Assembly: GCA_028679075.1 (NCBI GenBank)
Contig: JAJRCF010000001.1
Span: 1 to 64,000, forward strand
From: Methanoregula sp.
GTDB lineage: Archaea; Halobacteriota; Methanomicrobia; Methanomicrobiales; Methanospirillaceae
Direction of reading: 5' to 3'
Length of the DNA: 64,000 nt
Positions 1-64,000 of the stretch are shown one piece after another; positions within the stretch are counted from its first letter, which is position 1; each line of letters opens with the position of its first letter. The notes below the pieces were generated by a model, which did not search any database, was not told the DNA's origin, and worked only from the letters and a program-made list of their open reading frames with translations. Made by a program: the position numbers and the translations under genes.

Positions 1-105
1 AACTTCGCATTCCTTTCCACAGTCCGAACAGGTTGTCTTTGTCATTTCGCGGGGTCCGAAATCTCTGGGCCCTCTGTTACCGCCAAAATTATTTGATCCG
101 TACAT
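1..105 (-). CDS. Small CxxC zinc-ribbon protein, C-terminus outside window
   Basis: Only the first 35 codons lie in the window; the reading frame runs off position 1. It begins MYGSNNFGG and continues with a Gly/Arg-rich stretch, then TTCSDCGKECEV, the first half of a CxxC zinc knuckle. This resembles the short CxxC-CxxC proteins common in methanogens, whose function is unknown. The upstream bases read GAGAAAG before the ATG, a usable ribosome-binding site. It is the last visible gene of a minus-strand run with aIF1A upstream. Family assignment is from recall of the motif only. Confidence 0.6.
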   Translation of the reverse strand, partial: MYGSNNFGGNRGPRDFGPREMTKTTCSDCGKECEV

Positions 106-202
106 AATTCTTTCTCTAACAGTTTTTTGAGAACTGTATTCAGATATTTGGCAGCGAAGTATAATAAATGCTGGCCCCCTGTGGGTAACCGGCTAAAAAA
201 GA

Positions 203-562
203 TTACAGGTAATTATTCTTCCGCAGCCAGTCTGCCTGCGGGGGCAGGTAGCGGTAGATGATATCGCACTTCTCGTCCTGGAAACTCCACGGTACGATGA
301 TGATGATATCTCCCTCGCGGATCCATGCCCTTTTTTTGATCTTGCCCTTGATCCGGCCCATCCGTTCAACGCCGTCCTCGCAGCGGACGCGGATGTGGTT
401 TGCCCCCATCATCAGTTCAGCGATGGCAAACTGCTCGTTCAACCGCTTTTTGGGCAGCCGCACGCGGACAACAGGTGTCCCGTCAGGATTGAACTCTGCA
501 GGGCCGGCAGCGCCATTTGGTTTTTTTGCGTTATTATTAATTACAACAACTCCGGTGCTCAT
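203..562 (-). CDS. eif1A: Translation initiation factor aIF1A
   Basis: A 119-residue protein with the eIF1A OB-fold signature: MMGANHIRVRCEDG, RMGRIKGKIKKRAWIREGD, then IIIVPWSFQDEKCDI. aIF1A binds the A-site of the small subunit and helps place initiator tRNA and scan for the start codon. The N-terminus carries about 25 extra residues (Asn/Gly/Pro-rich) compared with many archaeal homologues, so a later start is possible, though no internal Met lies before the domain. It is downstream of the HD gene on the same strand, 40 bp away. Confidence 0.93.
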   Translation of the reverse strand: MSTGVVVINNNAKKPNGAAGPAEFNPDGTPVVRVRLPKKRLNEQFAIAELMMGANHIRVRCEDGVERMGRIKGKIKKRAWIREGDIIIIVPWSFQDEKCDIIYRYLPPQADWLRKNNYL

Positions 563-602
563 TATTTAGGGCGGTAAGCATGATGAAGGTATTGATGGGT
601 TA

Positions 603-1193
603 TCAGTCCTGCGAAACGGACATTTCATCTTCAAGGGCCTCAAGGAACCGCAAAAGAAATGCAGAGCGTTCACCGGCAATGCGCCGGGCGGTGCCGGTAT
701 ACATCAGGTCCGGCAGTTTCAGCAGCTTGTCACGGAAATGACCGATACCGTCATGGATCGAGCCGTTATGCTCGCCCGCCCGCATGAATGTCCGGGCAAT
801 GCCAACTGCCCCCATCGCATCCAGCTTGTCCGCATCGGAAAGGACCTGTGCTTCAAGGCTTGCCGGTTTTTCCGTTGACCGGTACCGGTGAGCCCGGATC
901 GCATGCGTGATCGCGGGAATGCAATCGCTGTCGTACGCTATCGAATGGAGGAACGCCTCTGCCATCCGCGCCCCTTCCTGCTCATGGGGGATGCTACGCT
1001 CCTTCTCAAGCGGCCGGGCAATGTCGTGCAGGAGGGCTGCCGGGATGAGGATGCGCATATCTGCGTGCTCCTCCCGGCCGATCCGCTCGCACATGGCCGT
1101 GACCCGTTCGATGTGGTCAAGACCGTGCGAACCCGGGCGGCCGAGGGTGGCCCGGACATATTCACGGATCTTTTCTGTTGCCGGGTCCACCAT
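603..1193 (-). CDS. HD-domain phosphohydrolase
   Basis: A 196-residue protein with the metal-binding HD pattern: H near GSHGLDHIERV, then LLHDIARP, a later HAIRAHR and the Asp in VLSDADKLDAMGA. These are the residues of the YedJ-type HD superfamily, which hydrolyse phosphomonoesters or nucleotides. The true substrate cannot be read from sequence. The start is preceded by GGGAGACGTGA, a good Shine-Dalgarno. It sits 50 bp downstream of the MATE exporter, in the same direction, and could be cotranscribed with it and with aIF1A. Confidence 0.85.
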   Translation of the reverse strand: MVDPATEKIREYVRATLGRPGSHGLDHIERVTAMCERIGREEHADMRILIPAALLHDIARPLEKERSIPHEQEGARMAEAFLHSIAYDSDCIPAITHAIRAHRYRSTEKPASLEAQVLSDADKLDAMGAVGIARTFMRAGEHNGSIHDGIGHFRDKLLKLPDLMYTGTARRIAGERSAFLLRFLEALEDEMSVSQD

Positions 1194-1243
1194 TCACGTC
1201 TCCCATGGGATATTTACAATTCTGCCGGGATAAATTCTCCGGG

Positions 1244-2635
1244 TCATGCAGTTGCGATCAGCCGCGAGATATACCACCGGGCCCAGAGGAAGGCTACCGT
1301 GCCGCCGACAATGTCCCCGGCAACGATCCCCCACCAGATCCCATGCTCGCCAACCCCGAGCACGATCCCGAACAGGTACACAAAGACCGCGATGAACGCA
1401 AGGTTCCGCATGAAAGTGATGACAAGCGATGTCATCCCCTTGCCCGTTGCCTGGAAGATCGAACCCGACATAACGCCCGGGGGGATGAACGGGTAGAAGA
1501 AGCACATGGTGGCAAGGAACAGGGCGATCTCCGGCATCAGGTGGGCGCTGTCCGCTGAATAGGAGAAGATGAGCGCGATCTGCGATGCGAAGATGAACGT
1601 GATGGCACTGATGACAAGGGAGATCGCAACCCCGAGCTTGATCGAGAAGGTATGGATAACCCGGAGCTTCTGGAACTCGCGGGCCCCGTACGCTGCACCG
1701 GCAACGGAGATGACCGATGTCGCGATGGCAACAAGCGGGATGATGGCAAAGAAGACGACCCGCCACCCTGCGGTATAGACCGCGACCGCATCGGTCCCGG
1801 CGGTTGCGACCAGCAGGCCGTTGATGAAGATCGAGAGGACCGCCATTAAGAAAAACTCGACACTGGCCGGCAGGCCGACACCGAGGATGTCCCGGATCGT
1901 TCTCCGGTCCCACGAGAATGCCTTGTAGGATAACGTAACGTACGTGTCCTTTTTGACAAAGAACCAGTGGAGCATGATGAGGGAGACCATGACAAGCGAT
2001 ATGATCATTCCCCATGCAGCCCCGGCGATTCCCATGCCAAGGGTGTAGATCAGGATAGGGTCGAGGACCATGTTCAGGACCGAGGAGGCTCCCATGACAT
2101 ACATGGCCCGCTTCGTGTCCCCTTCCGCACGCAGGATCGCATATGCGATGTTCGTGAAGAGGATGAGGACCATCCCAAGGAAAATGACCTGGCCGTACGC
2201 GGTTGCAAGTCCCACGGTATCCCCGGCCCCGAAGAGAATGACAATGGGCTGGGTGAGGAGGATGAGCGGGATCGTGAAGACTGCCGAGAGGATTATCGTG
2301 ATGAGGATTGCGTGGACTGCTGCATTGTCTGCACCGGCTTTATCCTTTGCGCCGATGCGCCGGGAGATGACCGAGGCAACACCGGCCCCGAGGCCGCTCG
2401 CACCACCCATGAGGATCATGAAGAGCGGCGTGATGAACCCGACCGCGGCCAGTGCATCGGAGCCAAGGCCGGCCACCCAGATGGCATTGACGATATTATA
2501 GGTGGACATCAGGAACATGGCCACGATCATCGGCCCGGAGAGCTTGATGATCGCCTTCTTCGGGTCGCCCATCAGGAGCGAGATGCCTTCGGTCATATTC
2601 TTGCCAGCCGGGTTTTCCGGGTTATTCGTTGTCAT
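1244..2635 (-). CDS. MATE-family multidrug/Na+ efflux transporter
   Basis: A 463-residue polytopic membrane protein with about 12 hydrophobic segments in two homologous halves, typical of MATE exporters (NorM/DinF type): STYNIVNAIWVAGLG near the N-terminus and VEFFLMAVLSIFINGLLV at the start of the second half. It would export toxic cations or drugs in exchange for Na+ or H+. The start at 2635 is chosen because AGGAGGT lies 7 nt before it; an earlier in-frame ATG at 2683 lacks such a site. Its first codons overlap the end of the MarR gene by 14 nt, so the two form a regulator-pump operon. Confidence 0.9.
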   Translation of the reverse strand: MTTNNPENPAGKNMTEGISLLMGDPKKAIIKLSGPMIVAMFLMSTYNIVNAIWVAGLGSDALAAVGFITPLFMILMGGASGLGAGVASVISRRIGAKDKAGADNAAVHAILITIILSAVFTIPLILLTQPIVILFGAGDTVGLATAYGQVIFLGMVLILFTNIAYAILRAEGDTKRAMYVMGASSVLNMVLDPILIYTLGMGIAGAAWGMIISLVMVSLIMLHWFFVKKDTYVTLSYKAFSWDRRTIRDILGVGLPASVEFFLMAVLSIFINGLLVATAGTDAVAVYTAGWRVVFFAIIPLVAIATSVISVAGAAYGAREFQKLRVIHTFSIKLGVAISLVISAITFIFASQIALIFSYSADSAHLMPEIALFLATMCFFYPFIPPGVMSGSIFQATGKGMTSLVITFMRNLAFIAVFVYLFGIVLGVGEHGIWWGIVAGDIVGGTVAFLWARWYISRLIATA

Positions 2636-3101
2636 CGGGATGACCTCCTGCTCTTTCCATATACGAAAAACTATTTTTTGCAACCGTCTGCATCATGGTT
2701 CGTACCGCCTTTTTGTCCTGCGGAGGAAGACCGCGACAGATCCATGTTTCCCATTCCCGGTTTATCGTAAGAATTACCGGGACTGCCCCTTCCCCTTTTT
2801 CCGTGAGGAAGAGCCGGACCGCACGCCGGTTTTTGGGATCCGTGATCCTCCGGATATACCCGGCATCCTCGAGTTTTTTTACTGCCCGGGCAATCGTTCC
2901 TTTGTCAAGGTGGTAATGCCGGACAAGGGTCTCCTGCGTGATGTTCTGCTCTTTTGCAAGCAGCATCAGGACCGGGACCTGGCCACAGGTAAGGCCAAGG
3001 GATTTCAGCCGGTCATTCACAAACATATCCCTCCCGCGGTTGGTGATGGAGATCACGGCGCCAAACGGGATCATTTCTGATTTGCAGGAGCCTGTGTGCA
3101 C
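2622..3101 (-). CDS. MarR-family transcriptional regulator
   Basis: A winged-helix protein of about 150-159 residues with the MarR layout: LTCGQVPVLMLLAKEQNITQ (helices 1-2), HYHLDKGTIARAVKKLEDAG (recognition helix), then the wing RRITDPKNRRAVRLFLTEKG. MarR proteins dimerise and usually repress a neighbouring efflux pump until a ligand binds. The overlap with the MATE gene supports this role. The GTG at 3101 and an ATG at 3074 are both possible starts; neither has a clear ribosome-binding site. Confidence 0.9.
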   Translation of the reverse strand: MHTGSCKSEMIPFGAVISITNRGRDMFVNDRLKSLGLTCGQVPVLMLLAKEQNITQETLVRHYHLDKGTIARAVKKLEDAGYIRRITDPKNRRAVRLFLTEKGEGAVPVILTINREWETWICRGLPPQDKKAVRTMMQTVAKNSFSYMERAGGHPDDNE

Positions 3102-3377
3102 CTATTCAGATCTGCGGGATCAGGAATAAATGTTGTCAATGCAACAATTAAAATTTCCGCGATCTTGTCCCCGCACAAGCAGCACCCGGGCATTCCCGGC
3201 AGGTTTCATCCGGGTTTTCAAATAATAACCCCCAACAAGAACTGTTTTCTTTCTGGCTGCTGAACAATAATTACATCTTGATCCTGCGTTACCCGGACCG
3301 GTCCTGCGGTATTCCCCGGCATGAAGGCGGGGACTGATCCCGCGGGGCCGGGCCCGGGCGGGTTATCAGGGAGATCC

Positions 3378-5111
3378 ATGATACTCACTACCGCGCTTGT
3401 GTATTTCTGCCTCTTCTCCGCGTTCATTACGTGCGCCCTTGGCTTCTTCGTCCATGCGAGCGGCCAGCGGTCAGCGGTCTCCCGCCTCTTCTTCTTCTGC
3501 ATGCTGGGCGCAACGTACTGGGCGCTCGGGGAATTTTTCATCTGGACATCAGGGACCGCTGACGGGGCCCTGTTCTGGCTGAAGGCAAGCGCACTCTGGC
3601 CGGTAGTCATCGTTGTCACCGTGCATTTCATTCTCGCGTTCACGGAAAACCCGCTCGTGCAGCCGGGAAAATACCCGTACCTGCTGGTATTGCTGTACCT
3701 GCTCGGCGGCCTGTTCAGCCTGGTTGGCATCTTCACCGGCCTGACGCATTCCATTGTTCCCGTGGAGGGTGGCCAGTACGGGTACATTGCCATTGCTGCC
3801 GGCCCAGCATATCTTGCCGAGAGCGCATTCATCATCGTCATCATTGCCGGGGGGATCGCGGCAGGCATCTCTGCCTGGAGGAACGCAGTAAGCCCGCGGA
3901 AAAAAAAGCAGGTCAAATACATCAGTATCGGCATCTCGGCTACGGTCATTTTCGGTTTTCTCTCAGGTGTGGTCCTTCCGGCAATCGGGGTACACCTCCC
4001 CAACATGGTCTTCATCGGGATCGTCCTCTTCGCCCTCTGCATAACCTATGCGATCAGGAAGTACGGGCTCTTCACGCTCAGCCCGGCCTCGGCGATCCAG
4101 GAGATCCTCAGGACCATGCCGGATGGCGTCATCCTCATGGAAATGGACGGCCGGATCATCTCGGCAAATGCTGCTGCCGGCCGGGTATTCGGGACAGGGG
4201 AAATGGACCTCTCCGGCCGGGAGGCCCGCACCGTTCTCCCGCAGCAGGCATTCGATGCCATCATGGCGGCCATCCATGGGCAGGGATCATTTGCAGACCT
4301 TGAGGCAGACCTCGGTTCCCGGCAGACCACGATTGTGAGCATTGCCGGAACGCTTGTGAAAGACCCTGATGGCGGGCCTGCCGGAGCGGTCCTCATCATC
4401 CGGGATATCAGCAGCCGCAGGATGCAGGAGCGGGCACTCCGGGCGGCCAATGAGAAGATCTCCCTGTTATCCCACCTGACCCGCCACGATATCAACAACC
4501 TTGTCTCCGGGCTTGCCGGGTATCTCCTCCTGCTTGAAGAATACAATACAACGCCACCCGCCGATTCATACCTCCGGACATCATCGGAGATTGTCGAAAA
4601 GATCACCCGCCACCTCCGGTTCTCCAGCGAGTACCTCAATCTCGGTACCTACAATCCTGACTGGCAGCTGCTCCCGGTTATCGTATCCGGTGCCGTGGAT
4701 GATGTCTCACGGGGGAATGTCGCCATCACGGTCGATGTCCCCCGGGTGGAAGTCTATGCCGACCCGCTCTCCATCAAGGTGATCTACAACCTGCTCGAGA
4801 ACTCGCTCCGGCATGGAACGGACCTGACGGCTGTCAGCATCACGGCCCGCATGCTGGATGATGGCCGGCTGCTCATCGTTGTCGAAGATGACGGGGGCGG
4901 GATTCCGGACGAAGCGAAAGAGAGCATCTTCCGCTATGGTACCGGGAAGAATACCGGTTTTGGCCTTGCCTTTGCCCGCGACATCCTCGAAGTGACCGGC
5001 ATCACGATAACTGAGACCGGCACGTTCGGGAAAGGGGCACGCTTCGAGATCCTTGTCCCGGCGGGCGCCTGGCGGCAGGCAGAAAAACAGCCATGGGAAT
5101 CTTCGGAATAA
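3378..5111 (+). CDS. 7TM-PAS sensor histidine kinase
   Basis: A 577-residue membrane kinase. Residues 1-215 hold about seven hydrophobic helices (the N-terminal 7TM sensor module of archaeal kinases), followed by a PAS domain (MPDGVILMEMDGRIISANAA). The kinase core has the H-box LTRHDINNLVSGL, N-box NLLENSLRHG, G1 DDGGGIPDE and G2 NTGFGLAFARDI. It should autophosphorylate at the H-box His and pass phosphate to a response regulator that is not encoded nearby. The start at 3378 follows GGGAGATCC; an upstream ATG at 3321 would add 19 Gly/Pro-rich residues and looks untranslated. Confidence 0.88.
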   Translation: MILTTALVYFCLFSAFITCALGFFVHASGQRSAVSRLFFFCMLGATYWALGEFFIWTSGTADGALFWLKASALWPVVIVVTVHFILAFTENPLVQPGKYPYLLVLLYLLGGLFSLVGIFTGLTHSIVPVEGGQYGYIAIAAGPAYLAESAFIIVIIAGGIAAGISAWRNAVSPRKKKQVKYISIGISATVIFGFLSGVVLPAIGVHLPNMVFIGIVLFALCITYAIRKYGLFTLSPASAIQEILRTMPDGVILMEMDGRIISANAAAGRVFGTGEMDLSGREARTVLPQQAFDAIMAAIHGQGSFADLEADLGSRQTTIVSIAGTLVKDPDGGPAGAVLIIRDISSRRMQERALRAANEKISLLSHLTRHDINNLVSGLAGYLLLLEEYNTTPPADSYLRTSSEIVEKITRHLRFSSEYLNLGTYNPDWQLLPVIVSGAVDDVSRGNVAITVDVPRVEVYADPLSIKVIYNLLENSLRHGTDLTAVSITARMLDDGRLLIVVEDDGGGIPDEAKESIFRYGTGKNTGFGLAFARDILEVTGITITETGTFGKGARFEILVPAGAWRQAEKQPWESSE

Positions 5112-5160
5112 AACAGGGGCGGCAATGGAGACCGGGGCCTCATGAAAAAGGTGCCAGGGG

Positions 5161-5436
5161 TTATAACCGGAACTCAGGCGCTGCGTCAAACAGTTTCTGG
5201 TACAGCGAGCTGAAGAGCGCGATGTATTCCCGGGCTGCGGGCGTGGCGGTGTAACTTGTTTTTCCGCCTTCGGTAACGGCCGACAGGTACCCTTTCCCGG
5301 TGAGGAATTCAATGTGATCCTGCCCGGTCTTCGAGTTCAGGTCGCACCGGTTGATGATGGCCGTGAACGACCGGGGGGTTTTGCAATACATGAGAATTTC
5401 CCAGTAAATCTCGTACACTGTCCTCCTGCCGCTCAT
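5161..5436 (-). CDS. Archaeal winged-helix protein
   Basis: A 91-residue protein with one winged helix: TVYEIYWEILMYCKTPRSF, IINRCDLNSKTGQDHIEFL, then a KGYLSAVTEGGKTSY wing. This matches the short archaeal HTH proteins common in methanogens. The start at 5436 follows GGAGGAGCA, and its ATGA overlaps the stop of the membrane gene upstream, so the two are translationally coupled. It probably acts as a DNA-binding partner of that gene; the target is unknown. Confidence 0.8.
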   Translation of the reverse strand: MSGRRTVYEIYWEILMYCKTPRSFTAIINRCDLNSKTGQDHIEFLTGKGYLSAVTEGGKTSYTATPAAREYIALFSSLYQKLFDAAPEFRL

Positions 5437-6071
5437 TGCTCCTCCAGCCCGAGTTTCTCCTTCAGGGCGCATTCGGATTCTTCTATCTCGTCCAGGCGCT
5501 GATCCCAGACTTTTGAGAATCCCGTGAAATAGTACGAAGAGAGGATGCTGGCAAGTGCGATCCCGAGCGTCAGGAGCATGGCGGGGATGAGAAGGACCGC
5601 GTCAAACGTGGCTGATATTCCACTGGGAGTTACGGATAATACGTGCAGGCCTATGTTGATACCAAGAATGAAGAAGCCGCAACCGGCCAGCGTGCAGACC
5701 GTGATCATGGTACCGATGGTCTTCCGGTTGTCCCGGTAATGGGCAAGCATCCGGACAATCAGGCAGGTCATCTGGTCCCCGGATATGTCTTCAGCTTTTT
5801 GGCACAGGGTGTCCCGGATCGATTCAATCCCTTCAAAGATCCTGACGGTCGAGAGGAGCCAGCTGAGGCCAAGACCAAAACAGATCATTGCGAGTATCCC
5901 GGACCCGATCCGGGGAAACGGGATCCCGGCATCCGGTGCCAGGCCGAGAATGGCAGTTACTGCCGAGGATACGCCGAATGCAATCGCAAGGGCTGAGAAA
6001 ACGATATTGATGAGTGCTATGACATAAAAATTCGTAATTTCCTTCCGGAACTGGGCAAGTGCAGGTTTCAT
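5433..6071 (-). CDS. Conserved membrane protein, four TM segments
   Basis: A 212-residue protein with four predicted membrane helices (about 15-45, 52-75, 120-147, 155-180) and a charged C-terminal tail (WDQRLDEIEESECALKEKLG) likely cytoplasmic and coiled-coil forming. I do not recognise a family. It is the first gene of a two-gene operon with the winged-helix protein, overlapping by ATGA. Such membrane plus HTH pairs could form a signal-responsive unit, but that is inference from position only. Confidence 0.7.
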   Translation of the reverse strand: MKPALAQFRKEITNFYVIALINIVFSALAIAFGVSSAVTAILGLAPDAGIPFPRIGSGILAMICFGLGLSWLLSTVRIFEGIESIRDTLCQKAEDISGDQMTCLIVRMLAHYRDNRKTIGTMITVCTLAGCGFFILGINIGLHVLSVTPSGISATFDAVLLIPAMLLTLGIALASILSSYYFTGFSKVWDQRLDEIEESECALKEKLGLEEQ

Positions 6072-6230
6072 GATTCACCGGCTTATGTGTATTTTGGCGT
6101 TCTGCAAATAAAGAGCATGAAACTAAGATACGTATCTGAACCGTGAGATGAAAAATCCCGGCACCAGCCGGCCCGGAAGACCACAGGTACTTAATTTCCC
6201 GGGAGCCAATACATTTCAACAGGTAATCTT

Positions 6231-6413
6231 ATGTCAAAACGTGCAGTCGACATGACCTTCCAGGCGATCTATACCCTCACGGACCTCCGTGTCCTCCTCC
6301 GGGAGACCGCGCCTTCCCATGAGTTCGATGCGGACCAGAAAGCCCAGGCACAGCGTCTCTTAGAGAACCTTGAGCGGCAGGTCGGGTCGCTGAAGCAGGA
6401 GATGCTGAAATGA
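6231..6413 (+). CDS. 60-residue helical protein coupled to SepCysS
   Basis: The ORF starts 7 nt after AGGT and ends in an ATGA overlap with SepCysS. Its 60 residues (MSKRAVDMTFQAIYTL... ending in QVGSLKQEMLK) look fully helical, with heptad-like Leu spacing. I do not recognise a family from the sequence. The tight coupling suggests a partner of the tRNA-dependent cysteine pathway. SepCysE, the scaffold that joins SepRS and SepCysS in methanogens, is one possible relative; I cannot confirm this. Confidence 0.7.
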   Translation: MSKRAVDMTFQAIYTLTDLRVLLRETAPSHEFDADQKAQAQRLLENLERQVGSLKQEMLK

Positions 6414-7591
6414 AGTGCGGGAACGGGATCGAGGCCCGGCAGGTGGACGAGCTCTTCATCAACATCGACCCGATCCAGGCCGCCGGCCGGCTCACGGGCG
6501 ACGCGATGAAGGCCGTGATCGCGTACGGGGACGGGTACTCGGTCTGCGACAACTGCCGGAAACCCAACCGGCTTGATTACATCAGTAAGCCTCCCATCGC
6601 GGAGTTCCACAAGGACGTGGCAAAGTGGCTGAACATGGACGCGGTCCGTACAATGCCCGGCGCCCGGCGCGGGTTCCAGGCGGTTGCCCATACGTATGTG
6701 AACAAGGGTGACCCGGTCCTCCTCACCTCGCTCTCGCACTACACGGAGTTCATGGCGGTCGAAGGCGCCGGCGGGGTTGCCCGGGAGATCCCGGCAAACG
6801 ACCAGAAACTCGTTACGCCGGATGCCGCTGCGGAGAAGATCGAAGCGGTAAAAAAGGAATTCGGCAGGGCGCCGGTCCTCGCCTTCATCGACCATGTCGA
6901 TTACCAGTACGGCAATATGCACGATGTTGCCGGGATCGCAAAAGTTGCGCACCAGTACGACATCCCCGTGGTGTACAATGGGGCCTACACGATCGGCGTC
7001 CTCCCGGTTGACGGCAAGGCGTTCGGCGTTGACTTCGTGGTCGGCTCCGGCCACAAGAGCATGGCGGCCCCGGCGCCGTCCGGTGTCCTTGCCGCAACGG
7101 CCGAGCGCGAGAAAGAAGTGTTCCGGACAACGGCAATTGTTGGCGATGTCACCCAGCGGAAGTTCGGGATCAAGGAGCCGGAACTGCTGGGCTGCACGCT
7201 GATGGGCGTGACGCTTGTCGGCATGATGGCCTCGTTCCCGCACGTGAAGGAGCGGACAAAACATTTCGACAAGGAACTCGCGAACCATAAGACCGTGATG
7301 GATGCACTCCTCTCGATCGAGGGGACGAAGTGCCTGTCGGAGTACCCGCGGAAGCACACGATGACCCGGATCGATACGATTGGATCGTTCGACAAGGTTG
7401 CCGAGACGCACAAGAAACGCGGGTACTATCTCCAGAGTGCGCTTGAAGAGAGAGGCATCACGGGCGTGATCCCCGGGGCGACCAAGGTCTGGAAGTTCAA
7501 CACGTACGGCACGACACGGAAGCAGGCCGAGCACCTTGCAGGTGCGTTCGTGGCGATTGCGAAAGAGAACGGGCTGAAGATCTCCGGATAA
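6410..7591 (+). CDS. pscS: O-phospho-L-seryl-tRNA:Cys-tRNA synthase (SepCysS)
   Basis: A 393-residue PLP enzyme that converts Sep-tRNA(Cys) into Cys-tRNA(Cys), the second step of tRNA-dependent cysteine synthesis in methanogens. The Schiff-base lysine lies in GSGHKSMAAPAPSG. Two catalytic cysteines appear in SVCDNCRKP (C46, C49) and the third in ELLGCTLMG. The FIDHVDYQYGNMHD segment holds the PLP-contacting Asp. The ATG follows CAGGAG. The partner SepRS is not in the window. Length and motifs are full for the family. Confidence 0.95.
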   Translation: MKCGNGIEARQVDELFINIDPIQAAGRLTGDAMKAVIAYGDGYSVCDNCRKPNRLDYISKPPIAEFHKDVAKWLNMDAVRTMPGARRGFQAVAHTYVNKGDPVLLTSLSHYTEFMAVEGAGGVAREIPANDQKLVTPDAAAEKIEAVKKEFGRAPVLAFIDHVDYQYGNMHDVAGIAKVAHQYDIPVVYNGAYTIGVLPVDGKAFGVDFVVGSGHKSMAAPAPSGVLAATAEREKEVFRTTAIVGDVTQRKFGIKEPELLGCTLMGVTLVGMMASFPHVKERTKHFDKELANHKTVMDALLSIEGTKCLSEYPRKHTMTRIDTIGSFDKVAETHKKRGYYLQSALEERGITGVIPGATKVWKFNTYGTTRKQAEHLAGAFVAIAKENGLKISG

Positions 7592-7602
7592 ATTTTTTCT
7601 TT
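7590..7602 (+). terminator. Oligo-T terminator after SepCysS
   Basis: A T-rich run (AATTTTTTCTTT) directly follows the SepCysS stop codon. Archaeal RNA polymerase terminates at such tracts without a required hairpin. Read from sequence only. Confidence 0.45.
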
Positions 7603-7712
7603 CGATAGGTATCAGATCCGGGAAACGTTCCGGAAAAAATTCCCTATGAAAAATTTGTTTTCCAGCACAATGCCTTTGTAGAGAAACAGCGATTATGGTA
7701 TAAGGTTATTTT

Positions 7713-7978
7713 ATGGGAACCGAAGCAGTATCCCTCAACACCGTTCTTGAGTACGTGGATAAGCTCGTTCGAAGAACTTCGTTCTTCTCAAATCTCATCA
7801 CTTTGTGATTCAATTTATGGAAGACCAGCAGTACCTCCAGGAGATTATCCACCGTAGACTTGTCGATGCAAAACGCACGGCCCGGGTCAGCCGGGCAAAA
7901 CAGGCAAAGGCAAACGTGCGGAAACACGCGAGCCGCAGCGGGACGGCAAAAGATTTTCTGGCTGATCTGAATGGTTGA
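7713..7978 (+). pseudogene. Broken addiction-module antitoxin, interrupted by a hairpin repeat
   Basis: The 5' part (ATG at 7713) encodes MGTEAVSLNTVLEYVDKL, the usual start of short helical antitoxins that precede RelE-like toxins. The frame then enters a 50-bp hairpin repeat (7767-7816) and stops. The 3' part is open from an ATG at 7817 to 7978 and encodes the expected rest of such a protein (MEDQQYLQEIIHRRL to TAKDFLADLNG). The two halves differ in frame, since 104 nt separate their starts. This is direct evidence that the repeat inserted into, or grew within, a gene. The 3' ORF could still be translated as a 53-residue fragment. Confidence 0.65.
7767..7816. repeat. Mini-hairpin repeat inside the antitoxin gene
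   Basis: The segment holds the palindromes GAAGAACTTCGTTCTTC and ATCACTTTGTGAT joined by a short linker. The same GAAGAAC/GTTCTTC stems recur at 8182-8310 and 22916-23455. It interrupts the antitoxin frame. Confidence 0.75.
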
Positions 7979-8006
7979 ACTCATCTGGGATGGACGGTTC
8001 AGGAAT
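7971..8006 (+). pseudogene. RelE-like toxin, N-terminal remnant only
   Basis: The ATG at 7971 overlaps the antitoxin stop, as in intact modules, and reads MVELIWDGRFRN. This matches the opening of RelE/ParE-type toxins next to such antitoxins. The homology ends within 12 codons, where the sequence passes into an unrelated HicB-like ORF, so about 85 % of the toxin is deleted. Assignment rests on position and a short match. Confidence 0.4.
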
Positions 8007-8011
8007 ATTCC

Positions 8012-8161
8012 ATGTCAACATTTACCGCTGTGCTTCACAAGGAGGATGACACCTATGTGGCCGAATGCCCGGAAGTAGGGACGGTCAGCCAGGGAAAAAC
8101 CGTGGAAGAAGCGGTCAGCAATTTAAAAGAGGCAACCGAATTGTATCTCGAAGAGTTCTGA
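8012..8161 (+). CDS. Truncated HicB-family antitoxin
   Basis: A 49-residue ORF encodes the classic HicB N-terminal half: FTAVLHKEDDTYVAECPEVG, then SQGKTVEEAVSNLKEATELYL. HicB normally continues about 20 residues after YLEEF; here a TGA ends it. The following ATGAACACTTCTCATCTTCCAG could be the first codons of hicA (MNTSHLPV), lost into the hairpin repeat that begins at 8182. A functional toxin partner is absent, so the unit looks decayed. Confidence 0.6.
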   Translation: MSTFTAVLHKEDDTYVAECPEVGTVSQGKTVEEAVSNLKEATELYLEEF

Positions 8162-8181
8162 TGAACACTTCTCATCTTCCA

Positions 8182-8310
8182 GTTCGAAGAACCTTTCAGG
8201 TTCTTCGAAGACTTTCGTCTTCTCATCTCACAAGTCTGATGACTTGTTCGATTCTTCTGTCTCGGGTCTGAAGGCCCTCAACATTCTGAAGACCCTGTCA
8301 GATCTGGAGG
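8182..8310. repeat. Mosaic mini-hairpin repeat cluster
   Basis: The stretch is a string of short palindromes: GAAGAACCTTTCAGGTTCTTC, GAAGACTTTCGTCTTC, CAAGTCTGATGACTTG and GGGTCTGAAGGCCC. About 40 bp around CAAGTCTGATGACTTG is identical to bases near 23242-23280, so this is a dispersed family. It follows the truncated hicB and may have replaced hicA. Confidence 0.8.
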
Positions 8311-8352
8311 AATTCCACAGAGCAGAAAAAATGAGAATTAAAAAAAATACTC

Positions 8353-8706
8353 TTAATGTACCGCTCCATTTTCAAGAAGCACGTTCACTTCGCGGGTGAG
8401 CAGGGGAAGATTTGTTTCGATGACCCCCCATACGACATTATCTGATATTGTTGAATACCCGTGAATCAACCGGTTGCGAAAGGAAATGATCCGCGAGGAA
8501 TTGCTTATCAGTTCAGCCACGTTGGCGTCATGCCGTATTGCCTGGCACAGTGCTTCACCAACAATTTCAAACTGGCGCTCGACTGCTGAGCGAAGTAATG
8601 GATCATGCTGGTAATCAGAAAACGTTTTACCGGCAGTAAATTGCGCAATCAGATCGCAGGCTTCTGCGATATCAAAAAAATATTTCTTCGTCTCATGCGG
8701 CAGCAT
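8353..8706 (-). CDS. hepT: HEPN-domain toxin HepT
   Basis: A 117-residue all-helical protein with the HEPN RNase motif RNRLIHGY (R77-x4-H82-x-Y84). In characterised HepT/MntA modules the RX4HXY site cuts RNA and is silenced when MntA adds AMP to the Tyr; both residues are present. The start at 8706 overlaps the end of mntA by 14 nt. The module appears intact, unlike its decayed neighbours. Confidence 0.9.
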   Translation of the reverse strand: MLPHETKKYFFDIAEACDLIAQFTAGKTFSDYQHDPLLRSAVERQFEIVGEALCQAIRHDANVAELISNSSRIISFRNRLIHGYSTISDNVVWGVIETNLPLLTREVNVLLENGAVH

Positions 8707-9004
8707 AGATCTCGACCTGCGTATCTTCGAGGGATTTGCGGAAATACGGGTTATGGATCGGGCCTGGCTCCACGAGGTCAACCGGGCGGTTGAGCAGGCA
8801 TTCGAGATCCTCTGCAAGGCCAAAGTATTGTTCCGCATGATCCCCGGGCTGCATCTTCTCGAATTCGACGAGCAGATCGAGATCGCTCCTGTCAGGATCG
8901 AACCGGTCATTTGTTGCGGAACCAAAAACTGCGAGGCGCCGGACCCTGCGGTGCGTGCAGATACGGATAATTTCGTCAAGGTTCTGCTCGATAATGCGGT
9001 GCAT
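8693..9004 (-). CDS. mntA: Minimal nucleotidyltransferase antitoxin MntA
   Basis: A 103-residue MNT protein. The catalytic pattern GS-x10-DxD is complete: FGSATNDRF followed by DRSDLDLLVEF. The third acidic residue sits in RPVDLVEPG. It would AMPylate the paired HEPN toxin. GGAG lies 7 nt before the ATG. It is first in a two-gene operon with hepT. Confidence 0.9.
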   Translation of the reverse strand: MHRIIEQNLDEIIRICTHRRVRRLAVFGSATNDRFDPDRSDLDLLVEFEKMQPGDHAEQYFGLAEDLECLLNRPVDLVEPGPIHNPYFRKSLEDTQVEIYAAA

Positions 9005-9388
9005 GGGGATTCTCCGGTCTTACCAATGATTTCTAGTAGAGTGATGATCGTATTCCCTGATATCGCTTGTGATGATAAAAACCGGTACGCCGGGTATGAG
9101 ATCTCTTTGAAAAGGTTTCGTCCGCGAGCGATTCCTGAACCGTCGGGCGGGCTGACACGTCAGAAAGAGCAGTGGTTGAGGGGCACCTTTGTGATGGTGA
9201 GGGGACCAGGGCCGGGCTGCGGGATTTTGAATTTATTTAATCAACCGGATCTTATGTGAAAAATTTAGCTACGGATAATGAATTTTTTCCATTCTGACCG
9301 TAATGGCGCGGGGAAATTTGATTGCGACCGGCAATGATCTGGTTTGTTTTTCAAAAAACCCGGTACCATCCGAAATTCAGGAAAAAAA
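9005..9388. other. Intergenic region without a supported gene
   Basis: About 380 bp lie between the mntA start and the stop of the beta-propeller gene. Open frames here have no family signal or ribosome-binding site. The end is AT-rich, with oligo-T near 9395-9412 that could stop the convergent transcript. Confidence 0.5.
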
Positions 9389-10945
9389 TTATTTTTTCCG
9401 GAAAAAACCGATTATTTTCGCTCCTACTGAAATTATTCCGCCTGCGAGTGCCCCTATTGTCAGGATACTGGTGATTATCAATATCACATTATTCACGGGG
9501 GATCCTGTACCGAAAATACCGCCGGAATAATACCCGGCAAAAAAGAGATTCAATAATCTCGCACCACAAAAAACCGCAATACTTATGAGAAGATACCAAG
9601 TCCATTTTGAAAACCTGAGAGTGCCGGGATGTTCGCGAACATATTTTTTCATACGCCGGAAACCGAAACCGGCAGCTGCCAGGATCCCGATGATAACTAC
9701 TCCGACTAACAGGTTGTCCGGTGTAACATATTTTGGATAGACATACCCCCCGATATAGGAGGTTCCATCATACCTGACTCCGGATTTCAGGTCAGCCGTG
9801 AATGGGGGATTTATTGTATCCCGGTTTTTTTTAAAAAAATAGAGGGTACTGCCGGATGTGGTGACAATGGATTGCCCGTCAGCAGAAAGCGCAATGTGGT
9901 AAGGATCACCGGCAACTTCTGCAGTCCAGATGCGGTCCCCGTTGTTCGTCATCAGGGTCAGGGCACGGCCACAGAGTACTCCTATCACGGAACCATCGCC
10001 TGAGATGGCAACATTGGTCGTGTAATCGGATGATGACACATTCTTCGTCCAGAGAAAGGTCCCCTGCCGGTCAATCAGGCTGACTCTGCCACCGGGTTCT
10101 CCAAGGACCGAATAGTTCCCGTCAGAGGATGCGGCTCCCGACCAGTCATGCCGTTGTGTGGATCCCGTGTAATTCCACAGCCGACCGGTCTTGTCGAAAA
10201 GACCGTTCGAATCAACCAGCACTGCCGACCCGCCCGTTGAAATTTTCTGAGAACTATAGGGCAGGGTATTTTTCATTTTTTCTTCCCAGACTGCGGTTCC
10301 GGTACTATCGATCAGGGCGGCATTGTCGTACCCATCGGTCCATGCAACGAATGATCCGTCCCGGGAAACGGCGATCGCTCCATCCCCGCTGGAACGTGTC
10401 AGTCTCCAGATGAGCGACCCGTCCCGGTTGAAGGACACGACCCGGTATTCGGCAATTGCTGAAGCCATGTCCCCGTCCGCAGTGATCCCGACATCCTGAA
10501 CACTTGATGCGGAATAATTCCAGAGCATCCTTCCCCCGCGATCAAAAAAAAGGATCTTCGGGGATGCTGAATACGCGTTGTGGCTCTGGCCCAGGTCCCG
10601 GATACCGGCTACGATATACTTACCATCGCCGGACACGGCGACCGATACCCACTTGTCCCCCCCGTTTGCCGGAGGAGCGCCCGGTGCGCTTATCCTCATA
10701 TTGTTATAGGCCCACAGCAGGTTTCCCGATCTGTCGGTTACATAGATGGTGCCGTCTTCTGACCCGGCAGTAACCGTACTTCCGTCATCGGAGATTGCGA
10801 GATCGCTTGCTTTATCGTTTAATTCCCCGTGCCAGACCTCATACCCAGAATGAGCCGGGGAGCCTGCTGCGCCGGCAGGATGGATGAAAAAAAATGCTGA
10901 CAGAACGAAAAAAACAAGATAAAAACAGCCAGAAGAAGACCGCAT
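9389..10945 (-). CDS. Secreted PQQ-like beta-propeller protein with C-terminal membrane helices
   Basis: A 518-residue protein. It opens with a signal peptide (YLVFFVLSAFFFIHPAGAAG). About nine blades follow, each with an AVSGDG/ISDDGS motif and a closing W (NLLWAYNN, RMLWNYSA, SLIWRLT, AVWEEK), as in PQQ-like and WD40-type propellers. The C-terminus holds three TM helices (DNLLVGVVIIGILAAAG and two later ones). The start at 10945 is set by the signal peptide; a longer frame upstream would overlap the divergent promoter. It is likely an outward-facing membrane protein of unknown ligand. Confidence 0.8.
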   Translation of the reverse strand: MRSSSGCFYLVFFVLSAFFFIHPAGAAGSPAHSGYEVWHGELNDKASDLAISDDGSTVTAGSEDGTIYVTDRSGNLLWAYNNMRISAPGAPPANGGDKWVSVAVSGDGKYIVAGIRDLGQSHNAYSASPKILFFDRGGRMLWNYSASSVQDVGITADGDMASAIAEYRVVSFNRDGSLIWRLTRSSGDGAIAVSRDGSFVAWTDGYDNAALIDSTGTAVWEEKMKNTLPYSSQKISTGGSAVLVDSNGLFDKTGRLWNYTGSTQRHDWSGAASSDGNYSVLGEPGGRVSLIDRQGTFLWTKNVSSSDYTTNVAISGDGSVIGVLCGRALTLMTNNGDRIWTAEVAGDPYHIALSADGQSIVTTSGSTLYFFKKNRDTINPPFTADLKSGVRYDGTSYIGGYVYPKYVTPDNLLVGVVIIGILAAAGFGFRRMKKYVREHPGTLRFSKWTWYLLISIAVFCGARLLNLFFAGYYSGGIFGTGSPVNNVILIITSILTIGALAGGIISVGAKIIGFFRKK

Positions 10946-11144
10946 GGACCACTCAACCCGGATCAGAAGTATTGCCGGGCGACCATTAACATTGCGATTT
11001 ACATCCCATGGGCTGAACTGTTTCTGTCCACGCATTGTTTTCCGGAACCATGCAGGCAGACTTTCCGGCATCATAATCCGGCAATTCTCCTGCCCACGTG
11101 CAATCCGAAACCATTTTTTATGAGACCTTTCCTCACTACCTACT
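10946..11144. promoter_or_regulatory. Divergent promoter region between two surface-protein genes
   Basis: The 199 bp between the beta-propeller gene and the beta-helix gene must hold both promoters. An AT-rich TTTTTTATGAG element near 11115 is the best TATA-like candidate for the plus-strand gene. No clear operator is visible. Confidence 0.4.
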
Positions 11145-12926
11145 ATGAAAACCCCGGGCATGCTCCTGGTTCTGGCAGTTTTTGTATTGATCCTGTGTGC
11201 CGGATGCTCAGGACCCGTTCGTCCGGTGCCCTCATCAGATAGTCCCGGGACAAACCCCTTAAACACGGTTCCTGTTTCCGGCCAGACGACGATATCCAGC
11301 CCGGGCCTGTATTACCTGACCGGGGATCTCCAGCCCGCAGTCATGAACGGAACAACACCGGCCAGTTCCCTATCTCCCGGCGGGACAACTTCAGGCTCCT
11401 ATATTGTCATCCGTTCGTCCGATGTCATTTTCGACGGGATGGGGTATACCCTTGACGGGAAAAAACTCACTCCTAAATTTGATTATGTGTATGGCATTTC
11501 CGTTTCCCGGCCATTTGGGAAAATGTCTGCAGAGTCGGTAGTTGTCAGGAATATCACGCTGTCAAACTGGTCGGCAGGTCTTTTCTTCCATAATGTCAGT
11601 GGCCTCCATGTGGAGAACAGCCGGTTTTATTATAATGATTTTGGCGTTACGTTCCAGACAGCGTCAGACATTTCCCTGCGGGGCAGTGTTTTTTTTAAAA
11701 ACAATAAAGGCGGTATCAATGGCTATGACCTGGAAAATATCGAGATTTCTGACAATAACTTTACCCTGAACCGGGGCGATGCCCTCCGGTTATACGGCTG
11801 GCAGGAAGTGCCGATGGTGTTCCAATTGTTCGGGAAATACTTTTACTTCTCATACTTCCACACAAACCAAAAGACCGGATCCGGCAACGGGTACAGCATT
11901 TCCCGGAATGTATTTTCCGGTAACAATAACGGTGTATTCCTGGCGAATGCAGATGACAGCGTGATTTCCCAGAACATTATCCGGGATTCACGGGATAACG
12001 GAATCCAGATCAGGAAGGCCGACAATGTAACCATTTCCGATAACTCGATAACCGGGAGCGGCCGTTACGGGATGAGCTTTGTAAATAGCGGCCCCCACGT
12101 GGTTAAAACGAATAATACGCTCTTTGGGAACAATGAGAATGAAAAAACAACAAATTACGATGAAAGTTTCGCCCTGTCTGTTTTTCTGGGGATAGTCCTG
12201 ATCATCCTCCTCAAGGTATCGACCGGGTTTTTGGACATTCTCAAAAAATTTATACCCTCAAAGACCGTGAAAATAGTCCTGGAACAGTACAGCCATTATG
12301 AAGATCTGGTACGGACTGCGGTACGGAACAGCAGGCTTTCACCCTTGTTTGAAGGTCAGGCGGCAATCACCATCACCGGCGCACTATTCTTTGGCGGGGC
12401 GTACGCCTATGCCGGCCAATACCAAAGGACATTGCCGGTGTTCTGCAGTATCCTGGTCATAAGCGGCATTGTTACGGTTACACCGAGAGTCGCGCAGTTT
12501 ATTGTTGCACGGAGAGCGGGGCTGGAAGCAGAATACCGGATGTGGTGGGGTGGAATTGTTGTTATCCTGATAACCCTGGCGGCAGCCATTTGGCTGCCTT
12601 TCCATTCAATTTTCGGCCAGCCGGTCAGGATGGAGATCCAGAAAGAGGCCGATTCAATGAAACGGGGAGTAATGCTGACGAAAATTGCCGGACCGCTGAT
12701 CTTAGTCGTATTGAGCGTGATTTTTTTCGCATTGATATCGGTACAGGGATTCGTTGGGGAGATGGCAGTGGTCGGCCGGAATATGTGTCTTCTCACCGCT
12801 GTTGTCTTCCTGCTTCCGGTCTCTCCCATGGAGGGGGAGTACCTCTGGAAGAATAACAAAGTGGCCTGGCTCCTGCTCTTCATCCCGGTAATCCTGTGCT
12901 ATCTGTACCTCATTACCATGACCTGA
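11145..12926 (+). CDS. Beta-helix lipoprotein fused to a membrane domain
   Basis: A 593-residue protein. It begins with a lipoprotein signal (LVLAVFVLILCAGC, lipobox LCAGC). Residues 50-330 form a right-handed beta-helix of the NosD/CASH type, with repeated I-x-D-N-x-F/I units (ENIEISDNNFT, DNVTISDNSIT). Then about six TM helices follow. Within these, GPLILVVLSVIFFAL and LLPVSPMEGEYLW look like the GPL-N and N-x2-P-x2-x2-DG segments of M50 site-2 proteases, but no HExxH is present. The membrane half may be a catalytically dead M50-like fold; this is inference. Confidence 0.75.
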   Translation: MKTPGMLLVLAVFVLILCAGCSGPVRPVPSSDSPGTNPLNTVPVSGQTTISSPGLYYLTGDLQPAVMNGTTPASSLSPGGTTSGSYIVIRSSDVIFDGMGYTLDGKKLTPKFDYVYGISVSRPFGKMSAESVVVRNITLSNWSAGLFFHNVSGLHVENSRFYYNDFGVTFQTASDISLRGSVFFKNNKGGINGYDLENIEISDNNFTLNRGDALRLYGWQEVPMVFQLFGKYFYFSYFHTNQKTGSGNGYSISRNVFSGNNNGVFLANADDSVISQNIIRDSRDNGIQIRKADNVTISDNSITGSGRYGMSFVNSGPHVVKTNNTLFGNNENEKTTNYDESFALSVFLGIVLIILLKVSTGFLDILKKFIPSKTVKIVLEQYSHYEDLVRTAVRNSRLSPLFEGQAAITITGALFFGGAYAYAGQYQRTLPVFCSILVISGIVTVTPRVAQFIVARRAGLEAEYRMWWGGIVVILITLAAAIWLPFHSIFGQPVRMEIQKEADSMKRGVMLTKIAGPLILVVLSVIFFALISVQGFVGEMAVVGRNMCLLTAVVFLLPVSPMEGEYLWKNNKVAWLLLFIPVILCYLYLITMT

Positions 12927-13032
12927 TTTTTCGAGGACCGGACGGGTTCAGGCTGCCCCAGTCCGGGGCCCGCGTTCCGCTGCCCACCGCGAAAAAAAGG
13001 GAATGGCGTGACCGGCGTTAGATTCCCCCGCG

Positions 13033-13165
13033 TCAAAGAAACCTGAAAGTTTCTTGAGAAGGACCTCGTCCTTCTCCTGCTGCAACTCCCGTAACTTACG
13101 GCAAGAGGGATTTTTCAAATCCTTCTGTTTCATTCCTGCAGGATGAAACATTATCCTCCTCCAGG
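13033..13165. repeat. Mosaic mini-hairpin repeat cluster
   Basis: Consecutive palindromes: AAGAAACCTGAAAGTTTCTT, GAGAAGGACCTCGTCCTTCTC (21-bp span), GTAACTTAC, GGATTTTTCAAATCC and a GTTTCAT/ATGAAAC hairpin around 13128-13149. This is the same architecture as the other clusters in the window, though the stem sequences differ. Confidence 0.7.
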
Positions 13166-13564
13166 ACTTATGAGTTGTCGGAGATCGGCAGGATGGTGGA
13201 TGCTTGGGCACCCCGGATCAATACCCCTTCCCGGTTGATTCCACGTGCTCATGTCCCGAAAAAACAGTGATCGATCAACTGAAAGGCAATATTTAGACGA
13301 TTTTTCAAGGTAATAACAGGCTTGGATTGGCTAAATATCAACGTATAGGAGATATTTTCAAAACGGCATGCTGTAATTCGCGAAAAAATGCGAGTATCGG
13401 AAAGTCGGTTTTTCAAAATGGGCTTCGATCCGAAAAATAAACGATTTGCGGGGAGATATTTTTCATGGGAGATTACCCTCGGCCAGACAGACCAGGGGAA
13501 TGCGAATGCCCGGTTCTCCGACGGGAGGTACGGCTCGGGTTTAGGGCTCCCTAATACGGGTCAT

Positions 13565-13634
13565 TTGACCTGTCACAGGTATCTGACCCGTGACAGGTCA
13601 AGTGAATCGGACAGGTCAGTGACCTGTGACAGGT
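13565..13634. repeat. Cluster of ACAGGTCA palindromes
   Basis: TTGACCTGTCAC (13565-13576) and GTGACAGGTCAA (13590-13601) are a perfect 12-bp inverted pair. ACAGGTCAGTGACCTGT (13611-13627) is a second palindrome, followed by a further TGACAGGT. Such stacked sites look like an operator array or a strong hairpin; no regulator is adjacent. Confidence 0.6.
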
Positions 13635-13788
13635 ATTTTGAGGAGGCCGGAAACGCACTATCTAAGTAAGGACTTTAGGCAGTGTTTCCGTCGGCCACCG
13701 TCGGAGAGACGGGGGATACATTCCCATGCCGGGCGAATGGATATGCCGGAATGTTTTCGCGTTGGCTAAGTCTGGATGAAAAAAAATT

Positions 13789-14180
13789 GCAGGGGCTGAT
13801 TGATCAGCTCGCGAATTTTGTGCAGGGGCTGAGGGGGTGCTGAAAAATTTTTGAGCAAGGTCCGGTTAAAATTTTTCATGCAGGGTCTGCTCAAAAGTAC
13901 TTCAAGCAAGGTCTGCCTGAAAACATGTCAAGCAAGGTCTGGTTGAATTCCTGGATTTTTTTACGACTGTAATGGATCTTCCTAATTTTACGTTCAGAAA
14001 GATCTGTTTAACTTTTTACAGGCAAGGTCTGCCAAAAATTTTTCGAGCAGGGTTTGATTGAAAAATTTTGAGCAAGGTCTGGTTGATCAGCTCGCGAGTT
14101 TTAAGCGGGGGCTGAGAGGGTGATGATTTTATTTTAAGCAAGGTCCGGTTAAATTTTTCCCGGTAGGGTTTGCCTGAAAT
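13789..14180 (+). repeat. Degenerate 25-26 bp direct-repeat array
   Basis: The core GAGCAAGGTCTGGTTGAAAA (variants AAGCAAGGTCTGCCTGAAAA, GAGCAAGGTCCGGTTAAAAT, AGGCAAGGTCTGCC) recurs about ten times. Many copies are spaced exactly 25 or 26 bp, with one longer gap near 13945-14020. Two copies carry a longer shared tail, GATCAGCTCGCGA. Because 25 is not a multiple of 3, the array is not a simple protein repeat. Confidence 0.75.
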
Positions 14181-14247
14181 GGTTCCCGGTTGGGGGGCAT
14201 GGTGTGATTGTTGTATGGGTGAGGGCGGGCTGAGTAAATGAAGGGGG

Positions 14248-14338
14248 ACGTTTGCCGATGTTATGAAAGGGAGGAATTGAGTCGCTGCAGTGAGGCTCTC
14301 TTTCGTTGTGAGATGAGTGGTTTTACGTCGGCAAACGT
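14248..14338. repeat. 11-bp inverted repeat pair
   Basis: ACGTTTGCCGA (14248-14258) and its exact complement TCGGCAAACGT (14328-14338) flank 69 bp with no ORF. It could be a hairpin or the ends of a very small inserted element. Confidence 0.5.
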
Positions 14339-14455
14339 GAGGGAGGATTTGAGTGCATTTGAGGAAAGATGATTGAAAATCATGGGATCTGGAATGGGAA
14401 GATATCAGAATAAAGTATCGGGTTCACAGTTGTAATGCCGGAGCCGAGAAGGCAT

Positions 14456-14535
14456 GCTAAGTCTTAATTTCTTAAGACTGAATTAAATAAAAAACATAAA
14501 TAAAGTTCTAAAAGAATGATCTTTAATAGATCATT
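14456..14535. promoter_or_regulatory. AT-rich promoter and palindromic operator of the OLD-like gene
   Basis: Directly before the ATG at 14536 lies AATGATCTTTAATAGATCATT (21 bp span), an inverted repeat of AATGATC. A second palindrome, AGTCTTAATTTCTTAAGACT, lies near 14459-14478. TTAAATAAAAAACATAAATAAAG between them offers TATA elements. The palindrome at the start codon suggests autoregulation or a translation-blocking hairpin. Confidence 0.5.
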
Positions 14536-16191
14536 ATGATAATTAAAAAAATCTCAATCCAAAATTTTCGTTCTTATGGAAGTGACACTTTTACATTGTC
14601 ACTTTCACCGAATACAAATACATTAATCGGGGAGAATAATGTTGGTAAAACAACAATTTTTGAAGCTCTGAAAAAAATTCTTACTATAAATGGTCGGTGG
14701 GACAAAGAAGATTATTTTCTTCGAGATGCAACTAAAGAAATACATATTTCTTTGGAATGCATCCTCGATAGTGAACAAATACAGAGGCTGATTAATCTAT
14801 TTAATTTACCATATTCTGAAGAAGAATTTACAAAAAACCTATCGAATGAAATAGAATATTCTTTCACACGAGATCGAAATCGAGACTATTATAGATTAAA
14901 ATTTGGAGATTTGCAAATTGAGAATGAAAGAGGACATTTTCACCCATTTGTTCGGGATACTGGTTATATCGAAATTAATTGGTATGAAATTCTCAAGGAA
15001 ATAAAAAAAGATAAATCAATACTGCTGAAAAAAATTTGTGAGACTGTTTTATATGTACAACATGGGTTAGCATCTAATCCTGAATATGGAATCAATTTTC
15101 AATCATCTGAATTTTCAAACTCACTCATCTCAGTTATTGCTTCAAAAATTATTATTTTAGAGGAATTCCGAGAGAAACCACAGATTAAGGCAAATAAATC
15201 ACTCGTTAGTCCCACGGGAAAAGATCTCGCAAATATTTTAGATGGATTAAAGAATGGACTTGAGGATCAACGGAAAAAGTATGCAGAAATTCAACGACAA
15301 TTTCAAAAACTCTTTCCACATCTAAAAATTGAATTCCTTGGGATTGATGAAAATAAAAATATTGAGATTCAGAAAGACTCAATTTTTTCAACTACAAATT
15401 ACATCGGTTCTGGAATTCTTCAAACATTATTCATATTGACCCATTTGATAACACATCCGGATAAAGTACTTTGCATCGATACGCCCGAAATACAACTTCA
15501 TCCACATGTACAACGCAGGTTAGGAAAAAATCTCCAATCGTCCAAAGATATTCAAATTATCCTTATCACCCACTCACAATATTTTTTGCCAATCTCAAAA
15601 GATTCAAGGCTTATTCGATTCATCCAAAAAGAAGGGAATACAACGGCAATTTATCCCGCTGAAGGATTTTTCACAGATTCTGATTTTAGTATTTATGACC
15701 AAATTTTGAATATTGACAACAAGGAATTTTTCTTCTCCAGATTGGTATTGCTTGTTGAAGGATTATCAGATCAATGGGTAATGCAGGTTTTAGCGTCTGC
15801 AGAAGGTTTTGATCTTGATGAACACGGCATAAGTATTATTCCGGTCAACGGGAAAAATAATTTTTTACGCTACCCTAAAATTCTTGAGGGATACCAAATC
15901 CCTTGGGTTCTGATGGCTGATAAAGATAAGAAAGAGGAGATAATGCCGATCCTTGCTGAAGTAAAAAACCGATATCCTGAAAATAAATTGTTTATGTTAC
16001 CCGGAGAGATCGAACAGTTATTAGACCAGGAATCCATTATCGAAGGTAAAAAATTGTTTGGTGATGGCAGTGATAAAAAGAATAAACCTCTCGTTGCCCG
16101 TTATGCAGCTAAAAAAATGGTCGAGACCGGGAAACAAATTCCTGAAGAAATCAAAGTCGTAATAACTGCATTGAAAAATGAAGTTGTCTAA
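14536..16191 (+). CDS. OLD-family ATPase-TOPRIM nuclease
   Basis: A 551-residue protein. The N-terminal ABC-type ATPase has Walker A GENNVGKT (32-39), a signature-like GSGILQ (291-296), a Walker B region VLCIDTPEIQLHPH (311-324) and an H-loop THS (345-347). The C-terminal TOPRIM domain has LLVEGLSDQ (E408) and MADKDK (D462, D464), the metal-binding acidic residues. This is the layout of OLD-type (overcoming lysogenization defect) proteins, several of which act in phage defence. It is AT-rich, unlike flanking GC-rich genes, which points to transfer. No UvrD-like GajB partner is present, so it is not a Gabija pair. Confidence 0.88.
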   Translation: MIIKKISIQNFRSYGSDTFTLSLSPNTNTLIGENNVGKTTIFEALKKILTINGRWDKEDYFLRDATKEIHISLECILDSEQIQRLINLFNLPYSEEEFTKNLSNEIEYSFTRDRNRDYYRLKFGDLQIENERGHFHPFVRDTGYIEINWYEILKEIKKDKSILLKKICETVLYVQHGLASNPEYGINFQSSEFSNSLISVIASKIIILEEFREKPQIKANKSLVSPTGKDLANILDGLKNGLEDQRKKYAEIQRQFQKLFPHLKIEFLGIDENKNIEIQKDSIFSTTNYIGSGILQTLFILTHLITHPDKVLCIDTPEIQLHPHVQRRLGKNLQSSKDIQIILITHSQYFLPISKDSRLIRFIQKEGNTTAIYPAEGFFTDSDFSIYDQILNIDNKEFFFSRLVLLVEGLSDQWVMQVLASAEGFDLDEHGISIIPVNGKNNFLRYPKILEGYQIPWVLMADKDKKEEIMPILAEVKNRYPENKLFMLPGEIEQLLDQESIIEGKKLFGDGSDKKNKPLVARYAAKKMVETGKQIPEEIKVVITALKNEVV

Positions 16192-16254
16192 ATTAAGGAA
16201 ATTTATAATGTTGAATAACAATTGAAAAAAACCAACATTTGTTAGTGAAGAATC

Positions 16255-17190
16255 TTATTGAATATCGTATATTTCCCCCAGATATCCTGTAGAACTTTTT
16301 TTGATGATATCAGAATTCTCTGCACGCAACAATATAATTCTTGAAAAAATGTCACCAATTTCTCGATTAATTAATATTTTAATATTTGAAAATCTTGATT
16401 CATTTTTGCTTAAATAATCATAAACATAATCGGTAAACGCGGATAGAGGAAATGATTTCTCACCAGACATTTGATATTCCTCAAGAAATTCATCAAAAAT
16501 ATTATTTTGAAGAGATTCGTTATTTAATCGCTGAAAAATATTGGCTTGATTCTTTTCAATTTGATAATAGTAAAACCACATAATTATTGTTATTGTCATT
16601 AGATATAGCCAAATCATTAAAAATAGAACTGAATTAACATCAATTATTTTTGAAAGAATAGGGTGATTTTGAATGGTTGATGGAAAAAGCCAAAGAAACG
16701 ATAAGATCGATGTAATTAGCGCTAAAGAAATTTTTGGAATGTTGTGAAATTGCCTATTTGCTTCAATTTGCGTTTTAATTTGTTCGTTTAAAACCAGTAA
16801 GTTCTTTGATTCATATTCAATACTTTTTTGATGTTTTATTGATGCAATATCTGTTTTTAAATCATCGATCTTTTTTGTAAGTTCAGTAGATTCATTCGAT
16901 ATTTCACTCACGTCACTTCTTTTTTCAGAAGATTTTGTAAGTGATTTATCAATGGGAATTATTAGGGGTACAGAAATCCCATCGATAAAATCTCTTGCCG
17001 CCATAATTCTGTAATAACGACTTTCATCAAAATCAGATTTAAACTGTCCACCATTTTGTTGTTGATCCGGATGTAGAGATTTTGCCATCCGAATTAATTC
17101 TTTTCTAATTTCTTGTGGATCATCAATTACAATTTCAAATTCCTTTTTGATTTCATTGATGGATTTAAAATTACTATTCTTTGGGGTCAT
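16255..17190 (-). CDS. Membrane protein with N-terminal J-like domain
   Basis: A 311-residue protein, convergent with the OLD-like gene and equally AT-rich. Residues 10-70 resemble a J-domain: KELIRMAKSLHPDQQQNGG has the HPD tripeptide, and ESRYYRIMAARDFID fits helix 4. Then comes a coiled coil (ELTKKIDDLKTDIASIKHQ), two TM helices (ISLALITSILSFLWLF; LFLMIWLYLMTITIIMWFYY) and a soluble C-terminal tail. The family is not known to me. A role as partner of the OLD-like protein in a defence island is inference from shared composition and position. Confidence 0.75.
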   Translation of the reverse strand: MTPKNSNFKSINEIKKEFEIVIDDPQEIRKELIRMAKSLHPDQQQNGGQFKSDFDESRYYRIMAARDFIDGISVPLIIPIDKSLTKSSEKRSDVSEISNESTELTKKIDDLKTDIASIKHQKSIEYESKNLLVLNEQIKTQIEANRQFHNIPKISLALITSILSFLWLFPSTIQNHPILSKIIDVNSVLFLMIWLYLMTITIIMWFYYYQIEKNQANIFQRLNNESLQNNIFDEFLEEYQMSGEKSFPLSAFTDYVYDYLSKNESRFSNIKILINREIGDIFSRIILLRAENSDIIKKSSTGYLGEIYDIQ

Positions 17191-17672
17191 TAAATCTAAA
17201 CGATTGATTAAATATCATTTTTATTAAAATTACCGAAACAATTTTTTTAAATGTGCTGAATAACCATCCCGATTACGCCCTCGGCACACACATGCTTATA
17301 CAAACTGGACCCATCACAACGAATAACATCATTTACAACCTGCCGATCAAAAAGTGAAATCACCCGATAACCCTGTCCCGACACACCGCCCGCAGGAAGC
17401 ATATCCACCCGGGAATTCTACAACAGCACGAAGCACCGGACACCATAAAAGCCCCTCATGCATCCCGAAACAGGCCAGCCATCATTTTTGAAAGCGGAAG
17501 GTACTCGGTGGGAAATCGTATAAATAACCAAATATGTTTTTGCTGACGGCCGGAGGTTGTCTCGTAACATGCCGCAGGAAAATACAGTAACCGATCCCCC
17601 CCCCCACAAACCCTTATCACCCCCCATGCCCTACGAACACGTGAACAACCCCGGCAAAACAGCGTAAAAAAA
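17191..17672. other. Intergenic region with PPK2 promoter
   Basis: About 480 bp. Composition returns to GC-rich near 17270, marking the right edge of the AT-rich island. A TATA-like GTATAAATAACC lies at 17518-17529. Downstream is a short ORF with a C10 tract, described separately. Nothing else coding is convincing. Confidence 0.6.
17569..17667 (+). CDS. Possible short leader ORF with a C10 tract before PPK2
   Basis: A 32-codon ORF starts 11 nt after GGAGGT and 40 nt after a TATA box, and ends 5 nt before the PPK2 start. Its codons 10-13 lie on a run of ten C bases. PPK2 itself has no ribosome-binding site. In the PPK2 frame no stop occurs between the C tract and the PPK2 ATG, so gain of one C or loss of two would fuse this ORF to PPK2. 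Whether it is translated is unknown. Confidence 0.4.
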   Translation: MPQENTVTDPPPHKPLSPPMPYEHVNNPGKTA

Positions 17673-19151
17673 ATGCTCGACAAACTCGATCTCACAAAAA
17701 CCACGGACGATGCAAAATACGACGCAACACTCCAGGAGTACAAAGACAAGTTAAGCATCCTCCAGCGTACCCTCCGCGAGCAGAAGATCCCGGTCATCAT
17801 CGTGATCGAAGGATGGAACGCATCCGGGATCACGATGGCAGTCCACGAGATCGTCCACGCACTCGACCCCCGCGGGTATACACTCTACAAAATCGATAAG
17901 CCCACGGAAGAGGAGCGGGCACGGCCGTTCCTCTGGAGGTTCTGGCTCCGGATACCTCCAAAGGGACGCATCACGCTCTTTGCCCGGAGCTGGTACACCC
18001 GGGTGATCGCCGAGCAGACACAAAAGCACAGCTGGGAAAAATCCTTAAAACGCCGGGTAAACGAGATCAACACCTTCGAGCGGCAGCTGGCCGATGACGG
18101 GACCGTTATCCTGAAATTCTTCCTGCATATCACAAAAGAGGAGCAGAAGCGCCGGCTTGAAGAGCGGGAGAGAAACCCGCTGACCGCATGCCTCGTAACG
18201 GCATCGATCTGGAACCTCCACCACCATTATGACGACGCACTCCCGGTCTTCAATGACTTTATCAAAGAGACCGACACGCCCTATGCCCCGTGGACGCTGG
18301 TCGAGGCCACCGACCGTAAGTATGCGATTTTGAAAGTGTATGCAACCATCATAAAAACCCTTGAGAAGCGGAGCGACGCCGCTGAAGAAGGAAAGGCAAA
18401 AAAGCAGAAAACAAAGGAGATCGTAAAGCCGAAAAAGAACCTGGTAAAGCGCCACTCCCACCCGGAGAAAGTCCTCACCAAAGACGAACTCCAGGATACG
18501 CTCTCCCAGCTCCAGGTCGAGATGCTCGAACTGCACTACCTCCTCTTCAAGCGGAAGATCCCGCTGATCGTTGTGTACGAAGGCTGGGACGCTGCAGGAA
18601 AAGGGGGAAACATCACCCGGGTCACGCGCTTCATGAACCCCCTTGGCTATTATGTCGTACCGGTTGCCGCACCAACTGTACACGAGAGAGATTACCATTA
18701 CCTGCGGAGGTTCATCAAATATTTCCCGACCGCGGGGGATATCGCAATCTTCGACCGGAGCTGGTACGGGCGGGTGCTCGTAGAGCGGGTGGAGAAGATC
18801 ACGCCCGAGGCTGACTGGCAGCGGGCATACCAGGAGATCAACGAGATGGAGGAGGAGTTCGTGTACTCTTCCGGTGGCGGGATCGTCAAGTTCTGGCTGG
18901 AGATAAGTAAAGAGGAACAGCTCAAACGGTTCAATGAACGGGCATCCGATCCCAAAAAAGTGTACAAGATCACGGACGAGGACTGGCGGAACCGGGAGAA
19001 GTGGGACCAGTACGACGAGGCCGTTGACGAGATGCTTGCCCGCACCAGCACGGACATTGCCCCCTGGACCGTTATTGAATCAGATGACAAGTGGTTTGCC
19101 CGGGTGAAGGCGCTCAGGACAATTATTGCGGCTGCTCACCGGCTGCTCTGA
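17673..19151 (+). CDS. Double-domain polyphosphate kinase 2 (polyphosphate:AMP phosphotransferase type)
   Basis: A 492-residue protein with two PPK2 domains. The second (about 270-490) has an intact P-loop, YEGWDAAGKGGNITR, plus the lid motif IAIFDRSWYGRVLVERVE and the Asp/Arg residues of the family. The first has a degenerate loop, IEGWNASGITMAVHE, lacking the Lys, as in known two-domain PPK2 enzymes where only the C-terminal half is active. These use polyphosphate to phosphorylate AMP to ADP. A Lys-rich linker (EGKAKKQKTKE) joins the halves. It converges on thiI. Confidence 0.9.
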   Translation: MLDKLDLTKTTDDAKYDATLQEYKDKLSILQRTLREQKIPVIIVIEGWNASGITMAVHEIVHALDPRGYTLYKIDKPTEEERARPFLWRFWLRIPPKGRITLFARSWYTRVIAEQTQKHSWEKSLKRRVNEINTFERQLADDGTVILKFFLHITKEEQKRRLEERERNPLTACLVTASIWNLHHHYDDALPVFNDFIKETDTPYAPWTLVEATDRKYAILKVYATIIKTLEKRSDAAEEGKAKKQKTKEIVKPKKNLVKRHSHPEKVLTKDELQDTLSQLQVEMLELHYLLFKRKIPLIVVYEGWDAAGKGGNITRVTRFMNPLGYYVVPVAAPTVHERDYHYLRRFIKYFPTAGDIAIFDRSWYGRVLVERVEKITPEADWQRAYQEINEMEEEFVYSSGGGIVKFWLEISKEEQLKRFNERASDPKKVYKITDEDWRNREKWDQYDEAVDEMLARTSTDIAPWTVIESDDKWFARVKALRTIIAAAHRLL

Positions 19152-19167
19152 CGAATAAAAAAATTGG

Positions 19168-20394
19168 TTATTCCTGCAATGCGGCAGAATCTTCCGTGAT
19201 CCGCCCGTCCAGTGCGGTCACAAACCTCAGTTCAGAGCAGGCAGCAAATGCAAGGTCTTCAATCCCCATCTGCTCCTCAATCTCCTTCACCTCTTCGAGC
19301 ACCGCAGCGGTTGCCGGCATCTTCGGCACGGCCCGGCAGGCAAGGTCACCGGGTTTTGCCTCGAACGTGCCGATCCGGCGGGCGATCGTGATCGTCTCTT
19401 CCTTGTCGTACGTGATCAGCGGGCGGATCACCGGGACTGTTGCGGCGTCCGCGACAACGCCAAGGTTCGCGAGCGTCTGGGACGCCACCTGCCCGAGGTT
19501 CTCGCCCGTGACAACCGCAAGGGCGCCTTCGTGCGCCATCATCCGGGCAGCCACCCTCAGCATGAACCGCTTGCAGATCACGCACCGGTACCGCGGCGGG
19601 ACTTTCAGCCGGCTCATTGCGTCAAAGAGCGGTTCGTTGTTTGCGATCACAAGAGAGACCGGGTTGCCGGAACACCAGAGCGAGAGTTTCCGGTGATTGT
19701 CGATAGCCGCGGCAGTCACATCGGTCCCCGCCCAGCGCCCGGCATCGAGATAGAGGTGCGTGATCTCGCAGCCGCGTTTCATGGAGAGCCAGGACGCGAC
19801 CGGGGAATCGATGCCGGCCGAGAGGAGGACGAGCACCCGCCCCTGCGTTCCCCACGGGAGGCCGCCCGGCCCGGGGATGCGCCGGTCATAGACAAGGCCG
19901 CCGAAGTCCCGGACCTCAATGAAGACCTCGTAGTCCGGGTGGTCGAGGTCAACCGTAAGGCCCGGGGTATTGTCGTAGATGTACGACCCGATCTCCGTGC
20001 CGAGTTCCTGGCTGGTGAGGCCGGTCTTGTACTGCCGTTTTGCACGGACGGCAAAACTCATGCCCGCAGAAAGATGAGGCGCAGCAAGGGAGAGGGCAAC
20101 ATCACAGAGATCGGCAAGGTCCGTGGATGTGCGGTGGCAGGTGCTGACATCGATAATTCCGAAGATCCGTGATACGATCTCCGCGACCCGGTCCGCCGGG
20201 CCGCCATAGATCAGGATCCTCCCCCGGGGGGTCTCGTACCGGCAGTCGAGATTTGCAGCACCGAGGGCTTTCCGGATATTGCGCAGGAGCATGCCGATGA
20301 AATGGCGTTTCACCGGCTCGCTCTTTAAGAAGAGCTCCCCGTACCTCGCCATCACAAGGGTTTCCTGCACCGCTGTATTCTTCCCGGCTGCCAT
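19168..20394 (-). CDS. thiI: tRNA 4-thiouridine synthase ThiI
   Basis: A 408-residue protein with an N-terminal ferredoxin-like plus THUMP region (KRHFIGMLLRNIRKAL, GMSFAVRAKR) and a C-terminal PP-loop ATPase (VLLSAGIDSPVASWL). It adenylates U8 of tRNA before sulfur transfer. Cysteines in YRCVICKRF and LACRAVPKMP could carry or bind sulfur or a metal, as in archaeal ThiI with a 3Cys cluster. There is no rhodanese domain, normal for archaea. Start at 20394. Confidence 0.92.
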   Translation of the reverse strand: MAAGKNTAVQETLVMARYGELFLKSEPVKRHFIGMLLRNIRKALGAANLDCRYETPRGRILIYGGPADRVAEIVSRIFGIIDVSTCHRTSTDLADLCDVALSLAAPHLSAGMSFAVRAKRQYKTGLTSQELGTEIGSYIYDNTPGLTVDLDHPDYEVFIEVRDFGGLVYDRRIPGPGGLPWGTQGRVLVLLSAGIDSPVASWLSMKRGCEITHLYLDAGRWAGTDVTAAAIDNHRKLSLWCSGNPVSLVIANNEPLFDAMSRLKVPPRYRCVICKRFMLRVAARMMAHEGALAVVTGENLGQVASQTLANLGVVADAATVPVIRPLITYDKEETITIARRIGTFEAKPGDLACRAVPKMPATAAVLEEVKEIEEQMGIEDLAFAACSELRFVTALDGRITEDSAALQE

Positions 20395-20469
20395 ATTCTT
20401 CTGAATAATTGCTGTTCATGGGTGATAACGGTTCGCGGAGGGAGGAAACACTGTGAGCATCTGGGTGAA

Positions 20470-20690
20470 GTTTCAGGTTTGATGAATCCGAGTGATTCAT
20501 CAAAAGGTCGATGAAGAGAAAATTCCTAAAGGGAATCTTCGAAGACCCGTTGGGTCTTCTCATTTCTCGGCTCTGATGAGCCTCAAAACTTCGAAGTCCG
20601 AAAGGTCCATCAGGACCTTGAGGAAGAGAAGATTTCTGTTAAGAAATCTTCGAACTTGAGAATGAGATGAACCCATCAGGAAATACACAA
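20470..20690. repeat. Mosaic mini-hairpin repeat cluster
   Basis: Palindromes in order: GATGAATCCGAGTGATTCATC (21-bp span), GAAGACCCGTTGGGTCTTC, GGCTCTGATGAGCC, AGGTCCATCAGGACCT, and a GAAGATTTC/GAAATCTTC hairpin near 20629-20652. The linkers TCATTTCTCGG and ACTTCGAAGTCCGA recur at 22990-23040. It fills the gap between thiI and the YVTN gene; no gene is present. Confidence 0.8.
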
Positions 20691-20727
20691 TCAATGGTAA
20701 TTACCGTGAATTTTATTTAAAAAAAGA

Positions 20728-22659
20728 TCAGGTCCTGTCCTTTCTGAACAGGAACACCGCCCCGCACAGGACAAGTGCTCCGATGACGGGTACCATATCG
20801 GGCGCGGCTGCAGGTGTTGGAGAAGCAACGGGAAGCGCTGGAGTCCGCTTCGGTGTCTGTGCGGGCGTGGGTGCAGCGGATGCGGGGGGAGAAGGTGTCG
20901 ATGATTTCGCCGGATCACCAATGGTCAGTCCGGCTGGCGAAGCGGTACCATTCTGTGAACCGCGAGTGAGGTCGACCTGCCCGGTGATTGCGTACCGCGA
21001 GAACCCGGGGCTCTCTGCGGTATAGTAATTCCCGCCATTCCGGCTGTAAACGAACGTTGTGGGAAGTGCCTGCCACCCGTTCCCGACATTGCGATACAGG
21101 ACGATCTCCTGCGGGGCGAGGTTATGCCCAGCCAGCCACGACTGCGGGACAAAAAATGAGATCTGTGCACCGGTGATCGTAGTGTACCGTGCCGGTATAA
21201 TATCCACATATGCGTAGATAATCCCCGGCGGGGGCGGGATGCCGGTGCCCGGCCCGGGGACTGCGGCAGAGGTTACGATCAGGTCATTGATACCGGTACC
21301 ATTTACCGTCGCACCGGTTACAGGACTGTTACCTCCGGCATTCACGGAAATGGTACCAGGTACTCCCGGTGTGGCCGGAACCGGGTCGCCGTCATCCGAT
21401 CCCTCGTTGGACTGTGATACCGTTGTCGGCGTTGGAGTCGGCGTTGTTGTTACCGTTGTTGTCCACCGGGCATACAAAATGGTGTTGGCCGTTATGGTGA
21501 AGGTGGCTCCGGGAGCGTAACTTGTTCCGGATCCATCCGCTGCCGTGTTCCAGCTGCTAAAGGTATAACCCGTTTTGGTCAGGCTGCCGGTGTTGCTCTT
21601 TACGGTCACGGTTGCGCCAGGGGCGTACGCGCTGCTGCTGTCAATGGGAACTGTCCCGCCGGTGGCACCGTTGTTTTTATAGATCACTGAATCCGGGGGA
21701 ATAATAAACTGACCGAGAGCATAAGGTTTGGATCCAACCTTCACCGTTGCTGTAACAGAAGGAGGATTGGTGGTGGTTTTAATCACCGAGACCTTGTTGT
21801 CATTATAATTCGCCACGTATACCTTTGAACCGTCCGGGCTCACGGCAACACCTGCAGGCTGGGATCCAACAGTCACCGTTGCTGTAACAGAAGGAGGATC
21901 GGTGGTGGTATCAATCACCGATACCGTGTCATCCATAAAGTTCGCCACATATACCCTTGAACCGTCCGGGCTCACGGCAACACCTGCAGGCTGGGATCCA
22001 ACAGTCACCGATGTAACCGAATTATCGGAGGTTTTAATCACCGATACCGTGGTGCTATACTGACTCGTCACATATACCTTTGAACCGTCCGGGCTCACGG
22101 CAACGCCATAAGGATTGGATCCTCCAACAGTCACCGGTGTAACTGAATTATCGGAGGTTTTAATCACCGATACCGTACTGGCTCCATTGTTCGCCACATA
22201 TACCATTGAACCGTCCGGGCTCACGGCAACACCATAAGGACCAGATTCAACAGTCACCGGTGTAACCGAATTATCGGAGGTTTTAATTACCGAGACCGTG
22301 CCGGCTCCATAGTTCGCCACGTATACCTTTGAACCGTCCGGGCTCGCGGCAACACCATAAGGACTGGATCCAACAGTCCACGGTGTTGTAACCGAATTAT
22401 CGGAGGTTTTAATTACCGAGACCGTGCCGGCTCCATAGTTCGTCACATATACCTTCGAACCGTCCGGGCTCACGGCAACGCCCCGAGGACCGGATCCTAC
22501 CGTCACGTTTATGGTAAAGGTATTTGTATCGGTGTCAATCACCGAGACATTGTTATTTCCAGAGTTCGGAATATATGCAAATGGTGCTGCCGCTGCGCTG
22601 CACGAGAGCAGTAAACAGGCGAGAAGGATTATTCCAAGAGGTATACGTGAGTAGTTCAT
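20728..22659 (-). CDS. YVTN beta-propeller surface protein
   Basis: A 644-residue secreted protein. A signal peptide (GIILLACLLLSCSAAAA) is followed by eight near-identical YVTN blades of about 41 residues (PYGVAVSPDGSKVYVTNYG pattern), a Listeria-Bacteroides (InlB B-type) repeat (GYTFSSWNTAADGSGTSY), a Pro/Thr linker, then a PGF-pre-PGF-like domain (ISFFVPQSWLAGHNL, ALPTTFVYSRNGGNYY, FSRYAITG). A C-terminal TM helix (VIGALVLCGAVFLF) plus RKDR anchors it. Such proteins belong to the methanogen cell surface. The start follows AGGAG. The blades are nearly identical at DNA level (21740-22540), which allows expansion and contraction. Confidence 0.85.
   Translation of the reverse strand: MNYSRIPLGIILLACLLLSCSAAAAPFAYIPNSGNNNVSVIDTDTNTFTINVTVGSGPRGVAVSPDGSKVYVTNYGAGTVSVIKTSDNSVTTPWTVGSSPYGVAASPDGSKVYVANYGAGTVSVIKTSDNSVTPVTVESGPYGVAVSPDGSMVYVANNGASTVSVIKTSDNSVTPVTVGGSNPYGVAVSPDGSKVYVTSQYSTTVSVIKTSDNSVTSVTVGSQPAGVAVSPDGSRVYVANFMDDTVSVIDTTTDPPSVTATVTVGSQPAGVAVSPDGSKVYVANYNDNKVSVIKTTTNPPSVTATVKVGSKPYALGQFIIPPDSVIYKNNGATGGTVPIDSSSAYAPGATVTVKSNTGSLTKTGYTFSSWNTAADGSGTSYAPGATFTITANTILYARWTTTVTTTPTPTPTTVSQSNEGSDDGDPVPATPGVPGTISVNAGGNSPVTGATVNGTGINDLIVTSAAVPGPGTGIPPPPGIIYAYVDIIPARYTTITGAQISFFVPQSWLAGHNLAPQEIVLYRNVGNGWQALPTTFVYSRNGGNYYTAESPGFSRYAITGQVDLTRGSQNGTASPAGLTIGDPAKSSTPSPPASAAPTPAQTPKRTPALPVASPTPAAAPDMVPVIGALVLCGAVFLFRKDRT
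21740..22540 (-). repeat. Tandem YVTN blade-coding repeats
   Basis: Units of about 120-126 bp share long identical stretches such as GAACCGTCCGGGCTCACGGC and ACCGAATTATCGGAGGTTTT. They encode the propeller blades of the surface protein. High identity points to recent duplication or gene conversion within the gene. Confidence 0.8.
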
Positions 22660-22915
22660 CCTCGTGTACTCCTGCCTGTCAGCGTCATCAGTATGAACCA
22701 AAACCGGGGTGACGCATCGGCTGTTCAGCGCGGGAGTCTGATTGCATACGGTTTGGAAAAAACCTGCAAAACCCGATGTCCAGTTCTCTTTCGTTAATGT
22801 CTGATAAATGTTGGGAAATATAACCAAGAATTTGCCAGGTGGAGGAAAACCTGAACAGAATGATACCAGTGACCAGACGATCAGTCTTTCAATGATCAAA
22901 AATATCGTCAGGATT

Positions 22916-23455
22916 CTACGAAGTCCGAGAGGTTCATCAGAACCTTGAGGATGAGAAGAATCCATCAGGATTCTTCGAAGACCCGTTGGGTCTTCTCATT
23001 TCTCGGGTTTGATAACCCTCGAAACTTCGAAATCCGACAGGTCATCAGACCTGGAGGAAGAGAAGATTCCCACAGGGAATCTTCGAATCCTTTGGCAACT
23101 CGAAAACATTTTAGTCTTCTCACATATCAGGCTCTCCGACCCTCAGCAAGTCGAAGAACGCTTCGCGTTCTTCGAAGAACTACGTTCAGGAGAAGATATT
23201 GATCTTCTCCTGCTTCAGGTCTGCTGACCTGAAGCACTTCTCATCTCACAAGTCTGATGACTTGTTCGATTCTTCTGGTTCGGGTTTTCAACCCTCACCA
23301 ATTCGAAGTCCGACAGGTCATCAGAATGTCGAAAGTCATCAGACTTGAGACAGAAGAAGAACGTAGTTCTTCGACCTGGAGGATGAGAAGGGAGGCGTAG
23401 CCGACCTTCGAAGAACCCTGCGGGTTCTTCTCTAAGCTCGGGTCTTCGACCCTCA
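22916..23455. repeat. Largest mosaic mini-hairpin repeat cluster
   Basis: About 540 bp of successive palindromes with perfect or near-perfect arms: GAAGACCCGTTGGGTCTTC, GGGTTTGATAACCC, AGGTCATCAGACCT, GAAGAACGCTTCGCGTTCTTC (21-bp span), GAGAAGATATTGATCTTCTC, TTCAGGTCTGCTGACCTGAA, CAAGTCTGATGACTTG, GAAGAACGTAGTTCTTC, GGGTCTTCGACCC. Arms differ between units but always pair. Recurrent flanks are GAAG...CTTC and TCTCGGG...CCCTC. No ORF here is credible. Confidence 0.85.
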
Positions 23456-23500
23456 CTTTAGCCAAAATCATTTAATCACGGGAGTGAATACTGTACTGAA

Positions 23501-24133
23501 ATGGCGAAGAAGGCGACAAAGAAAGCTGAAGAAGAGCCGCTCAAGTTGTTCTACATCTTTTACAACCAGGAACGGTGGGACAACTGGTTAAAGACCCTCG
23601 CGGAATCGAGTTTTGAAGTGGACGAGAAGAGCGAGGAGATGCCGGAAGGGTTCCGGATCCTTGACGGGTTTTCCGTGGACATCACGCTTGCCGTGCTCAA
23701 GATCATCAAGCTCTACCAGAACAAACGCTTCAGCAAAGAGGAGACCCTGGACAAGATTGCCGCGGTGGAGGCGATCGTCATGACCGCAGCACCCAAAGGC
23801 GACCTCGAGGAACTGATCGGGATCCTCCAGCTCCCAAAACTCGTGCTCTTTGCCGGCAGCCGGAAATACCTGGAAGGCGGTTTCGACAAGGACATAAAGA
23901 CGCTGGTCAAGACCGGCCGGGGCCAGATCGACAAGGACATGGAACTTGCGCTCGAGACCGGTGCCAATATTGCCGCTGCGGTCATCGATGGCGCGGCCTG
24001 CTGCGGGAAATATGTCAAGGACGACCTTGAGAACCCGACCCTCTTTGACGAGTGGCTCATCGAGTGCGAGCGCATGAACGAGGCGATGACCACCTTAAAG
24101 AACTTTGATGAATCGACAGGAGACGATGATTGA
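23501..24133 (+). CDS. Conserved archaeal protein, DUF2150-like
   Basis: A 210-residue soluble, mostly helical protein (LFYIFYNQERWDNWLKTLAES, DGFSVDITLAVLKIIKLYQN, FDEWLIECERMNEAM). It resembles the DUF2150 family of methanogens by recall; no function is known. A Lys-rich N-terminus (MAKKATKKAEEE) precedes the domain. Its stop overlaps the TTG start of the next gene, so the two are coupled. Confidence 0.7.
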   Translation: MAKKATKKAEEEPLKLFYIFYNQERWDNWLKTLAESSFEVDEKSEEMPEGFRILDGFSVDITLAVLKIIKLYQNKRFSKEETLDKIAAVEAIVMTAAPKGDLEELIGILQLPKLVLFAGSRKYLEGGFDKDIKTLVKTGRGQIDKDMELALETGANIAAAVIDGAACCGKYVKDDLENPTLFDEWLIECERMNEAMTTLKNFDESTGDDD

Positions 24134-24582
24134 TCGCTGACCGGGCACGGTTCCGTAACGCAAAGAAACTCGAACGGCTCGCCGGCTATCGTCTTCCCGA
24201 GCTCGCTTTCTCGGGCAATATGCTCGAGACCCTCTGTTCCCGCATCAACTATGATGTACTTGACTTTGCAGTCAGGGAGCAGATCCTTGCTTTTTTCAAT
24301 GACTTCCTGCGCTGCACCTGCAAGGACTCCCCGCTCTGCGGCTGCCCGGAGAAAAAATTTGCCCAGAAGGTGATCGAACTCAGGGAGAACGGGCTCGACC
24401 ACCGGCAGATCGCCTCATTCCTGATGGACGAGTACGGGATCGAGGTCTTCCCAACAGACATCCTCTCGTTCCTCGAGGAGTCAGTCCACGTGCTCGAAGC
24501 AATGGCGGACGTGGCACACCTCCAGGGCAGGGACGAGCTGGCAAAGACAACCGCCGAGCATATCCGGCTCATCGAACGGTAA
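24130..24582 (+). CDS. Conserved cysteine-containing archaeal protein
   Basis: A 150-residue protein starting with TTG, placed 8 nt after AGGAG and overlapping the previous stop. A Cys cluster, RCTCKDSPLCGCPEKKF, likely binds metal. The C-terminal half (NGLDHRQIASFLMDEYGIEV) looks like a helix-turn-helix unit. I do not recognise a named family. The coupling suggests it works with the DUF2150-like protein. Confidence 0.7.
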   Translation: MIADRARFRNAKKLERLAGYRLPELAFSGNMLETLCSRINYDVLDFAVREQILAFFNDFLRCTCKDSPLCGCPEKKFAQKVIELRENGLDHRQIASFLMDEYGIEVFPTDILSFLEESVHVLEAMADVAHLQGRDELAKTTAEHIRLIER

Positions 24583-24627
24583 ATACGCATCCTTCCCGGT
24601 ACGGGGGGTTGCTGCCCTGGCACCCGT

Positions 24628-24795
24628 TCACCGGGCCTCTTTTTCATGGAGTGTCACTTTTGCATGGCATCTTGGGCACCCGACCTTGACCGGTTTCCTT
24701 GAGCGCCGGAGCGATGAGAGCCGGCTCCCCATGTACGTCCAGGAGTGACTGCACCGGTGGCAGGTCACAAGGCAGCTTGTGTACTGGCATTCCAT
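24628..24795 (-). CDS. 55-residue zinc-ribbon protein
   Basis: A short frame encodes MECQYTSCLVTCHRCSHSW, then a basic linker (SSLRRSRKPVKVG) and CPRCHAKVTLHEKEAR. The two CxxC knuckles form a rubredoxin-like zinc ribbon, as in many small archaeal proteins. It is convergent with the preceding pair. No function can be assigned. Confidence 0.75.
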   Translation of the reverse strand: MECQYTSCLVTCHRCSHSWTYMGSRLSSLRRSRKPVKVGCPRCHAKVTLHEKEAR

Positions 24796-24867
24796 GATCT
24801 AAAAACCGTCACCGCTGCGTATTAAGAAGAGGCGGGCGAGGGGCGAAAGTGATCGGGGGTTTTCAGG

Positions 24868-25140
24868 TTACGGTGCGGGCCTTTGTTTCGGCCACGCCCG
24901 CGTCATGATCGTGCTCCCTTCATCCCGCTGCGACTCGGCCTGGCCGATGAGCTTCCGGAGCATGCATTCAGTCACGAACCTGCCGGTCAGGACATGAACG
25001 CTTCTCCGGCCGGTATCCGGGTCGGTCTCGTACGTAAGGATAAAATCATCCTCGCGTGCAAGAGCAGCGGCAAGCCTCTCCGGAAGAGCTTTCGTAAGCG
25101 GTCTCTTCTGCCGGCTCCCGTGTTTTTTTGCCGGTGGCAT
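24868..25140 (-). CDS. Hypothetical 90-residue basic protein
   Basis: The frame encodes a basic N-terminus (MPPAKKHGSRQKRPLTK) and a compact domain (DFILTYETDPDTGRRSVHVL, GRFVTECMLRKLIGQAESQ). Codon use resembles the neighbours, but no clear ribosome-binding site is seen. No family is recognised. It may be a small lineage-specific protein. Confidence 0.5.
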   Translation of the reverse strand: MPPAKKHGSRQKRPLTKALPERLAAALAREDDFILTYETDPDTGRRSVHVLTGRFVTECMLRKLIGQAESQRDEGSTIMTRAWPKQRPAP

Positions 25141-25354
25141 ACGGGAGGATTGCTAAGTGAGGGCAATAATGGTTGCGGGAACGCCAGTGGGAACAACCGT
25201 AATGATCGTGACCGCCAGAAACGGTGGGTCACGGTACCAGATATCCGTACCTGCAATGAACAGCTCTCCTGCCGGAGTTCGTCCTCCGCCCGGATCCCGC
25301 GGGCACGGAGAAAATCATTCTTGTTTAATATCAATCGTGGACAATTCTGTAGAT

Positions 25355-26707
25355 ATGAGACCGGCACGATTACCTGTTTTTGCCCTGCTTGTCCTGGCAT
25401 TGCTCCTCGTTTCTTCCGGATGCACACAGCCGTCATCCACAACTCCGCCGGTACTTTCGGAAAAGAAGGTTTTTACCAATAGTTCCACCAACGAGACCCT
25501 GGTCGCGTTTGTCCATGAAGCGGTTGCATATGCTAAAACCTGGGGGAAAGATGCGGCACTGGCTGAATTCTCCAATCCGAACGGGACTTTTGTACGGGGC
25601 GAACTGTACATCTTTGCATATGATTTCAACAGCACCACGCTTGCCCACCCGGTCAGCCCGGAGAAGATTGGCATAAGCCGCATCAATGAGCTGGACGCGT
25701 TTGGCAACCTCTATGCGCAGAAATTCATCGATGCCGTGAACAATGGCACCGGTTTTGTCTGGTTCTATTACAAGAACCCGGTGCACAACAATACCATTGA
25801 GAAGAAGCTCGGGTACGTGGAAAAGGTTGATGATGACTGGTGGCTCGGCTCCGGTGTCTACTATGGTCCTGCCGAACCGGTGGTTGCACCGATGCAGGGT
25901 GCGCCCTCGACCACGCAGGAACTCAGGGATTTTGTTGATTCTGCTGCTGCCTATGCCCGGACGAACGGGAAGGATACGGCCCTTGCAGCGTTTGGTTCCC
26001 CATCAGGCGGGTTTACCCGGGGAGATCTCTATATCTATGCGCTTGACTATTCCGGCAACGCACTCGCACTGCCCTTCCAGCCGCAACTGGTCGGCACCAG
26101 TTTCTACAATACCCGGGATACCTCCGGCAGGTATTATACCCGTACCGAGATCGAGCTGGTGAAGGGCGGGGGCGGGTATCTCCTGTACCAGTACCCGGAC
26201 CCGGCGGAAAATTTCACCGTGCGGTACAAGGTCAGTTACGTGCGTCCTGTTGACGATACGTACTGGATCGGGGCCGGCATCTACACCCGCGAGGACCGGC
26301 TCATCGACCCGGAGCTCCGGCAATTTGTTGCGGATGCAAAGTCCTATGCGGTAACAAACGGAAAAGAGCGGGCGCTTGCCAGATTCAATGACGTAAACGG
26401 ATCGTTCATCAAAGACGATCTCTACATCTTTGCCTACGATTATTCAGGAACTACCCTTGCGTGGCCGTACCGTCCCGATCTCATCGGGGTCAACCGTCTC
26501 AATGCAACCGATCCCATGGGCTCATACCATATCCAGGCCATGATCGATACCGCCCGCACGGGAGAGGGGATGGTCGGGTATTACTCGGTGAATCCTGCAC
26601 ATAACACCACCCAGCTCAAGATCAGTTACGTAACGGAGGTTGACGGGACGTGGCTCCTTGGCGCCGGCCGGTACCTGGAGCCGGGCCCGGTCATGCTGCG
26701 GGGATGA
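25355..26707 (+). CDS. Lipoprotein with three tandem Cache domains
   Basis: A 450-residue protein. The signal FALLVLALLLVSSGCTQ is a lipoprotein signal with Cys at the cleavage site. Three repeats of about 130 residues follow, each with AYA-x-x-GKD/GKERALA, G-F/S-F-x-R/K-G/D-D/E-LYIFAYD, and a closing DDDWWLGSGVYY-type motif: the single-Cache (sCache_2) ligand-binding fold. There is no signalling domain, so it probably binds a small ligand outside the cell for a partner. A TTTAATAT box 25-30 bp before the ATG and no SD suggest a leaderless transcript. Confidence 0.85.
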   Translation: MRPARLPVFALLVLALLLVSSGCTQPSSTTPPVLSEKKVFTNSSTNETLVAFVHEAVAYAKTWGKDAALAEFSNPNGTFVRGELYIFAYDFNSTTLAHPVSPEKIGISRINELDAFGNLYAQKFIDAVNNGTGFVWFYYKNPVHNNTIEKKLGYVEKVDDDWWLGSGVYYGPAEPVVAPMQGAPSTTQELRDFVDSAAAYARTNGKDTALAAFGSPSGGFTRGDLYIYALDYSGNALALPFQPQLVGTSFYNTRDTSGRYYTRTEIELVKGGGGYLLYQYPDPAENFTVRYKVSYVRPVDDTYWIGAGIYTREDRLIDPELRQFVADAKSYAVTNGKERALARFNDVNGSFIKDDLYIFAYDYSGTTLAWPYRPDLIGVNRLNATDPMGSYHIQAMIDTARTGEGMVGYYSVNPAHNTTQLKISYVTEVDGTWLLGAGRYLEPGPVMLRG

Positions 26708-27135
26708 CAACCGTCAACCCGGGTAAAAACATAATGGACTCATAACACTTTTTTGCGTTATTGTGACAGCCCCTGTCATTCTTGCGGCAATTTTTGCCCT
26801 GCCGTAATGTCGCAGGCATAGCCGGTCCCGGTCGTGTATACGTACACGGGTCGGCGAAAGGCGACCTCGCGTATACCGATGCTGCGTACCAGGGCCTGTC
26901 GGCTGCACGGGGGGACATGAAGATCGAAAAAATGGTGCCACGCGATTATTGGGATCTTCCGGTTTTCCCCGGCAACACCGGTGCACCGGAATGGTCCGGG
27001 CCTGATGAGAGAAATCTATTCTATCACTGATGGGGCAGAAGTACTGACGGGCAGTCACGAAAAAATAGAATTTTTTTTCTGGTTATGACAGCGGGCATGG
27101 GAGATATCCCGCTTCCGGCATGTGACAACGCGTTG
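26708..27135. other. Intergenic region, no supported gene
   Basis: About 430 bp between the convergent Cache and Yip1-like genes. One 82-codon frame (26782-27030, plus) has no ribosome-binding site or family signal. A long T-run near 27069-27077 can terminate the plus-strand transcript. Confidence 0.5.
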
Positions 27136-27732
27136 TTACGGTGACACAATCGTGCTCCCGGTCACCGGCAGTGCCGTCACGGTCATATATGAGGCAAAGA
27201 GGTATGCCGCAAGGAGAATGACGATGATGAGCGGGATGATGATGGCGATGGCAACGGCAAGGATTGCCTTACCCGTGCTGATCTCCTGAAGCTCGCGGAT
27301 GCCGAGCACCCCGAGGACCAGCGACCAGAGCGTGAAGATGATCCCGAGGAAGGGGATCCAGCCGAGAAGAAGGCGGGGCGTGCTCCCGTAGACAACCGCG
27401 TTGACCGTCTGCATAATCCCCTTACGGCCACCGACTACATACACCCACAGGTGAAGCCATACGGCAAAGATGAGCGTACAGATAATGCCGCCGACCAGCA
27501 TCATGAAGAATACCATGACCGGGAATGCCGGGCCCAGCGGCATGCCGGAAAACATCGGCATGCCCCCGAATCCGAGGACTGCAGTAATGATGGCAGAGAG
27601 GGCTGCATTGAACAGGAGCAGGATGCCAAAGTACGTGAACACCGCTGTCGGTTCATCGGCCCTGGACTGCTGGAATGTCCCGACAGGGTTTGTGAGGAAT
27701 CCCGTCGCCTTGGTAATCAGAGTGTCGATCAT
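27136..27732 (-). CDS. Yip1-domain membrane protein
   Basis: A 198-residue protein with five TM helices (FGILLLFNAALSAIITAVLG, FPVMVFFMMLVGGIICTLIF, LGWIPFLGIIFTLWSLVLG and others) and an amphipathic N-terminus (LITKATGFLTNPVGTF). The order matches the Yip1 family found widely in methanogens; function is unknown in archaea. A TTG at 27741 is an alternative start three codons upstream. Confidence 0.8.
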   Translation of the reverse strand: MIDTLITKATGFLTNPVGTFQQSRADEPTAVFTYFGILLLFNAALSAIITAVLGFGGMPMFSGMPLGPAFPVMVFFMMLVGGIICTLIFAVWLHLWVYVVGGRKGIMQTVNAVVYGSTPRLLLGWIPFLGIIFTLWSLVLGVLGIRELQEISTGKAILAVAIAIIIPLIIVILLAAYLFASYMTVTALPVTGSTIVSP

Positions 27733-27906
27733 ACGACCCAATAGTTGTCGTTACACAGATAAAATGTGAGCCGGTAAGGTGAATGAAAAAATGGACAATT
27801 AAGAAAATTGAGAGAAACCGCGGGTAATCTCACGTGTCCGGAAGGCCATAAAAAAAATCCACACGATGACTTACCTTTTTAATACGTGAAAGCTAAACTG
27901 CGTTCC

Positions 27907-29013
27907 ATGCAGAATCCGGCCTCGCCGCCAAAGGTCACACGCACCTGCCCCCATTGCAACACGCCGGTCAGGCCCGGATACAAGTTCTGTGAGACCTGCG
28001 GCACGAAGATACCGGAACTGTCAACCTGCAGCAAATGCGGCACCCAGTTCATCACCCCGTTAAAGTATTGCGAGCTCTGCGGGGCCCCGGTGGTCCTTGA
28101 GGTAGGACCGGCACCGGATGAGGCACCGGAATTTTCTGAGGAAGAGGCCGGGCCGGTCGAAGAAGAGATACCGGAACAGGACGAGGAGGAAACTCCGGAA
28201 CCGGAGGAATTACCGGCAGGCGATGATGATCTCATTCCGGAGGAGGCTGAGACCCCGCGCCATCACCGGCAGGAGATCCGGGAACCGGATACGGAGGAGT
28301 TGCTGGAAAAATACGGGAAGGAATATGATGTAAATGAGACGCTGGACTCCTCCCGCAAGCCGAAATCCCGGTCCCCGGAAAAACCTGATGCAAAAAAACC
28401 GGCCCGGGACCGTGCACCACGAGAGCGGGTATCATCCGGGACGGTCGATGAGGCGCTGTTCCTTGCCCCGGGAAAGACAACGGCACCGGCACGGCGATGG
28501 ACCGGCAGGACAGGAATTATCGGTGGCTGCATTGTGCTGGTCGCGATTATTGCCGCGGTGTATTTCATCGGGCTGCCGGTGCTCACGTCCACCGGGGAAA
28601 CTGGGACGTCTGGCAATCCGGTGGCGGTCACCCCCACACCGGGACCAACGGTCGCAAAGACTGTCACGCCAACCCGTACTGTAACTCCCGCACCGGCCAA
28701 GGCGCTCGTCCCCCTGCCAACCCAGACGCCTGCGGGCCAGAAGCTCTACTTCCAGGTCCAGAAAAGCCCGATCACGGCAAAGATACTCGTGACATTCGCG
28801 GGAAGTGCGGGGCATGGCAGCATCAGGAGTGCAGATGTAAGGGTCACCCACCCGGACGGGTCGGTGGCATCGGGCATGATCCTGCCCTTAAAAGGGATCA
28901 CCGAGATCATCCTTGACGGATCGAAAGAGACCGACCGCGTGGAGATCATCGCCCAGATGTCCGATGGCGAGAGCTACCGGATCTACGATGAGCTGGTTTC
29001 GATGATGGACTGA
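27907..29013 (+). CDS. Double zinc-ribbon protein with a TM helix and extracellular domain
   Basis: A 368-residue protein. The N-terminus holds two zinc ribbons (TCPHCNTPVRPGYKFCETCG; CSKCGTQFITPLKYCELCG). A long acidic Glu/Pro stretch follows, then a basic segment, one TM helix (GIIGGCIVLVAIIAAVYFIG), a Thr/Pro linker and a small beta-rich C-terminal domain (VRVTHPDGSVASGM). It links a cytoplasmic zinc module to an outside domain. The ATG at 27907 is preferred to the GTG at 27886 because a TTTTTAATA box lies at about 27871-27880. Confidence 0.8.
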   Translation: MQNPASPPKVTRTCPHCNTPVRPGYKFCETCGTKIPELSTCSKCGTQFITPLKYCELCGAPVVLEVGPAPDEAPEFSEEEAGPVEEEIPEQDEEETPEPEELPAGDDDLIPEEAETPRHHRQEIREPDTEELLEKYGKEYDVNETLDSSRKPKSRSPEKPDAKKPARDRAPRERVSSGTVDEALFLAPGKTTAPARRWTGRTGIIGGCIVLVAIIAAVYFIGLPVLTSTGETGTSGNPVAVTPTPGPTVAKTVTPTRTVTPAPAKALVPLPTQTPAGQKLYFQVQKSPITAKILVTFAGSAGHGSIRSADVRVTHPDGSVASGMILPLKGITEIILDGSKETDRVEIIAQMSDGESYRIYDELVSMMD

Positions 29014-29019
29014 ACGGGC

Positions 29020-29050
29020 ATATCCCCTCCGAGGTTTTTTCCTTGGAGAG
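29020..29050. terminator. Terminator hairpin between convergent genes
   Basis: CTCCGAGGTTTTTTCCTTGGAG forms a stem with a T-rich loop just after the zinc-ribbon gene; its total span is 22 bp. It could serve the plus-strand transcript. Confidence 0.45.
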
Positions 29051-29122
29051 CCAGCGGGATCTGCATGCTCTGTCTCTCTTTTATCTGTCAGTGATTCCGG
29101 CCCTGCCGATTCCTTATGCAGA

Positions 29123-30991
29123 TCAGGGAGAGGCCGAGAGAGGGCTCCATGTCTGGTGCAGGGCATCCATGCAGGGGATCCAGAACGAATACCCGTCAAA
29201 CTTTGCAACCGGAAAGACGAGGAGGATCAGCACCAGCTGCCATGCAAGAACCGTGAGCACCGGGACGGGCAGGGCATACTCCGCGAGAAAAGATTCCGGC
29301 TGGCATCGTTTCCTGCCGATGAGTACGAGTGCGGCGATGGCCAGGATCTCTGCCAGTACCAGGATACCAAAAAAGCGGTACAGGGCATGGAGTGTTATGT
29401 TCCCTGCCGGGACGGTTGCGATCGCGAACAATGCGAGAATGGTTGCCAGCAGGACTCCGGGTATAACCGTGTTCCTGACAAGGATTCCCGGATGGTGAAT
29501 CAGGTCCATCTTTTTTAAGAGCAGGAGGCCCAGCAGCGTTGCCGGCAGGTATGCAGGCGAGAGGTACCGGATGTCCGGCCAGATCCCCTCCCCAATATTC
29601 ACGTTATGCAGGTTGTGAGCGTACGCCAGAAAGACCAGGATGACTGCAGCAGACAGGAGGATGAGGATTTTTTTGTCCTCCCCGAGGGGATTGTTTTTCC
29701 CCCGGTTGCGGAGAACAAAGAACGGCAGCAGCACAAGTGCGAGCAACAGGACGGGGACGATAAGGAAGAAGCCGAGGCTGCCGTTTTCGGGGAAGAAAAG
29801 AATCCCCGCGAGATCGGCGGGAAGTCCGGGGGGAAGGGTGAGCACATACTGCTGGAGCGTCACGAGAAATCCTCCGCCAAGCGCAAGGGGATCTGCCGTC
29901 ACGACCTGCGAACCCGTACCCGCAACTGGGGACACGGGCGAGACCACCACGTTCGTGATGCCGTACCGGACGTTTCTCTCCATGACGAGAGGGGGGAGCA
30001 GGGGATTTCCGGAAACGATGAGGTTGTTGATGAAGAAGGGCAGGGCGCCGATTGTCGTGAAAAGGACAGCGCCCAGGTGCACAAGCCCTGACACCACGGT
30101 GTCTTTTCTTTGTACCATGCGGAGGAGGTTCTCTGCGGCAAAGAGAAGCCCGAGGCAGATGGCGGCAGAGAGGCCGATCTCCGGGCGGAACCATGCAAGG
30201 AGACCAATGAAGAAGAAACCGCACGCGGCATCCCGAAACCGCCGGGACTGGAAGTAACCGACAAAGAAGAAGAGTACGAGGGAGAATACCGCTGCGGTCG
30301 CGCTGTGGTCCTTTGCCGTACCACCCCAGAGAAGGTACGTTGAGCCTGCCATGCAGAACACGGCAGCGGCAATGGCAATCCACCGGTTGTGAAAGATCCG
30401 GTCCGCGATAATGTACGCCATCACGATGGTCAGGGCAAAGAAGAGGTGGCTGGTGAAGACTACCGCTGCCACTTCCACCGGGGCGTTCGTTGTGATGGCA
30501 ATGAAGGGGGAATACCAGATGATGTTGAGCACGAGGAGCAGGAACGTGGCAACGGCGCCGATCACGGTGAGCCGGAGCGACCGTACCCGAGCATACTCCG
30601 GGAATGCCCGGCTGACAAGGAGCGTTGTCACGAACGGGATGGAGGCCCAGAGGAAGAGCACCGCCAGCCGGAAATGATCGCCAAACAGGCTGATCGCGAG
30701 CATTACCGGCATCGAGGCAAGGGGGAGGGCCAGCGAGTACCTGAGCACGTTGTTCATGCGGGTAAAATACCGGGATGGCATGCCGCCGTAGTACGAACCG
30801 TATTTTCCTTCATTGACCGAGACCTGGTGCCCGGTACTCAGCTGGTGCACCTGGTTTGCCGTCATCCATTCGTCGTTTATCACGAGGCCCGGGATCGACA
30901 CCACGATGACGATGAACAGTGCGGCAAGGAAGATGACAAGACAGATGGCTGTCTCCCTGCTCCCGTCACGGGAAGGGTTACCCGGTTCCAT
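29123..30991 (-). CDS. Polytopic membrane protein, GT-C glycosyltransferase-like
   Basis: A 622-residue protein with about 13 TM helices. After TM1 comes PGLVINDEWMTANQ, an acidic pair in the first outside loop as in GT-C lipid-linked sugar transferases, and a long loop with GKYGSYYGGMPSRYF. No exact family is recognised. The start at 30991 follows GGGGGTGATCC, an extended Shine-Dalgarno within the end of the ScmC-like gene 7 bp upstream, so the two are one operon. It could glycosylate or lipid-modify the cassette product; inference only. Confidence 0.65.
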   Translation of the reverse strand: MEPGNPSRDGSRETAICLVIFLAALFIVIVVSIPGLVINDEWMTANQVHQLSTGHQVSVNEGKYGSYYGGMPSRYFTRMNNVLRYSLALPLASMPVMLAISLFGDHFRLAVLFLWASIPFVTTLLVSRAFPEYARVRSLRLTVIGAVATFLLLVLNIIWYSPFIAITTNAPVEVAAVVFTSHLFFALTIVMAYIIADRIFHNRWIAIAAAVFCMAGSTYLLWGGTAKDHSATAAVFSLVLFFFVGYFQSRRFRDAACGFFFIGLLAWFRPEIGLSAAICLGLLFAAENLLRMVQRKDTVVSGLVHLGAVLFTTIGALPFFINNLIVSGNPLLPPLVMERNVRYGITNVVVSPVSPVAGTGSQVVTADPLALGGGFLVTLQQYVLTLPPGLPADLAGILFFPENGSLGFFLIVPVLLLALVLLPFFVLRNRGKNNPLGEDKKILILLSAAVILVFLAYAHNLHNVNIGEGIWPDIRYLSPAYLPATLLGLLLLKKMDLIHHPGILVRNTVIPGVLLATILALFAIATVPAGNITLHALYRFFGILVLAEILAIAALVLIGRKRCQPESFLAEYALPVPVLTVLAWQLVLILLVFPVAKFDGYSFWIPCMDALHQTWSPLSASP

Positions 30992-30998
30992 ACGCGGA

Positions 30999-32588
30999 TC
31001 ACCCCCTCTCTGCCGGCAGGGGCGCTGCCCGGTCACCGGCTGCCGGGCCCCGGGCCGGTGCACAGCGTTTCAGTTCATCGATTCCCGGCAGTTCATCTGC
31101 ACTGACCAGCATCCGGTACGGCAGCCGGATCTTCCAGCTCCCCCGGGCCGGATCATAGTCGCCGGCAAAGCTCCTCCCGAAATAGAGCCGGAGGGTGCCG
31201 TAGTTCCAGGTGGCGAAGAATACAACGCGGGGCTTCAGGCAGGCCGGCAGGAACCGGGCAAGGGAACGGGTGATCCCCCATGCCGGTCCTGCGGAGCGGA
31301 GAAGGATTCCCGCCGCATTCCGTACACGGGTGGCGATCCGCCTGCACCGGAACACGGCCCGACCCGTTATCCCGCCGGTGACAGCCCGCCGCGTCTCACC
31401 CCTCCGTGCCCCGATCACCTTCCCGAGGATATCGCCTGCCTGGAGCAGGTCGGGGTCCGGTTCCGGGTTGTTATCACCCTGAGTCACGATACGTGCTCCT
31501 GCGATCCTGACGATCCGGTGGACTACCACCTGCCCGGTTGCTTCCCGCAGGAAGCAGACGACATCTCCCGCAACCGGGGCCGCCTCCCCGTACGGCACCA
31601 CGTCCAGCAGGTCCGGGGAGACGAGCGTGGGGTTCATGCTCGGGCCGGTGTACACGACCGGGATATGGCCGGGCCCAAAAAGGCCGGTGCCCGGGTCGCG
31701 GAGCACGGCCCGGCCGGTCCCTCCCGGTACCGGTTCCGGAGGGACCGTGACCTTCGCTCTCCGGGGAGCCTGACGGGCAAGGGCGTTTTCGATCGCATCC
31801 CAGAACGTCCCGGTCAGGCAGATCTCCAGCCGGTACGCCGGGATAGCACGGGCAAGGGCTGTTGCGGCGGCGATCTCTTCTTCGCAGTGGCGTGCCGCTT
31901 CCTCCGGCGTCCGCCCGGGCTGAGAAGGGATGCCGGTGGTCTGGTGGACAGACTCGGTGATATACGCGACCGCGTCGCCCGTGCCGGCCGGCTCTGCCCG
32001 GTCGTCCTCCGCCCGCGAGAGGAAGAAGAGGGCAGCGAGCGGCACGGACTCTTCAACATTCCAGCGCCCGCCCGGGCCATGGTCCCGGAACCGGCTCCAC
32101 GTGGGCCAGGGGTGGGCCCGGTACCCCCCGTTCCCGTCCGGCACAACAAGCGTTGCATCGTCCGAGAGCGATCGCCACGGGAGAGGGAGGCGGTTGCTGG
32201 CCGTGGTCTTCCCGGTCCCGCCCGGGGCGGCGAGGATGACGCCCCGGCCGTCCTTCTCGGCCAGCGCCCCGTGCAGGAGAAGCCCTCCTGCCGGAAGGGT
32301 CCGCAGGGCGATCGCCTTTGCGAGCTCGCTCATCCGGTTGATCCGGACTTCCCCGTGGTTGCCGGGCGGGAGGAGGCAGATCTCCGGGCCGGCAGTCTCC
32401 TTCGGCTTCCCCGGGGTGCTCCAGCCGGTTGCGACATAGAGATCCGGTCCCCCGGTTGCCGGGGAGAGCTGCATCACCTCCGCAATGTCGCGGACCGTCT
32501 CCTCCGCGAGCGGGTCGGTGGGGATGAGGCGCCACTGCTGCCCGTTCGCGAACCGGATTCCGGTGCAGGGGGCGGAATCGGCAGGCAT
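30999..32588 (-). CDS. scmC: ScmC-like protein: P-loop kinase fused to signal-peptidase-like domain
   Basis: A 529-residue protein. Residues 1-270 match an HPr-kinase-like P-loop module (AAPGGTGKTTASNRL, Lys127; LSDDATLVVPDGNG). Residues 310-400 look like an S26 signal peptidase: VVYTGPSMNPTL with Ser317, QVVVHRIVRI with His357, and TQGDNNPEPD with Asp372, i.e. a Ser-His type site. The C-terminal 110 residues are basic and contain no clear TM helix. In the SynChlorMet cassette ScmC is the P-loop member; the peptidase could cleave the precursor leader. Name and role are inference from context. Confidence 0.7.
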   Translation of the reverse strand: MPADSAPCTGIRFANGQQWRLIPTDPLAEETVRDIAEVMQLSPATGGPDLYVATGWSTPGKPKETAGPEICLLPPGNHGEVRINRMSELAKAIALRTLPAGGLLLHGALAEKDGRGVILAAPGGTGKTTASNRLPLPWRSLSDDATLVVPDGNGGYRAHPWPTWSRFRDHGPGGRWNVEESVPLAALFFLSRAEDDRAEPAGTGDAVAYITESVHQTTGIPSQPGRTPEEAARHCEEEIAAATALARAIPAYRLEICLTGTFWDAIENALARQAPRRAKVTVPPEPVPGGTGRAVLRDPGTGLFGPGHIPVVYTGPSMNPTLVSPDLLDVVPYGEAAPVAGDVVCFLREATGQVVVHRIVRIAGARIVTQGDNNPEPDPDLLQAGDILGKVIGARRGETRRAVTGGITGRAVFRCRRIATRVRNAAGILLRSAGPAWGITRSLARFLPACLKPRVVFFATWNYGTLRLYFGRSFAGDYDPARGSWKIRLPYRMLVSADELPGIDELKRCAPARGPAAGDRAAPLPAERG

Positions 32589-32656
32589 AGTACCCAGAGG
32601 TCGGCAGCCGGAAATATAAATGGGCCGGGATCGATCCTGCGGTGCCGGGGGGTGAC

Positions 32657-32674
32657 GGGGGTCGGACGGTGTAC
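32657..32674 (+). repeat. Third copy of the 18-bp terminal repeat
   Basis: GGGGGTCGGACGGTGTAC differs by one base from the right end of the MITE-like element (32894-32911) and has the same orientation. It may be the end of a second, partial element. Confidence 0.6.
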
Positions 32675-32797
32675 TTCCGCTCAGCCACAGCAAGGCAGGT
32701 TTCCGGATTCCGCGTCCGGTTTTAGGCAGATGTGTGACGTGAAATTTTCTTTCGGATCCTTGTATTGCCTGAGATCATCTGGAGATCCGGTAGTTTA

Positions 32798-32911
32798 GTA
32801 CACCGCCCGACCCCCGCTATGGCCATGCAGGTTTCTGCACAAATTCAGGAAATCTACCTCGGCTAAGTCACAATTTCCCGCAGGTTACGTTGTGGGGGTC
32901 GGGCGGTGTAC
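32798..32911. mobile_element. MITE-like element with 18-bp perfect terminal inverted repeats
   Basis: GTACACCGCCCGACCCCC (32798-32815) and GGGGGTCGGGCGGTGTAC (32894-32911) are exact complements bounding a 114-bp element without an ORF. Perfect terminal repeats and a tiny size fit a miniature inverted-repeat element moved by a transposase elsewhere. No obvious target-site duplication is seen. Confidence 0.6.
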
Positions 32912-33101
32912 AAATGGATCGGGCATGGAGCAGTGGCGGATTCCCGGGAGGGGCCTTTCTCATTCGTCCATACACGTTATCGTGCCAACGTAATCTGCGA
33001 CGTCGGGCTGGAAATGAATCCCGGTGCATTGCCCAACAGACCCCCCGGAAACTCCGGTTCACTTCTCCGGATGGGAAAACCCTCCATTCCGGAAAATCCC
33101 G

Positions 33102-33169
33102 CCAATATAAAACCGCAACGCATATTATCCATTACCGGTAAAAAATCAATCACACGAGGTATCCTTCCC
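33102..33169 (+). promoter_or_regulatory. Promoter and leader of scmA copy 1
   Basis: AATATAAAA (33104-33112) is a good archaeal TATA box. The leader (GCAACGC..TATTATCCATTACCGG..AAAAAATCA) is nearly the same as before copy 2, so expression control was duplicated with the gene. GAGGT lies 10 nt before the ATG. Confidence 0.6.
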
Positions 33170-33472
33170 ATGACCGCCACGCCGCACCCGACCGCACAGC
33201 CCAGCGATAAACCCGCCTACGTCCCGCCCCGCGTCATGCGGCTTGGCGACCTGAACGAAGGCGCCGGGGCGTGTACGGCCGGGAGCGGGGTGGTGGCGGT
33301 TGTAAGTTGTTCTATACCTGGATCCGGTGCTACTGGCACCTGCGAGATTAATGGTAATTCGGCGGGGCTGATGTGTAATGGTAGTGGTAGTACTGCTACA
33401 ACAAATCTATGTTCAGCAAATGGTGATTCTGCTCTAACGATTTGCAATTCGAATGGGAATGGAGTGACGTAA
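33170..33472 (+). CDS. scmA1: ScmA-like RiPP precursor, copy 1
   Basis: A 100-residue precursor-like peptide. The leader (PAYVPPRVMRLGDLNEGAGA) is almost identical to copy 2; the rest is a low-complexity Gly/Ser/Asn/Thr/Ala core. Cysteines fall at 35, 47, 58, 69, 81 and 92, i.e. every 11-12 residues, often followed by Asn/Gly units. Tyr-x2-Pro-x-Val-x3-Gly in the leader resembles leader motifs bound by PqqD-like (RRE) domains. The adjacent radical SAM proteins probably install thioether or other crosslinks on the core. The name follows the SynChlorMet cassette by inference. Confidence 0.75.
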   Translation: MTATPHPTAQPSDKPAYVPPRVMRLGDLNEGAGACTAGSGVVAVVSCSIPGSGATGTCEINGNSAGLMCNGSGSTATTNLCSANGDSALTICNSNGNGVT

Positions 33473-33633
33473 CCCTCCACGGAGATCCTCTGATCCACCC
33501 GGATCCCGGTTCCGGGAACGGCTGCTCTCACCTTTTTTGATCCCTTCCTGAATTTGTGTCAGGGACCGGCAATAGACCGACACTAAGACGATAGTCCGGT
33601 CCCTGAGATCAGAGACTCGCTTTTCGCTCCTTC

Positions 33634-33745
33634 ATCCGGCTTTCCGGGAACACCCCTCTCCGGGCCGCCTCATCGCACAACCACGGCGGCGAGACCAGTT
33701 TCCCGCCATAGCCGTAATTGTTCGCAACGCAAAGCCGGTCCGGCG
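33634..33745 (-). pseudogene. Duplicated 3' fragment of scmF
   Basis: This stretch repeats the last ~110 bp of the radical SAM gene (34319-34430) with only a few differences, then diverges. It encodes GKLVSPPWLCDEAARRG on the minus strand but has no start. It marks one edge of a tandem duplication that also produced two scmA copies. Confidence 0.8.
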
Positions 33746-33868
33746 CGTACGAGAAAGAGACCGGGCAGTACCTGCGACGAATTTCCCCGTAACGCCACCA
33801 ATAGGACCTCCGCAGAACCGCCCGTTTCCTTCACATCCAGAAAAACCCTCCATTCTAAAAAATCCCAC

Positions 33869-33935
33869 AGATATAAGAACGCAACGCCTATTATCCATTA
33901 CCGGCAAAAAATCACTCATACTAGGTATTGTTACC
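33869..33935 (+). promoter_or_regulatory. Promoter and leader of scmA copy 2
   Basis: AGATATAAGA (33869-33878) is the TATA-like box matching that of copy 1, followed by the same GCAACGC...TTATCCATTACCGG leader. AGGT lies 10 nt before the ATG. Confidence 0.55.
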
Positions 33936-34232
33936 ATGACCGCCATGCCGCACCCGAGCGCACAGCCCAAAGGAAAGCCTGCCTACGTCCCGCCCCGTGT
34001 CATGCGGCTCGGCGACCTCAACGATGGCGCAGGAGCCTGCGCTGCCGGAAGCGGAGTGGTTTCGACTGATTGTACCCCTTCTGGGGCGGCGGCAAATGGC
34101 GGAAGCTGTTTGGTGGGTAATCAGGCTGCAGCAGGCACCTGCGATAGTGGTAATTATGCTGCTGCGGGTTCCTGCAATATGAGTGGGGGTACCGCACAAT
34201 TAGGATGCACTACTGGAACAACCCCTACCTGA
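33936..34232 (+). CDS. scmA2: ScmA-like RiPP precursor, copy 2
   Basis: A 98-residue peptide. Its first 34 residues differ from copy 1 at only a few positions; the core is different in sequence but keeps six cysteines at 35, 46, 58, 69, 80 and 91. Core units read like SCLVGNQAAAGTCDSGNYAA, each about 11 residues with small residues around the Cys. The conserved spacing with free variation between suggests the Cys residues are the modified sites. It converges on scmF. Confidence 0.75.
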   Translation: MTAMPHPSAQPKGKPAYVPPRVMRLGDLNDGAGACAAGSGVVSTDCTPSGAAANGGSCLVGNQAAAGTCDSGNYAAAGSCNMSGGTAQLGCTTGTTPT

Positions 34233-34302
34233 TTTTCTTTCAGCGGCACGACCATTTCCGATCTCAAATGTCTATCAAAACCCTGCTGATAATGTATTGA
34301 TA

Positions 34303-35487
34303 TTAGTATCGTACCCGCATCCGGCTTTCCGGGAACACCCCTCTCCGGGCCGCCTCATCGCACAACCACGGCGGCGAGACCAGTTTCCCGCCATACCCGT
34401 AGTTGTTCGCAACACAGCCGGTCCGGCAGGTCCGGGCGTGGATGCAGTTCCCGCAGATGCCGGGATAGTTCGCAACATCGGCAAGGTCCTTCCGGAGCCC
34501 CTGGATGACCGGGTTGTTCAGCCAGATATCGCGGATGCTCGTCTCACCCAGCTTCCCGTACACCAGCTCGGGGATGGTCTGGCCGATCCCGCAGAGGGCG
34601 ATCTCGCCCGTGCCGATGATCCCGAGGATGCCGGCAACCCCGCAGTCGCAGGCCTTTCCCTTTGTCCGCCAGAGCTCGTTGAACGGTGTTAAGGCCGGGG
34701 GCATGGAGAGGAAGAGCTCGACCTTGGCTTTGGGCCGGAGTTCCTCGTTCACGTACCGGGCAAGATCGATGTACTCGTCAAAGCCGATCGTCTCGCCCTT
34801 CTCGTGCATCGCGATGCCGCGGCCGGTCTTTGTCACCGGGTTGAACTTCACCGACCGTGCCTTGTGCTGAACGGCAAGGTCGATCACATCCTGCATCTGG
34901 TGCCGGTTCTTCCGGTGGATGGTCATGATCACCTGGCAGTTGTCGTAGCCTGCCGCAACAAGGCAGTCGAGCCCCCGGAGGGCGGCTTCATACGCACCTT
35001 TCACGCCTCGGAAGGCGTCGTGCTCCGCTGCAACGGGTGAGTCGATGCTCACCGAAGCAAACCAGCACTTTGTCTCCTTCTTCAAAAACTGCGCCAGCTC
35101 CGGGGTCATGAGCGTCCCGTTCGTCTCCATGTTGAACGAGATCCCCTCCTCGGTCAGCATCGCAGCCACCTCGCGGAACTGCGGGTGGTGCATCGGCTCG
35201 CCGCCGGTCAGCTTGGCGCAGCCAAGGCCGAGCGTCTTGGCCTCGCGGATCGCTTCCCGGAGTGCGTCGAGGTCGATATACATTCCCGGCACGGGCTTGC
35301 CGCCGGCATACTCCGGCGCGATCCAGCAGTGCCGGCACCGGAGATTGCAGGTCGAGGTCAGGTACAGGTAGAAAGAGCGGAGCGGCGGCACGCCCTCCGG
35401 AAGATCGAGCGGGCGGGCGGGCTCTGCCGGGGTAGCGGCAGGAGCCGGGGGGGAAGCGGGTTCGGGACAGGTATCGCAGAACGTCAT
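34303..35487 (-). CDS. scmF: Radical SAM/SPASM maturase (ScmF-like)
   Basis: A 394-residue radical SAM enzyme. The SAM-cluster motif is CNLRCRHC (C47, C51, C54); KLTGGEPMHH is the GGE motif. The C-terminal SPASM domain binds auxiliary clusters through ALCGIGQ and an intact CGNCIHARTCRTGC (CX2CX5CX3C), ending with a last Cys in PPWLCDEA. It would modify the ScmA core. AGGAG lies before the start at 35487, whose A is shared with the TAA that ends the upstream radical SAM frame. Assignment to ScmF versus ScmE is by order and is not certain. Confidence 0.85.
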   Translation of the reverse strand: MTFCDTCPEPASPPAPAATPAEPARPLDLPEGVPPLRSFYLYLTSTCNLRCRHCWIAPEYAGGKPVPGMYIDLDALREAIREAKTLGLGCAKLTGGEPMHHPQFREVAAMLTEEGISFNMETNGTLMTPELAQFLKKETKCWFASVSIDSPVAAEHDAFRGVKGAYEAALRGLDCLVAAGYDNCQVIMTIHRKNRHQMQDVIDLAVQHKARSVKFNPVTKTGRGIAMHEKGETIGFDEYIDLARYVNEELRPKAKVELFLSMPPALTPFNELWRTKGKACDCGVAGILGIIGTGEIALCGIGQTIPELVYGKLGETSIRDIWLNNPVIQGLRKDLADVANYPGICGNCIHARTCRTGCVANNYGYGGKLVSPPWLCDEAARRGVFPESRMRVRY

Positions 35488-36617
35488 TATGGATTCTCCT
35501 GTGCATAGGCACGGTAGCAGGAGGTGGGATCGGTGCCGATCAGTCTGCCGGACTTTGCCAGCACCGAGGCGGGACAGCCGCCAGCGCAGAACCCGGTGTA
35601 CCGTCAGCCGGCGCACTCGGGAAGCGCCGAAAGCGGGATCTTCCGGCGCAGCCGGACGGCATTGATGGCCGGGGAGTGGAGCCAGGCGTCCTGCAGGGAG
35701 TGGAGGCCGACCACCCCCATCGTCAGGGTCGGGAGCATGTTGCAGGGCACCATCGTGCCATCGTGCAGGATTGCCATCTTGGAGAAGACCCCGCCGCAGG
35801 AGCAGAGCGTGCCCCGGCCGGGCGTGCCGGTCTCGCCCCGGGCCAGCTTCTCCTCGATCTCAGATACCATCTTCGCCCGGGAGAGCGGGCCGGCGGTCGC
35901 GCTGATCCGGTTGCCGTACCGTTCGTTCAGGTCCGTCAGGGTCTTCATCGCGAGCCGGCGCTCCTCCTCGTCCAGAACGATCGTCTGGCCACCGCACCGG
36001 GCCGACCCCATCTCCTCGGCCTCGTTGGTGGAGAACCCGGGAAGGCCGATCTCGTCGATGAGAAGGGCCGCGATCTTCTCCAGGTCACGGACATTGTGGT
36101 GGTTGATGGTGGTCCGGACCGTGACGGGGAACTTGTTGTCTGCAAGGAGCCGGAGGCCCCGCACGGCACGGTCGAAACTCTTGTGCGGCCGCGAAAGGTC
36201 ATGGACCTCTGCGCAGGAGCCGTCGATCGAGACCTGGATCGAGTCCATCCGGAGCCGGCGCTTCCCCTCCTGGAACGCGGCAATGGTCTCCTCAGTTATC
36301 AGCGTCCCGTTCGAGAGGATGGAGTACCGCATCTTATTTGCAATCAGCCCGTCGATCAGGGTGAAGAGGTCGTTTCTTACAAAGACCTCGCCACCTGAGA
36401 GGCAGGCCCGCTGGACGCCGAGGCTCCCCAGCTCCGCAAAACAGGCAAGCCAGCGTTCCGCGGGAAGGTCGGTCCGGGTGTGCATGCTGTCGGCATAGAA
36501 ACAGTACCCGCAGGAGAGGTTGCACCGGCCGGTGAGCGAGAGGTCCACGGACTTCGGGGCCGGCATAAGCCCTTTCGGCGGCACGGTCAGGTCGGCATAC
36601 AGCGGGTGGTCCGGCAT
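35487..36617 (-). CDS. scmE: Radical SAM/SPASM maturase with in-frame TGA (ScmE-like)
   Basis: A radical SAM protein starting at 36617 (CNLSCGYC motif, C32/C36/C39; CLSGGEVF). Annotated conventionally it would stop at the TGA at 35604-35606 after LPECAG (337 residues). But the frame continues for 38 codons, RYTGFCAGGCPASVLAKSG onward, to a TAA at 35487-35489 that overlaps the next ATG. Together this is C-x2-[TGA]-x5-C-x3-C, the SPASM cluster motif with TGA at its second Cys. So it is either a selenocysteine or readthrough codon, a nonsense mutation, or a base error. Confidence 0.8.
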
Positions 36618-36621
36618 GGCC

Positions 36622-36963
36622 CTAACACTCCGAGACAAAACCCGGGGCAAGGTCCTTCACGAATGCCTCGGCATCCTTCTGCACGGAGGCCGTGTCGGGG
36701 AGGTTGCTGTACGACCCTGCAACAAACGCGACGATCTCGCCGACCGTGTGGGGCTCGGACAAATAGTTCCAGATGAGGATCCCGGTCGGGTTGATCAGCC
36801 GGGTGGTGTCGGTGTCCGGGTTGAAGAGCACGGCACCGGCATCCCCTTCGATCCGGCACGAGACATCGGGGTTTGCGACAAACATTGCGGTAGCGCTGAT
36901 GCCGGAATCTGCACTGCTCTCTGTGCCTGCTGCCGGGCCGGGGGTACGGGTATCGGGTTTCAT
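36622..36963 (-). CDS. scmD: PqqD-like peptide-binding protein (ScmD-like)
   Basis: A 113-residue protein with the PqqD fold: NPDVSCRIEGDAGAVLFNPD, TTRLINPTGILIWNYL, HTVGEIVAFVAGSY, then an amphipathic helix. Such RRE domains bind the precursor leader and deliver it to a radical SAM enzyme. It lies 4 bp upstream of scmE and its start follows GGAGTGACAG. The N-terminal 25 residues are disordered (Pro/Ser/Thr). Confidence 0.8.
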   Translation of the reverse strand: MKPDTRTPGPAAGTESSADSGISATAMFVANPDVSCRIEGDAGAVLFNPDTDTTRLINPTGILIWNYLSEPHTVGEIVAFVAGSYSNLPDTASVQKDAEAFVKDLAPGFVSEC

Positions 36964-36998
36964 CTGTCACTCCATGGTTCAAAAATATTCTTTTGTCC

Positions 36999-37301
36999 TT
37001 ATCGCAGGGTCCCGGGGATCTCGTACCCGACGAACCCGTCGTCTGCAAGGGTTGCAAGCAGGGTATCCACGTCAGCCTGCACAGCCTCCGGTGCCATGCC
37101 GAAGTGGTGGCCGACCGCTTCCGCAATGGCACCCGGACTGCGCATGCCATCGATGAACTTCCAGACCAGCGTGCCGGTGGCGTTGACCGCAACGGCGGTT
37201 CCCGTGTCGCAGTTCACCATGACGCTTCCCCCGTCAGGTGCCTCGCGGGAGACAACCGCGGGGTTGGGTACGGGAATGGTACCAAAACGTGTCCTGTCCA
37301 T
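36999..37301 (-). CDS. Second PqqD-like protein of the cassette
   Basis: A 100-residue PqqD-like domain: NPAVVSREAPDGGSVMVNCD, TAVAVNATGTLVWKFIDG, SPGAIAEAVGHHFG. It differs clearly from the ScmD-like protein, so the two may serve the two radical SAM enzymes or two steps. It is the first gene of the minus-strand operon; it could correspond to ScmB, which I cannot confirm. An AT-rich ATATAAAAAATATAAC stretch 15-35 bp upstream is the likely promoter of a leaderless message. Confidence 0.7.
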   Translation of the reverse strand: MDRTRFGTIPVPNPAVVSREAPDGGSVMVNCDTGTAVAVNATGTLVWKFIDGMRSPGAIAEAVGHHFGMAPEAVQADVDTLLATLADDGFVGYEIPGTLR

Positions 37302-37311
37302 GACGAGTACC

Positions 37312-37341
37312 GGTAATATAAAAAATATAACCATATATAGT
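37312..37341 (-). promoter_or_regulatory. TATA region of the PqqD/radical SAM operon
   Basis: AATATAAAAAATATAACC lies 15-30 bp before the ATG at 37301 on the minus strand, at the spacing for a leaderless archaeal transcript. It would drive both pqqD-like genes and both radical SAM genes. Confidence 0.5.
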
Positions 37342-37483
37342 CCGCAGGTTTAATTTTTGTAAAAGAAAACCGGTTTTCGGGAAAAAATCCAGAAAAGATC
37401 TCCCGCTGCAACCGTTTTTGTTCCGGATCCGGGAAAACCCGGCACGTGACCGCCGGAACCGATGATCCCTGCACCGGAGTACC

Positions 37484-39313
37484 ATGAAACCCGTTCCCCG
37501 ACCGGCCACGCTCATCCGCCACCTCTCCTCCATCAGGATTGTCCTGGAGAAGGCGATCCGGCAGGTCTTCACCTATACCCCGGGCCTTACCCTCCTCTCG
37601 ATGGCGCTCATCGTTGTCCAGGGGCTCCTCCCGCTCGCGGCCCTGTACGTGATGAAGCTGATGATCGATACGGTCACGGCCGCGATCGGGGCAGCGGACA
37701 AGGGACCGCTCCTGACCCAGCTCTGGTTCCTGATCGCACTCGCGGCAGGGCTTGCCCTGCTGGCAACGGTTGTCCGGGCGATCGCTTCCTACTGTTCTGA
37801 AGTCCAGTCGATCACGCTCTCCGACATCGTTACCGATCATATCCAGGAACACTCGCTCCGGCTCGACCTGGCCTACTACGAGAACCCGGCGTATCACAAT
37901 AACCTGCGGCTCGCCCAGATGGGCGGGGCAGCAAGGTCCACCCAGGTAGTCTCCAATGTCACCCGCGTCCTGCAGAGCATCATCTCGCTCTGCGCTGTCG
38001 GCGGGGCCATCCTCCTCTTCTCCCCGTTCGTTGCCCTCCTCCTTGTCGGGGCCGCCCTGCCGGCGGCCATTGTCCGGCTCGTCAACGCCCGGCAGCAGTA
38101 CGAGCTGCAGGTCCGGCAGACCGAGGCAATGCGCCGGAGCGGCTATTACAACTCGCTCATCACCGAGGCATGGTACGCAAGGGAGATCCGGCAGTTCGGC
38201 CTTGGCAACCTCTTCCGGCAGCGCTACCGCGGCCTCCAGTACGCCCTGCGGGACGCCAGGCTCGCCCTCTCGCGCTCGCGGGCCGTGGGCGATGTCCTGA
38301 CGCAGGGGATCGTCACGGCCGCCGTCTTTGGCGCATTTGCCATCATCGCCATGAAAGCCATCGAGGGGACGCTCTCGGTCGGTGACCTGGTGATGTTCTT
38401 CATGGGCTTCCAGCTCTGCATCGGGTATATCCAGGCCATCTTCACCGGCATGAACGCCCTGTACGAGGACCATCTCTTCCTGCGTCACCTCTTTGCATTC
38501 TACGATATACAGCCCCGGATCGCTGCCCCGGAGCATCCCGCTCCCCTGCCCGTGCCATTCCATGAAATACAGTTCTCGGGAGTCTCCTACACCTACCCGG
38601 GCGTTGCCACCCCCGCGATCGCGGACGTCAGCCTTACCCTCAGAAAGGGCGAGATCCTTGCCCTTGTCGGGGAGAACGGCGCGGGAAAGAGCACGTTTGT
38701 CAAGCTCCTCTCCCGGCTCTACGACCCGGACAAAGGGACGGTCTCGGTAGACGGGATCGACCTGAAGGCAGCCGATCCGGACGCGTGGCGGGAACACACC
38801 GCGGTCTTCTTCCAGGACTTTGTCCGGTACCAGTTCACGGTCGGGGAGAACATCTGGGTGGGGGACGTGACCCGGCCCCGGGATACCCCGGGCATCGGGG
38901 AAGCTGCCCATAAAGCTGCTGCCGATCCGGTGGTGAGAAAACTCGCCGACGGCCTCGACACCCAGCTCGGGCGGCTCTTTGCCGGGGGCCATGACCTCTC
39001 CACCGGCGAATGGCAGAAGATCGCCCTGGCCCGGACCTTCTTCCGCGACGCGGACCTGGTCATCCTCGACGAGCCGGCCAGCTCGCTCGACGCCCTTGCC
39101 GAAGCGGAGATCTTCAACCGTTTCCGCGAGCTGGTGAAAGGCCGAACGGCCGTCATCGTCAGCCACCGCTTCTCAACCGTGCTTATCGCAGACCGCATCT
39201 GCGTCTTTGAGGAGGGAAGGATCACCGAGATGGGATCGCATGCGGAACTGATGGCGCAGGGCGGGCATTACGCGAAGATGTACCGGGCGCAGGCCGACGC
39301 CTACCAGCAGTGA
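37484..39313 (+). CDS. ABC exporter (fused TM and ATPase domains)
   Basis: A 609-residue half-transporter. The N-terminal part has six TM helices; the ATPase has Walker A GENGAGKST, signature LSTGEWQKIALARTF (LSTGE), Walker B LVILDEPASSLD and H-loop IVSHRFST. There is no N-terminal C39 peptidase domain, so leader removal must be done by another protein, perhaps the peptidase-like half of ScmC. It is divergent from the maturase operon and likely exports the modified peptide. GGAG lies before the ATG. Confidence 0.88.
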   Translation: MKPVPRPATLIRHLSSIRIVLEKAIRQVFTYTPGLTLLSMALIVVQGLLPLAALYVMKLMIDTVTAAIGAADKGPLLTQLWFLIALAAGLALLATVVRAIASYCSEVQSITLSDIVTDHIQEHSLRLDLAYYENPAYHNNLRLAQMGGAARSTQVVSNVTRVLQSIISLCAVGGAILLFSPFVALLLVGAALPAAIVRLVNARQQYELQVRQTEAMRRSGYYNSLITEAWYAREIRQFGLGNLFRQRYRGLQYALRDARLALSRSRAVGDVLTQGIVTAAVFGAFAIIAMKAIEGTLSVGDLVMFFMGFQLCIGYIQAIFTGMNALYEDHLFLRHLFAFYDIQPRIAAPEHPAPLPVPFHEIQFSGVSYTYPGVATPAIADVSLTLRKGEILALVGENGAGKSTFVKLLSRLYDPDKGTVSVDGIDLKAADPDAWREHTAVFFQDFVRYQFTVGENIWVGDVTRPRDTPGIGEAAHKAAADPVVRKLADGLDTQLGRLFAGGHDLSTGEWQKIALARTFFRDADLVILDEPASSLDALAEAEIFNRFRELVKGRTAVIVSHRFSTVLIADRICVFEEGRITEMGSHAELMAQGGHYAKMYRAQADAYQQ

Positions 39314-39330
39314 GCCGGGGACCCATCACC

Positions 39331-40587
39331 TCATAACCGGAAGGTCACGATCCGGGACCAGCGCCGCATGTGGGCAAGCGGTATGTCAAGGGAGGAAGAG
39401 GACTTCCGGTACTCCCAGAGCAGGGGTGTCGGGGGAATGAGAAAAACCTGCACGTAACGGAGTTTTTCGAAGAATCCCGGCCGCTGCTGCATGGCAAGAA
39501 TGAGGCGCGAGAGGAAGAAGAGCCGTGCATGGGAGAATTTTTTCTGGAGGCGGACCTCTCCCGCCGAAGGGGACGGCCACGTGGAGAACTCCCCGGCACC
39601 TTCAGGGAGGGGCGTCCCCGACCAGACGCTTGTTGCTGCAAGGCAGTGTTCCAGCGGGATCCGGACTTTGTTCTCCACGGACTGACGGACCAGTTCCTCC
39701 CATTCTTCACGGGAAGGGATCTGGTGCATGACCCGCGCTATGTCGCCGATCCAGTCAAGTCTGATGGTTCGGTGCTGGAATGCATCATGGAAGACGAGGT
39801 ACAGGAGCTGGTCAGCCGGGCAGAAGGTATCGAACGAGACGCCGCCCGAGTGAACGGTGATCCGCCGCGAGAACGCAGCATCCAGCCAGTCTTCAGAAAA
39901 GAGGCCGAACTCGTTTGCCGTCGCCCAGTGCAGCTGAAGGCGCAGTCCCTTCCCCGGGGGGAAGAACTTCTCGTGATGATCGGCATACGGATAGATGTGG
40001 AAGATCTTTACCGGGCAGGTGTACCCGAGATCTTCCAGCACTGCCTCCGCTGCCGGGATAGCGTCCGGGAGAACGATCATGTCGATATCGCTGGATTGAC
40101 GGAGTGTGGGGTCGGGATAGACGGTTCGTGCCAGCGCAGGGCCCTTTAAGAGGATGATGGGGACACCGGCCTCCTTCATGGCACGGGTGACTGCATGGAT
40201 CTGCTGGCCGGCGAGCAGTGTCCTTGCCATGGCGGTCAGCGAGATGCGTTCCAGATATTCCCGGATTTCCTGCGGGGGCCGGCATTCCTCCGGCCAGGAG
40301 CGGAGGTGGCAGGCAATGAGGGGATAGATCCAGTGAGGCCGCAGCAGGGAGAGGAATGCCTGCCAGTCGTCAAGGGAACGGCGGGGAGGAATGGACGGGG
40401 TATTCCTGACCAGCGATACAAGGTAGATGAGGAGATCATCCGAAAGAGAGAGCAGGTCATTTGCCGGATCTCCCGCAAGAGGGAGATTTTTGTGGAGTGC
40501 TCTCAGGATCGCCGGCAGAGGATCCACCGGATCCGGGGTTTGCAGAAAAAACCCTGAAGAGTGTCCCTGATCGCTGACTCCATGCAT
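39331..40587 (-). CDS. Nucleotidyltransferase of the NTP_transf_5 type
   Basis: A 418-residue protein. The nucleotidyltransferase core is IILLKGPALARTVYPDP, then RQSSDIDMIVLPD with the DxD metal site, and later GLRLQLHWATANEFG. Such proteins often sit next to PqqD, HPr-kinase-like and ABC genes in peptide-modification clusters. It converges on the ABC transporter gene with an 17-bp gap. Substrate unknown. Confidence 0.75.
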   Translation of the reverse strand: MHGVSDQGHSSGFFLQTPDPVDPLPAILRALHKNLPLAGDPANDLLSLSDDLLIYLVSLVRNTPSIPPRRSLDDWQAFLSLLRPHWIYPLIACHLRSWPEECRPPQEIREYLERISLTAMARTLLAGQQIHAVTRAMKEAGVPIILLKGPALARTVYPDPTLRQSSDIDMIVLPDAIPAAEAVLEDLGYTCPVKIFHIYPYADHHEKFFPPGKGLRLQLHWATANEFGLFSEDWLDAAFSRRITVHSGGVSFDTFCPADQLLYLVFHDAFQHRTIRLDWIGDIARVMHQIPSREEWEELVRQSVENKVRIPLEHCLAATSVWSGTPLPEGAGEFSTWPSPSAGEVRLQKKFSHARLFFLSRLILAMQQRPGFFEKLRYVQVFLIPPTPLLWEYRKSSSSLDIPLAHMRRWSRIVTFRL

Positions 40588-40720
40588 CAGAATGATTCCA
40601 TCGGCATTCTGTGATAAACATTGCGAAACACTGGTGTGAACAGGGAGTTGAATGATATACCCCGTGCAGATCAGGAAAACCGACAGGCAGGCCTGCAGGA
40701 AAAGAAACAGAGAAACGAGT

Positions 40721-40804
40721 GCGAGGGATGGGATTCGAACCCAAGAACTCCTACGAGACTAGGCCCTCAACCTAGCGCCTTTGACCTGGCTTGGCTACCC
40801 TCGC
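40721..40804 (-). tRNA. tRNA-Leu (GAG)
   Basis: An 84-nt gene with acceptor stem GCGAGGG/CCCTCGC, anticodon stem-loop CTAGG-TTGAGGG-CCTAG giving anticodon GAG, a long variable arm as in class II tRNAs, and the T-loop GGTTCGAATCC. CCA is not encoded. No intron is apparent. It reads CUC/CUU codons. Confidence 0.93.
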
Positions 40805-40978
40805 CCGTGCCATAACAAAGAGGTTGTCTATCTAATAAAAACTTGTGCAAGCGATTCCCCGGTCTTTTAAAGAGAGAACGGCGGACATCCGGCACCGGGC
40901 AGGTGCCGGAACCGTTCGCCCGTTTGCGGACACGGGATAATTCGTATGAAAATATGAATGTCTCCGGAACAGCATCGC

Positions 40979-41012
40979 TGTATATTTATATGCGCCGTTC
41001 CCAGTGGTGAGT
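40979..41012 (+). promoter_or_regulatory. Promoter of the ACT-domain regulator
   Basis: TATATTTATATG (40981-40992) is a clear TATA box about 26 bp before the ATG at 41013. GGTGAGT immediately before the start could act as a Shine-Dalgarno if the leader is a few bases longer. Confidence 0.6.
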
Positions 41013-41513
41013 ATGTGGTCTGACATCATCCACGAGTTTGCAGACTCCCCGTCCCAAAGCCGCGTCGTACGATTCCTCCTCGAGAACGGGTTCGGGATTA
41101 CGGAAGACGGCCGGATCAGTTGCAACGGGATCGAGATGCCTGCAACTGCGGTCGCAAAGGTGATCGGGTCCGACCGGCGGGTTGTTGATTCCACCGCGCA
41201 CCGCATCCTCGAACGGCCGATGCTCCGCGAGATCTTTCTCAACATGCGGGCCACTCCGGACCTTTCCCGGGTGGCCGAGACGCTCGGGTATACCGTCATC
41301 ACCGTCCTGCCCAAGAACGCAAGCGAGCGGGGGATCGTCGGCGCCGCGGTCCGCATCCTTTCCGATCACAACCTCTCGATCCGGCAGATCTTCGTCACCG
41401 ACCCCCAGTTTTCCGAGGAGCCAAAACTCGTGATCATCATCGAGGATACCCTGCCGGCCGGCACGATCGAGGCGATCCGTGCGCTGCCCCAGGTAAAACA
41501 GGTCATCATCTGA
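41013..41513 (+). CDS. ACT-domain regulator of amino-acid metabolism
   Basis: A 166-residue protein with an N-terminal helix-turn-helix region (SQSRVVRFLLENGFG, ATAVAKVIGSDRRVVDSTAHR) and a C-terminal ACT-like domain (GIVGAAVRILSDHNLSIRQI, KLVIIIEDTLPAGTIEAI). This is the COG2061 type found in methanogens. ACT domains usually sense an amino acid; the target genes are not known. Confidence 0.8.
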   Translation: MWSDIIHEFADSPSQSRVVRFLLENGFGITEDGRISCNGIEMPATAVAKVIGSDRRVVDSTAHRILERPMLREIFLNMRATPDLSRVAETLGYTVITVLPKNASERGIVGAAVRILSDHNLSIRQIFVTDPQFSEEPKLVIIIEDTLPAGTIEAIRALPQVKQVII

Positions 41514-41650
41514 ATCCGATAGGTTCATCAGAACCTGAAGGTCGGCTTCGCCTTCCTTCATATCGTCGAGGTCTCCGACCTCTCCGAACCTTGAGGAAGA
41601 GAAGATTTCTGTTAAGAAATCTTCGAACAGTGAAGTTGAGAAGATCCAAC
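41514..41650. repeat. Mosaic mini-hairpin repeat cluster
   Basis: Palindromes AGGTTCATCAGAACCT, GAAGGTCGGCTTCGCCTTC, GAGGTCTCCGACCTC and a GAAGATTTC/GAAATCTTC hairpin follow the ACT gene. The last matches a hairpin in the 20470-20690 cluster base for base, including the GAGGAAGAGAAGATTTCTG flank. Confidence 0.8.
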
Positions 41651-41662
41651 GGACCGGCCTTT

Positions 41663-42172
41663 TTATTTTTTTGAAACGCAGAGTGCTTCCACTTCCTGCG
41701 AGAGCCGCAGCATCCGGTCGCGGGCCTTTTGTGGCAGGTGGGCGGCGGAAGCGAGGCTCTCTTCAATGGTCACGCGGGTACTGCCGGCAATGAGGTTGTC
41801 GGCATGCGTCACGATCTTCTCTTCAATCGTTTTTGGCATGCAGTCCCGGGCATCAAGACCGAGTTCTACGCATTCCCCGGCCGTGAGCCCGGCACCCGTA
41901 TGACACTCCACGATACGGGCGACACGTTCCGGAAAACCCATTGAACGGAGCAGGTCTGCCCCGGCCTGCGCATGGCGGATGGAATGGTCGATGCCCCGGC
42001 CGATATCATGGAGCATGGCGCCGGTCTCGACAAGAGAATAGTCTGCATCCGGGCAGCGGGCCGCATACTCGCAGGCGCAGTCCCGGACGGCTTTGCAATG
42101 GGCGATAACTTTCCTGCTGCAACCGGCATCCCGCAGCAGGTCTTCGGGCGGTCGTGAAGTCTGATCAGGCAT
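41663..42172 (-). CDS. HD-domain protein (TIGR00295-like)
   Basis: A 169-residue protein with the HD metal site: HCKAVRDCACEYAARC, GAMLHDIGRGIDHSIRH, ECHTGAG and the late Asp in THADNLIAG. It fits the archaeal HDIG group (TIGR00295). Its start overlaps the end of tfe by 8 nt, so it is coexpressed with the transcription factor. Substrate unknown. Confidence 0.85.
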   Translation of the reverse strand: MPDQTSRPPEDLLRDAGCSRKVIAHCKAVRDCACEYAARCPDADYSLVETGAMLHDIGRGIDHSIRHAQAGADLLRSMGFPERVARIVECHTGAGLTAGECVELGLDARDCMPKTIEEKIVTHADNLIAGSTRVTIEESLASAAHLPQKARDRMLRLSQEVEALCVSKK

Positions 42173-42686
42173 GACCCAGCGACTTCTTGATCGAGTCGAT
42201 GCGTTCTTTTAAGGATTTTAAGAGGACTTCGTTGTCGAAATGCCCCATCGACTGCTCGCAGTCCGGGCACTTGAAATCGATATTCATGGCCTGCGGGAAA
42301 GTGAAGATAAGGTGGCAGTCCTTGCAGATGTAGAAGTCGTTCTCCTCCTCGTACCGTTCCCGGCGGGAGAGCTTATCGAGCACGAGTTCCATGTCCTCGC
42401 GGATCGCATCGTAGATGTGGTCGGTCCTGAGCTGCCAGAGGTAGGTGAGCCAGCCGGTCTCGTTGTTTTTTATCCGGTGATACTCAGCGAGTCGTTTCTC
42501 GTAGAGCGTGTAGAGGGTGTGCCGCACGGAGTTTAAGTTGATGCCCGTACTTGCGGCCAGGTCTTCATCGCTGTGTTCCCCGTCGGTAGGAAACCGTTCG
42601 AGCAGGTTGAGGCCTTCCTCGCCGACCAGGCGGAACAGGTACGAGCGTATTGCCGGATCATTCAGCGTTTCTTCGGTTGAATCCAT
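42165..42686 (-). CDS. tfe: Transcription initiation factor TFE (alpha subunit)
   Basis: A 173-residue protein. The N-terminal winged helix (LFRLVGEEGLNLLERFP, LAASTGINLNSVRHTLYTL) and the C-terminal zinc ribbon (YICKDCHLIFTF, FKCPDCEQSMGHF) are the TFE layout. It stabilises the open promoter complex with RNA polymerase, TBP and TFB. It overlaps the ATP-grasp gene by one base (TGATG). Confidence 0.95.
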   Translation of the reverse strand: MDSTEETLNDPAIRSYLFRLVGEEGLNLLERFPTDGEHSDEDLAASTGINLNSVRHTLYTLYEKRLAEYHRIKNNETGWLTYLWQLRTDHIYDAIREDMELVLDKLSRRERYEEENDFYICKDCHLIFTFPQAMNIDFKCPDCEQSMGHFDNEVLLKSLKERIDSIKKSLGHA

Positions 42687-43762
42687 CAGCGCATATATTG
42701 TCGGACGGTAGTAATATGCTTATCCAGCAGGGCAAGGGCCGCTTCCCGCGTCTGCCCGCACCCGTACACGCTGACCAGCGCCTGTCCCTCTTCAAAAAAT
42801 GTCCCCGGCCAGGGAATGTCAGCACAATAATTCTTCAGCGGGCTCAAGTCCGTATCAAGAGTCATGTCACGGTCCGCGAACAGGATGCTCCGTGCGGCAA
42901 CCTGGTGCGGCCGGGCAAGCGGCGCCGGGAGCACCCCCCGGCATGCACCGACATGGAGATCGAACAGGTTGCACCCGGATGCCATCTCCACGGTATCGAC
43001 TGTTCCCTGGAACCGTGGGTTCACTTCGATCGCCCACACAGCGTCATCGCCAACGACAAAATCAATACCGATCGTGCCCCGGCAGCCGCTCGCCGCTGCC
43101 ACCTGCTCGGCATACGCGATCATCCGCGCCTGCTGCGGGTGCTCAAAGGGCGTGACCGACCCGCAGAACCCGAACGCAGACTCGCCGCTGCCGCGGAGGT
43201 ACTGTTCGTTCACTGCAATGGCCCGTGCCCGCGTGCCGTCCGTGACACAGCAGACACTTGCAGGGACTCCGAAAGCGAGTTCCTGCCGGATGAACGGGAC
43301 ATCCGGGTACAGCATCTCCCACGCGCTCATCCCGTGTTCATCGCGGATAACGGCATTCCGCCACCCTCCGGCGCCGCGCCGGGGTTTTACCATTGCGGGA
43401 AATTCGCCGGGACCGCGGAGGCCCGGCACGGGCACATTGCAGGATTCAAAAAAATGCTGGGTATCGAGTTTGTCGAGAAAGCGCTGGATCCGGTCCCGCG
43501 GGGTGCCGCAGAGTAGGAGTGTTGTTGGCAGGTCTTCCGCACCGGACGTGGGGACGAACAGGTCAAAGGAATGGCGGCGCGAAATCCGGTCGATCGCATC
43601 CGGGAGGTCTTCGAGTTCATCGAACTTTTCCCGGTCTTTCGTGTACCAGGCAAGGTCCTGGTCGCAGAAATGGTCTACCGCACAGACCTCGTACCCCGCG
43701 TTACAGGCCGACTGAGCGACATGGCGTGTGGCAAAGCCGGCGACAAGCACCCGCCCTTTCAC
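42686..43762 (-). CDS. Archaeal ATP-grasp protein
   Basis: A 358-residue ATP-grasp enzyme: a Rossmann-like start ([17 protein letters not shown]), the ATP-binding [18 protein letters not shown], and the metal-binding [16 protein letters not shown]. It belongs to the COG2232-like group, whose substrate is not established. It lies in a conserved methanogen cluster with Trm56 (ATGA overlap) and tfe. Confidence 0.82.
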
Positions 43763-44289
43763 AACTCCTCCGTCTGCTTTCCTGCCTTTGAGGGGATAAT
43801 GCGGATCTGCGCCCCGGGGAACTCATTCTTCAGCTCGTGGCCGGAGAAGAGGTGGTCGAGGAAGAGGGCGAGGCTGGAAATTTCCGAGTGGGGCTGGCCG
43901 GTAACGGCCACGTTGTAATCGGCAAGTCCGTAAATCTCGCCCGGTACCTTTTCCGCACCGACAATAACGAGGATCTTCTTCTGCGGCCGGATCTCGCCGA
44001 TGATGTCCGGCAGGTTCAGCCCGTACATTGTAAGGTGGACAACAACGCCCCCGGCCGCCTTCCATTCCTTGATGCAGGAGCGCCACTTCATATCGTGCTC
44101 GCAGAAGAACTCCCCGCCCCAGCGTTCCGTGACATCCGCTATGCTCTGCACAACGCCCTTGTCGGACGCCGTGAGGTACATGCCCTTTGCACCCAGCGCC
44201 CGGGCGGTGAGGCCCACGTGGGTCGTGACCCGCTGGTCGCGCTCCGGCCGGTGACCGATCCGCAGGATGACAACTTCTTTTTCCGTCAT
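43759..44289 (-). CDS. trm56: tRNA (cytidine-56-2'-O)-methyltransferase Trm56
   Basis: A 176-residue SPOUT methyltransferase specific to archaea. [20 protein letters not shown] is the typical start, [13 protein letters not shown] follows, and the knotted SAM site is [20 protein letters not shown]. It methylates C56 in the tRNA T-loop. The ATG is just after the stop of the small winged-helix gene upstream. Confidence 0.93.
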
Positions 44290-44290
44290 G

Positions 44291-44578
44291 TTATTTCCTC
44301 TTCGCTTTGATGACCCCGTTCTCGATCACAAACGGGAGGTCTTTTTCATATTTACACTGGTTCCGGAGGAGTGCCTCGCCAAAATTCAGCATCCGGACAT
44401 TCCCGCCGGAATACTCGATGAGACAATACCGTTCAAGACGCATAAGCGAGTCTTCAATAACGGAAGGGTCAAGGCCGCTCTGTTCAGCCAGTGCCGCTGC
44501 CGTTGTCGATGCCCCGGGAGGAATAAGGTGATACACCCGCCAGTCCGCATCCTCTTGTTTCACCTGTATGCATTCCAT
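44291..44578 (-). CDS. Small winged-helix protein upstream of trm56
   Basis: A 95-residue protein: [20 protein letters not shown], then [20 protein letters not shown] form a winged helix, followed by [15 protein letters not shown]. The ATG at 44578 is the best Met; no Shine-Dalgarno is seen. It leads the trm56-ATP-grasp-tfe-HD operon and may regulate or couple to it. Confidence 0.7.
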
Positions 44579-44651
44579 GTAAAGCCGAATAAGGATTTTG
44601 TCCGGCCGTATGCGAGCGGGTTTTTCTCGTTGCGCGTTGACATGATCCGGG

Positions 44652-45068
44652 ATGGAGTCTACACAACCGCGCCCGACATTTCCGGAACTGGTGGCACTGG
44701 TTGATGCGATCCTTGATGACTGCGATGACAACGTACCCTGCATTGCAAAAAAGCTTGACGCGCTCGATGCAGATACCCGGAACGAACTCCTTGTCTCGGA
44801 CCTGCTGAACGCGTGGCAGATCTTTTATTTCATGTTCCGCACGGATCCGGATCTCCTCACCCGGGAGCGGATGGAGCTGGAACCGGCATCCTCGCTCGCG
44901 AATGGGTTGATGATCGAGGAGACCGACCTGCTGGAGATGTACTTCGCGATCCGCGGGGCCGTCCCGGTCATCGTGGTCCATGACGGGGACAAGACCGTTG
45001 CAACGTTCACGGGAAAATCCGCGTATGCACAGGGGCGTGAGGTCCTGCTGAAGCCGGAATACCTGTAA
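44652..45068 (+). CDS. Conserved hypothetical protein, 138 residues
   Basis: An acidic, soluble protein (FPELVALVDAILDDCDDNVP, DLLNAWQIFYFMFRTDPDLL, AVPVIVVHDGDKTVATF). No family is recognised. It is divergent from the trm56 operon; the 70-bp gap must hold both promoters. The C-terminal half looks like a small alpha/beta domain. Confidence 0.65.
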   Translation: MESTQPRPTFPELVALVDAILDDCDDNVPCIAKKLDALDADTRNELLVSDLLNAWQIFYFMFRTDPDLLTRERMELEPASSLANGLMIEETDLLEMYFAIRGAVPVIVVHDGDKTVATFTGKSAYAQGREVLLKPEYL

Positions 45069-45110
45069 GCGGAGCACGTATTTTTTTTCAGCAGATCCTG
45101 AATTCAGTTA

Positions 45111-45824
45111 TTATTGCCGGTCCCCGGCGCTGATCAGCTGCTCATCGACAATCGCTTTTACTAATGGCGGCAGAGCTCCCCACCGGACTGTTTCGTTGCC
45201 CATCACGGCAAAGATCCCGTCAACCTCTGCCGGGTCCACGCGGTCGAACACGCTCCGGTCATCCGGCCGGATCTGGTTGCATACGGACGTTGCCCACGCA
45301 TCAGCGAGCGCGACATCGTGCGAGAAAATTGTTACGGCATCTGCAATGCCAAACGAGATCGAAGGGCCGACTGTTGCCGATGACGTGCAGATGCCAAGCA
45401 CCCGGTCCTGCGGCGGCACGACAAACGCGATCCGGTTGGAGAGTGCCGCCTCACCGGCATGGACCCCGACCCGGACCGGGCGGTCCGCGATGAGAGCGAT
45501 GTCGCCGCCATTGTCGATCACACCAAACAATGCGCCGGCTTCCTGCATTGCCTCGACACCGGCCCACGCGATCGTACCGGCCACCGCGGCCATCGGGCCG
45601 ACCCCGGCCTTTCGCGTTGCATCCACCATGCGGACGATCACCGGGTCATCGGAATCCGGGACATACGGATCGAACGTGGTGGCAAAAAAAGGGTCGCGGG
45701 CGATATACGCTTCAAGTTCCTGACGGGCTGCGAGTATACCGGCCTTTGCGGCTTCGACATGCCCCGGGTCGTCCGCGAGGATCGTTGCGATCGTCTCGCG
45801 GAACCGGAACGGCACCCGGATCAT
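45111..45824 (-). CDS. UPF0280 (COG2122) protein, ApbE-like
   Basis: A 237-residue protein with the UPF0280 hallmarks: GPMAAVAGTIAWAGVEAM, FGVIDNGGDIAL, VGICTSSATVGPSISFG-like (LGICTSSATVGPSISFG). COG2122 proteins resemble the flavin transferase ApbE and were linked genetically to sulfide use for cysteine/homocysteine synthesis in Methanosarcina. Its ATGA overlaps the NIL-ferredoxin gene, supporting one pathway. Confidence 0.88.
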   Translation of the reverse strand: MIRVPFRFRETIATILADDPGHVEAAKAGILAARQELEAYIARDPFFATTFDPYVPDSDDPVIVRMVDATRKAGVGPMAAVAGTIAWAGVEAMQEAGALFGVIDNGGDIALIADRPVRVGVHAGEAALSNRIAFVVPPQDRVLGICTSSATVGPSISFGIADAVTIFSHDVALADAWATSVCNQIRPDDRSVFDRVDPAEVDGIFAVMGNETVRWGALPPLVKAIVDEQLISAGDRQ

Positions 45825-46207
45825 AGCGGCAGGGAGAGCGCCCGGTGCGGGCAGGCATCGATGCACTTCCCGCAGAGGATGCATTTCTCTTCCGCAAGTA
45901 CCAGTTTCCATTCCGGATCGAAGGAAAAGACCTCGCGGGGGCAGACGCTGATGCATGCCCCGCAGTCCACGCACTCGCTCTCGTTGAGGTTGACACCGTG
46001 CTCAAGGATCCGTACCTCCGCCCCGAGACCGACCATCGAGTCCCGGACGAGCCGGCACTGGTTGTCGGGGACATCGATGAGCGCCTCGCCTTCGGACGAG
46101 TCGATGTTTGCCCGTTCCACGTTGATCAGGACGCCCGTGTCCCGGACCACCTGGGCAATGATGGGCCTGCGGCCCTTGCCGCGGGAGAAGTTGACAAGGA
46201 GTTTCAT
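45821..46207 (-). CDS. NIL-domain 2x[4Fe-4S] ferredoxin for homocysteine synthesis
   Basis: A 128-residue protein: an N-terminal NIL domain (LLVNFSRGKGRRPIIAQVVR) and two ferredoxin motifs (CVDCGACISVCPREVF; CILCGKCIDACPHRAL). It corresponds to the MA1822 type that, with a COG1900 protein, forms homocysteine from aspartate semialdehyde and sulfide. The start at 46207 overlaps the stop of the COG1900 gene (46204) by ATGA. Confidence 0.9.
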   Translation of the reverse strand: MKLLVNFSRGKGRRPIIAQVVRDTGVLINVERANIDSSEGEALIDVPDNQCRLVRDSMVGLGAEVRILEHGVNLNESECVDCGACISVCPREVFSFDPEWKLVLAEEKCILCGKCIDACPHRALSLPL

Positions 46208-47712
46208 TTCAGCCACCGTCCCCCGAACAGTTTCCCGAGATCCATTGCAGTGAGAAGGGCAATGACATGGTGTTCCTTGTCGATGACCGGCAGGGCGCTG
46301 ATATTGTTCTGCTCCAGTTTCTGGATCGCGATGTCGACTGCCTCGTCCGGCGCGGCCGTAATCACCCTGGTCTTCATGATGTCCTTCACGAGCTGGGCTT
46401 TCCCCGGGTTTGCCACCGCCTTGGACACATCGAACGTGGTGACGATACCGACCAGCACACCATGCTCGTTGACTACCGGCAGGTGGTTGGTCTCGCCCTT
46501 GAGGAGTTTCTTTGCCGCGGTCCGGATCTCTTCGGTCTCGCCGATCGTGATCACGGACCGGTCCATGATGTCGAGCACCCGGGCGCCTTTCTTGGTCTGG
46601 TGCATGGGCCGTGCCTGCCGTGCCGGCTCAATGGCCCGGGTCGGGAGCGCGAGTTGCATGCTGCCTTTCTCCAGCCAGAGCTTGAGTTCGTTTGCCACCT
46701 TCCGTGCCCTGCGGAAACTGGAGAGCGATGAGGTCTTGATCTCTTCGCCATTGATCTCGACCGAACCGCTGCGTAATTCTGCGTAGGTTGCCGACCTCAC
46801 GACCGGGCGCGAGCGGCTGGGGACGCCATAGTCAAGAATGTCAACGGATATGTCCTCGTCGCGGACCGCGGTGGCGCGGACCACCTCGAGGTCGAGTACC
46901 GGCAGCGGTACGCCAAGACCGACGTACAGGGTCACCCCGTACCCGGTCATGGTCGCTGCCCGCAGGTAATCCTGCGACATCTGTTTCATGTCCCCGGTAA
47001 CCATCAGCGTGCCAAAGCCTCCCGCGGGAGAGTGCTGGGTGCCTTCGCCGATCACCATGCCCGGCGCCCCGCAGAGGAAGATCGGGACCCCGCTGCCGAT
47101 CAGCCGGAGTTTCGGGTCGTTCGATATCGGGTTGAGGACACCGGCTCCCGAGAACGTGATATTCCCGGAACCGGGGAGCAGCGTCCCCATGTACGTGTGG
47201 AGGAGATGGTCGGTCGTATTGGTCGCCGCATTGTAACGCTGGTAGGCATTACGCGGGTTGCACATGATCGCCTGGTTGAGGTTCTCGAGAAGGAGGTCGG
47301 TCGTGATCGTCCTCCGCGGGTAACAGTCCGTGCCGTGGGAGCTGGCCCGGAGCTCCACGGATTTCCCGGCAACGAGGTCCTCGATCACGTGCGCCCCGCC
47401 ATATTCGGCCTGGAGCGTATCGGACTGCTGCGTTGCGCCGATATACGTGTCTACTGCCGCGAGACCGCCATATGCCTCGACATTGTTCAGCCAGATCCGC
47501 TCCATCCGGATGGGAGGTTCGGCATGGCCGAAGTTGAGGAACGCGCCGGACGAGCACATCGCGCCGAAGGTCCCCGTTGTCACAACGTCAACCTCCTTGA
47601 GTGCCCCCTGCTCCCCGAGTTCGGCAACAAGTGCGGGCATCTCCTCTGCGGTGACGACCCGGGCACTGCCCTCGCGGATGCGTTCATTGATCTGGCCGAT
47701 AGTCTTCTGCAT
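46204..47712 (-). CDS. Homocysteine biosynthesis protein (COG1900/DUF39) with CBS pair
   Basis: A 502-residue protein of the MA1821 type. The COG1900 domain carries conserved Cys segments (FGAMCSSGAFLNFGHAEPP, SSHGTDCYPRRTITTD, IMCNPRNAYQRYN, VPIFLCGAPGMVIGEGTQH) and the C-terminus has two CBS domains (TNHLPVVNEHGVLVGIVT, ISALPVIDKEHHVIALLT) for ligand control. It introduces sulfide in homocysteine synthesis. The ATG at 47712 lies about 27 bp after a TTTAAATAT box, so the message is probably leaderless. Confidence 0.9.
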   Translation of the reverse strand: MQKTIGQINERIREGSARVVTAEEMPALVAELGEQGALKEVDVVTTGTFGAMCSSGAFLNFGHAEPPIRMERIWLNNVEAYGGLAAVDTYIGATQQSDTLQAEYGGAHVIEDLVAGKSVELRASSHGTDCYPRRTITTDLLLENLNQAIMCNPRNAYQRYNAATNTTDHLLHTYMGTLLPGSGNITFSGAGVLNPISNDPKLRLIGSGVPIFLCGAPGMVIGEGTQHSPAGGFGTLMVTGDMKQMSQDYLRAATMTGYGVTLYVGLGVPLPVLDLEVVRATAVRDEDISVDILDYGVPSRSRPVVRSATYAELRSGSVEINGEEIKTSSLSSFRRARKVANELKLWLEKGSMQLALPTRAIEPARQARPMHQTKKGARVLDIMDRSVITIGETEEIRTAAKKLLKGETNHLPVVNEHGVLVGIVTTFDVSKAVANPGKAQLVKDIMKTRVITAAPDEAVDIAIQKLEQNNISALPVIDKEHHVIALLTAMDLGKLFGGRWLK

Positions 47713-47802
47713 GCCCCAAAATATGTTTTGATGCATATTTAAACTAATTGCTATTACCTTTAGTAATAAATGATATTTAATCCCGGAGAGCGATGATCCT
47801 GT
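47713..47802. promoter_or_regulatory. Divergent leaderless promoters: sulfide operon and Nif3-like gene
   Basis: Minus strand: TTTAAATAT (47735-47743) is centred 27 bp before the ATG at 47712. Plus strand: GATATTTAA (47772-47780) is centred 27 bp before the ATG at 47803. Both spacings place transcription starts at the start codons. AATTGCTATTACC-like bases between them could bind a regulator; nothing is proven. Confidence 0.6.
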
Positions 47803-48510
47803 ATGGATGTGAATACCTTCACTCGCGAGATGGACCGGCTGGCACCTCCCGAGCTGGCCGAGGACTTCGATGCAGGAAAGATCGGTCTCATTGTTGAAGG
47901 CGCACCGGAATTTTCCACGGTCTGCTGTGCTCTTGACGCGACACCGGCCGTTGTGAAAGAAGCAATCCGGAAAAAGGCCGGCATGCTGGTCGTCCACCAC
48001 ACACCGCTCTGGACCCCCCTGACCTCCGTGACCGGCAGTACCGCAGCGCTCATGCGGGACGTGCTCTCCGCCCGGATGAATGTCTGGGTCATGCACACCA
48101 ACTACGACCATGCCGAAGAGGGCGTGAACGATGCGCTGGCAGAGCTCCTCTCGCTCACAGATACCGTCCCCCTTTCGCTCGGCCGGGTTGGTTCCTGCTC
48201 TCTCACCCTTGAAGAGATCTCACGACGACTCGGGTGCCCCCTGCGGGTCTGGGGGGACCTGATCCGTATGGACCGGCTCGCGGTCGTGGCCGGCAGCGGT
48301 TTTGATCCGGAGATCATGGATGAGGCAAAGGAGAAGGGCGCGGATGCATTCCTTTCCGCGGAACTGAAACATTCCATGGCACGTTCCGCTCCCCTTCCCT
48401 GCATCGAAGCAACGCACTATGCGCTTGAAGCGCCGGCGATGAAACGGCTCGCAGCCCGGCGCCGGTGGCATTACATCGATGACACCCCGGTGCTCCGCAC
48501 GGTCCCATGA
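47803..48510 (+). CDS. Nif3-like dinuclear metal-hydrolase family protein
   Basis: A 235-residue protein of the Nif3/YbgI family: ALDATPAVVKEAIRKKAGML, VVHHTPLWTPL, VWVMHTNYDHAEEGVND and the C-terminal ADAFLSAELKHSMA, ATHYALEAPAMK hold the His/Asp/Glu metal ligands. The family's reaction is debated (GTP cyclohydrolase I type 2 in some). It overlaps the SWIM gene by ATGA. Confidence 0.88.
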   Translation: MDVNTFTREMDRLAPPELAEDFDAGKIGLIVEGAPEFSTVCCALDATPAVVKEAIRKKAGMLVVHHTPLWTPLTSVTGSTAALMRDVLSARMNVWVMHTNYDHAEEGVNDALAELLSLTDTVPLSLGRVGSCSLTLEEISRRLGCPLRVWGDLIRMDRLAVVAGSGFDPEIMDEAKEKGADAFLSAELKHSMARSAPLPCIEATHYALEAPAMKRLAARRRWHYIDDTPVLRTVP

Positions 48511-48830
48511 ACGATCTCTGGCAGCACCTCGCTCTGAGGAAGAGTCTCGATGCGGAGATCCGCGGGGAGATCGAAACAACCTTTGGCACCCGGGGGAAGA
48601 AGGCACTCGCGGCGATCGATGACCACAAGGTAAAGAAATATCTCGACTTTTTTGTGGTGGAGGGAAAGACATCGCGGTACATTGTGGAAGATGAATTCTG
48701 CACCTGCAGCGATTTCATGTACCGGGGCAGGACCTGCTGGCACCTGCTGGCAGTCCGGATCGCCCGGACTACCGGTACGTACCAGGCCATTGACAGCTGG
48801 TACCAGGACCTGTTGAAAGATTCCCGCTGA
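48507..48830 (+). CDS. SWIM zinc-finger protein
   Basis: A 107-residue protein with a SWIM motif: FCTCSDFMYRGRTCWHLLAV (CxC...CxH). SWIM domains bind DNA or protein. It follows the Nif3-like gene with a 4-bp overlap. Related small SWIM proteins occur in many archaea next to diverse genes; role unknown. Confidence 0.85.
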   Translation: MNDLWQHLALRKSLDAEIRGEIETTFGTRGKKALAAIDDHKVKKYLDFFVVEGKTSRYIVEDEFCTCSDFMYRGRTCWHLLAVRIARTTGTYQAIDSWYQDLLKDSR

Positions 48831-48985
48831 CAAGCCGGATTATACTAATCAGTGCGGGTAAAAAAAATCGTTTTATTGCCGGGTCCCGGATTGGGAATGA
48901 GACGTGGGGTCCTGCCAGGATTGCGATGACGTAAGCAGATAAAAAAAGGGTGCAACGGGACGCCTGCACGTTCCGGACGCGGTAT

Positions 48986-49543
48986 TCAGGCCGATGCTTC
49001 AATATCGGTGAGCAGTTGTTTGAGGTCGATCCAGATGATCAGCTCGTTCTTCTCCTTCTCTTTCACCTTCACCATACGCTTGATGATGCCGATAATTGCA
49101 CTGTCTTCCTTGTTGACCGATGCCGAGGTATAGTCCACCTGGGGGCCCTCAAATGTCGATACGGAGGTCACGTCATCGACAAGGATACCCATCTTTGACG
49201 TGGCGATCTTGTCATCGAGGACAATGATCCTCGACGCTTCGAGCGGGGCATTACTTTTTTCAGTGATCTTCAGCCGGTGTTTGAGATCAACGATCATCGT
49301 GATCTCGCCGCGGAGATCGATGATGCCCCGGACATAGGCCGGGACATTGGGTAATTTCGTAATCGTTGTATACTCCACCACTTCCTTGACATCGAACAGG
49401 TCGATGGCAAAATGTTCGTTTCCCAACACGAACTCAACGACCTGGATCGATTCCTGGCCCTGTTCTTTTTTTGACATTGCGGATTTTTTTGTCATTGCAA
49501 CCGGTTCACCTGCTTTCGCACTCATGGGCAACACATCCTGCAT
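48986..49543 (-). CDS. cheW: Chemotaxis coupling protein CheW
   Basis: A 185-residue CheW: QVVEFVLGNEHFAIDLFDV, KLPNVPAYVRGIIDLRGEI, IVLDDKIATSKMGILVDDV. It links chemoreceptors to CheA. The N-terminus has about 30 extra residues, so starts at 49525 or 49493 are possible. It overlaps the stop of the PAS chemoreceptor gene by one base. CheA and CheY are not in the window. Confidence 0.92.
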   Translation of the reverse strand: MQDVLPMSAKAGEPVAMTKKSAMSKKEQGQESIQVVEFVLGNEHFAIDLFDVKEVVEYTTITKLPNVPAYVRGIIDLRGEITMIVDLKHRLKITEKSNAPLEASRIIVLDDKIATSKMGILVDDVTSVSTFEGPQVDYTSASVNKEDSAIIGIIKRMVKVKEKEKNELIIWIDLKQLLTDIEASA

Positions 49544-51021
49544 CAGTCCACTTTGAATTTCCGATTCGCTTCCATTGCACCTGCGGCCACGTCATTGACA
49601 TTATGGATCATACGGGAAATCTCGTCAATGGCCGCGGCCGACTCTTCCGTTGCGGCAGCAGCATCACCGGCTTCTTTTGCCGTGTGTTCTATGAGCGTTG
49701 CGACTTCGGAGACACTCGCCGTGATCTCCTCGGTTGTTGCTGCCTGCTCCTCGGATGCTGCGGCAACTTCAGAAGCACTGTTTGCAACCGTCTCGGCAGC
49801 TTTCTGGATCATCCTGAACGCTTCGAGTGCCTGTTGCGACTCCCCTACACCTTTTTTGACAAGTTCCTGGGTCCCTTCCATGCCATCCGCTGCCTTCTTG
49901 GTCGCAAGGTTGAGCTGGGTGATCATCTCCTCGATCTTTTCGGCACTGGACCGCGATTCCTGTGCAAGGGATTTGACTTCGGAGGCGACAACCGCAAAAC
50001 CCCGGCCATGTTCCCCGGCCCGGGCCGCTTCAATGGCTGCATTGAGGGCGAGCAGGTTGGTCTGGTTGGCAATGTCGCGGATGAGGACAATGATCTTGCC
50101 GATATCGTTCATCTGTTTCCCGATGTCCGTGACAACACCATAGACCTGGCTGGTCCCCGCTGCCATCTCCGATATGTTCTTGTTCACATTTTCTGCAAGG
50201 AGCGCACCGGACTTGGCTGAATTGTTGGCATTGTTGGCCTGCGTAGAGACACTCTCCATGCTCGACGTGATCTCCTCTACCGCGGCGCTCATGTCCTGCA
50301 TCGCCTTTGCCATCTGTTCGATCCCTTCGCTCGCCTTCTGCGCATTCTCCGAGACAGAACCGGCGTTCTTCGCGATCTGGTTCACGCTCTTGGAGGCGTC
50401 CTCGACACTCTGGGTTGCATTGTCAGATGTCGTTGTCAGGTTCTGCATCTGGTCGTTTACATTCTTGATGTTCTGCCTGAGGCTGACAATCAGGCCGCGG
50501 ATCCCATCCCTGAGTTTTACGAGTTGATCGTGTGTCTCCTGAGTATCTGTATCGGGTTTTGCGATCTCAAGCCGGACCATCAGGTTACCGGTGGCAGCTT
50601 CTTTACAGGTCTCGATGAAATCGTCTACGCCTTTTCCCATGAATTCCTGGATTTTAATGTTCTTTGTGACATTGTTATAGGCAATATAGACGTATTCGAG
50701 GTCCCCTTTCTCATCAAACAGGGGGAAAATTGTCCTTAATACCTCGATCCTGCCGGCAGGTGTGTCGAGCGTTGACTGGCCATGCACAACCTGTCTCTTG
50801 GATATCGCGTCCTGGAATGTCTCCCCGGTATCACGGACATATTTGATTAAGCCCCGTTCCTTAAAGTCGGTGATTTTCAGGGCAAGTACCTGATCCCGGG
50901 AAATACCGGTAATCCTGCAGAACTCCCCGTTGGTCTTGACGTTCTTCATCTGCCGGTCAACAAGCAGCAATGCAAGCGGAGTCTGTTCAAAGATCGTTTC
51001 GTAGTTTTTGATATCAACCAT
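49543..51021 (-). CDS. PAS-containing cytoplasmic chemoreceptor
   Basis: A 492-residue methyl-accepting protein without TM helices. A PAS domain ([20 protein letters not shown]) comes first, then a HAMP-like linker, then the signalling domain with the tip [20 protein letters not shown] and [20 protein letters not shown]. It senses an internal signal such as redox or a ligand. The start at 51021 is chosen because AGGTGA lies 6 nt before it. It is cotranscribed with cheW. Confidence 0.88.
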
Positions 51022-51120
51022 TTTTTTCACCTGTTCATTTCTCTCTTGAGATTCTGGCATGGTTTCCTGCACGGGTCGTAGGACTCATTCTCTCCATCAC
51101 CCGCATCCCGGACGGAAAAA

Positions 51121-54100
51121 TTATGACGGGGAATAATCCCTGTCTGCAGAGGTCCGGTCTCTTCGCGGTTTCTTGTCGACCGTGGGGAGGTCGATCCTGA
51201 ACGCCGAGATCTCCTTGTTCACGGCATCGACAATAGTGGTGACATTCTGGATCACCTTGGAGATCTGATCGATGGCAGCCGAGGATTCCTCGCTGGCTGC
51301 TGCGGCATTGGTGGCTTCGCTTGCCGTATCATCGACAAGTGTGCTGACCGTGGTGACACTCGCCGTCACTTCCTGGACTGATGCTGCCTGTTCCTCGGCA
51401 GAAGCGGCCACATCGCTGATGTTCTTGTTGATGTTGTTGATCGAATCGACAATCGTGGTGAAGACCTCGAGCGTCTGGGTGAGTGCCGTGCTGCCTTCGC
51501 GGACACCTTCATTCGATTTCTCGACCGTATCCACAGCAAGCTGGGTCTGTCTCTGGAGTACATCGATCATCTGCCGGATCTTCTGTGCAGAGTTCTCGGA
51601 CTCCTCAGCCAGTGATTTGACCTCGGTTGCAACAACGGCAAACCCGCGCCCGGCTTCGCCGGCCCGGGCCGCTTCGATGGCGGCATTCAGGGCAAGGAGA
51701 TTGGTCTGGTTTGCGAGGTTCGCAATCAGGATGACGATGTCGCCGATCTGGTCCATCTGCGACTTGATGTCAAGGATGATCTTGTTGACATCCGTGGATG
51801 ACTTGGTGATCCCCGCCATACCCCGGTCGGCAAGGTTGGCAAGATCAGTTCCTTTCTGTGAGAGTTCCTCGGATTTCCGGGCCAGCTGGGCGACAAGGTC
51901 GGCCTTGTTCGCAACTTCCTGGACCGTGGATGAGAGGTCTTCCATGGCCTTCAGGACCTGCTTGATCCCTTCCCCGCTCCGTTCTGCATTGGTGCTGACA
52001 ACGCCCATGTTCTGGGCGATCTGGTTTGCACCTGCCGCCACTTCTTCGACATTGGCACTTGCTGCCTGTGCACCAGCGGTCAGTTCACTGATCTGGTCAT
52101 TGACCCGTCCCATTGCACGGGAGACCTGGATGCCGACATTGTTGAGGGCTTCCTTGAACTTGATGAAATCGCCCTGGACCTTGAGCTCGTCATTGAAGCG
52201 GACCGTGAAATTCTGTTTTGCATACTCGTCGGAGATGCGCATTGCCTCGTTCAGCGGATCAATGACCGCGTCCAGGGTATTGTTGACACCGTCAATGATC
52301 TTACGGAAGTCTCCCTGGTGGCTGGATGTGTCGGCACGCGTATTCAGCTGGCCGGCAATCGCGGATTTGCTGAGCTTATTGGCATCGTCGATCATCCGTT
52401 CGATGGCTTCCATCATGCTGATGAAGGCCGTGGTGAGTTGATCGTTCTCAGAACGCTTTCCGGATCTCTTGAGTTCCTGGAGGTCCCTGATATCACCGAC
52501 CGCAATGTGGTTTGCAATAGCGGTCACATGCCTGACACGGTCTTCGACCGTGTTGACGGCTGTTCCCACATCGGCAAAGATGCCCTGGTAATTGCCCTTG
52601 ACCGCAACGGTATAATCGTTGTTGGCCATCCTCTGGAGGACCGCGTTGCTCTCAACAAGGCCGCCAAGACCGTCGATACAGGTATTGAGGTTGTTCTTGA
52701 GCTCGTTGAAGTCCCCGTTATAGGATGCTGTGATCTTAACAGGGATCTCACCTTTGCTGATCTTGTCCACATATTCAGCGGCCATGTGGAGCGGGCCGAT
52801 GACCGCGTCAAGGGTATCGTTGACACCTTCGATGATCTTGCGGAAATCTCCCTGGTGCTTCGCTGCATCGGCACGGCTGTCAAGCCGCCCTTCCACGGCT
52901 GCCTCGCTGAGCATGCGGGCATCTTTCACGAGGAGGTTGATGGCGTCAATGCACTGGTTCAGGTTATTCTTGAGCTCGTTGAAATCACCCTTATATTCAG
53001 CGGTAATCTTCGACGGGATGTCTCCCTTGCTGATCCGGTCCACGTACTCGGCGGCATTGTTCAGGGGCCCGATGACCGCGTCGAGGGTATTGTTGACACC
53101 TTCGATGATCTTACGGAAGTCTCCCTGGTGCTTCATGGCATCGGCACGGCTGTCAAGCCGCCCTTCTACGGCACCGTCGGCAAGCATATGGGCATCTTTC
53201 ACAAGGAGGTTGATGGCGTCAATGCACTGGTTTAAGTTGTTCTTGAGCTCGTTGAAATCGCCTTTATAGTTGTCCGTGATCTTCTCCGGGATATCACCCT
53301 TGCTGATCCGGTCAACATATTTTGCTGCAACCTTCAGGGGCCCGGTGACTGCATCGAGGGTATCGTCAACACCCTGGATTACCTTGCGGAAATCTCCCTT
53401 GTGGCGGGAGGGATCGACCCGGGTCTCAAGCTTGCCTTCAACAGCCGCCTTACTAAGCATGCTCGTATCATGAACGAGGAGGTTGACCGCGTCAAAGCAC
53501 TGGTTTAAGTTGTTCTTGATGGTGTTGAAATCACCGTTGTACTGTGCGGTGATCTTCGGGGGGATGTCGCCTTTGCTGATCCGGTCCACTGAGTCAGCAG
53601 CCATATTCAGGGGATTGATGACCGCATCCATCGTGTTATTAAGACCCTTGATCATGACTGCGTAGTCGCCCTGGAATTTCGTGGCGTCCCCGCGGACATC
53701 CAGCTTGCCTTCAACCGCGGCAGCACTCAGGGTGTTGATCTCGGTATTCAGGGTCTTGAGAGTGAACACCACCCCGCCAAATGCCTGTGCAACATCATTG
53801 ATCTCATCCGTGATATCCGAGTCCTCCGACCGGGTCCCAAGGTCCTTTGCGGTGCCGGCCAGATCCCCGTCTTTGACCCGGCGGCCCAGGTTGACCAGGT
53901 TCTCCATGCGCTGGGCAATCGATTTACCAAACCGCATGGCAACAAAAGCGCCTATACCGATGCTGATCACAAGGATGAGGATAATGGCATTCCTCAGCAT
54001 ATCAACGGGTCCGGAAAAGTCAGCAGGATCGACACGTGCAATAACAATCCAGTCCGTTGCGGGGAAGTAGGTATAATACGCACGGGCATTCTTGCCATTC

Positions 54101-54921
54101 CAGGTATAATCGATTTTTGCAGCCTTGTCCGTGACTTTATCCTTGTTGGCGACCATTTCTTTCGAAAAGGGAGTGTCCGGGTTCGTACCTACCATCGATG
54201 CATCGGGATGGATCAGGATATCGCCCTTACCGTTTATGACATAGATATACCCGTTCTCGCCAATCTTTGATTCCTTGATCTCTTTCTTCAGCGGGCCATA
54301 CACCTCATCTTCCGGAACACCGACAAAGAGAATCCCGATAATCTCACCTGCAGAGTTTTTTATCGGCTCATAGACGACTGCATACTTTTTCCCGACAACA
54401 TCAGCAGTGCCATAATAGGTCTTGCCATTGACAATGACCTCTTTATATACAGCATCTGAAACGGATGTGCCAATGGCGCGTTTGCCATCTGCCCCGATGA
54501 CATTTGTTGATACACGGAGGGCCTTGTCACCAACCTTCTGGAAGACGGTCGCCTTCGAACCCATATCCTTCTCAATGGAATCAACCACGACAAAATTATC
54601 ATTGACCGTCTGGCCGCCATAGGTGATCTTTCCATCACTGATTGACGGCGTCCCATATGCGGCAAACCTGCTCCGCAGAAGGTTAAGGTCTCCATTCAGC
54701 CGGTCTTTTGACAAGTCATACGAATTGGAGGTCAGGGCCCGCATACCATTGACCTGCGTGGTCAGCCTCGAATCGAGCTGTTCATTGATCGCACTGCTTG
54801 CGGTAATATATGCAACAATACCCAGCACGAGCGTGGGTATGATAACAAGGATCAGGCAGATGATCAGGATCTTGGTCCCGATCTTCTGGCTGTTGAATTT
54901 TTTCATGTAATTGTCTAACAT
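51121..54921 (-). CDS. Giant poly-HAMP transmembrane chemoreceptor
   Basis: A 1266-residue receptor. TM1 ([20 protein letters not shown]) precedes an outside Cache-type domain ([40 protein letters not shown]), then TM2 ([20 protein letters not shown]). A chain of HAMP-like units of about 91 residues follows ([50 protein letters not shown]), at least four nearly identical. The MCP signalling domain has the tip [24 protein letters not shown] chains convert signals between states. The start at 54921 follows GAGAGG. Confidence 0.9.
52540..53620 (-). repeat. About 273-bp direct repeats coding for the HAMP chain
   Basis: Copies around 52831, 53104 and 53377 share long identical stretches (for example GATGATCTT.CGGAAATCTCCCTGGTGCTTC-type segments) at steps of 273 bp (91 codons). 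They encode the near-identical HAMP units of the large receptor and are substrates for unequal recombination. Confidence 0.75.
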
Positions 54922-55265
54922 ATACACATCCTCTCAGGAATAATCAGAATTCGATGATCACACGCCCTCTTCCACACACCATTTTTTCGTAACCGGGATC
55001 GGTTGTGTGACACTTACATTACAACACAATATGTGTATGGCCCCCGTCGTTTCGCACGACAGCACGCAGCGTCTGTTCAAATGCCTCTGCATAGTACCTG
55101 AGTTTCTCCATGGTTGCACCACAATAAATTGTACTATCACCATTTTCCCAAATTAATATTTATACGTTGCGTTCTATGATGATTATTGATGTTAATTATT
55201 GGCAACCACCATCAATGATATATATTGTGAATTGACAATAATCTGGTAGGATTTTTTGAGGAAAT
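54922..55265. promoter_or_regulatory. Divergent promoter region: giant chemoreceptor and wHTH kinase
   Basis: The 344 bp contain no gene. AT-rich blocks at 55155-55165 (TTAATATTTATACG) and 55219-55229 (GATATATATTG) are TATA candidates for the two directions. The kinase's own winged helix could bind here, which is inference. Confidence 0.45.
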
Positions 55266-56921
55266 ATGGGACAGGAACACGAGCAGGCCCGGATACGGGA
55301 TCTCTTAAAGGATAATCCCAAGGGACTGACCATTGAGGAAGTTTCAAAAAAACTCTCACTCAACCGGGCAACTGCGGCAAAATATCTCAACTCAATGATG
55401 ATATCCGGGCAGGCTGAGCTGCGCGAACTTGGCCGGGCGAAGATCTTCTATCTCTCCCAGCGCCTCCCGATGATCAACATGCTGAGTCTCTCATCAGAAC
55501 TGATCCTGATCCTTGACCGCGACCTGTTCATCCAGGAAGTGAACGAATCCTTCCTCTCATTTTTCCACCTGACAAAAGATGAGCTGAAAGGAAAGAAGAT
55601 CGGACATTCCGGCCTTGCCCCCTATTTTTCCGAAAAATACCGGGCATCTCTTGAGCAGGCACTCGAAGGAACCGGGATCTCCCATGAGGTCCATTTCGAG
55701 ATTGGCGACAATGACCGGTATTTCAAGATGAAACTGATCCCCCTGGTATTTGAAAGCGGGGGCCATGCAGTAGGGATGATACTGGAAGATATCTCCGAGA
55801 TGAAACAGTACCAGCTGGAACTCGAGGAGAAGATCCGGGAACGAACCGTTAAGCTGCAGACAGAAGTCGAGCAGCATAAACAGGCAGAAGATGCGCTCCG
55901 TGAGAATGACGCGGTCCTCCAGAGTATGCTTGACGCCACCCCGGTCGGGGTCGCACTCCTTGTTGATCGGGTATTTCGTAAGGTCAACAACTCCCTCTGC
56001 GACATGACGGGATATTCTGAGAAGGAACTGACCGGGAAAAATACCCGGATAATGTACATTGATGATGCCGAGTACGAGCGTATCAGGAGGGACCTGTACA
56101 AGCCGATGGATTACAAGGGTGTCCGTACACTGGAATCACGGATCCTGAAAAAAGACGGTTCGATCATTGACGTGATGATCAGCCTCAGCCCGTTCGATCC
56201 CGGAAACACCACCTCAGGTGTGACCGTAACCGTCATGGACATCACCGAGAGGAAACGAGCTGAAGATGCATTAAAGAGAGCAAGCCACCAGGTCGCGTTA
56301 CTGAACAGCGTCACCCGGCACGACATCCTGAACAAGCTGACCGCCCTCCAGGGATATATCGGGTATATGAAGAAACACGAGAGCGATGAAACACTTGCCG
56401 GAATCATCAGGAAAGAAGAGACCATAGCGAACCTGATAGAAAAACTGATCATTTTCACGCGGGATTACAAGGATGTCGGTGTCCGGCCCCCGGACTGGAT
56501 TGGTATTGCTGACACGATCGTGACCGTCAGGAATTCCATTGAACTGGGCCCGGTGCTCATCCAGGAAAAGACCGGCAACCTCGAGATCTATGCCGATCCT
56601 CTTATCAGAAAAGTATTCTACAACCTGGTCGACAACTCGCTGCGGCATGGCGGGCAGGTAACAGAGATCCGGGTAACCGCCCGGGAGAACGATGACCACC
56701 TGGTCCTCATGTACGAGGATAACGGTATTGGGATCCCAACCAATGAAAAAGAGCGGATCTTCGAACAGGAATACGGGAAAAATACCGGTCTTGGGCTCTT
56801 CCTCGTCCGTGAGATCCTCGCGATCACCGGTATAAAAATCTCCGAAACCGGTGAACCCGGTAAAGGTGCCCGGTTCGAGATCACCGTACCAAAAGGATCT
56901 TACCGGTCCATTGTCAGCTGA
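55266..56921 (+). CDS. Histidine kinase with N-terminal DNA-binding wing and two PAS domains
   Basis: A 551-residue soluble protein. Residues 1-70 are a winged helix (RIRDLLKDNPKGLTIEEVSK, LNRATAAKYLNSMMISGQAE). PAS1 (ELILILDRDLFIQEVNESF) and PAS2 (MLDATPVGVALLVDRVFRKV) follow, joined by a coiled coil. The kinase core has SVTRHDILNKLTALQGYIG (H-box), NLVDNSLRHGG (N-box), DNGIGIPTNEKERIF (G1) and NTGLGLFLVREI (G2). It combines sensing, phosphorylation and DNA binding in one chain. GAGGAAAT precedes the ATG. Confidence 0.85.
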   Translation: MGQEHEQARIRDLLKDNPKGLTIEEVSKKLSLNRATAAKYLNSMMISGQAELRELGRAKIFYLSQRLPMINMLSLSSELILILDRDLFIQEVNESFLSFFHLTKDELKGKKIGHSGLAPYFSEKYRASLEQALEGTGISHEVHFEIGDNDRYFKMKLIPLVFESGGHAVGMILEDISEMKQYQLELEEKIRERTVKLQTEVEQHKQAEDALRENDAVLQSMLDATPVGVALLVDRVFRKVNNSLCDMTGYSEKELTGKNTRIMYIDDAEYERIRRDLYKPMDYKGVRTLESRILKKDGSIIDVMISLSPFDPGNTTSGVTVTVMDITERKRAEDALKRASHQVALLNSVTRHDILNKLTALQGYIGYMKKHESDETLAGIIRKEETIANLIEKLIIFTRDYKDVGVRPPDWIGIADTIVTVRNSIELGPVLIQEKTGNLEIYADPLIRKVFYNLVDNSLRHGGQVTEIRVTARENDDHLVLMYEDNGIGIPTNEKERIFEQEYGKNTGLGLFLVREILAITGIKISETGEPGKGARFEITVPKGSYRSIVS

Positions 56922-57004
56922 TTTTCCGGCCCACAAAAAACGGCCCCGAGCAAAACCTAGATTAGCGTTTGCAGTCAAAAGTACTGACGATACGTGGTTT
57001 TCAC

Positions 57005-59746
57005 ATGCTCGAAGAGGAATACCAGCTCGATTATTTCAAGGCACAGGGGTTCGTCCGTAAGACCTGTAAGGCCTGCGGCTCGGCCTTCTGGACCCGCGAC
57101 GCCTCGCGGGAGGTCTGCGGAGACGCACCCTGCGAACCCTATACATTCATCGGCAACCCGATCTTCCGGCCCCACACGCTCGACACGATGCGCGAGGCGT
57201 ACCTTTCCTTTTTTGAGAAGCAGGGGCACACGCGGATCGAACGGTACCCCGTCGTTGCCCGGTGGCGCGACGACATTTACCTGACCATTGCCTCCATTGC
57301 GGACTTCCAGCCGTTCGTGACCGGGGGCATTGTGCCGCCACCGGCAAACCCGCTCACGATCTCCCAGCCCTGCATCCGGCTCAATGACCTGGACTCGGTG
57401 GGAAAATCCGGGCGGCACCTGACCACCTTCGAGATGATGGCCCACCACGCCTTCAACACCCCGTCCGAAGAGATCTACTGGAAGGACCGGACGGTCGAGC
57501 TCTGCGACCAGTTCATCGCGTCCATCGGGGGCGACATCAACCAGGTCACCTACAAGGAGAACCCATGGATCGGCGGCGGCAATGCCGGGCCGAGCGTGGA
57601 AGTGCTGATCGGCGGCCTCGAGATCGCAACGCTCGTCTTCATGAGCCTCGGGCGGCAGAAGACGCAGGAGAAGGGCTACGACCTGAAAGGCGAGATGTAC
57701 TACCCGATGAAGCTCCGGATCGTGGACACCGGATATGGTCTTGAACGGCTGGTCTGGGCATCGAAAGGCTCCCCCACGATCTATGATGCGGTCTTCCCGG
57801 AGATGGTCAGCCATGTCATGGGCCTCGCGGAACTCGACCACATGCTCGGCAACAAGGACTTTGCCAAGATCCTTGCCCTCAATGCAAAGTATGCCGGCCT
57901 CATGGACATCTCGGGTACCAACCTCTTCAACTTAAGAAAGAAAGTGGCTGCGGCAATCGATATCTCCCCGGACAAACTGGACAAGATGATCACCCCGGTC
58001 GAGAAAGTCTATGCCATCGTCGACCACACCCGGTGCCTCGCCTTCATGCTCGGTGACTGCATTGTCCCCTCCAATGTCCGCGAAGGTTACCTCGCCCGCC
58101 TCGTCATCCGGCGCACCCTGCGCCTCATGAACGATCTCCGGATCAAGGAACCGCTCGCCGACCTGATCGAGCAGCAGTTCCGCATCCTGGGCAACCGGAA
58201 GTTCGAGCAGGACATCGCGGTTGTCCGCGAGATCGTGGACCGCGAGACCGAGAAGTATGCGGCCACACTCGAACGCGGCACACGGATCGTCCAGAAGGTG
58301 GCAAAAACTTACAAGGCCAAGAGCCAGCGTGTCCCCCTCTCGGAAGTCATGACCCTCTACGATTCCCATGGCATCCAGCCGGAGATGGTCAAGGAGATCG
58401 CAACAAAGGAAGGCGCGGTTGTCGACCTGCCGGACAACTTCTACTCGATCGTTGCGGACATGCACTCCGAGTCGAAGAAAGAGGTTGAGGAAGACAAGAC
58501 CGCGAAGTACGTGGACCGGGTACGGGCACTGCCCCCCACAAAGAAACTCTATTACGAACAGCCCTCGGACATCGAGTTCGAGGCGGTTGTCCTCGATTTC
58601 TTTGACGAGTACGCGGTCCTCGACCAGACCCTCTTCTACCCGGAGGGCGGCGGCCAGCCGGCTGATACCGGGACCCTCGTTTCCGCGGAGAGCATGGTCC
58701 GCGTCGATGACGTGGTCAAGGTCGGCGAGGTCGTCCTCCACCACATCACCGGTGGCGTACTGCAGCGCGGCGAGCGGGCGAAGGGAATGGTTGACGAGGA
58801 ACGGCGCCTCTCCCTGATGCGCCACCACACGGCCACCCACATCCTCCTCCATGCCTCAAAGGAAGTACTCGGCGCCCACATCCACCAGGCCGGTGCGCAG
58901 AAAGGTGCAGAGAGTTCCCGTGTCGATATCCGGCACTTCAAGCACATTACGCCCGATGAACTCCACCGGATCGAGATTGCCGCAAACCGGATGATCATGA
59001 TGAGCCAGCCGGTCGAGATCTCCATCGAAGACCGGACCAAAGCCGAACAGAAATACGGGTTCTCGCTGTACCAGGGCGGGGTTCCCCCCGGCAGGGACAT
59101 CCGTGTCGTCAAGGTGGCAGGAGACATCGAGGCCTGCGCCGGTACCCACTGCCAGAACACCGGTGAGGTCGGCATGATCAAGATCATCCGGGTCGAGCAT
59201 ATCCAGGACGGCATCGAGCGGATCGAGTTCGCTGCCGGGATCGCTGCAATCTATTACATGCAGCACCTGGAGCAGATCGTCACTGCCTCGGCCGACATCC
59301 TCTCTGTCCAGCCCGAGAACCTGCCGGCAACGGTCACCCGTTTCTTCACGGAATGGAAAGACCAGAAGAAAGAGGTCGAACGCATGAGCGGGAAGCTGGT
59401 GGACCTTGAAACGCGGACACTGGTAGCGGAAGTTGTTGGCGGTGTCAACATTGTCATAAAACGCATTGACCTGCCACAGAAGGAACTCTCAGCCCTCGCG
59501 AGCTCCGTTGCGGAGAAGGGCGGCGTTGCCCTCGTCGCAGGTGGCGGAGAGACCGCACGCGTGGTCCTCGCATCCGGCGACTCCCGCGTGAATGCCGGCG
59601 AGATCATCGGCCAGGTCTGCAGTCTCCTTGGGGGAAAAGGGGGCGGCAAGCCTTCGATGGCGCAGGGGGGCGGGCCGGATATCGGCCAGCTGGATCTTGC
59701 ACTAAAAGTCGGACGCGAACGGATCATTGCTTCACTCCATGGCTGA
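57005..59746 (+). CDS. alaS: Alanyl-tRNA synthetase
   Basis: A 913-residue archaeal AlaRS. It has the archaeal N-terminal extension with Cys residues (VRKTCKACGSAFWTRDAS), the class II aminoacylation core (ERYPVVARWRDDIYLTIASI, ISQPCIRLNDLDSVG), the editing domain with HHTATHILLHASKEVLG and the AGTHCQNTGEVG zinc site, and a C-terminal Gly-rich dimerisation domain (GGKGGGKPSMAQGGGPD). The start at 57005 fits family length. It overlaps the next gene by 8 nt. Confidence 0.96.
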   Translation: MLEEEYQLDYFKAQGFVRKTCKACGSAFWTRDASREVCGDAPCEPYTFIGNPIFRPHTLDTMREAYLSFFEKQGHTRIERYPVVARWRDDIYLTIASIADFQPFVTGGIVPPPANPLTISQPCIRLNDLDSVGKSGRHLTTFEMMAHHAFNTPSEEIYWKDRTVELCDQFIASIGGDINQVTYKENPWIGGGNAGPSVEVLIGGLEIATLVFMSLGRQKTQEKGYDLKGEMYYPMKLRIVDTGYGLERLVWASKGSPTIYDAVFPEMVSHVMGLAELDHMLGNKDFAKILALNAKYAGLMDISGTNLFNLRKKVAAAIDISPDKLDKMITPVEKVYAIVDHTRCLAFMLGDCIVPSNVREGYLARLVIRRTLRLMNDLRIKEPLADLIEQQFRILGNRKFEQDIAVVREIVDRETEKYAATLERGTRIVQKVAKTYKAKSQRVPLSEVMTLYDSHGIQPEMVKEIATKEGAVVDLPDNFYSIVADMHSESKKEVEEDKTAKYVDRVRALPPTKKLYYEQPSDIEFEAVVLDFFDEYAVLDQTLFYPEGGGQPADTGTLVSAESMVRVDDVVKVGEVVLHHITGGVLQRGERAKGMVDEERRLSLMRHHTATHILLHASKEVLGAHIHQAGAQKGAESSRVDIRHFKHITPDELHRIEIAANRMIMMSQPVEISIEDRTKAEQKYGFSLYQGGVPPGRDIRVVKVAGDIEACAGTHCQNTGEVGMIKIIRVEHIQDGIERIEFAAGIAAIYYMQHLEQIVTASADILSVQPENLPATVTRFFTEWKDQKKEVERMSGKLVDLETRTLVAEVVGGVNIVIKRIDLPQKELSALASSVAEKGGVALVAGGGETARVVLASGDSRVNAGEIIGQVCSLLGGKGGGKPSMAQGGGPDIGQLDLALKVGRERIIASLHG

Positions 59747-60371
59747 CAACGTCCTTGTACTGGAACCGGGCGATGAGCAGGCCCAGAAGATCGGGAAGGC
59801 GATGGGCAGTCCGACCGCAGGGGACATCCTCCAGTTGCTGGCGGATGGCCCAAAGAGCTTGACCGACATCTCGGACCGGCTCTCCCTCCCGATGAACACG
59901 GCAAAGTACCATGTCGAGAACCTGCTCGATGCCGGGATCATCTCCGTGGCGGATACGAAATACAGCGTCAAGGGCCGGGAAGTGAAACTCTATTCGCTCA
60001 CCAACCAGCTCCTGATCGTTGCCCCGCGCCGGTCGGATATCCGGTCGATGCTGCTGAAGTACGCATCGCTCTTCGGGATCGTTGCCGTTGCCTCGCTTGC
60101 GATCTCATCGATCCTGCCCCTGGCAGCCACGTGGGGCAGGACAGGAGAGATCTTTGCGACGCAGGAGTCCTTATCCGTCGTGGCCCCGACCGTTCACGAT
60201 GCTGCAGGAACGGGCCGCGAGGCCGGTAATGTTGTACTGAAAGCAACGTACGACGGGCTTGCTGCCGCACCGGCACCTGCCTTTGACCCCGCGATTGCAT
60301 TTTTCTTTGGCGGGCTGCTCGTAATTATCATCCTGCTCTGCTACGAGGCATGGCTCTGGAAAAAGAGTTGA
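59739..60371 (+). CDS. ArsR-like winged-helix membrane protein
   Basis: A 210-residue protein. Residues 20-95 are an ArsR-type winged helix (AGDILQLLADGPKSLTDISD, MNTAKYHVENLLDAGIISV). Two TM helices (LFGIVAVASLAISSILPLA; IAFFFGGLLVIIILLCYEAW) flank a ~60-residue loop. Such membrane-tethered regulators are common in methanogens. It is coupled to alaS by overlap; a link to translation is unproven. Confidence 0.82.
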   Translation: MADNVLVLEPGDEQAQKIGKAMGSPTAGDILQLLADGPKSLTDISDRLSLPMNTAKYHVENLLDAGIISVADTKYSVKGREVKLYSLTNQLLIVAPRRSDIRSMLLKYASLFGIVAVASLAISSILPLAATWGRTGEIFATQESLSVVAPTVHDAAGTGREAGNVVLKATYDGLAAAPAPAFDPAIAFFFGGLLVIIILLCYEAWLWKKS

Positions 60372-60384
60372 GTTTCCGGGTACT

Positions 60385-60432
60385 CGGGCTTTTTTATTTT
60401 TTGGGGTTTTAAAAATCAAAAAATTATTGGGC
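60385..60432. terminator. Bidirectional T/A-rich terminator
   Basis: CTTTTTTATTTTTTGG follows the plus-strand gene, and AAAAATCAAAAAATT serves as oligo-T for the minus-strand gene ending at 60424. Both fit archaeal termination. Confidence 0.5.
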
Positions 60433-61257
60433 CCGCCGTCCTGTCAGCACCATGAGCATTCCCGCAACCGCAAGGCTTCCCATCACGGTCAGCGGTGAGA
60501 GCGGGGACTGCTCGGTGGTCGGCCAGGGTGTGGCGGTGGGGGTTGCCGTTGTGCGGGTTGTTTTAACCACTGCTTTTGTTGTGGGAATTGCCGTGGCCTG
60601 TGTCGTCGGGGCAACCACCGTGAATGACTTGGTGCCGACATATCCCTCGGAGTCGCTGAAATCAACGGTGTAATCCCCGGCACCGGTGACACTCACTTTC
60701 TGGGTAAAGACACCGGCATTATTCCTGACTTCTGCCTTGGTCTGGATCCACTGGGGGCCGAAGATCCGTCCATCCGGACCGTGGACTTCAAGCTCGATCC
60801 CCTTGTTTCCCCCATCCTTGATGTTCCCTTCAATCCGTAAGGCTTCATCAAGGTCCTGGGTGACCGGGGACGTGATCTCGATCTCTCCGGAACGGTCGAT
60901 GATCGTGACAAGCAACATGGTCCGGGAATCGGAGCGGAGCCGTTCCTCATCAGTCCCGGTGTATTGCATCTCGACCTTGTACTGCCCGCCGGGGAGACCC
61001 ACGGTATCCGTGATAAGGTTCATGGTCTTGTGATCCGACTGGATCGTGATGGGCTGTTTGCGGATCTGCGTTGCGGTATACGAGGACTGGTACAGGACAA
61101 GGTTGAAGGTCGTGCCCGCGGGGAAGTCGCTGTCAACCGTACATTTCAGGGGAAGGCCGGACTGTACTTCTTCAGGACAGGTGAGGTAGAGCCCGTACGC
61201 GGATACCGGCCCTACGATACACATCAGGAAAAGTGCAATGAGGATGATCTTTTTCAT
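60424..61257 (-). CDS. Secreted surface protein with C-terminal TM anchor
   Basis: A 277-residue protein: signal peptide (IILIALFLMCIVGPVSA), two beta-rich domains (EEVQSGLPLKCTVDSDFPAG; EVHGPDGRIFGPQWI), a Thr/Pro-rich linker (TTRTTATPTATPWPTTE) and a C-terminal helix (LTVMGSLAVAGMLMVLTG) plus RRAQ. This is the usual form of Methanomicrobiales surface proteins. Ligand unknown. Confidence 0.78.
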   Translation of the reverse strand: MKKIILIALFLMCIVGPVSAYGLYLTCPEEVQSGLPLKCTVDSDFPAGTTFNLVLYQSSYTATQIRKQPITIQSDHKTMNLITDTVGLPGGQYKVEMQYTGTDEERLRSDSRTMLLVTIIDRSGEIEITSPVTQDLDEALRIEGNIKDGGNKGIELEVHGPDGRIFGPQWIQTKAEVRNNAGVFTQKVSVTGAGDYTVDFSDSEGYVGTKSFTVVAPTTQATAIPTTKAVVKTTRTTATPTATPWPTTEQSPLSPLTVMGSLAVAGMLMVLTGRRAQ

Positions 61258-61334
61258 GTCTACAGGGTCTAATGTCCGGCATTAAAATCTTATCTGTATA
61301 GTATTGCCCCGGGAAAAAACCAAGAGCCCGGGGA

Positions 61335-61940
61335 TCAGATCATGCCAATGAAATTTTCCAGCATCCGGAGGCCGGCAGCACCACTCTTCTCCGGGTGGAA
61401 CTGGACGCCATAGGCATTGCCATGGAAGACGGCTGATGCGAACGGGCAGATGTACCCGGTCGAAGTCAGCGTGAACTCCGGGGCCGTGTCCGCATAATAG
61501 GAGTGGACGAAATAGAAGCTTTCGTCCTGCCGGATCCCGGCAAGGAGGGGGTTGTCCGGTTTCTCAAGGGAGAGCGAGTTCCATCCCATGTGCGGGATCT
61601 TGAACCCGGGGACTTTTTTGAAGTGCTTTACGTGTCCCGGGATCAGGCCGAGCCCCGGGTGCAGCCCGTGCTCCTCGCTCGTCTCCATGAGCATCTGCAT
61701 CCCAAGGCAGATACCAAGCAGCGGGACACTCTTAGTCGCTGATACCACCGTCCCCTGCAGGGTACCGAGCTTGTCCATGGCCTCGCGGAACGCTCCCACA
61801 CCGGGGAGAACGAGGCCGTCTGCGGCAGCGATCTCTTCCGGGCTGCAGGTGATCTGCACGCGGGCCCCCGCCTTCTCCAGTCCCCGCATGACACTCCGCA
61901 GGTTCCCGACACCGTAATCAATAATGGCTATCTGCGTCAT
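61335..61940 (-). CDS. hisH: Imidazole glycerol phosphate synthase, glutaminase subunit HisH
   Basis: A 201-residue class I glutamine amidotransferase: IDYGVGNLRSVMRGLEKAGA, the nucleophile elbow LLGICLGMQMLME (Cys), and the His-Glu pair in YGVQFHPEKSGA. It supplies ammonia to HisF in histidine synthesis. HisF is not nearby. Its start lies 23 nt inside the end of the PAPS-reductase-like gene. Confidence 0.95.
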   Translation of the reverse strand: MTQIAIIDYGVGNLRSVMRGLEKAGARVQITCSPEEIAAADGLVLPGVGAFREAMDKLGTLQGTVVSATKSVPLLGICLGMQMLMETSEEHGLHPGLGLIPGHVKHFKKVPGFKIPHMGWNSLSLEKPDNPLLAGIRQDESFYFVHSYYADTAPEFTLTSTGYICPFASAVFHGNAYGVQFHPEKSGAAGLRMLENFIGMI

Positions 61941-63342
61941 CGCTTCCCTCTTCCTTCAGCCGCCACCGGCCTCCCGTGATCCATTCTGCGGGCAGCCCGC
62001 GGGACTGCTGCCACCCGGACAACTTTTCCGTCCATCCCTGCCAGAGGTCCGGGTAGTCCTCTGCGATCATGTGTAATAATGCCATATCACTGGACGGGCA
62101 CATGAAGCAACCGATCCGGTCCAGCCGGTGCCGGTACAGGACATTGTACGGCGCCTGCTCCCGCAGGATGTACAGCCAGACATGGAGGGCAGTCCAGTTA
62201 TGGATCGGGGCCGCAGAGAGCTGGGCCCGTACGTTCCGGTTCCTCCAGACCCGCTCGCTCTGCGCCCGGGCTGCCGATTCGTACCGCCTCTGGCCAATGA
62301 ACGAGAGGCATTCGCCCCACCGTTCCGTGATCAGGTTTAAGACCGGCGTCAGCTTGCAGACCTTGCAGCACCAGCGGGCATTGACCGCGGGCGGTCCCTG
62401 CTTTTCGAACGTCTCCCAGAAGGTATTGATGCCGTTCGTGCGGAGCACTTCAAGGCCGTACTTTTCCGAGACTTCCTTCACATTCGCGTACGTCTCCGGG
62501 AACTCGAGGCCGGTATCGGCAAAGAGAAGCGGGACCCTGCCCACTGCTTTCATCACCACGAGCAGGGTGGCGAGGCTGTCCTTGCCACCGGAGTACGAGA
62601 CATTGGCAACAAGACCGGGGTTCCGTTCCGTAACCGCTTTTATGAACGCGACGGCTTCTGCTTCCGTATTCTCAAGCACGCGGGCATTTGCCAAGACCGC
62701 ATCGTCCCATGTGGCTGCGCCGGGCACGATCTGCGATCCGATATTGCGCCGGGTCCGGACCACGGAGCCTTTCCCCATTGTCCGTGCCGTGGCAGCGTCG
62801 ACCTTTGCCCGGCCGACACCAATGCAGGTGCCGTCCCGGGCCAGGATGAAAACCTCATCGCCGGCCCGGACCGAGTCCTCAATGGAGACGAGGCCGGGTG
62901 CGAGCACGCTCATGCCCTGGTCGCGGATGAACGGGACTGCATCGTCGCTCACAACCACGACCCGTTTTGTGGGGGTGAAGAGCCGGCACGCCTCGGGCCG
63001 GGGCACCGGTTCCCACCGGCGCTCGTCCGGGAAATACCGGATGATGCCGGCAACTCCACCGCCAGCGATCACTTCTTCCATCCGGTCCTTGTCGGGCACC
63101 TTGTTCAGGAGCGCAATATGCCCTTCCGGTATGAGGGGGGCGCCGAAATGTTCCGTATAGATCCGGTTGATCAGCGCAATGTCATCGGGAAATGCCGGGC
63201 GTGCATCTCCCGGGGGCGTGACCGGGACTTCCCGGGTCTCGGCACCGCAGGCACAGCGTTTTGAGAGTACCGGAGTATGGCAGGCATCGCACCAGCGGAG
63301 CAGGATCTTGCCAAGATAGGAGGGGTGCATCTCTCTACCCAT
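61918..63342 (-). CDS. PUA and PAPS-reductase-family protein with zinc sites
   Basis: A 474-residue protein. The N-terminus has a Cys cluster (RWCDACHTPVLSKRCACG). A PUA-like domain follows (VSIEDSVRAGDEVFILARDG, CIGVGRAKVDAATARTMGKG). The C-terminal half is a PP-loop ATPase of the PAPS-reductase type (VANVSYSGGKDSLATLLVV, LLFADTGLEFPET) with WCCKVCK and RIGCFMCPS Cys pairs that may hold a cluster. It probably acts on RNA or in sulfur transfer rather than sulfate reduction; the exact reaction is unknown. The start at 63342 follows GGAG. Confidence 0.82.
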   Translation of the reverse strand: MGREMHPSYLGKILLRWCDACHTPVLSKRCACGAETREVPVTPPGDARPAFPDDIALINRIYTEHFGAPLIPEGHIALLNKVPDKDRMEEVIAGGGVAGIIRYFPDERRWEPVPRPEACRLFTPTKRVVVVSDDAVPFIRDQGMSVLAPGLVSIEDSVRAGDEVFILARDGTCIGVGRAKVDAATARTMGKGSVVRTRRNIGSQIVPGAATWDDAVLANARVLENTEAEAVAFIKAVTERNPGLVANVSYSGGKDSLATLLVVMKAVGRVPLLFADTGLEFPETYANVKEVSEKYGLEVLRTNGINTFWETFEKQGPPAVNARWCCKVCKLTPVLNLITERWGECLSFIGQRRYESAARAQSERVWRNRNVRAQLSAAPIHNWTALHVWLYILREQAPYNVLYRHRLDRIGCFMCPSSDMALLHMIAEDYPDLWQGWTEKLSGWQQSRGLPAEWITGGRWRLKEEGSDDADSHY

Positions 63343-63430
63343 ACGTGCTCCGGAAATAAAAAATGAGCCGGCGCCCCGGACAATAATCGCTTCACACGCC
63401 GGGAAGGGCGTGTCCGTTGGGGGGATTATT

Positions 63431-63456
63431 GATAAATACCCATCCTTCACACAGGT
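63431..63456 (+). promoter_or_regulatory. TATA box of the MnhF/MnhG operon
   Basis: GATAAATACC (63431-63440) is centred about 22 bp before the ATG at 63457, so transcription should start at or just before the gene. Confidence 0.5.
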
Positions 63457-63726
63457 ATGGTAGACATGATCGATACCTGGCTCTTTGCCGCATTCTGCCT
63501 TGCGCTCCTCACGGTGGGGGCGCTCATCCGCGTGTTCCGCTCAGCGAAACGGGATGACCGGTACCTCGCCGCAATGGTCGCAGTCATGACCGGCGCGGCA
63601 GTGGGACTTACCGTAAGTATCGGCATGGGGACCATCCTCATCCTTGACATCACCATCATCCTTGCACTGCTCTGCTTTGCCGGTATCATTGCAAAGGCGA
63701 AGTTCACCGGGGGTGCCGGAGCATGA
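63457..63726 (+). CDS. MnhF/MrpF-like antiporter-module subunit
   Basis: An 89-residue protein with three TM helices (LFAAFCLALLTVGALIRVFR, MVAVMTGAAVGLTVSIGMG, LDITIILALLCFAGIIAKAK) and the MrpF-type RSAKRDDR loop. In methanogens such subunits (MbhB/EhbB type) belong to membrane-bound energy-converting hydrogenases. It is the first gene of the operon and overlaps the next by ATGA. Confidence 0.8.
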   Translation: MVDMIDTWLFAAFCLALLTVGALIRVFRSAKRDDRYLAAMVAVMTGAAVGLTVSIGMGTILILDITIILALLCFAGIIAKAKFTGGAGA

Positions 63727-64000
63727 GCTCGCTTGTTGCCGATATCATCATCTGGGCCCTCCTTGCCGGAGGGGTCGGGTTCGTGGCACTCGGCTTTGTG
63801 GGACTCCTGATCTTCCCGGATATAAAGAGCCGGCAGTTCACGGCATCGCGGGCCACGCTGATCGGGATCAGCCTTGTCACAATATCAGCAGTCCTGTACG
63901 GGATCAATGGTTTTCTTGGAGGCGGGGGAGATAGTTATGCGATCCTCGTCATCCACACGGTCTTCCTCTTTGCCATTCTTGCAATTGGCAGCATTGTGAT
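63723..64000 (+). CDS. MnhG/MrpG-like subunit, cut by window end
   Basis: The visible 92 codons show three TM helices (IIWALLAGGVGFVALGFVGL, LIGISLVTISAVLYGI, IHTVFLFAILAIGS) and the MrpG-type GFVGLLIFPDIKSRQFTAS motif. The C-terminus lies beyond the window. Position after the MnhF-like gene fits an Mbh/Ehb-type operon. Confidence 0.8.
   Translation, partial: MSSLVADIIIWALLAGGVGFVALGFVGLLIFPDIKSRQFTASRATLIGISLVTISAVLYGINGFLGGGGDSYAILVIHTVFLFAILAIGSIV

Follow-up and report, generated by a model that had tools for sequence, protein, structure and literature searches.

An in-frame TGA at an invariant SPASM cysteine codon of an scmE-like gene from Methanoregula sp. is very probably not recoded

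Introduction

Does a TGA that takes the place of a cluster-ligand cysteine codon in a well-maintained archaeal gene specify selenocysteine, is it read through in some other way, or is it simply a stop? This question is raised by a 64,000-nucleotide stretch of DNA from Methanoregula sp. (Methanomicrobiales), here called the window, in which the gene for an ScmE-like radical SAM/SPASM maturase carries one in-frame TGA. The stop sits exactly on the residue that selenocysteine (Sec) or cysteine recoding would need. A preliminary description of the locus left two possibilities, namely selenocysteine or readthrough in a maturase, or a recent nonsense mutation that would disable the cassette. Of these, the recent nonsense mutation fits the analysis reported here, whereas neither the selenocysteine reading nor readthrough finds support in it. 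Very probably there is no recoding at this site, and the TGA is either a young nonsense lesion or an assembly error within a divergent SynChlorMet cassette.

If recoding were true, the use of Sec or the recoding of UGA to cysteine would enter an order for which the consulted portions of the reviews cited below report neither, and the orphan factor aSelBL could gain a role. In-frame UGA codons at conserved cysteines are, on the other side of the balance, expected by chance in cysteine-rich Fe-S enzymes.

The scmE-like gene and its internal stop codon

The scmE-like gene is located at positions 35487..36617 of the reverse strand and finds its best NCBIfam model in TIGR04250 (ScmE). When the ATG-started frame is read from 36617 to 35487, its sole internal stop is a TGA at codon 338 (35604..35606, reverse strand). 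The alignment assigns this codon to the column of C338, the second cysteine of the SPASM motif CX2CX5CX3C, which consists of C335, C338, C344 and C348; the SPASM match of the gene ends just before the TGA. Downstream of the stop, 38 coding-like codons (35490..35603, reverse strand; RYTGFCAGGC...YAQENP) retain C344, C348 and C367 and lead to a TAA at 35489-35487 that shares one base with the ATG of the following scmF-like gene (TAATG). The latter keeps its own SPASM motif, CGNCIHARTCRTGC. The preliminary description had placed the TGA at the second cysteine of the motif, had counted 38 further codons up to a TAA overlapping the next ATG and had called the motif of the neighbouring ScmF intact, and all of this is borne out. 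The radical SAM motif CX3CX2C is also present, and its cysteines C32, C36 and C39 are invariant in an alignment of 17 sequences.

The read-through protein scores 364 bits against TIGR04250 and covers positions 1-352 of the 358 profile positions, without reaching the curated cut-off of 400, and it is 78-81% identical to three stop-free relatives. When the same cut-off was tried on six ScmE relatives, three exceeded it (L024, L027 and L083) and three fell below it (L013 with 371.5, L015 with 379.4 and L018 with 279 bits). Because the window gene and three of its relatives all score below 400, they are taken to form a divergent ScmE branch. A second copy of ScmE was not detected in the same genome at E 1e-40.

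The position of the stop on a cysteine codon has to be judged against the routes by which a stop can arise. A count for scmE gives 88 one-step nonsense paths, of which 20 yield TGA; 10 of these 20 fall on the ten invariant cysteine codons of the gene, which can become a stop in one step only as TGA. With half of the TGA-making paths hitting an invariant cysteine, a stop that lands on such a residue is unsurprising, and a site of this kind alone is weak evidence for selenocysteine. A general reassignment of TGA is likewise unlikely, since TGA terminates 9 of the 14 inspected frames of the window.

The codon at the site in ScmE homologues

ScmE homologues (E <=1e-40) are found in 19 of the 232 genomes of the order, including the one that contains the window. 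Within these 19, only the window's genome has a stop at the cysteine; one other genome, G202, has stops elsewhere in scmE. The codon at the site was looked up in 51 loci (L012-L031, L079-L095 and L182-L195), which come from the 232 genomes of the order, from GTDB contigs (among the matches listed) and from a 392-genome sample of the phylum. The column is not reached in three of these loci (L028, L090 and L095). The site counts leave out L096-L158, which are weaker GTDB-contig matches, and L177-L181 come from genomes already read.

Besides the window gene, 34 rows have at least 40% identity, and removal of two duplicates by DNA identity leaves 32 distinct homologues. All 32 of them, among the matches listed, carry a cysteine codon at the site, including two (L029 and L030) that are lesioned elsewhere. 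The same applies, again among the matches listed, to 12 of 12 distinct relatives with less than 40% identity (13 rows with one duplicate dropped). A comparison of the codon across relatives had been suggested along with the two possibilities named above, and it finds the TGA to be unique to this copy, which alone among the ScmE proteins read has a stop at this invariant cysteine. A stop where all 32 relatives have a sense codon is the pattern sought in a pseudogene. It also speaks against selenocysteine, because UGA occupies the site in no other ScmE that was read, and for the same reason against leaky termination.

The distribution of ScmE in the order is patchy, with copies in, for example, G001 (L013), G139 (L014) and G179 (L015). 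The closest copy (81% identity) comes from a different family within the order, and the copy from the same genus is 78% identical. Taken together, the closest ScmE lying outside the family and the patchy distribution suggest, at the level of sequence, that the cassette has moved by horizontal transfer.

Damaged scmE genes were encountered in two further genomes. In G202 (L030), another genome of the family, scmE is interrupted by two in-frame TGAs, where the window gene encodes Gly and Ser, and by a frameshift in the interval of codons 207-222; a third TGA precedes the probable start. In G104, a genome of 59% completeness, scmE has a frameshift near codon 157. The scmE gene of G202 resembles the one in the window in belonging to the same family and in being broken by in-frame TGA, but its two TGAs lie off the cysteines and are accompanied by a frameshift, so that its decay is further along. 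It thus seems that scmE has been lost more than once in the order, with no link to cysteine, and an assembly error is possible in these cases too.

Selection and the age of the stop

The scmE gene of the window is under strong purifying selection on both sides of the TGA, with omega values of 0.085 to 0.109 against four relatives; a fifth comparison (G199) is saturated. Behind the TGA, the alignment with the four closest relatives comprises 36 positions, 34 of which match at least one relative. Residues that differ from all four relatives occur at 2 of 36 positions after the TGA and at 46 of 334 upstream of it (Fisher p = 0.20), and departures from positions at which the four relatives agree amount to 0 of 36 versus 23 of 334 (p = 0.15). 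Substitutions after the TGA are relatively more often synonymous. The frame behind the stop therefore has the appearance of genuine coding sequence.

A gene that was dead over the whole branch should have gathered about 36 to 67 replacements in the tail if the branch dS is taken as 0.45 to 0.85. The share of the branch spent dead is bounded (95%) at 8.6% for a dS of 0.45 and at 2.6% for 0.65, in a rough model that uses the minimum count and gives no fit at a dS of 0.85. No relaxation of selection is seen after the TGA, which is equally compatible with a young lesion, an assembly error or readthrough; the lack of decay means that the stop is very young, or was introduced by assembly, or is read through.

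We favor the first of these explanations and consider an ordinary young nonsense lesion of scmE likely. According to this proposal, a very recent nonsense change, rather than the less likely consensus error, would have turned the invariant SPASM cysteine codon into a stop, the UGA would be read as an ordinary stop, and scmE would show no further decay because the lesion is young.

A consensus or assembly error would mean that the scmE gene of the organism is intact and that the stop exists only in the draft or belongs to a minority strain merged with it. Such an error would be in line with a difference of one codon in a draft of 40 contigs and with the good maintenance of scmE in every other respect, the part after the stop included. 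No stop interrupts any of the genome's 24 radical SAM domain matches, which argues weakly against an error, but these matches comprise domain cores only. Overall, we regard an assembly error as possible but rather unlikely.

The maintained frame could also be accounted for by leaky termination, in which a near-cognate tRNA for Cys, Trp or Arg would read the UGA at low frequency and so provide enough full-length ScmE. The base 3' of the UGA is a C; UGA-C is a leaky context, and the tRNAs for Cys, Trp and Arg are near-cognate to UGA. The constraint on both sides of the stop would follow from such a reading as well. However, a young lesion explains the missing decay equally well, and a tRNA with a UCA anticodon was not found among the tRNA matches described below. 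Leaky termination is accordingly rated as very improbable.

Selenocysteine machinery

Sec-using archaea were described as confined to Methanococcales and Methanopyrales in the consulted text of PMC2933860, and Lokiarchaeota (PMC9312934) and Asgard archaea (PMC13188914) were added later. The consulted portions of these three sources are in agreement with the preliminary description, which remarked that no Sec is known from Methanomicrobiales. Sec as an auxiliary-cluster ligand would make ScmE an archaeal selenoprotein, and two observations are in favor of this: the UGA at an invariant cysteine with a maintained frame downstream, and the listing of radical SAM proteins among prokaryotic selenoproteins (PMC13188914). 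Among the features by which archaeal selenoproteins are recognized, an in-frame UGA at the cysteine of the homologues is present, whereas the Sec synthesis genes, a tRNA-Sec with UCA anticodon, aSelB and a SECIS element were not found in the searches described in the following.

SepSecS (TIGR03531) is above cut-off in 0 of 232 genomes of the order, 21 of which give weak matches of at most 20.4 bits compared to a cut-off of 224.85. Among the 14 controls, M. jannaschii alone is positive. The Pfam model for SepSecS, PF05889, proved to be unspecific and was replaced by TIGR03531: it matches 217 of the 232 genomes, with the rows listed covering only part of the profile, and also Bacillus subtilis and Synechococcus elongatus. 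In the window's own genome, PSTK gave no match (1 of 14 controls over cut-off), and selD gave six matches, none over cut-off, of which the best reaches 87.6 bits against 125 (controls 2 of 14). The SelB model TIGR00475 likewise produced six matches in this genome and none over cut-off (controls 2 of 14), and one of them (L171) is EF-1A by eye, while another (L173) is the SelB-like protein described below. The searches for PSTK, selD and SelB cover the window's own genome, a draft of 40 contigs with 90.24% completeness, in which absence is not proof.

A tRNA-Sec over cut-off was found in 0 of the 39 genomes of the genus, the window's own included, and in 5 of the 14 controls. Seven weak tRNA-Sec loci of the own genome are tRNAs for Arg, Ser, Arg, Gly, Leu, Met with Asn, and Arg, and two weak loci read among the matches of the genus are Ser(tga) and Arg(tcg). 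A UCA anticodon is absent from all 42 tRNA matches of the own genome. ARAGORN read the anticodon in 39 of these, and the remaining three, which were resolved by eye and by allowing introns, are tRNA-Tyr (Asn according to ARAGORN), tRNA-Met and a tRNA-Cys gene cut by a contig end. This census is incomplete, as tRNA-Trp was not recovered, nor were some others such as Ser(gct); these gaps are probably due to long introns or to missing parts of the 90% complete draft.

SECIS families are absent from the Rfam matches in 34200-37400. A relaxed pattern scan of the 1300 bases after the TGA, run without a positive control and using the GAA/A motif of methanogens as built from PMC11881835, returned no SECIS of this type; at its loosest setting 0.245 matches are expected at random. 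A first scan also came up empty, but with an expectation of zero at random it carries little weight.

Thus, SepSecS, tRNA-Sec, selD and SelB all stay below cut-off, PSTK has no match and a SECIS element was not found, which stands against the selenocysteine proposal of the preliminary description; we assign it an almost negligible probability. Radical SAM proteins of the families rSAM_SeCys (TIGR04167) and TrsS (NF045646) are listed as selenoproteins (PMC13188914), the former also in PMC9312934. They differ from the scmE of the window by their need for a Sec-decoding system, which was not found in the searches above, and they are set apart here on this ground.

The SelB-like protein

The own genome encodes a SelB-like protein (L173) of 323 amino acids, located at 1054-2025 of contig C18. 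Among solved structures, it scores best against 3wnb, which is deposited as an elongation factor 1A (125.3 bits), and against SelB 4ac9 (61.6 bits). By its short form, the protein fits the aSelBL type. In the accessible text of PMC3037878, aSelBL is reported in Methanomicrobiales without aSelB or SelD, is judged unlikely to bind selenocysteinyl-tRNA, and has cysteine as its most likely amino acid. Because aSelBL occurs in Sec-free archaea, the presence of this protein is no evidence for Sec, and its fit to the aSelBL type argues against selenocysteine at the site.

The same protein is a point in favor of leaky termination, which could be aided by a SelB-like factor of the aSelBL type, in particular as cysteine is suggested for aSelBL in PMC3037878. 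A more specific variant would be that cysteine (or else a near-cognate amino acid) is inserted for UGA at this single cluster-ligand position and that aSelBL favors the delivery of Cys-tRNA. If true, the SelB relative of a Sec-free methanogen would be a Cys-recoding factor. We entertain this possibility mainly because cysteine is named as the likeliest amino acid in that source, and the chance that it holds is exceedingly small.

Predicted consequences for ScmE

In anSME, auxiliary cluster II is held by cysteines 317, 320, 326 and 348, and C313 of PqqE corresponds to Cys320 of anSME (PMC5715301); the KW cyclase was modelled with the same auxiliary layout as anSME (PMC5491770). The counterpart of C338 belongs to auxiliary cluster II according to the consulted portions of both sources. 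A profile alignment places C335, C338, C344 and C348 of ScmE on the matching motif of the solved chain 5v1q. By order, C338 would come second among the auxiliary II ligands and C367 would close the series, the latter by extrapolation, as the 5v1q alignment ends before C367.

With UGA as a stop, the translated product does not contain the full set of SPASM cysteines. A 337-residue ScmE would result, which would keep the radical SAM core with C32, C36 and C39 and would lack C338, C344, C348 and C367, i.e., three of four auxiliary II ligands and one of three auxiliary I ligands. As these four cysteines would be lost, the truncated ScmE is expected to be inactive or unstable, and a nonsense lesion would in this way probably disable ScmE. 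Termination about 117 bases before the overlapping start of scmF may also reduce the translation of scmF.

Experimental data on related enzymes indicate that such an effect does not follow from every cysteine exchange. In PqqE, the C313S variant changes the counterpart of C338; iron content and SAM cleavage are lowered, the protein is stable, and SAM cleavage remains at about half. Over the auxiliary II mutants, the figure for SAM cleavage is 49-63%. In the KW cyclase, exchange of another ligand of the same cluster (C406A) leaves very low activity, and the C437A variant is as active as the wild type (PMC5715301 and PMC5491770 for all variants). By analogy, losing one auxiliary cysteine need not kill a SPASM enzyme, but these variants are single substitutions in full-length proteins, whereas termination in the scmE of the window would remove four cysteines together with the rest of the domain.

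The cassette and its neighbors

As in the SynChlorMet cassette from which ScmE (TIGR04250) is known, the scmE-like gene is accompanied by scmF-, scmD- and scmC-like genes and by an ABC transporter gene. The scmC-like protein exceeds its cut-off, while the scmF-like protein and both scmD-like proteins remain below theirs. The scmF-like radical SAM/SPASM gene (34303..35487, reverse strand) has no internal stop, and its TIGR04251 score of 350.6 bits (cut-off 400) was taken on the longer frame 34303-35616. Upstream of scmE, two genes of the PqqD family are scmD-like, copy 1 at 36622..36963 and copy 2 at 36999..37334 (both reverse strand), with TIGR04248 scores of 46.8 and 40.1 bits, respectively (cut-off 100). 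The scmC-like gene (30999..32693, reverse strand) reaches 173 bits against TIGR04249 (cut-off 125). Behind its ScmC domain, residues 344-427 of the encoded protein match TIGR02228 below cut-off; this signal-peptidase-I-like stretch is perhaps a fused leader peptidase.

The ABC transporter gene, an MsbA-like permease/ATPase by NCBIfam, lies beside the cassette at 37484..39313 of the forward strand. Homologues of it are present in the scmE stretches of G001, G139, G179 and G208; the one in G199 is weaker. The adjoining gene at 39331..40587 (reverse strand) is nucleotidyltransferase-like by eye only and has no NCBIfam match; a homologue with 55% identity is present in the stretch of G179.

Two candidate precursor peptides, at 33170..33472 and 33936..34232 of the forward strand, are scmA-like by position and composition. 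Neither has an NCBIfam match, and by tblastn both resemble loci in G001 and G179. The region 33076-34416 is a tandem duplication, in which the scmA-like leader region occurs twice (219 nucleotides, 84% identity) and the two copies are separated by a 108-nucleotide piece of the 3' end of scmF that shares 94% identity with 34309-34416. In the leader, 36 of 42 positions agree between the two precursors, compared to 16 of 53 in the core. Judging from this comparison, the core appears to have diverged between the copies, while the leader has been retained.
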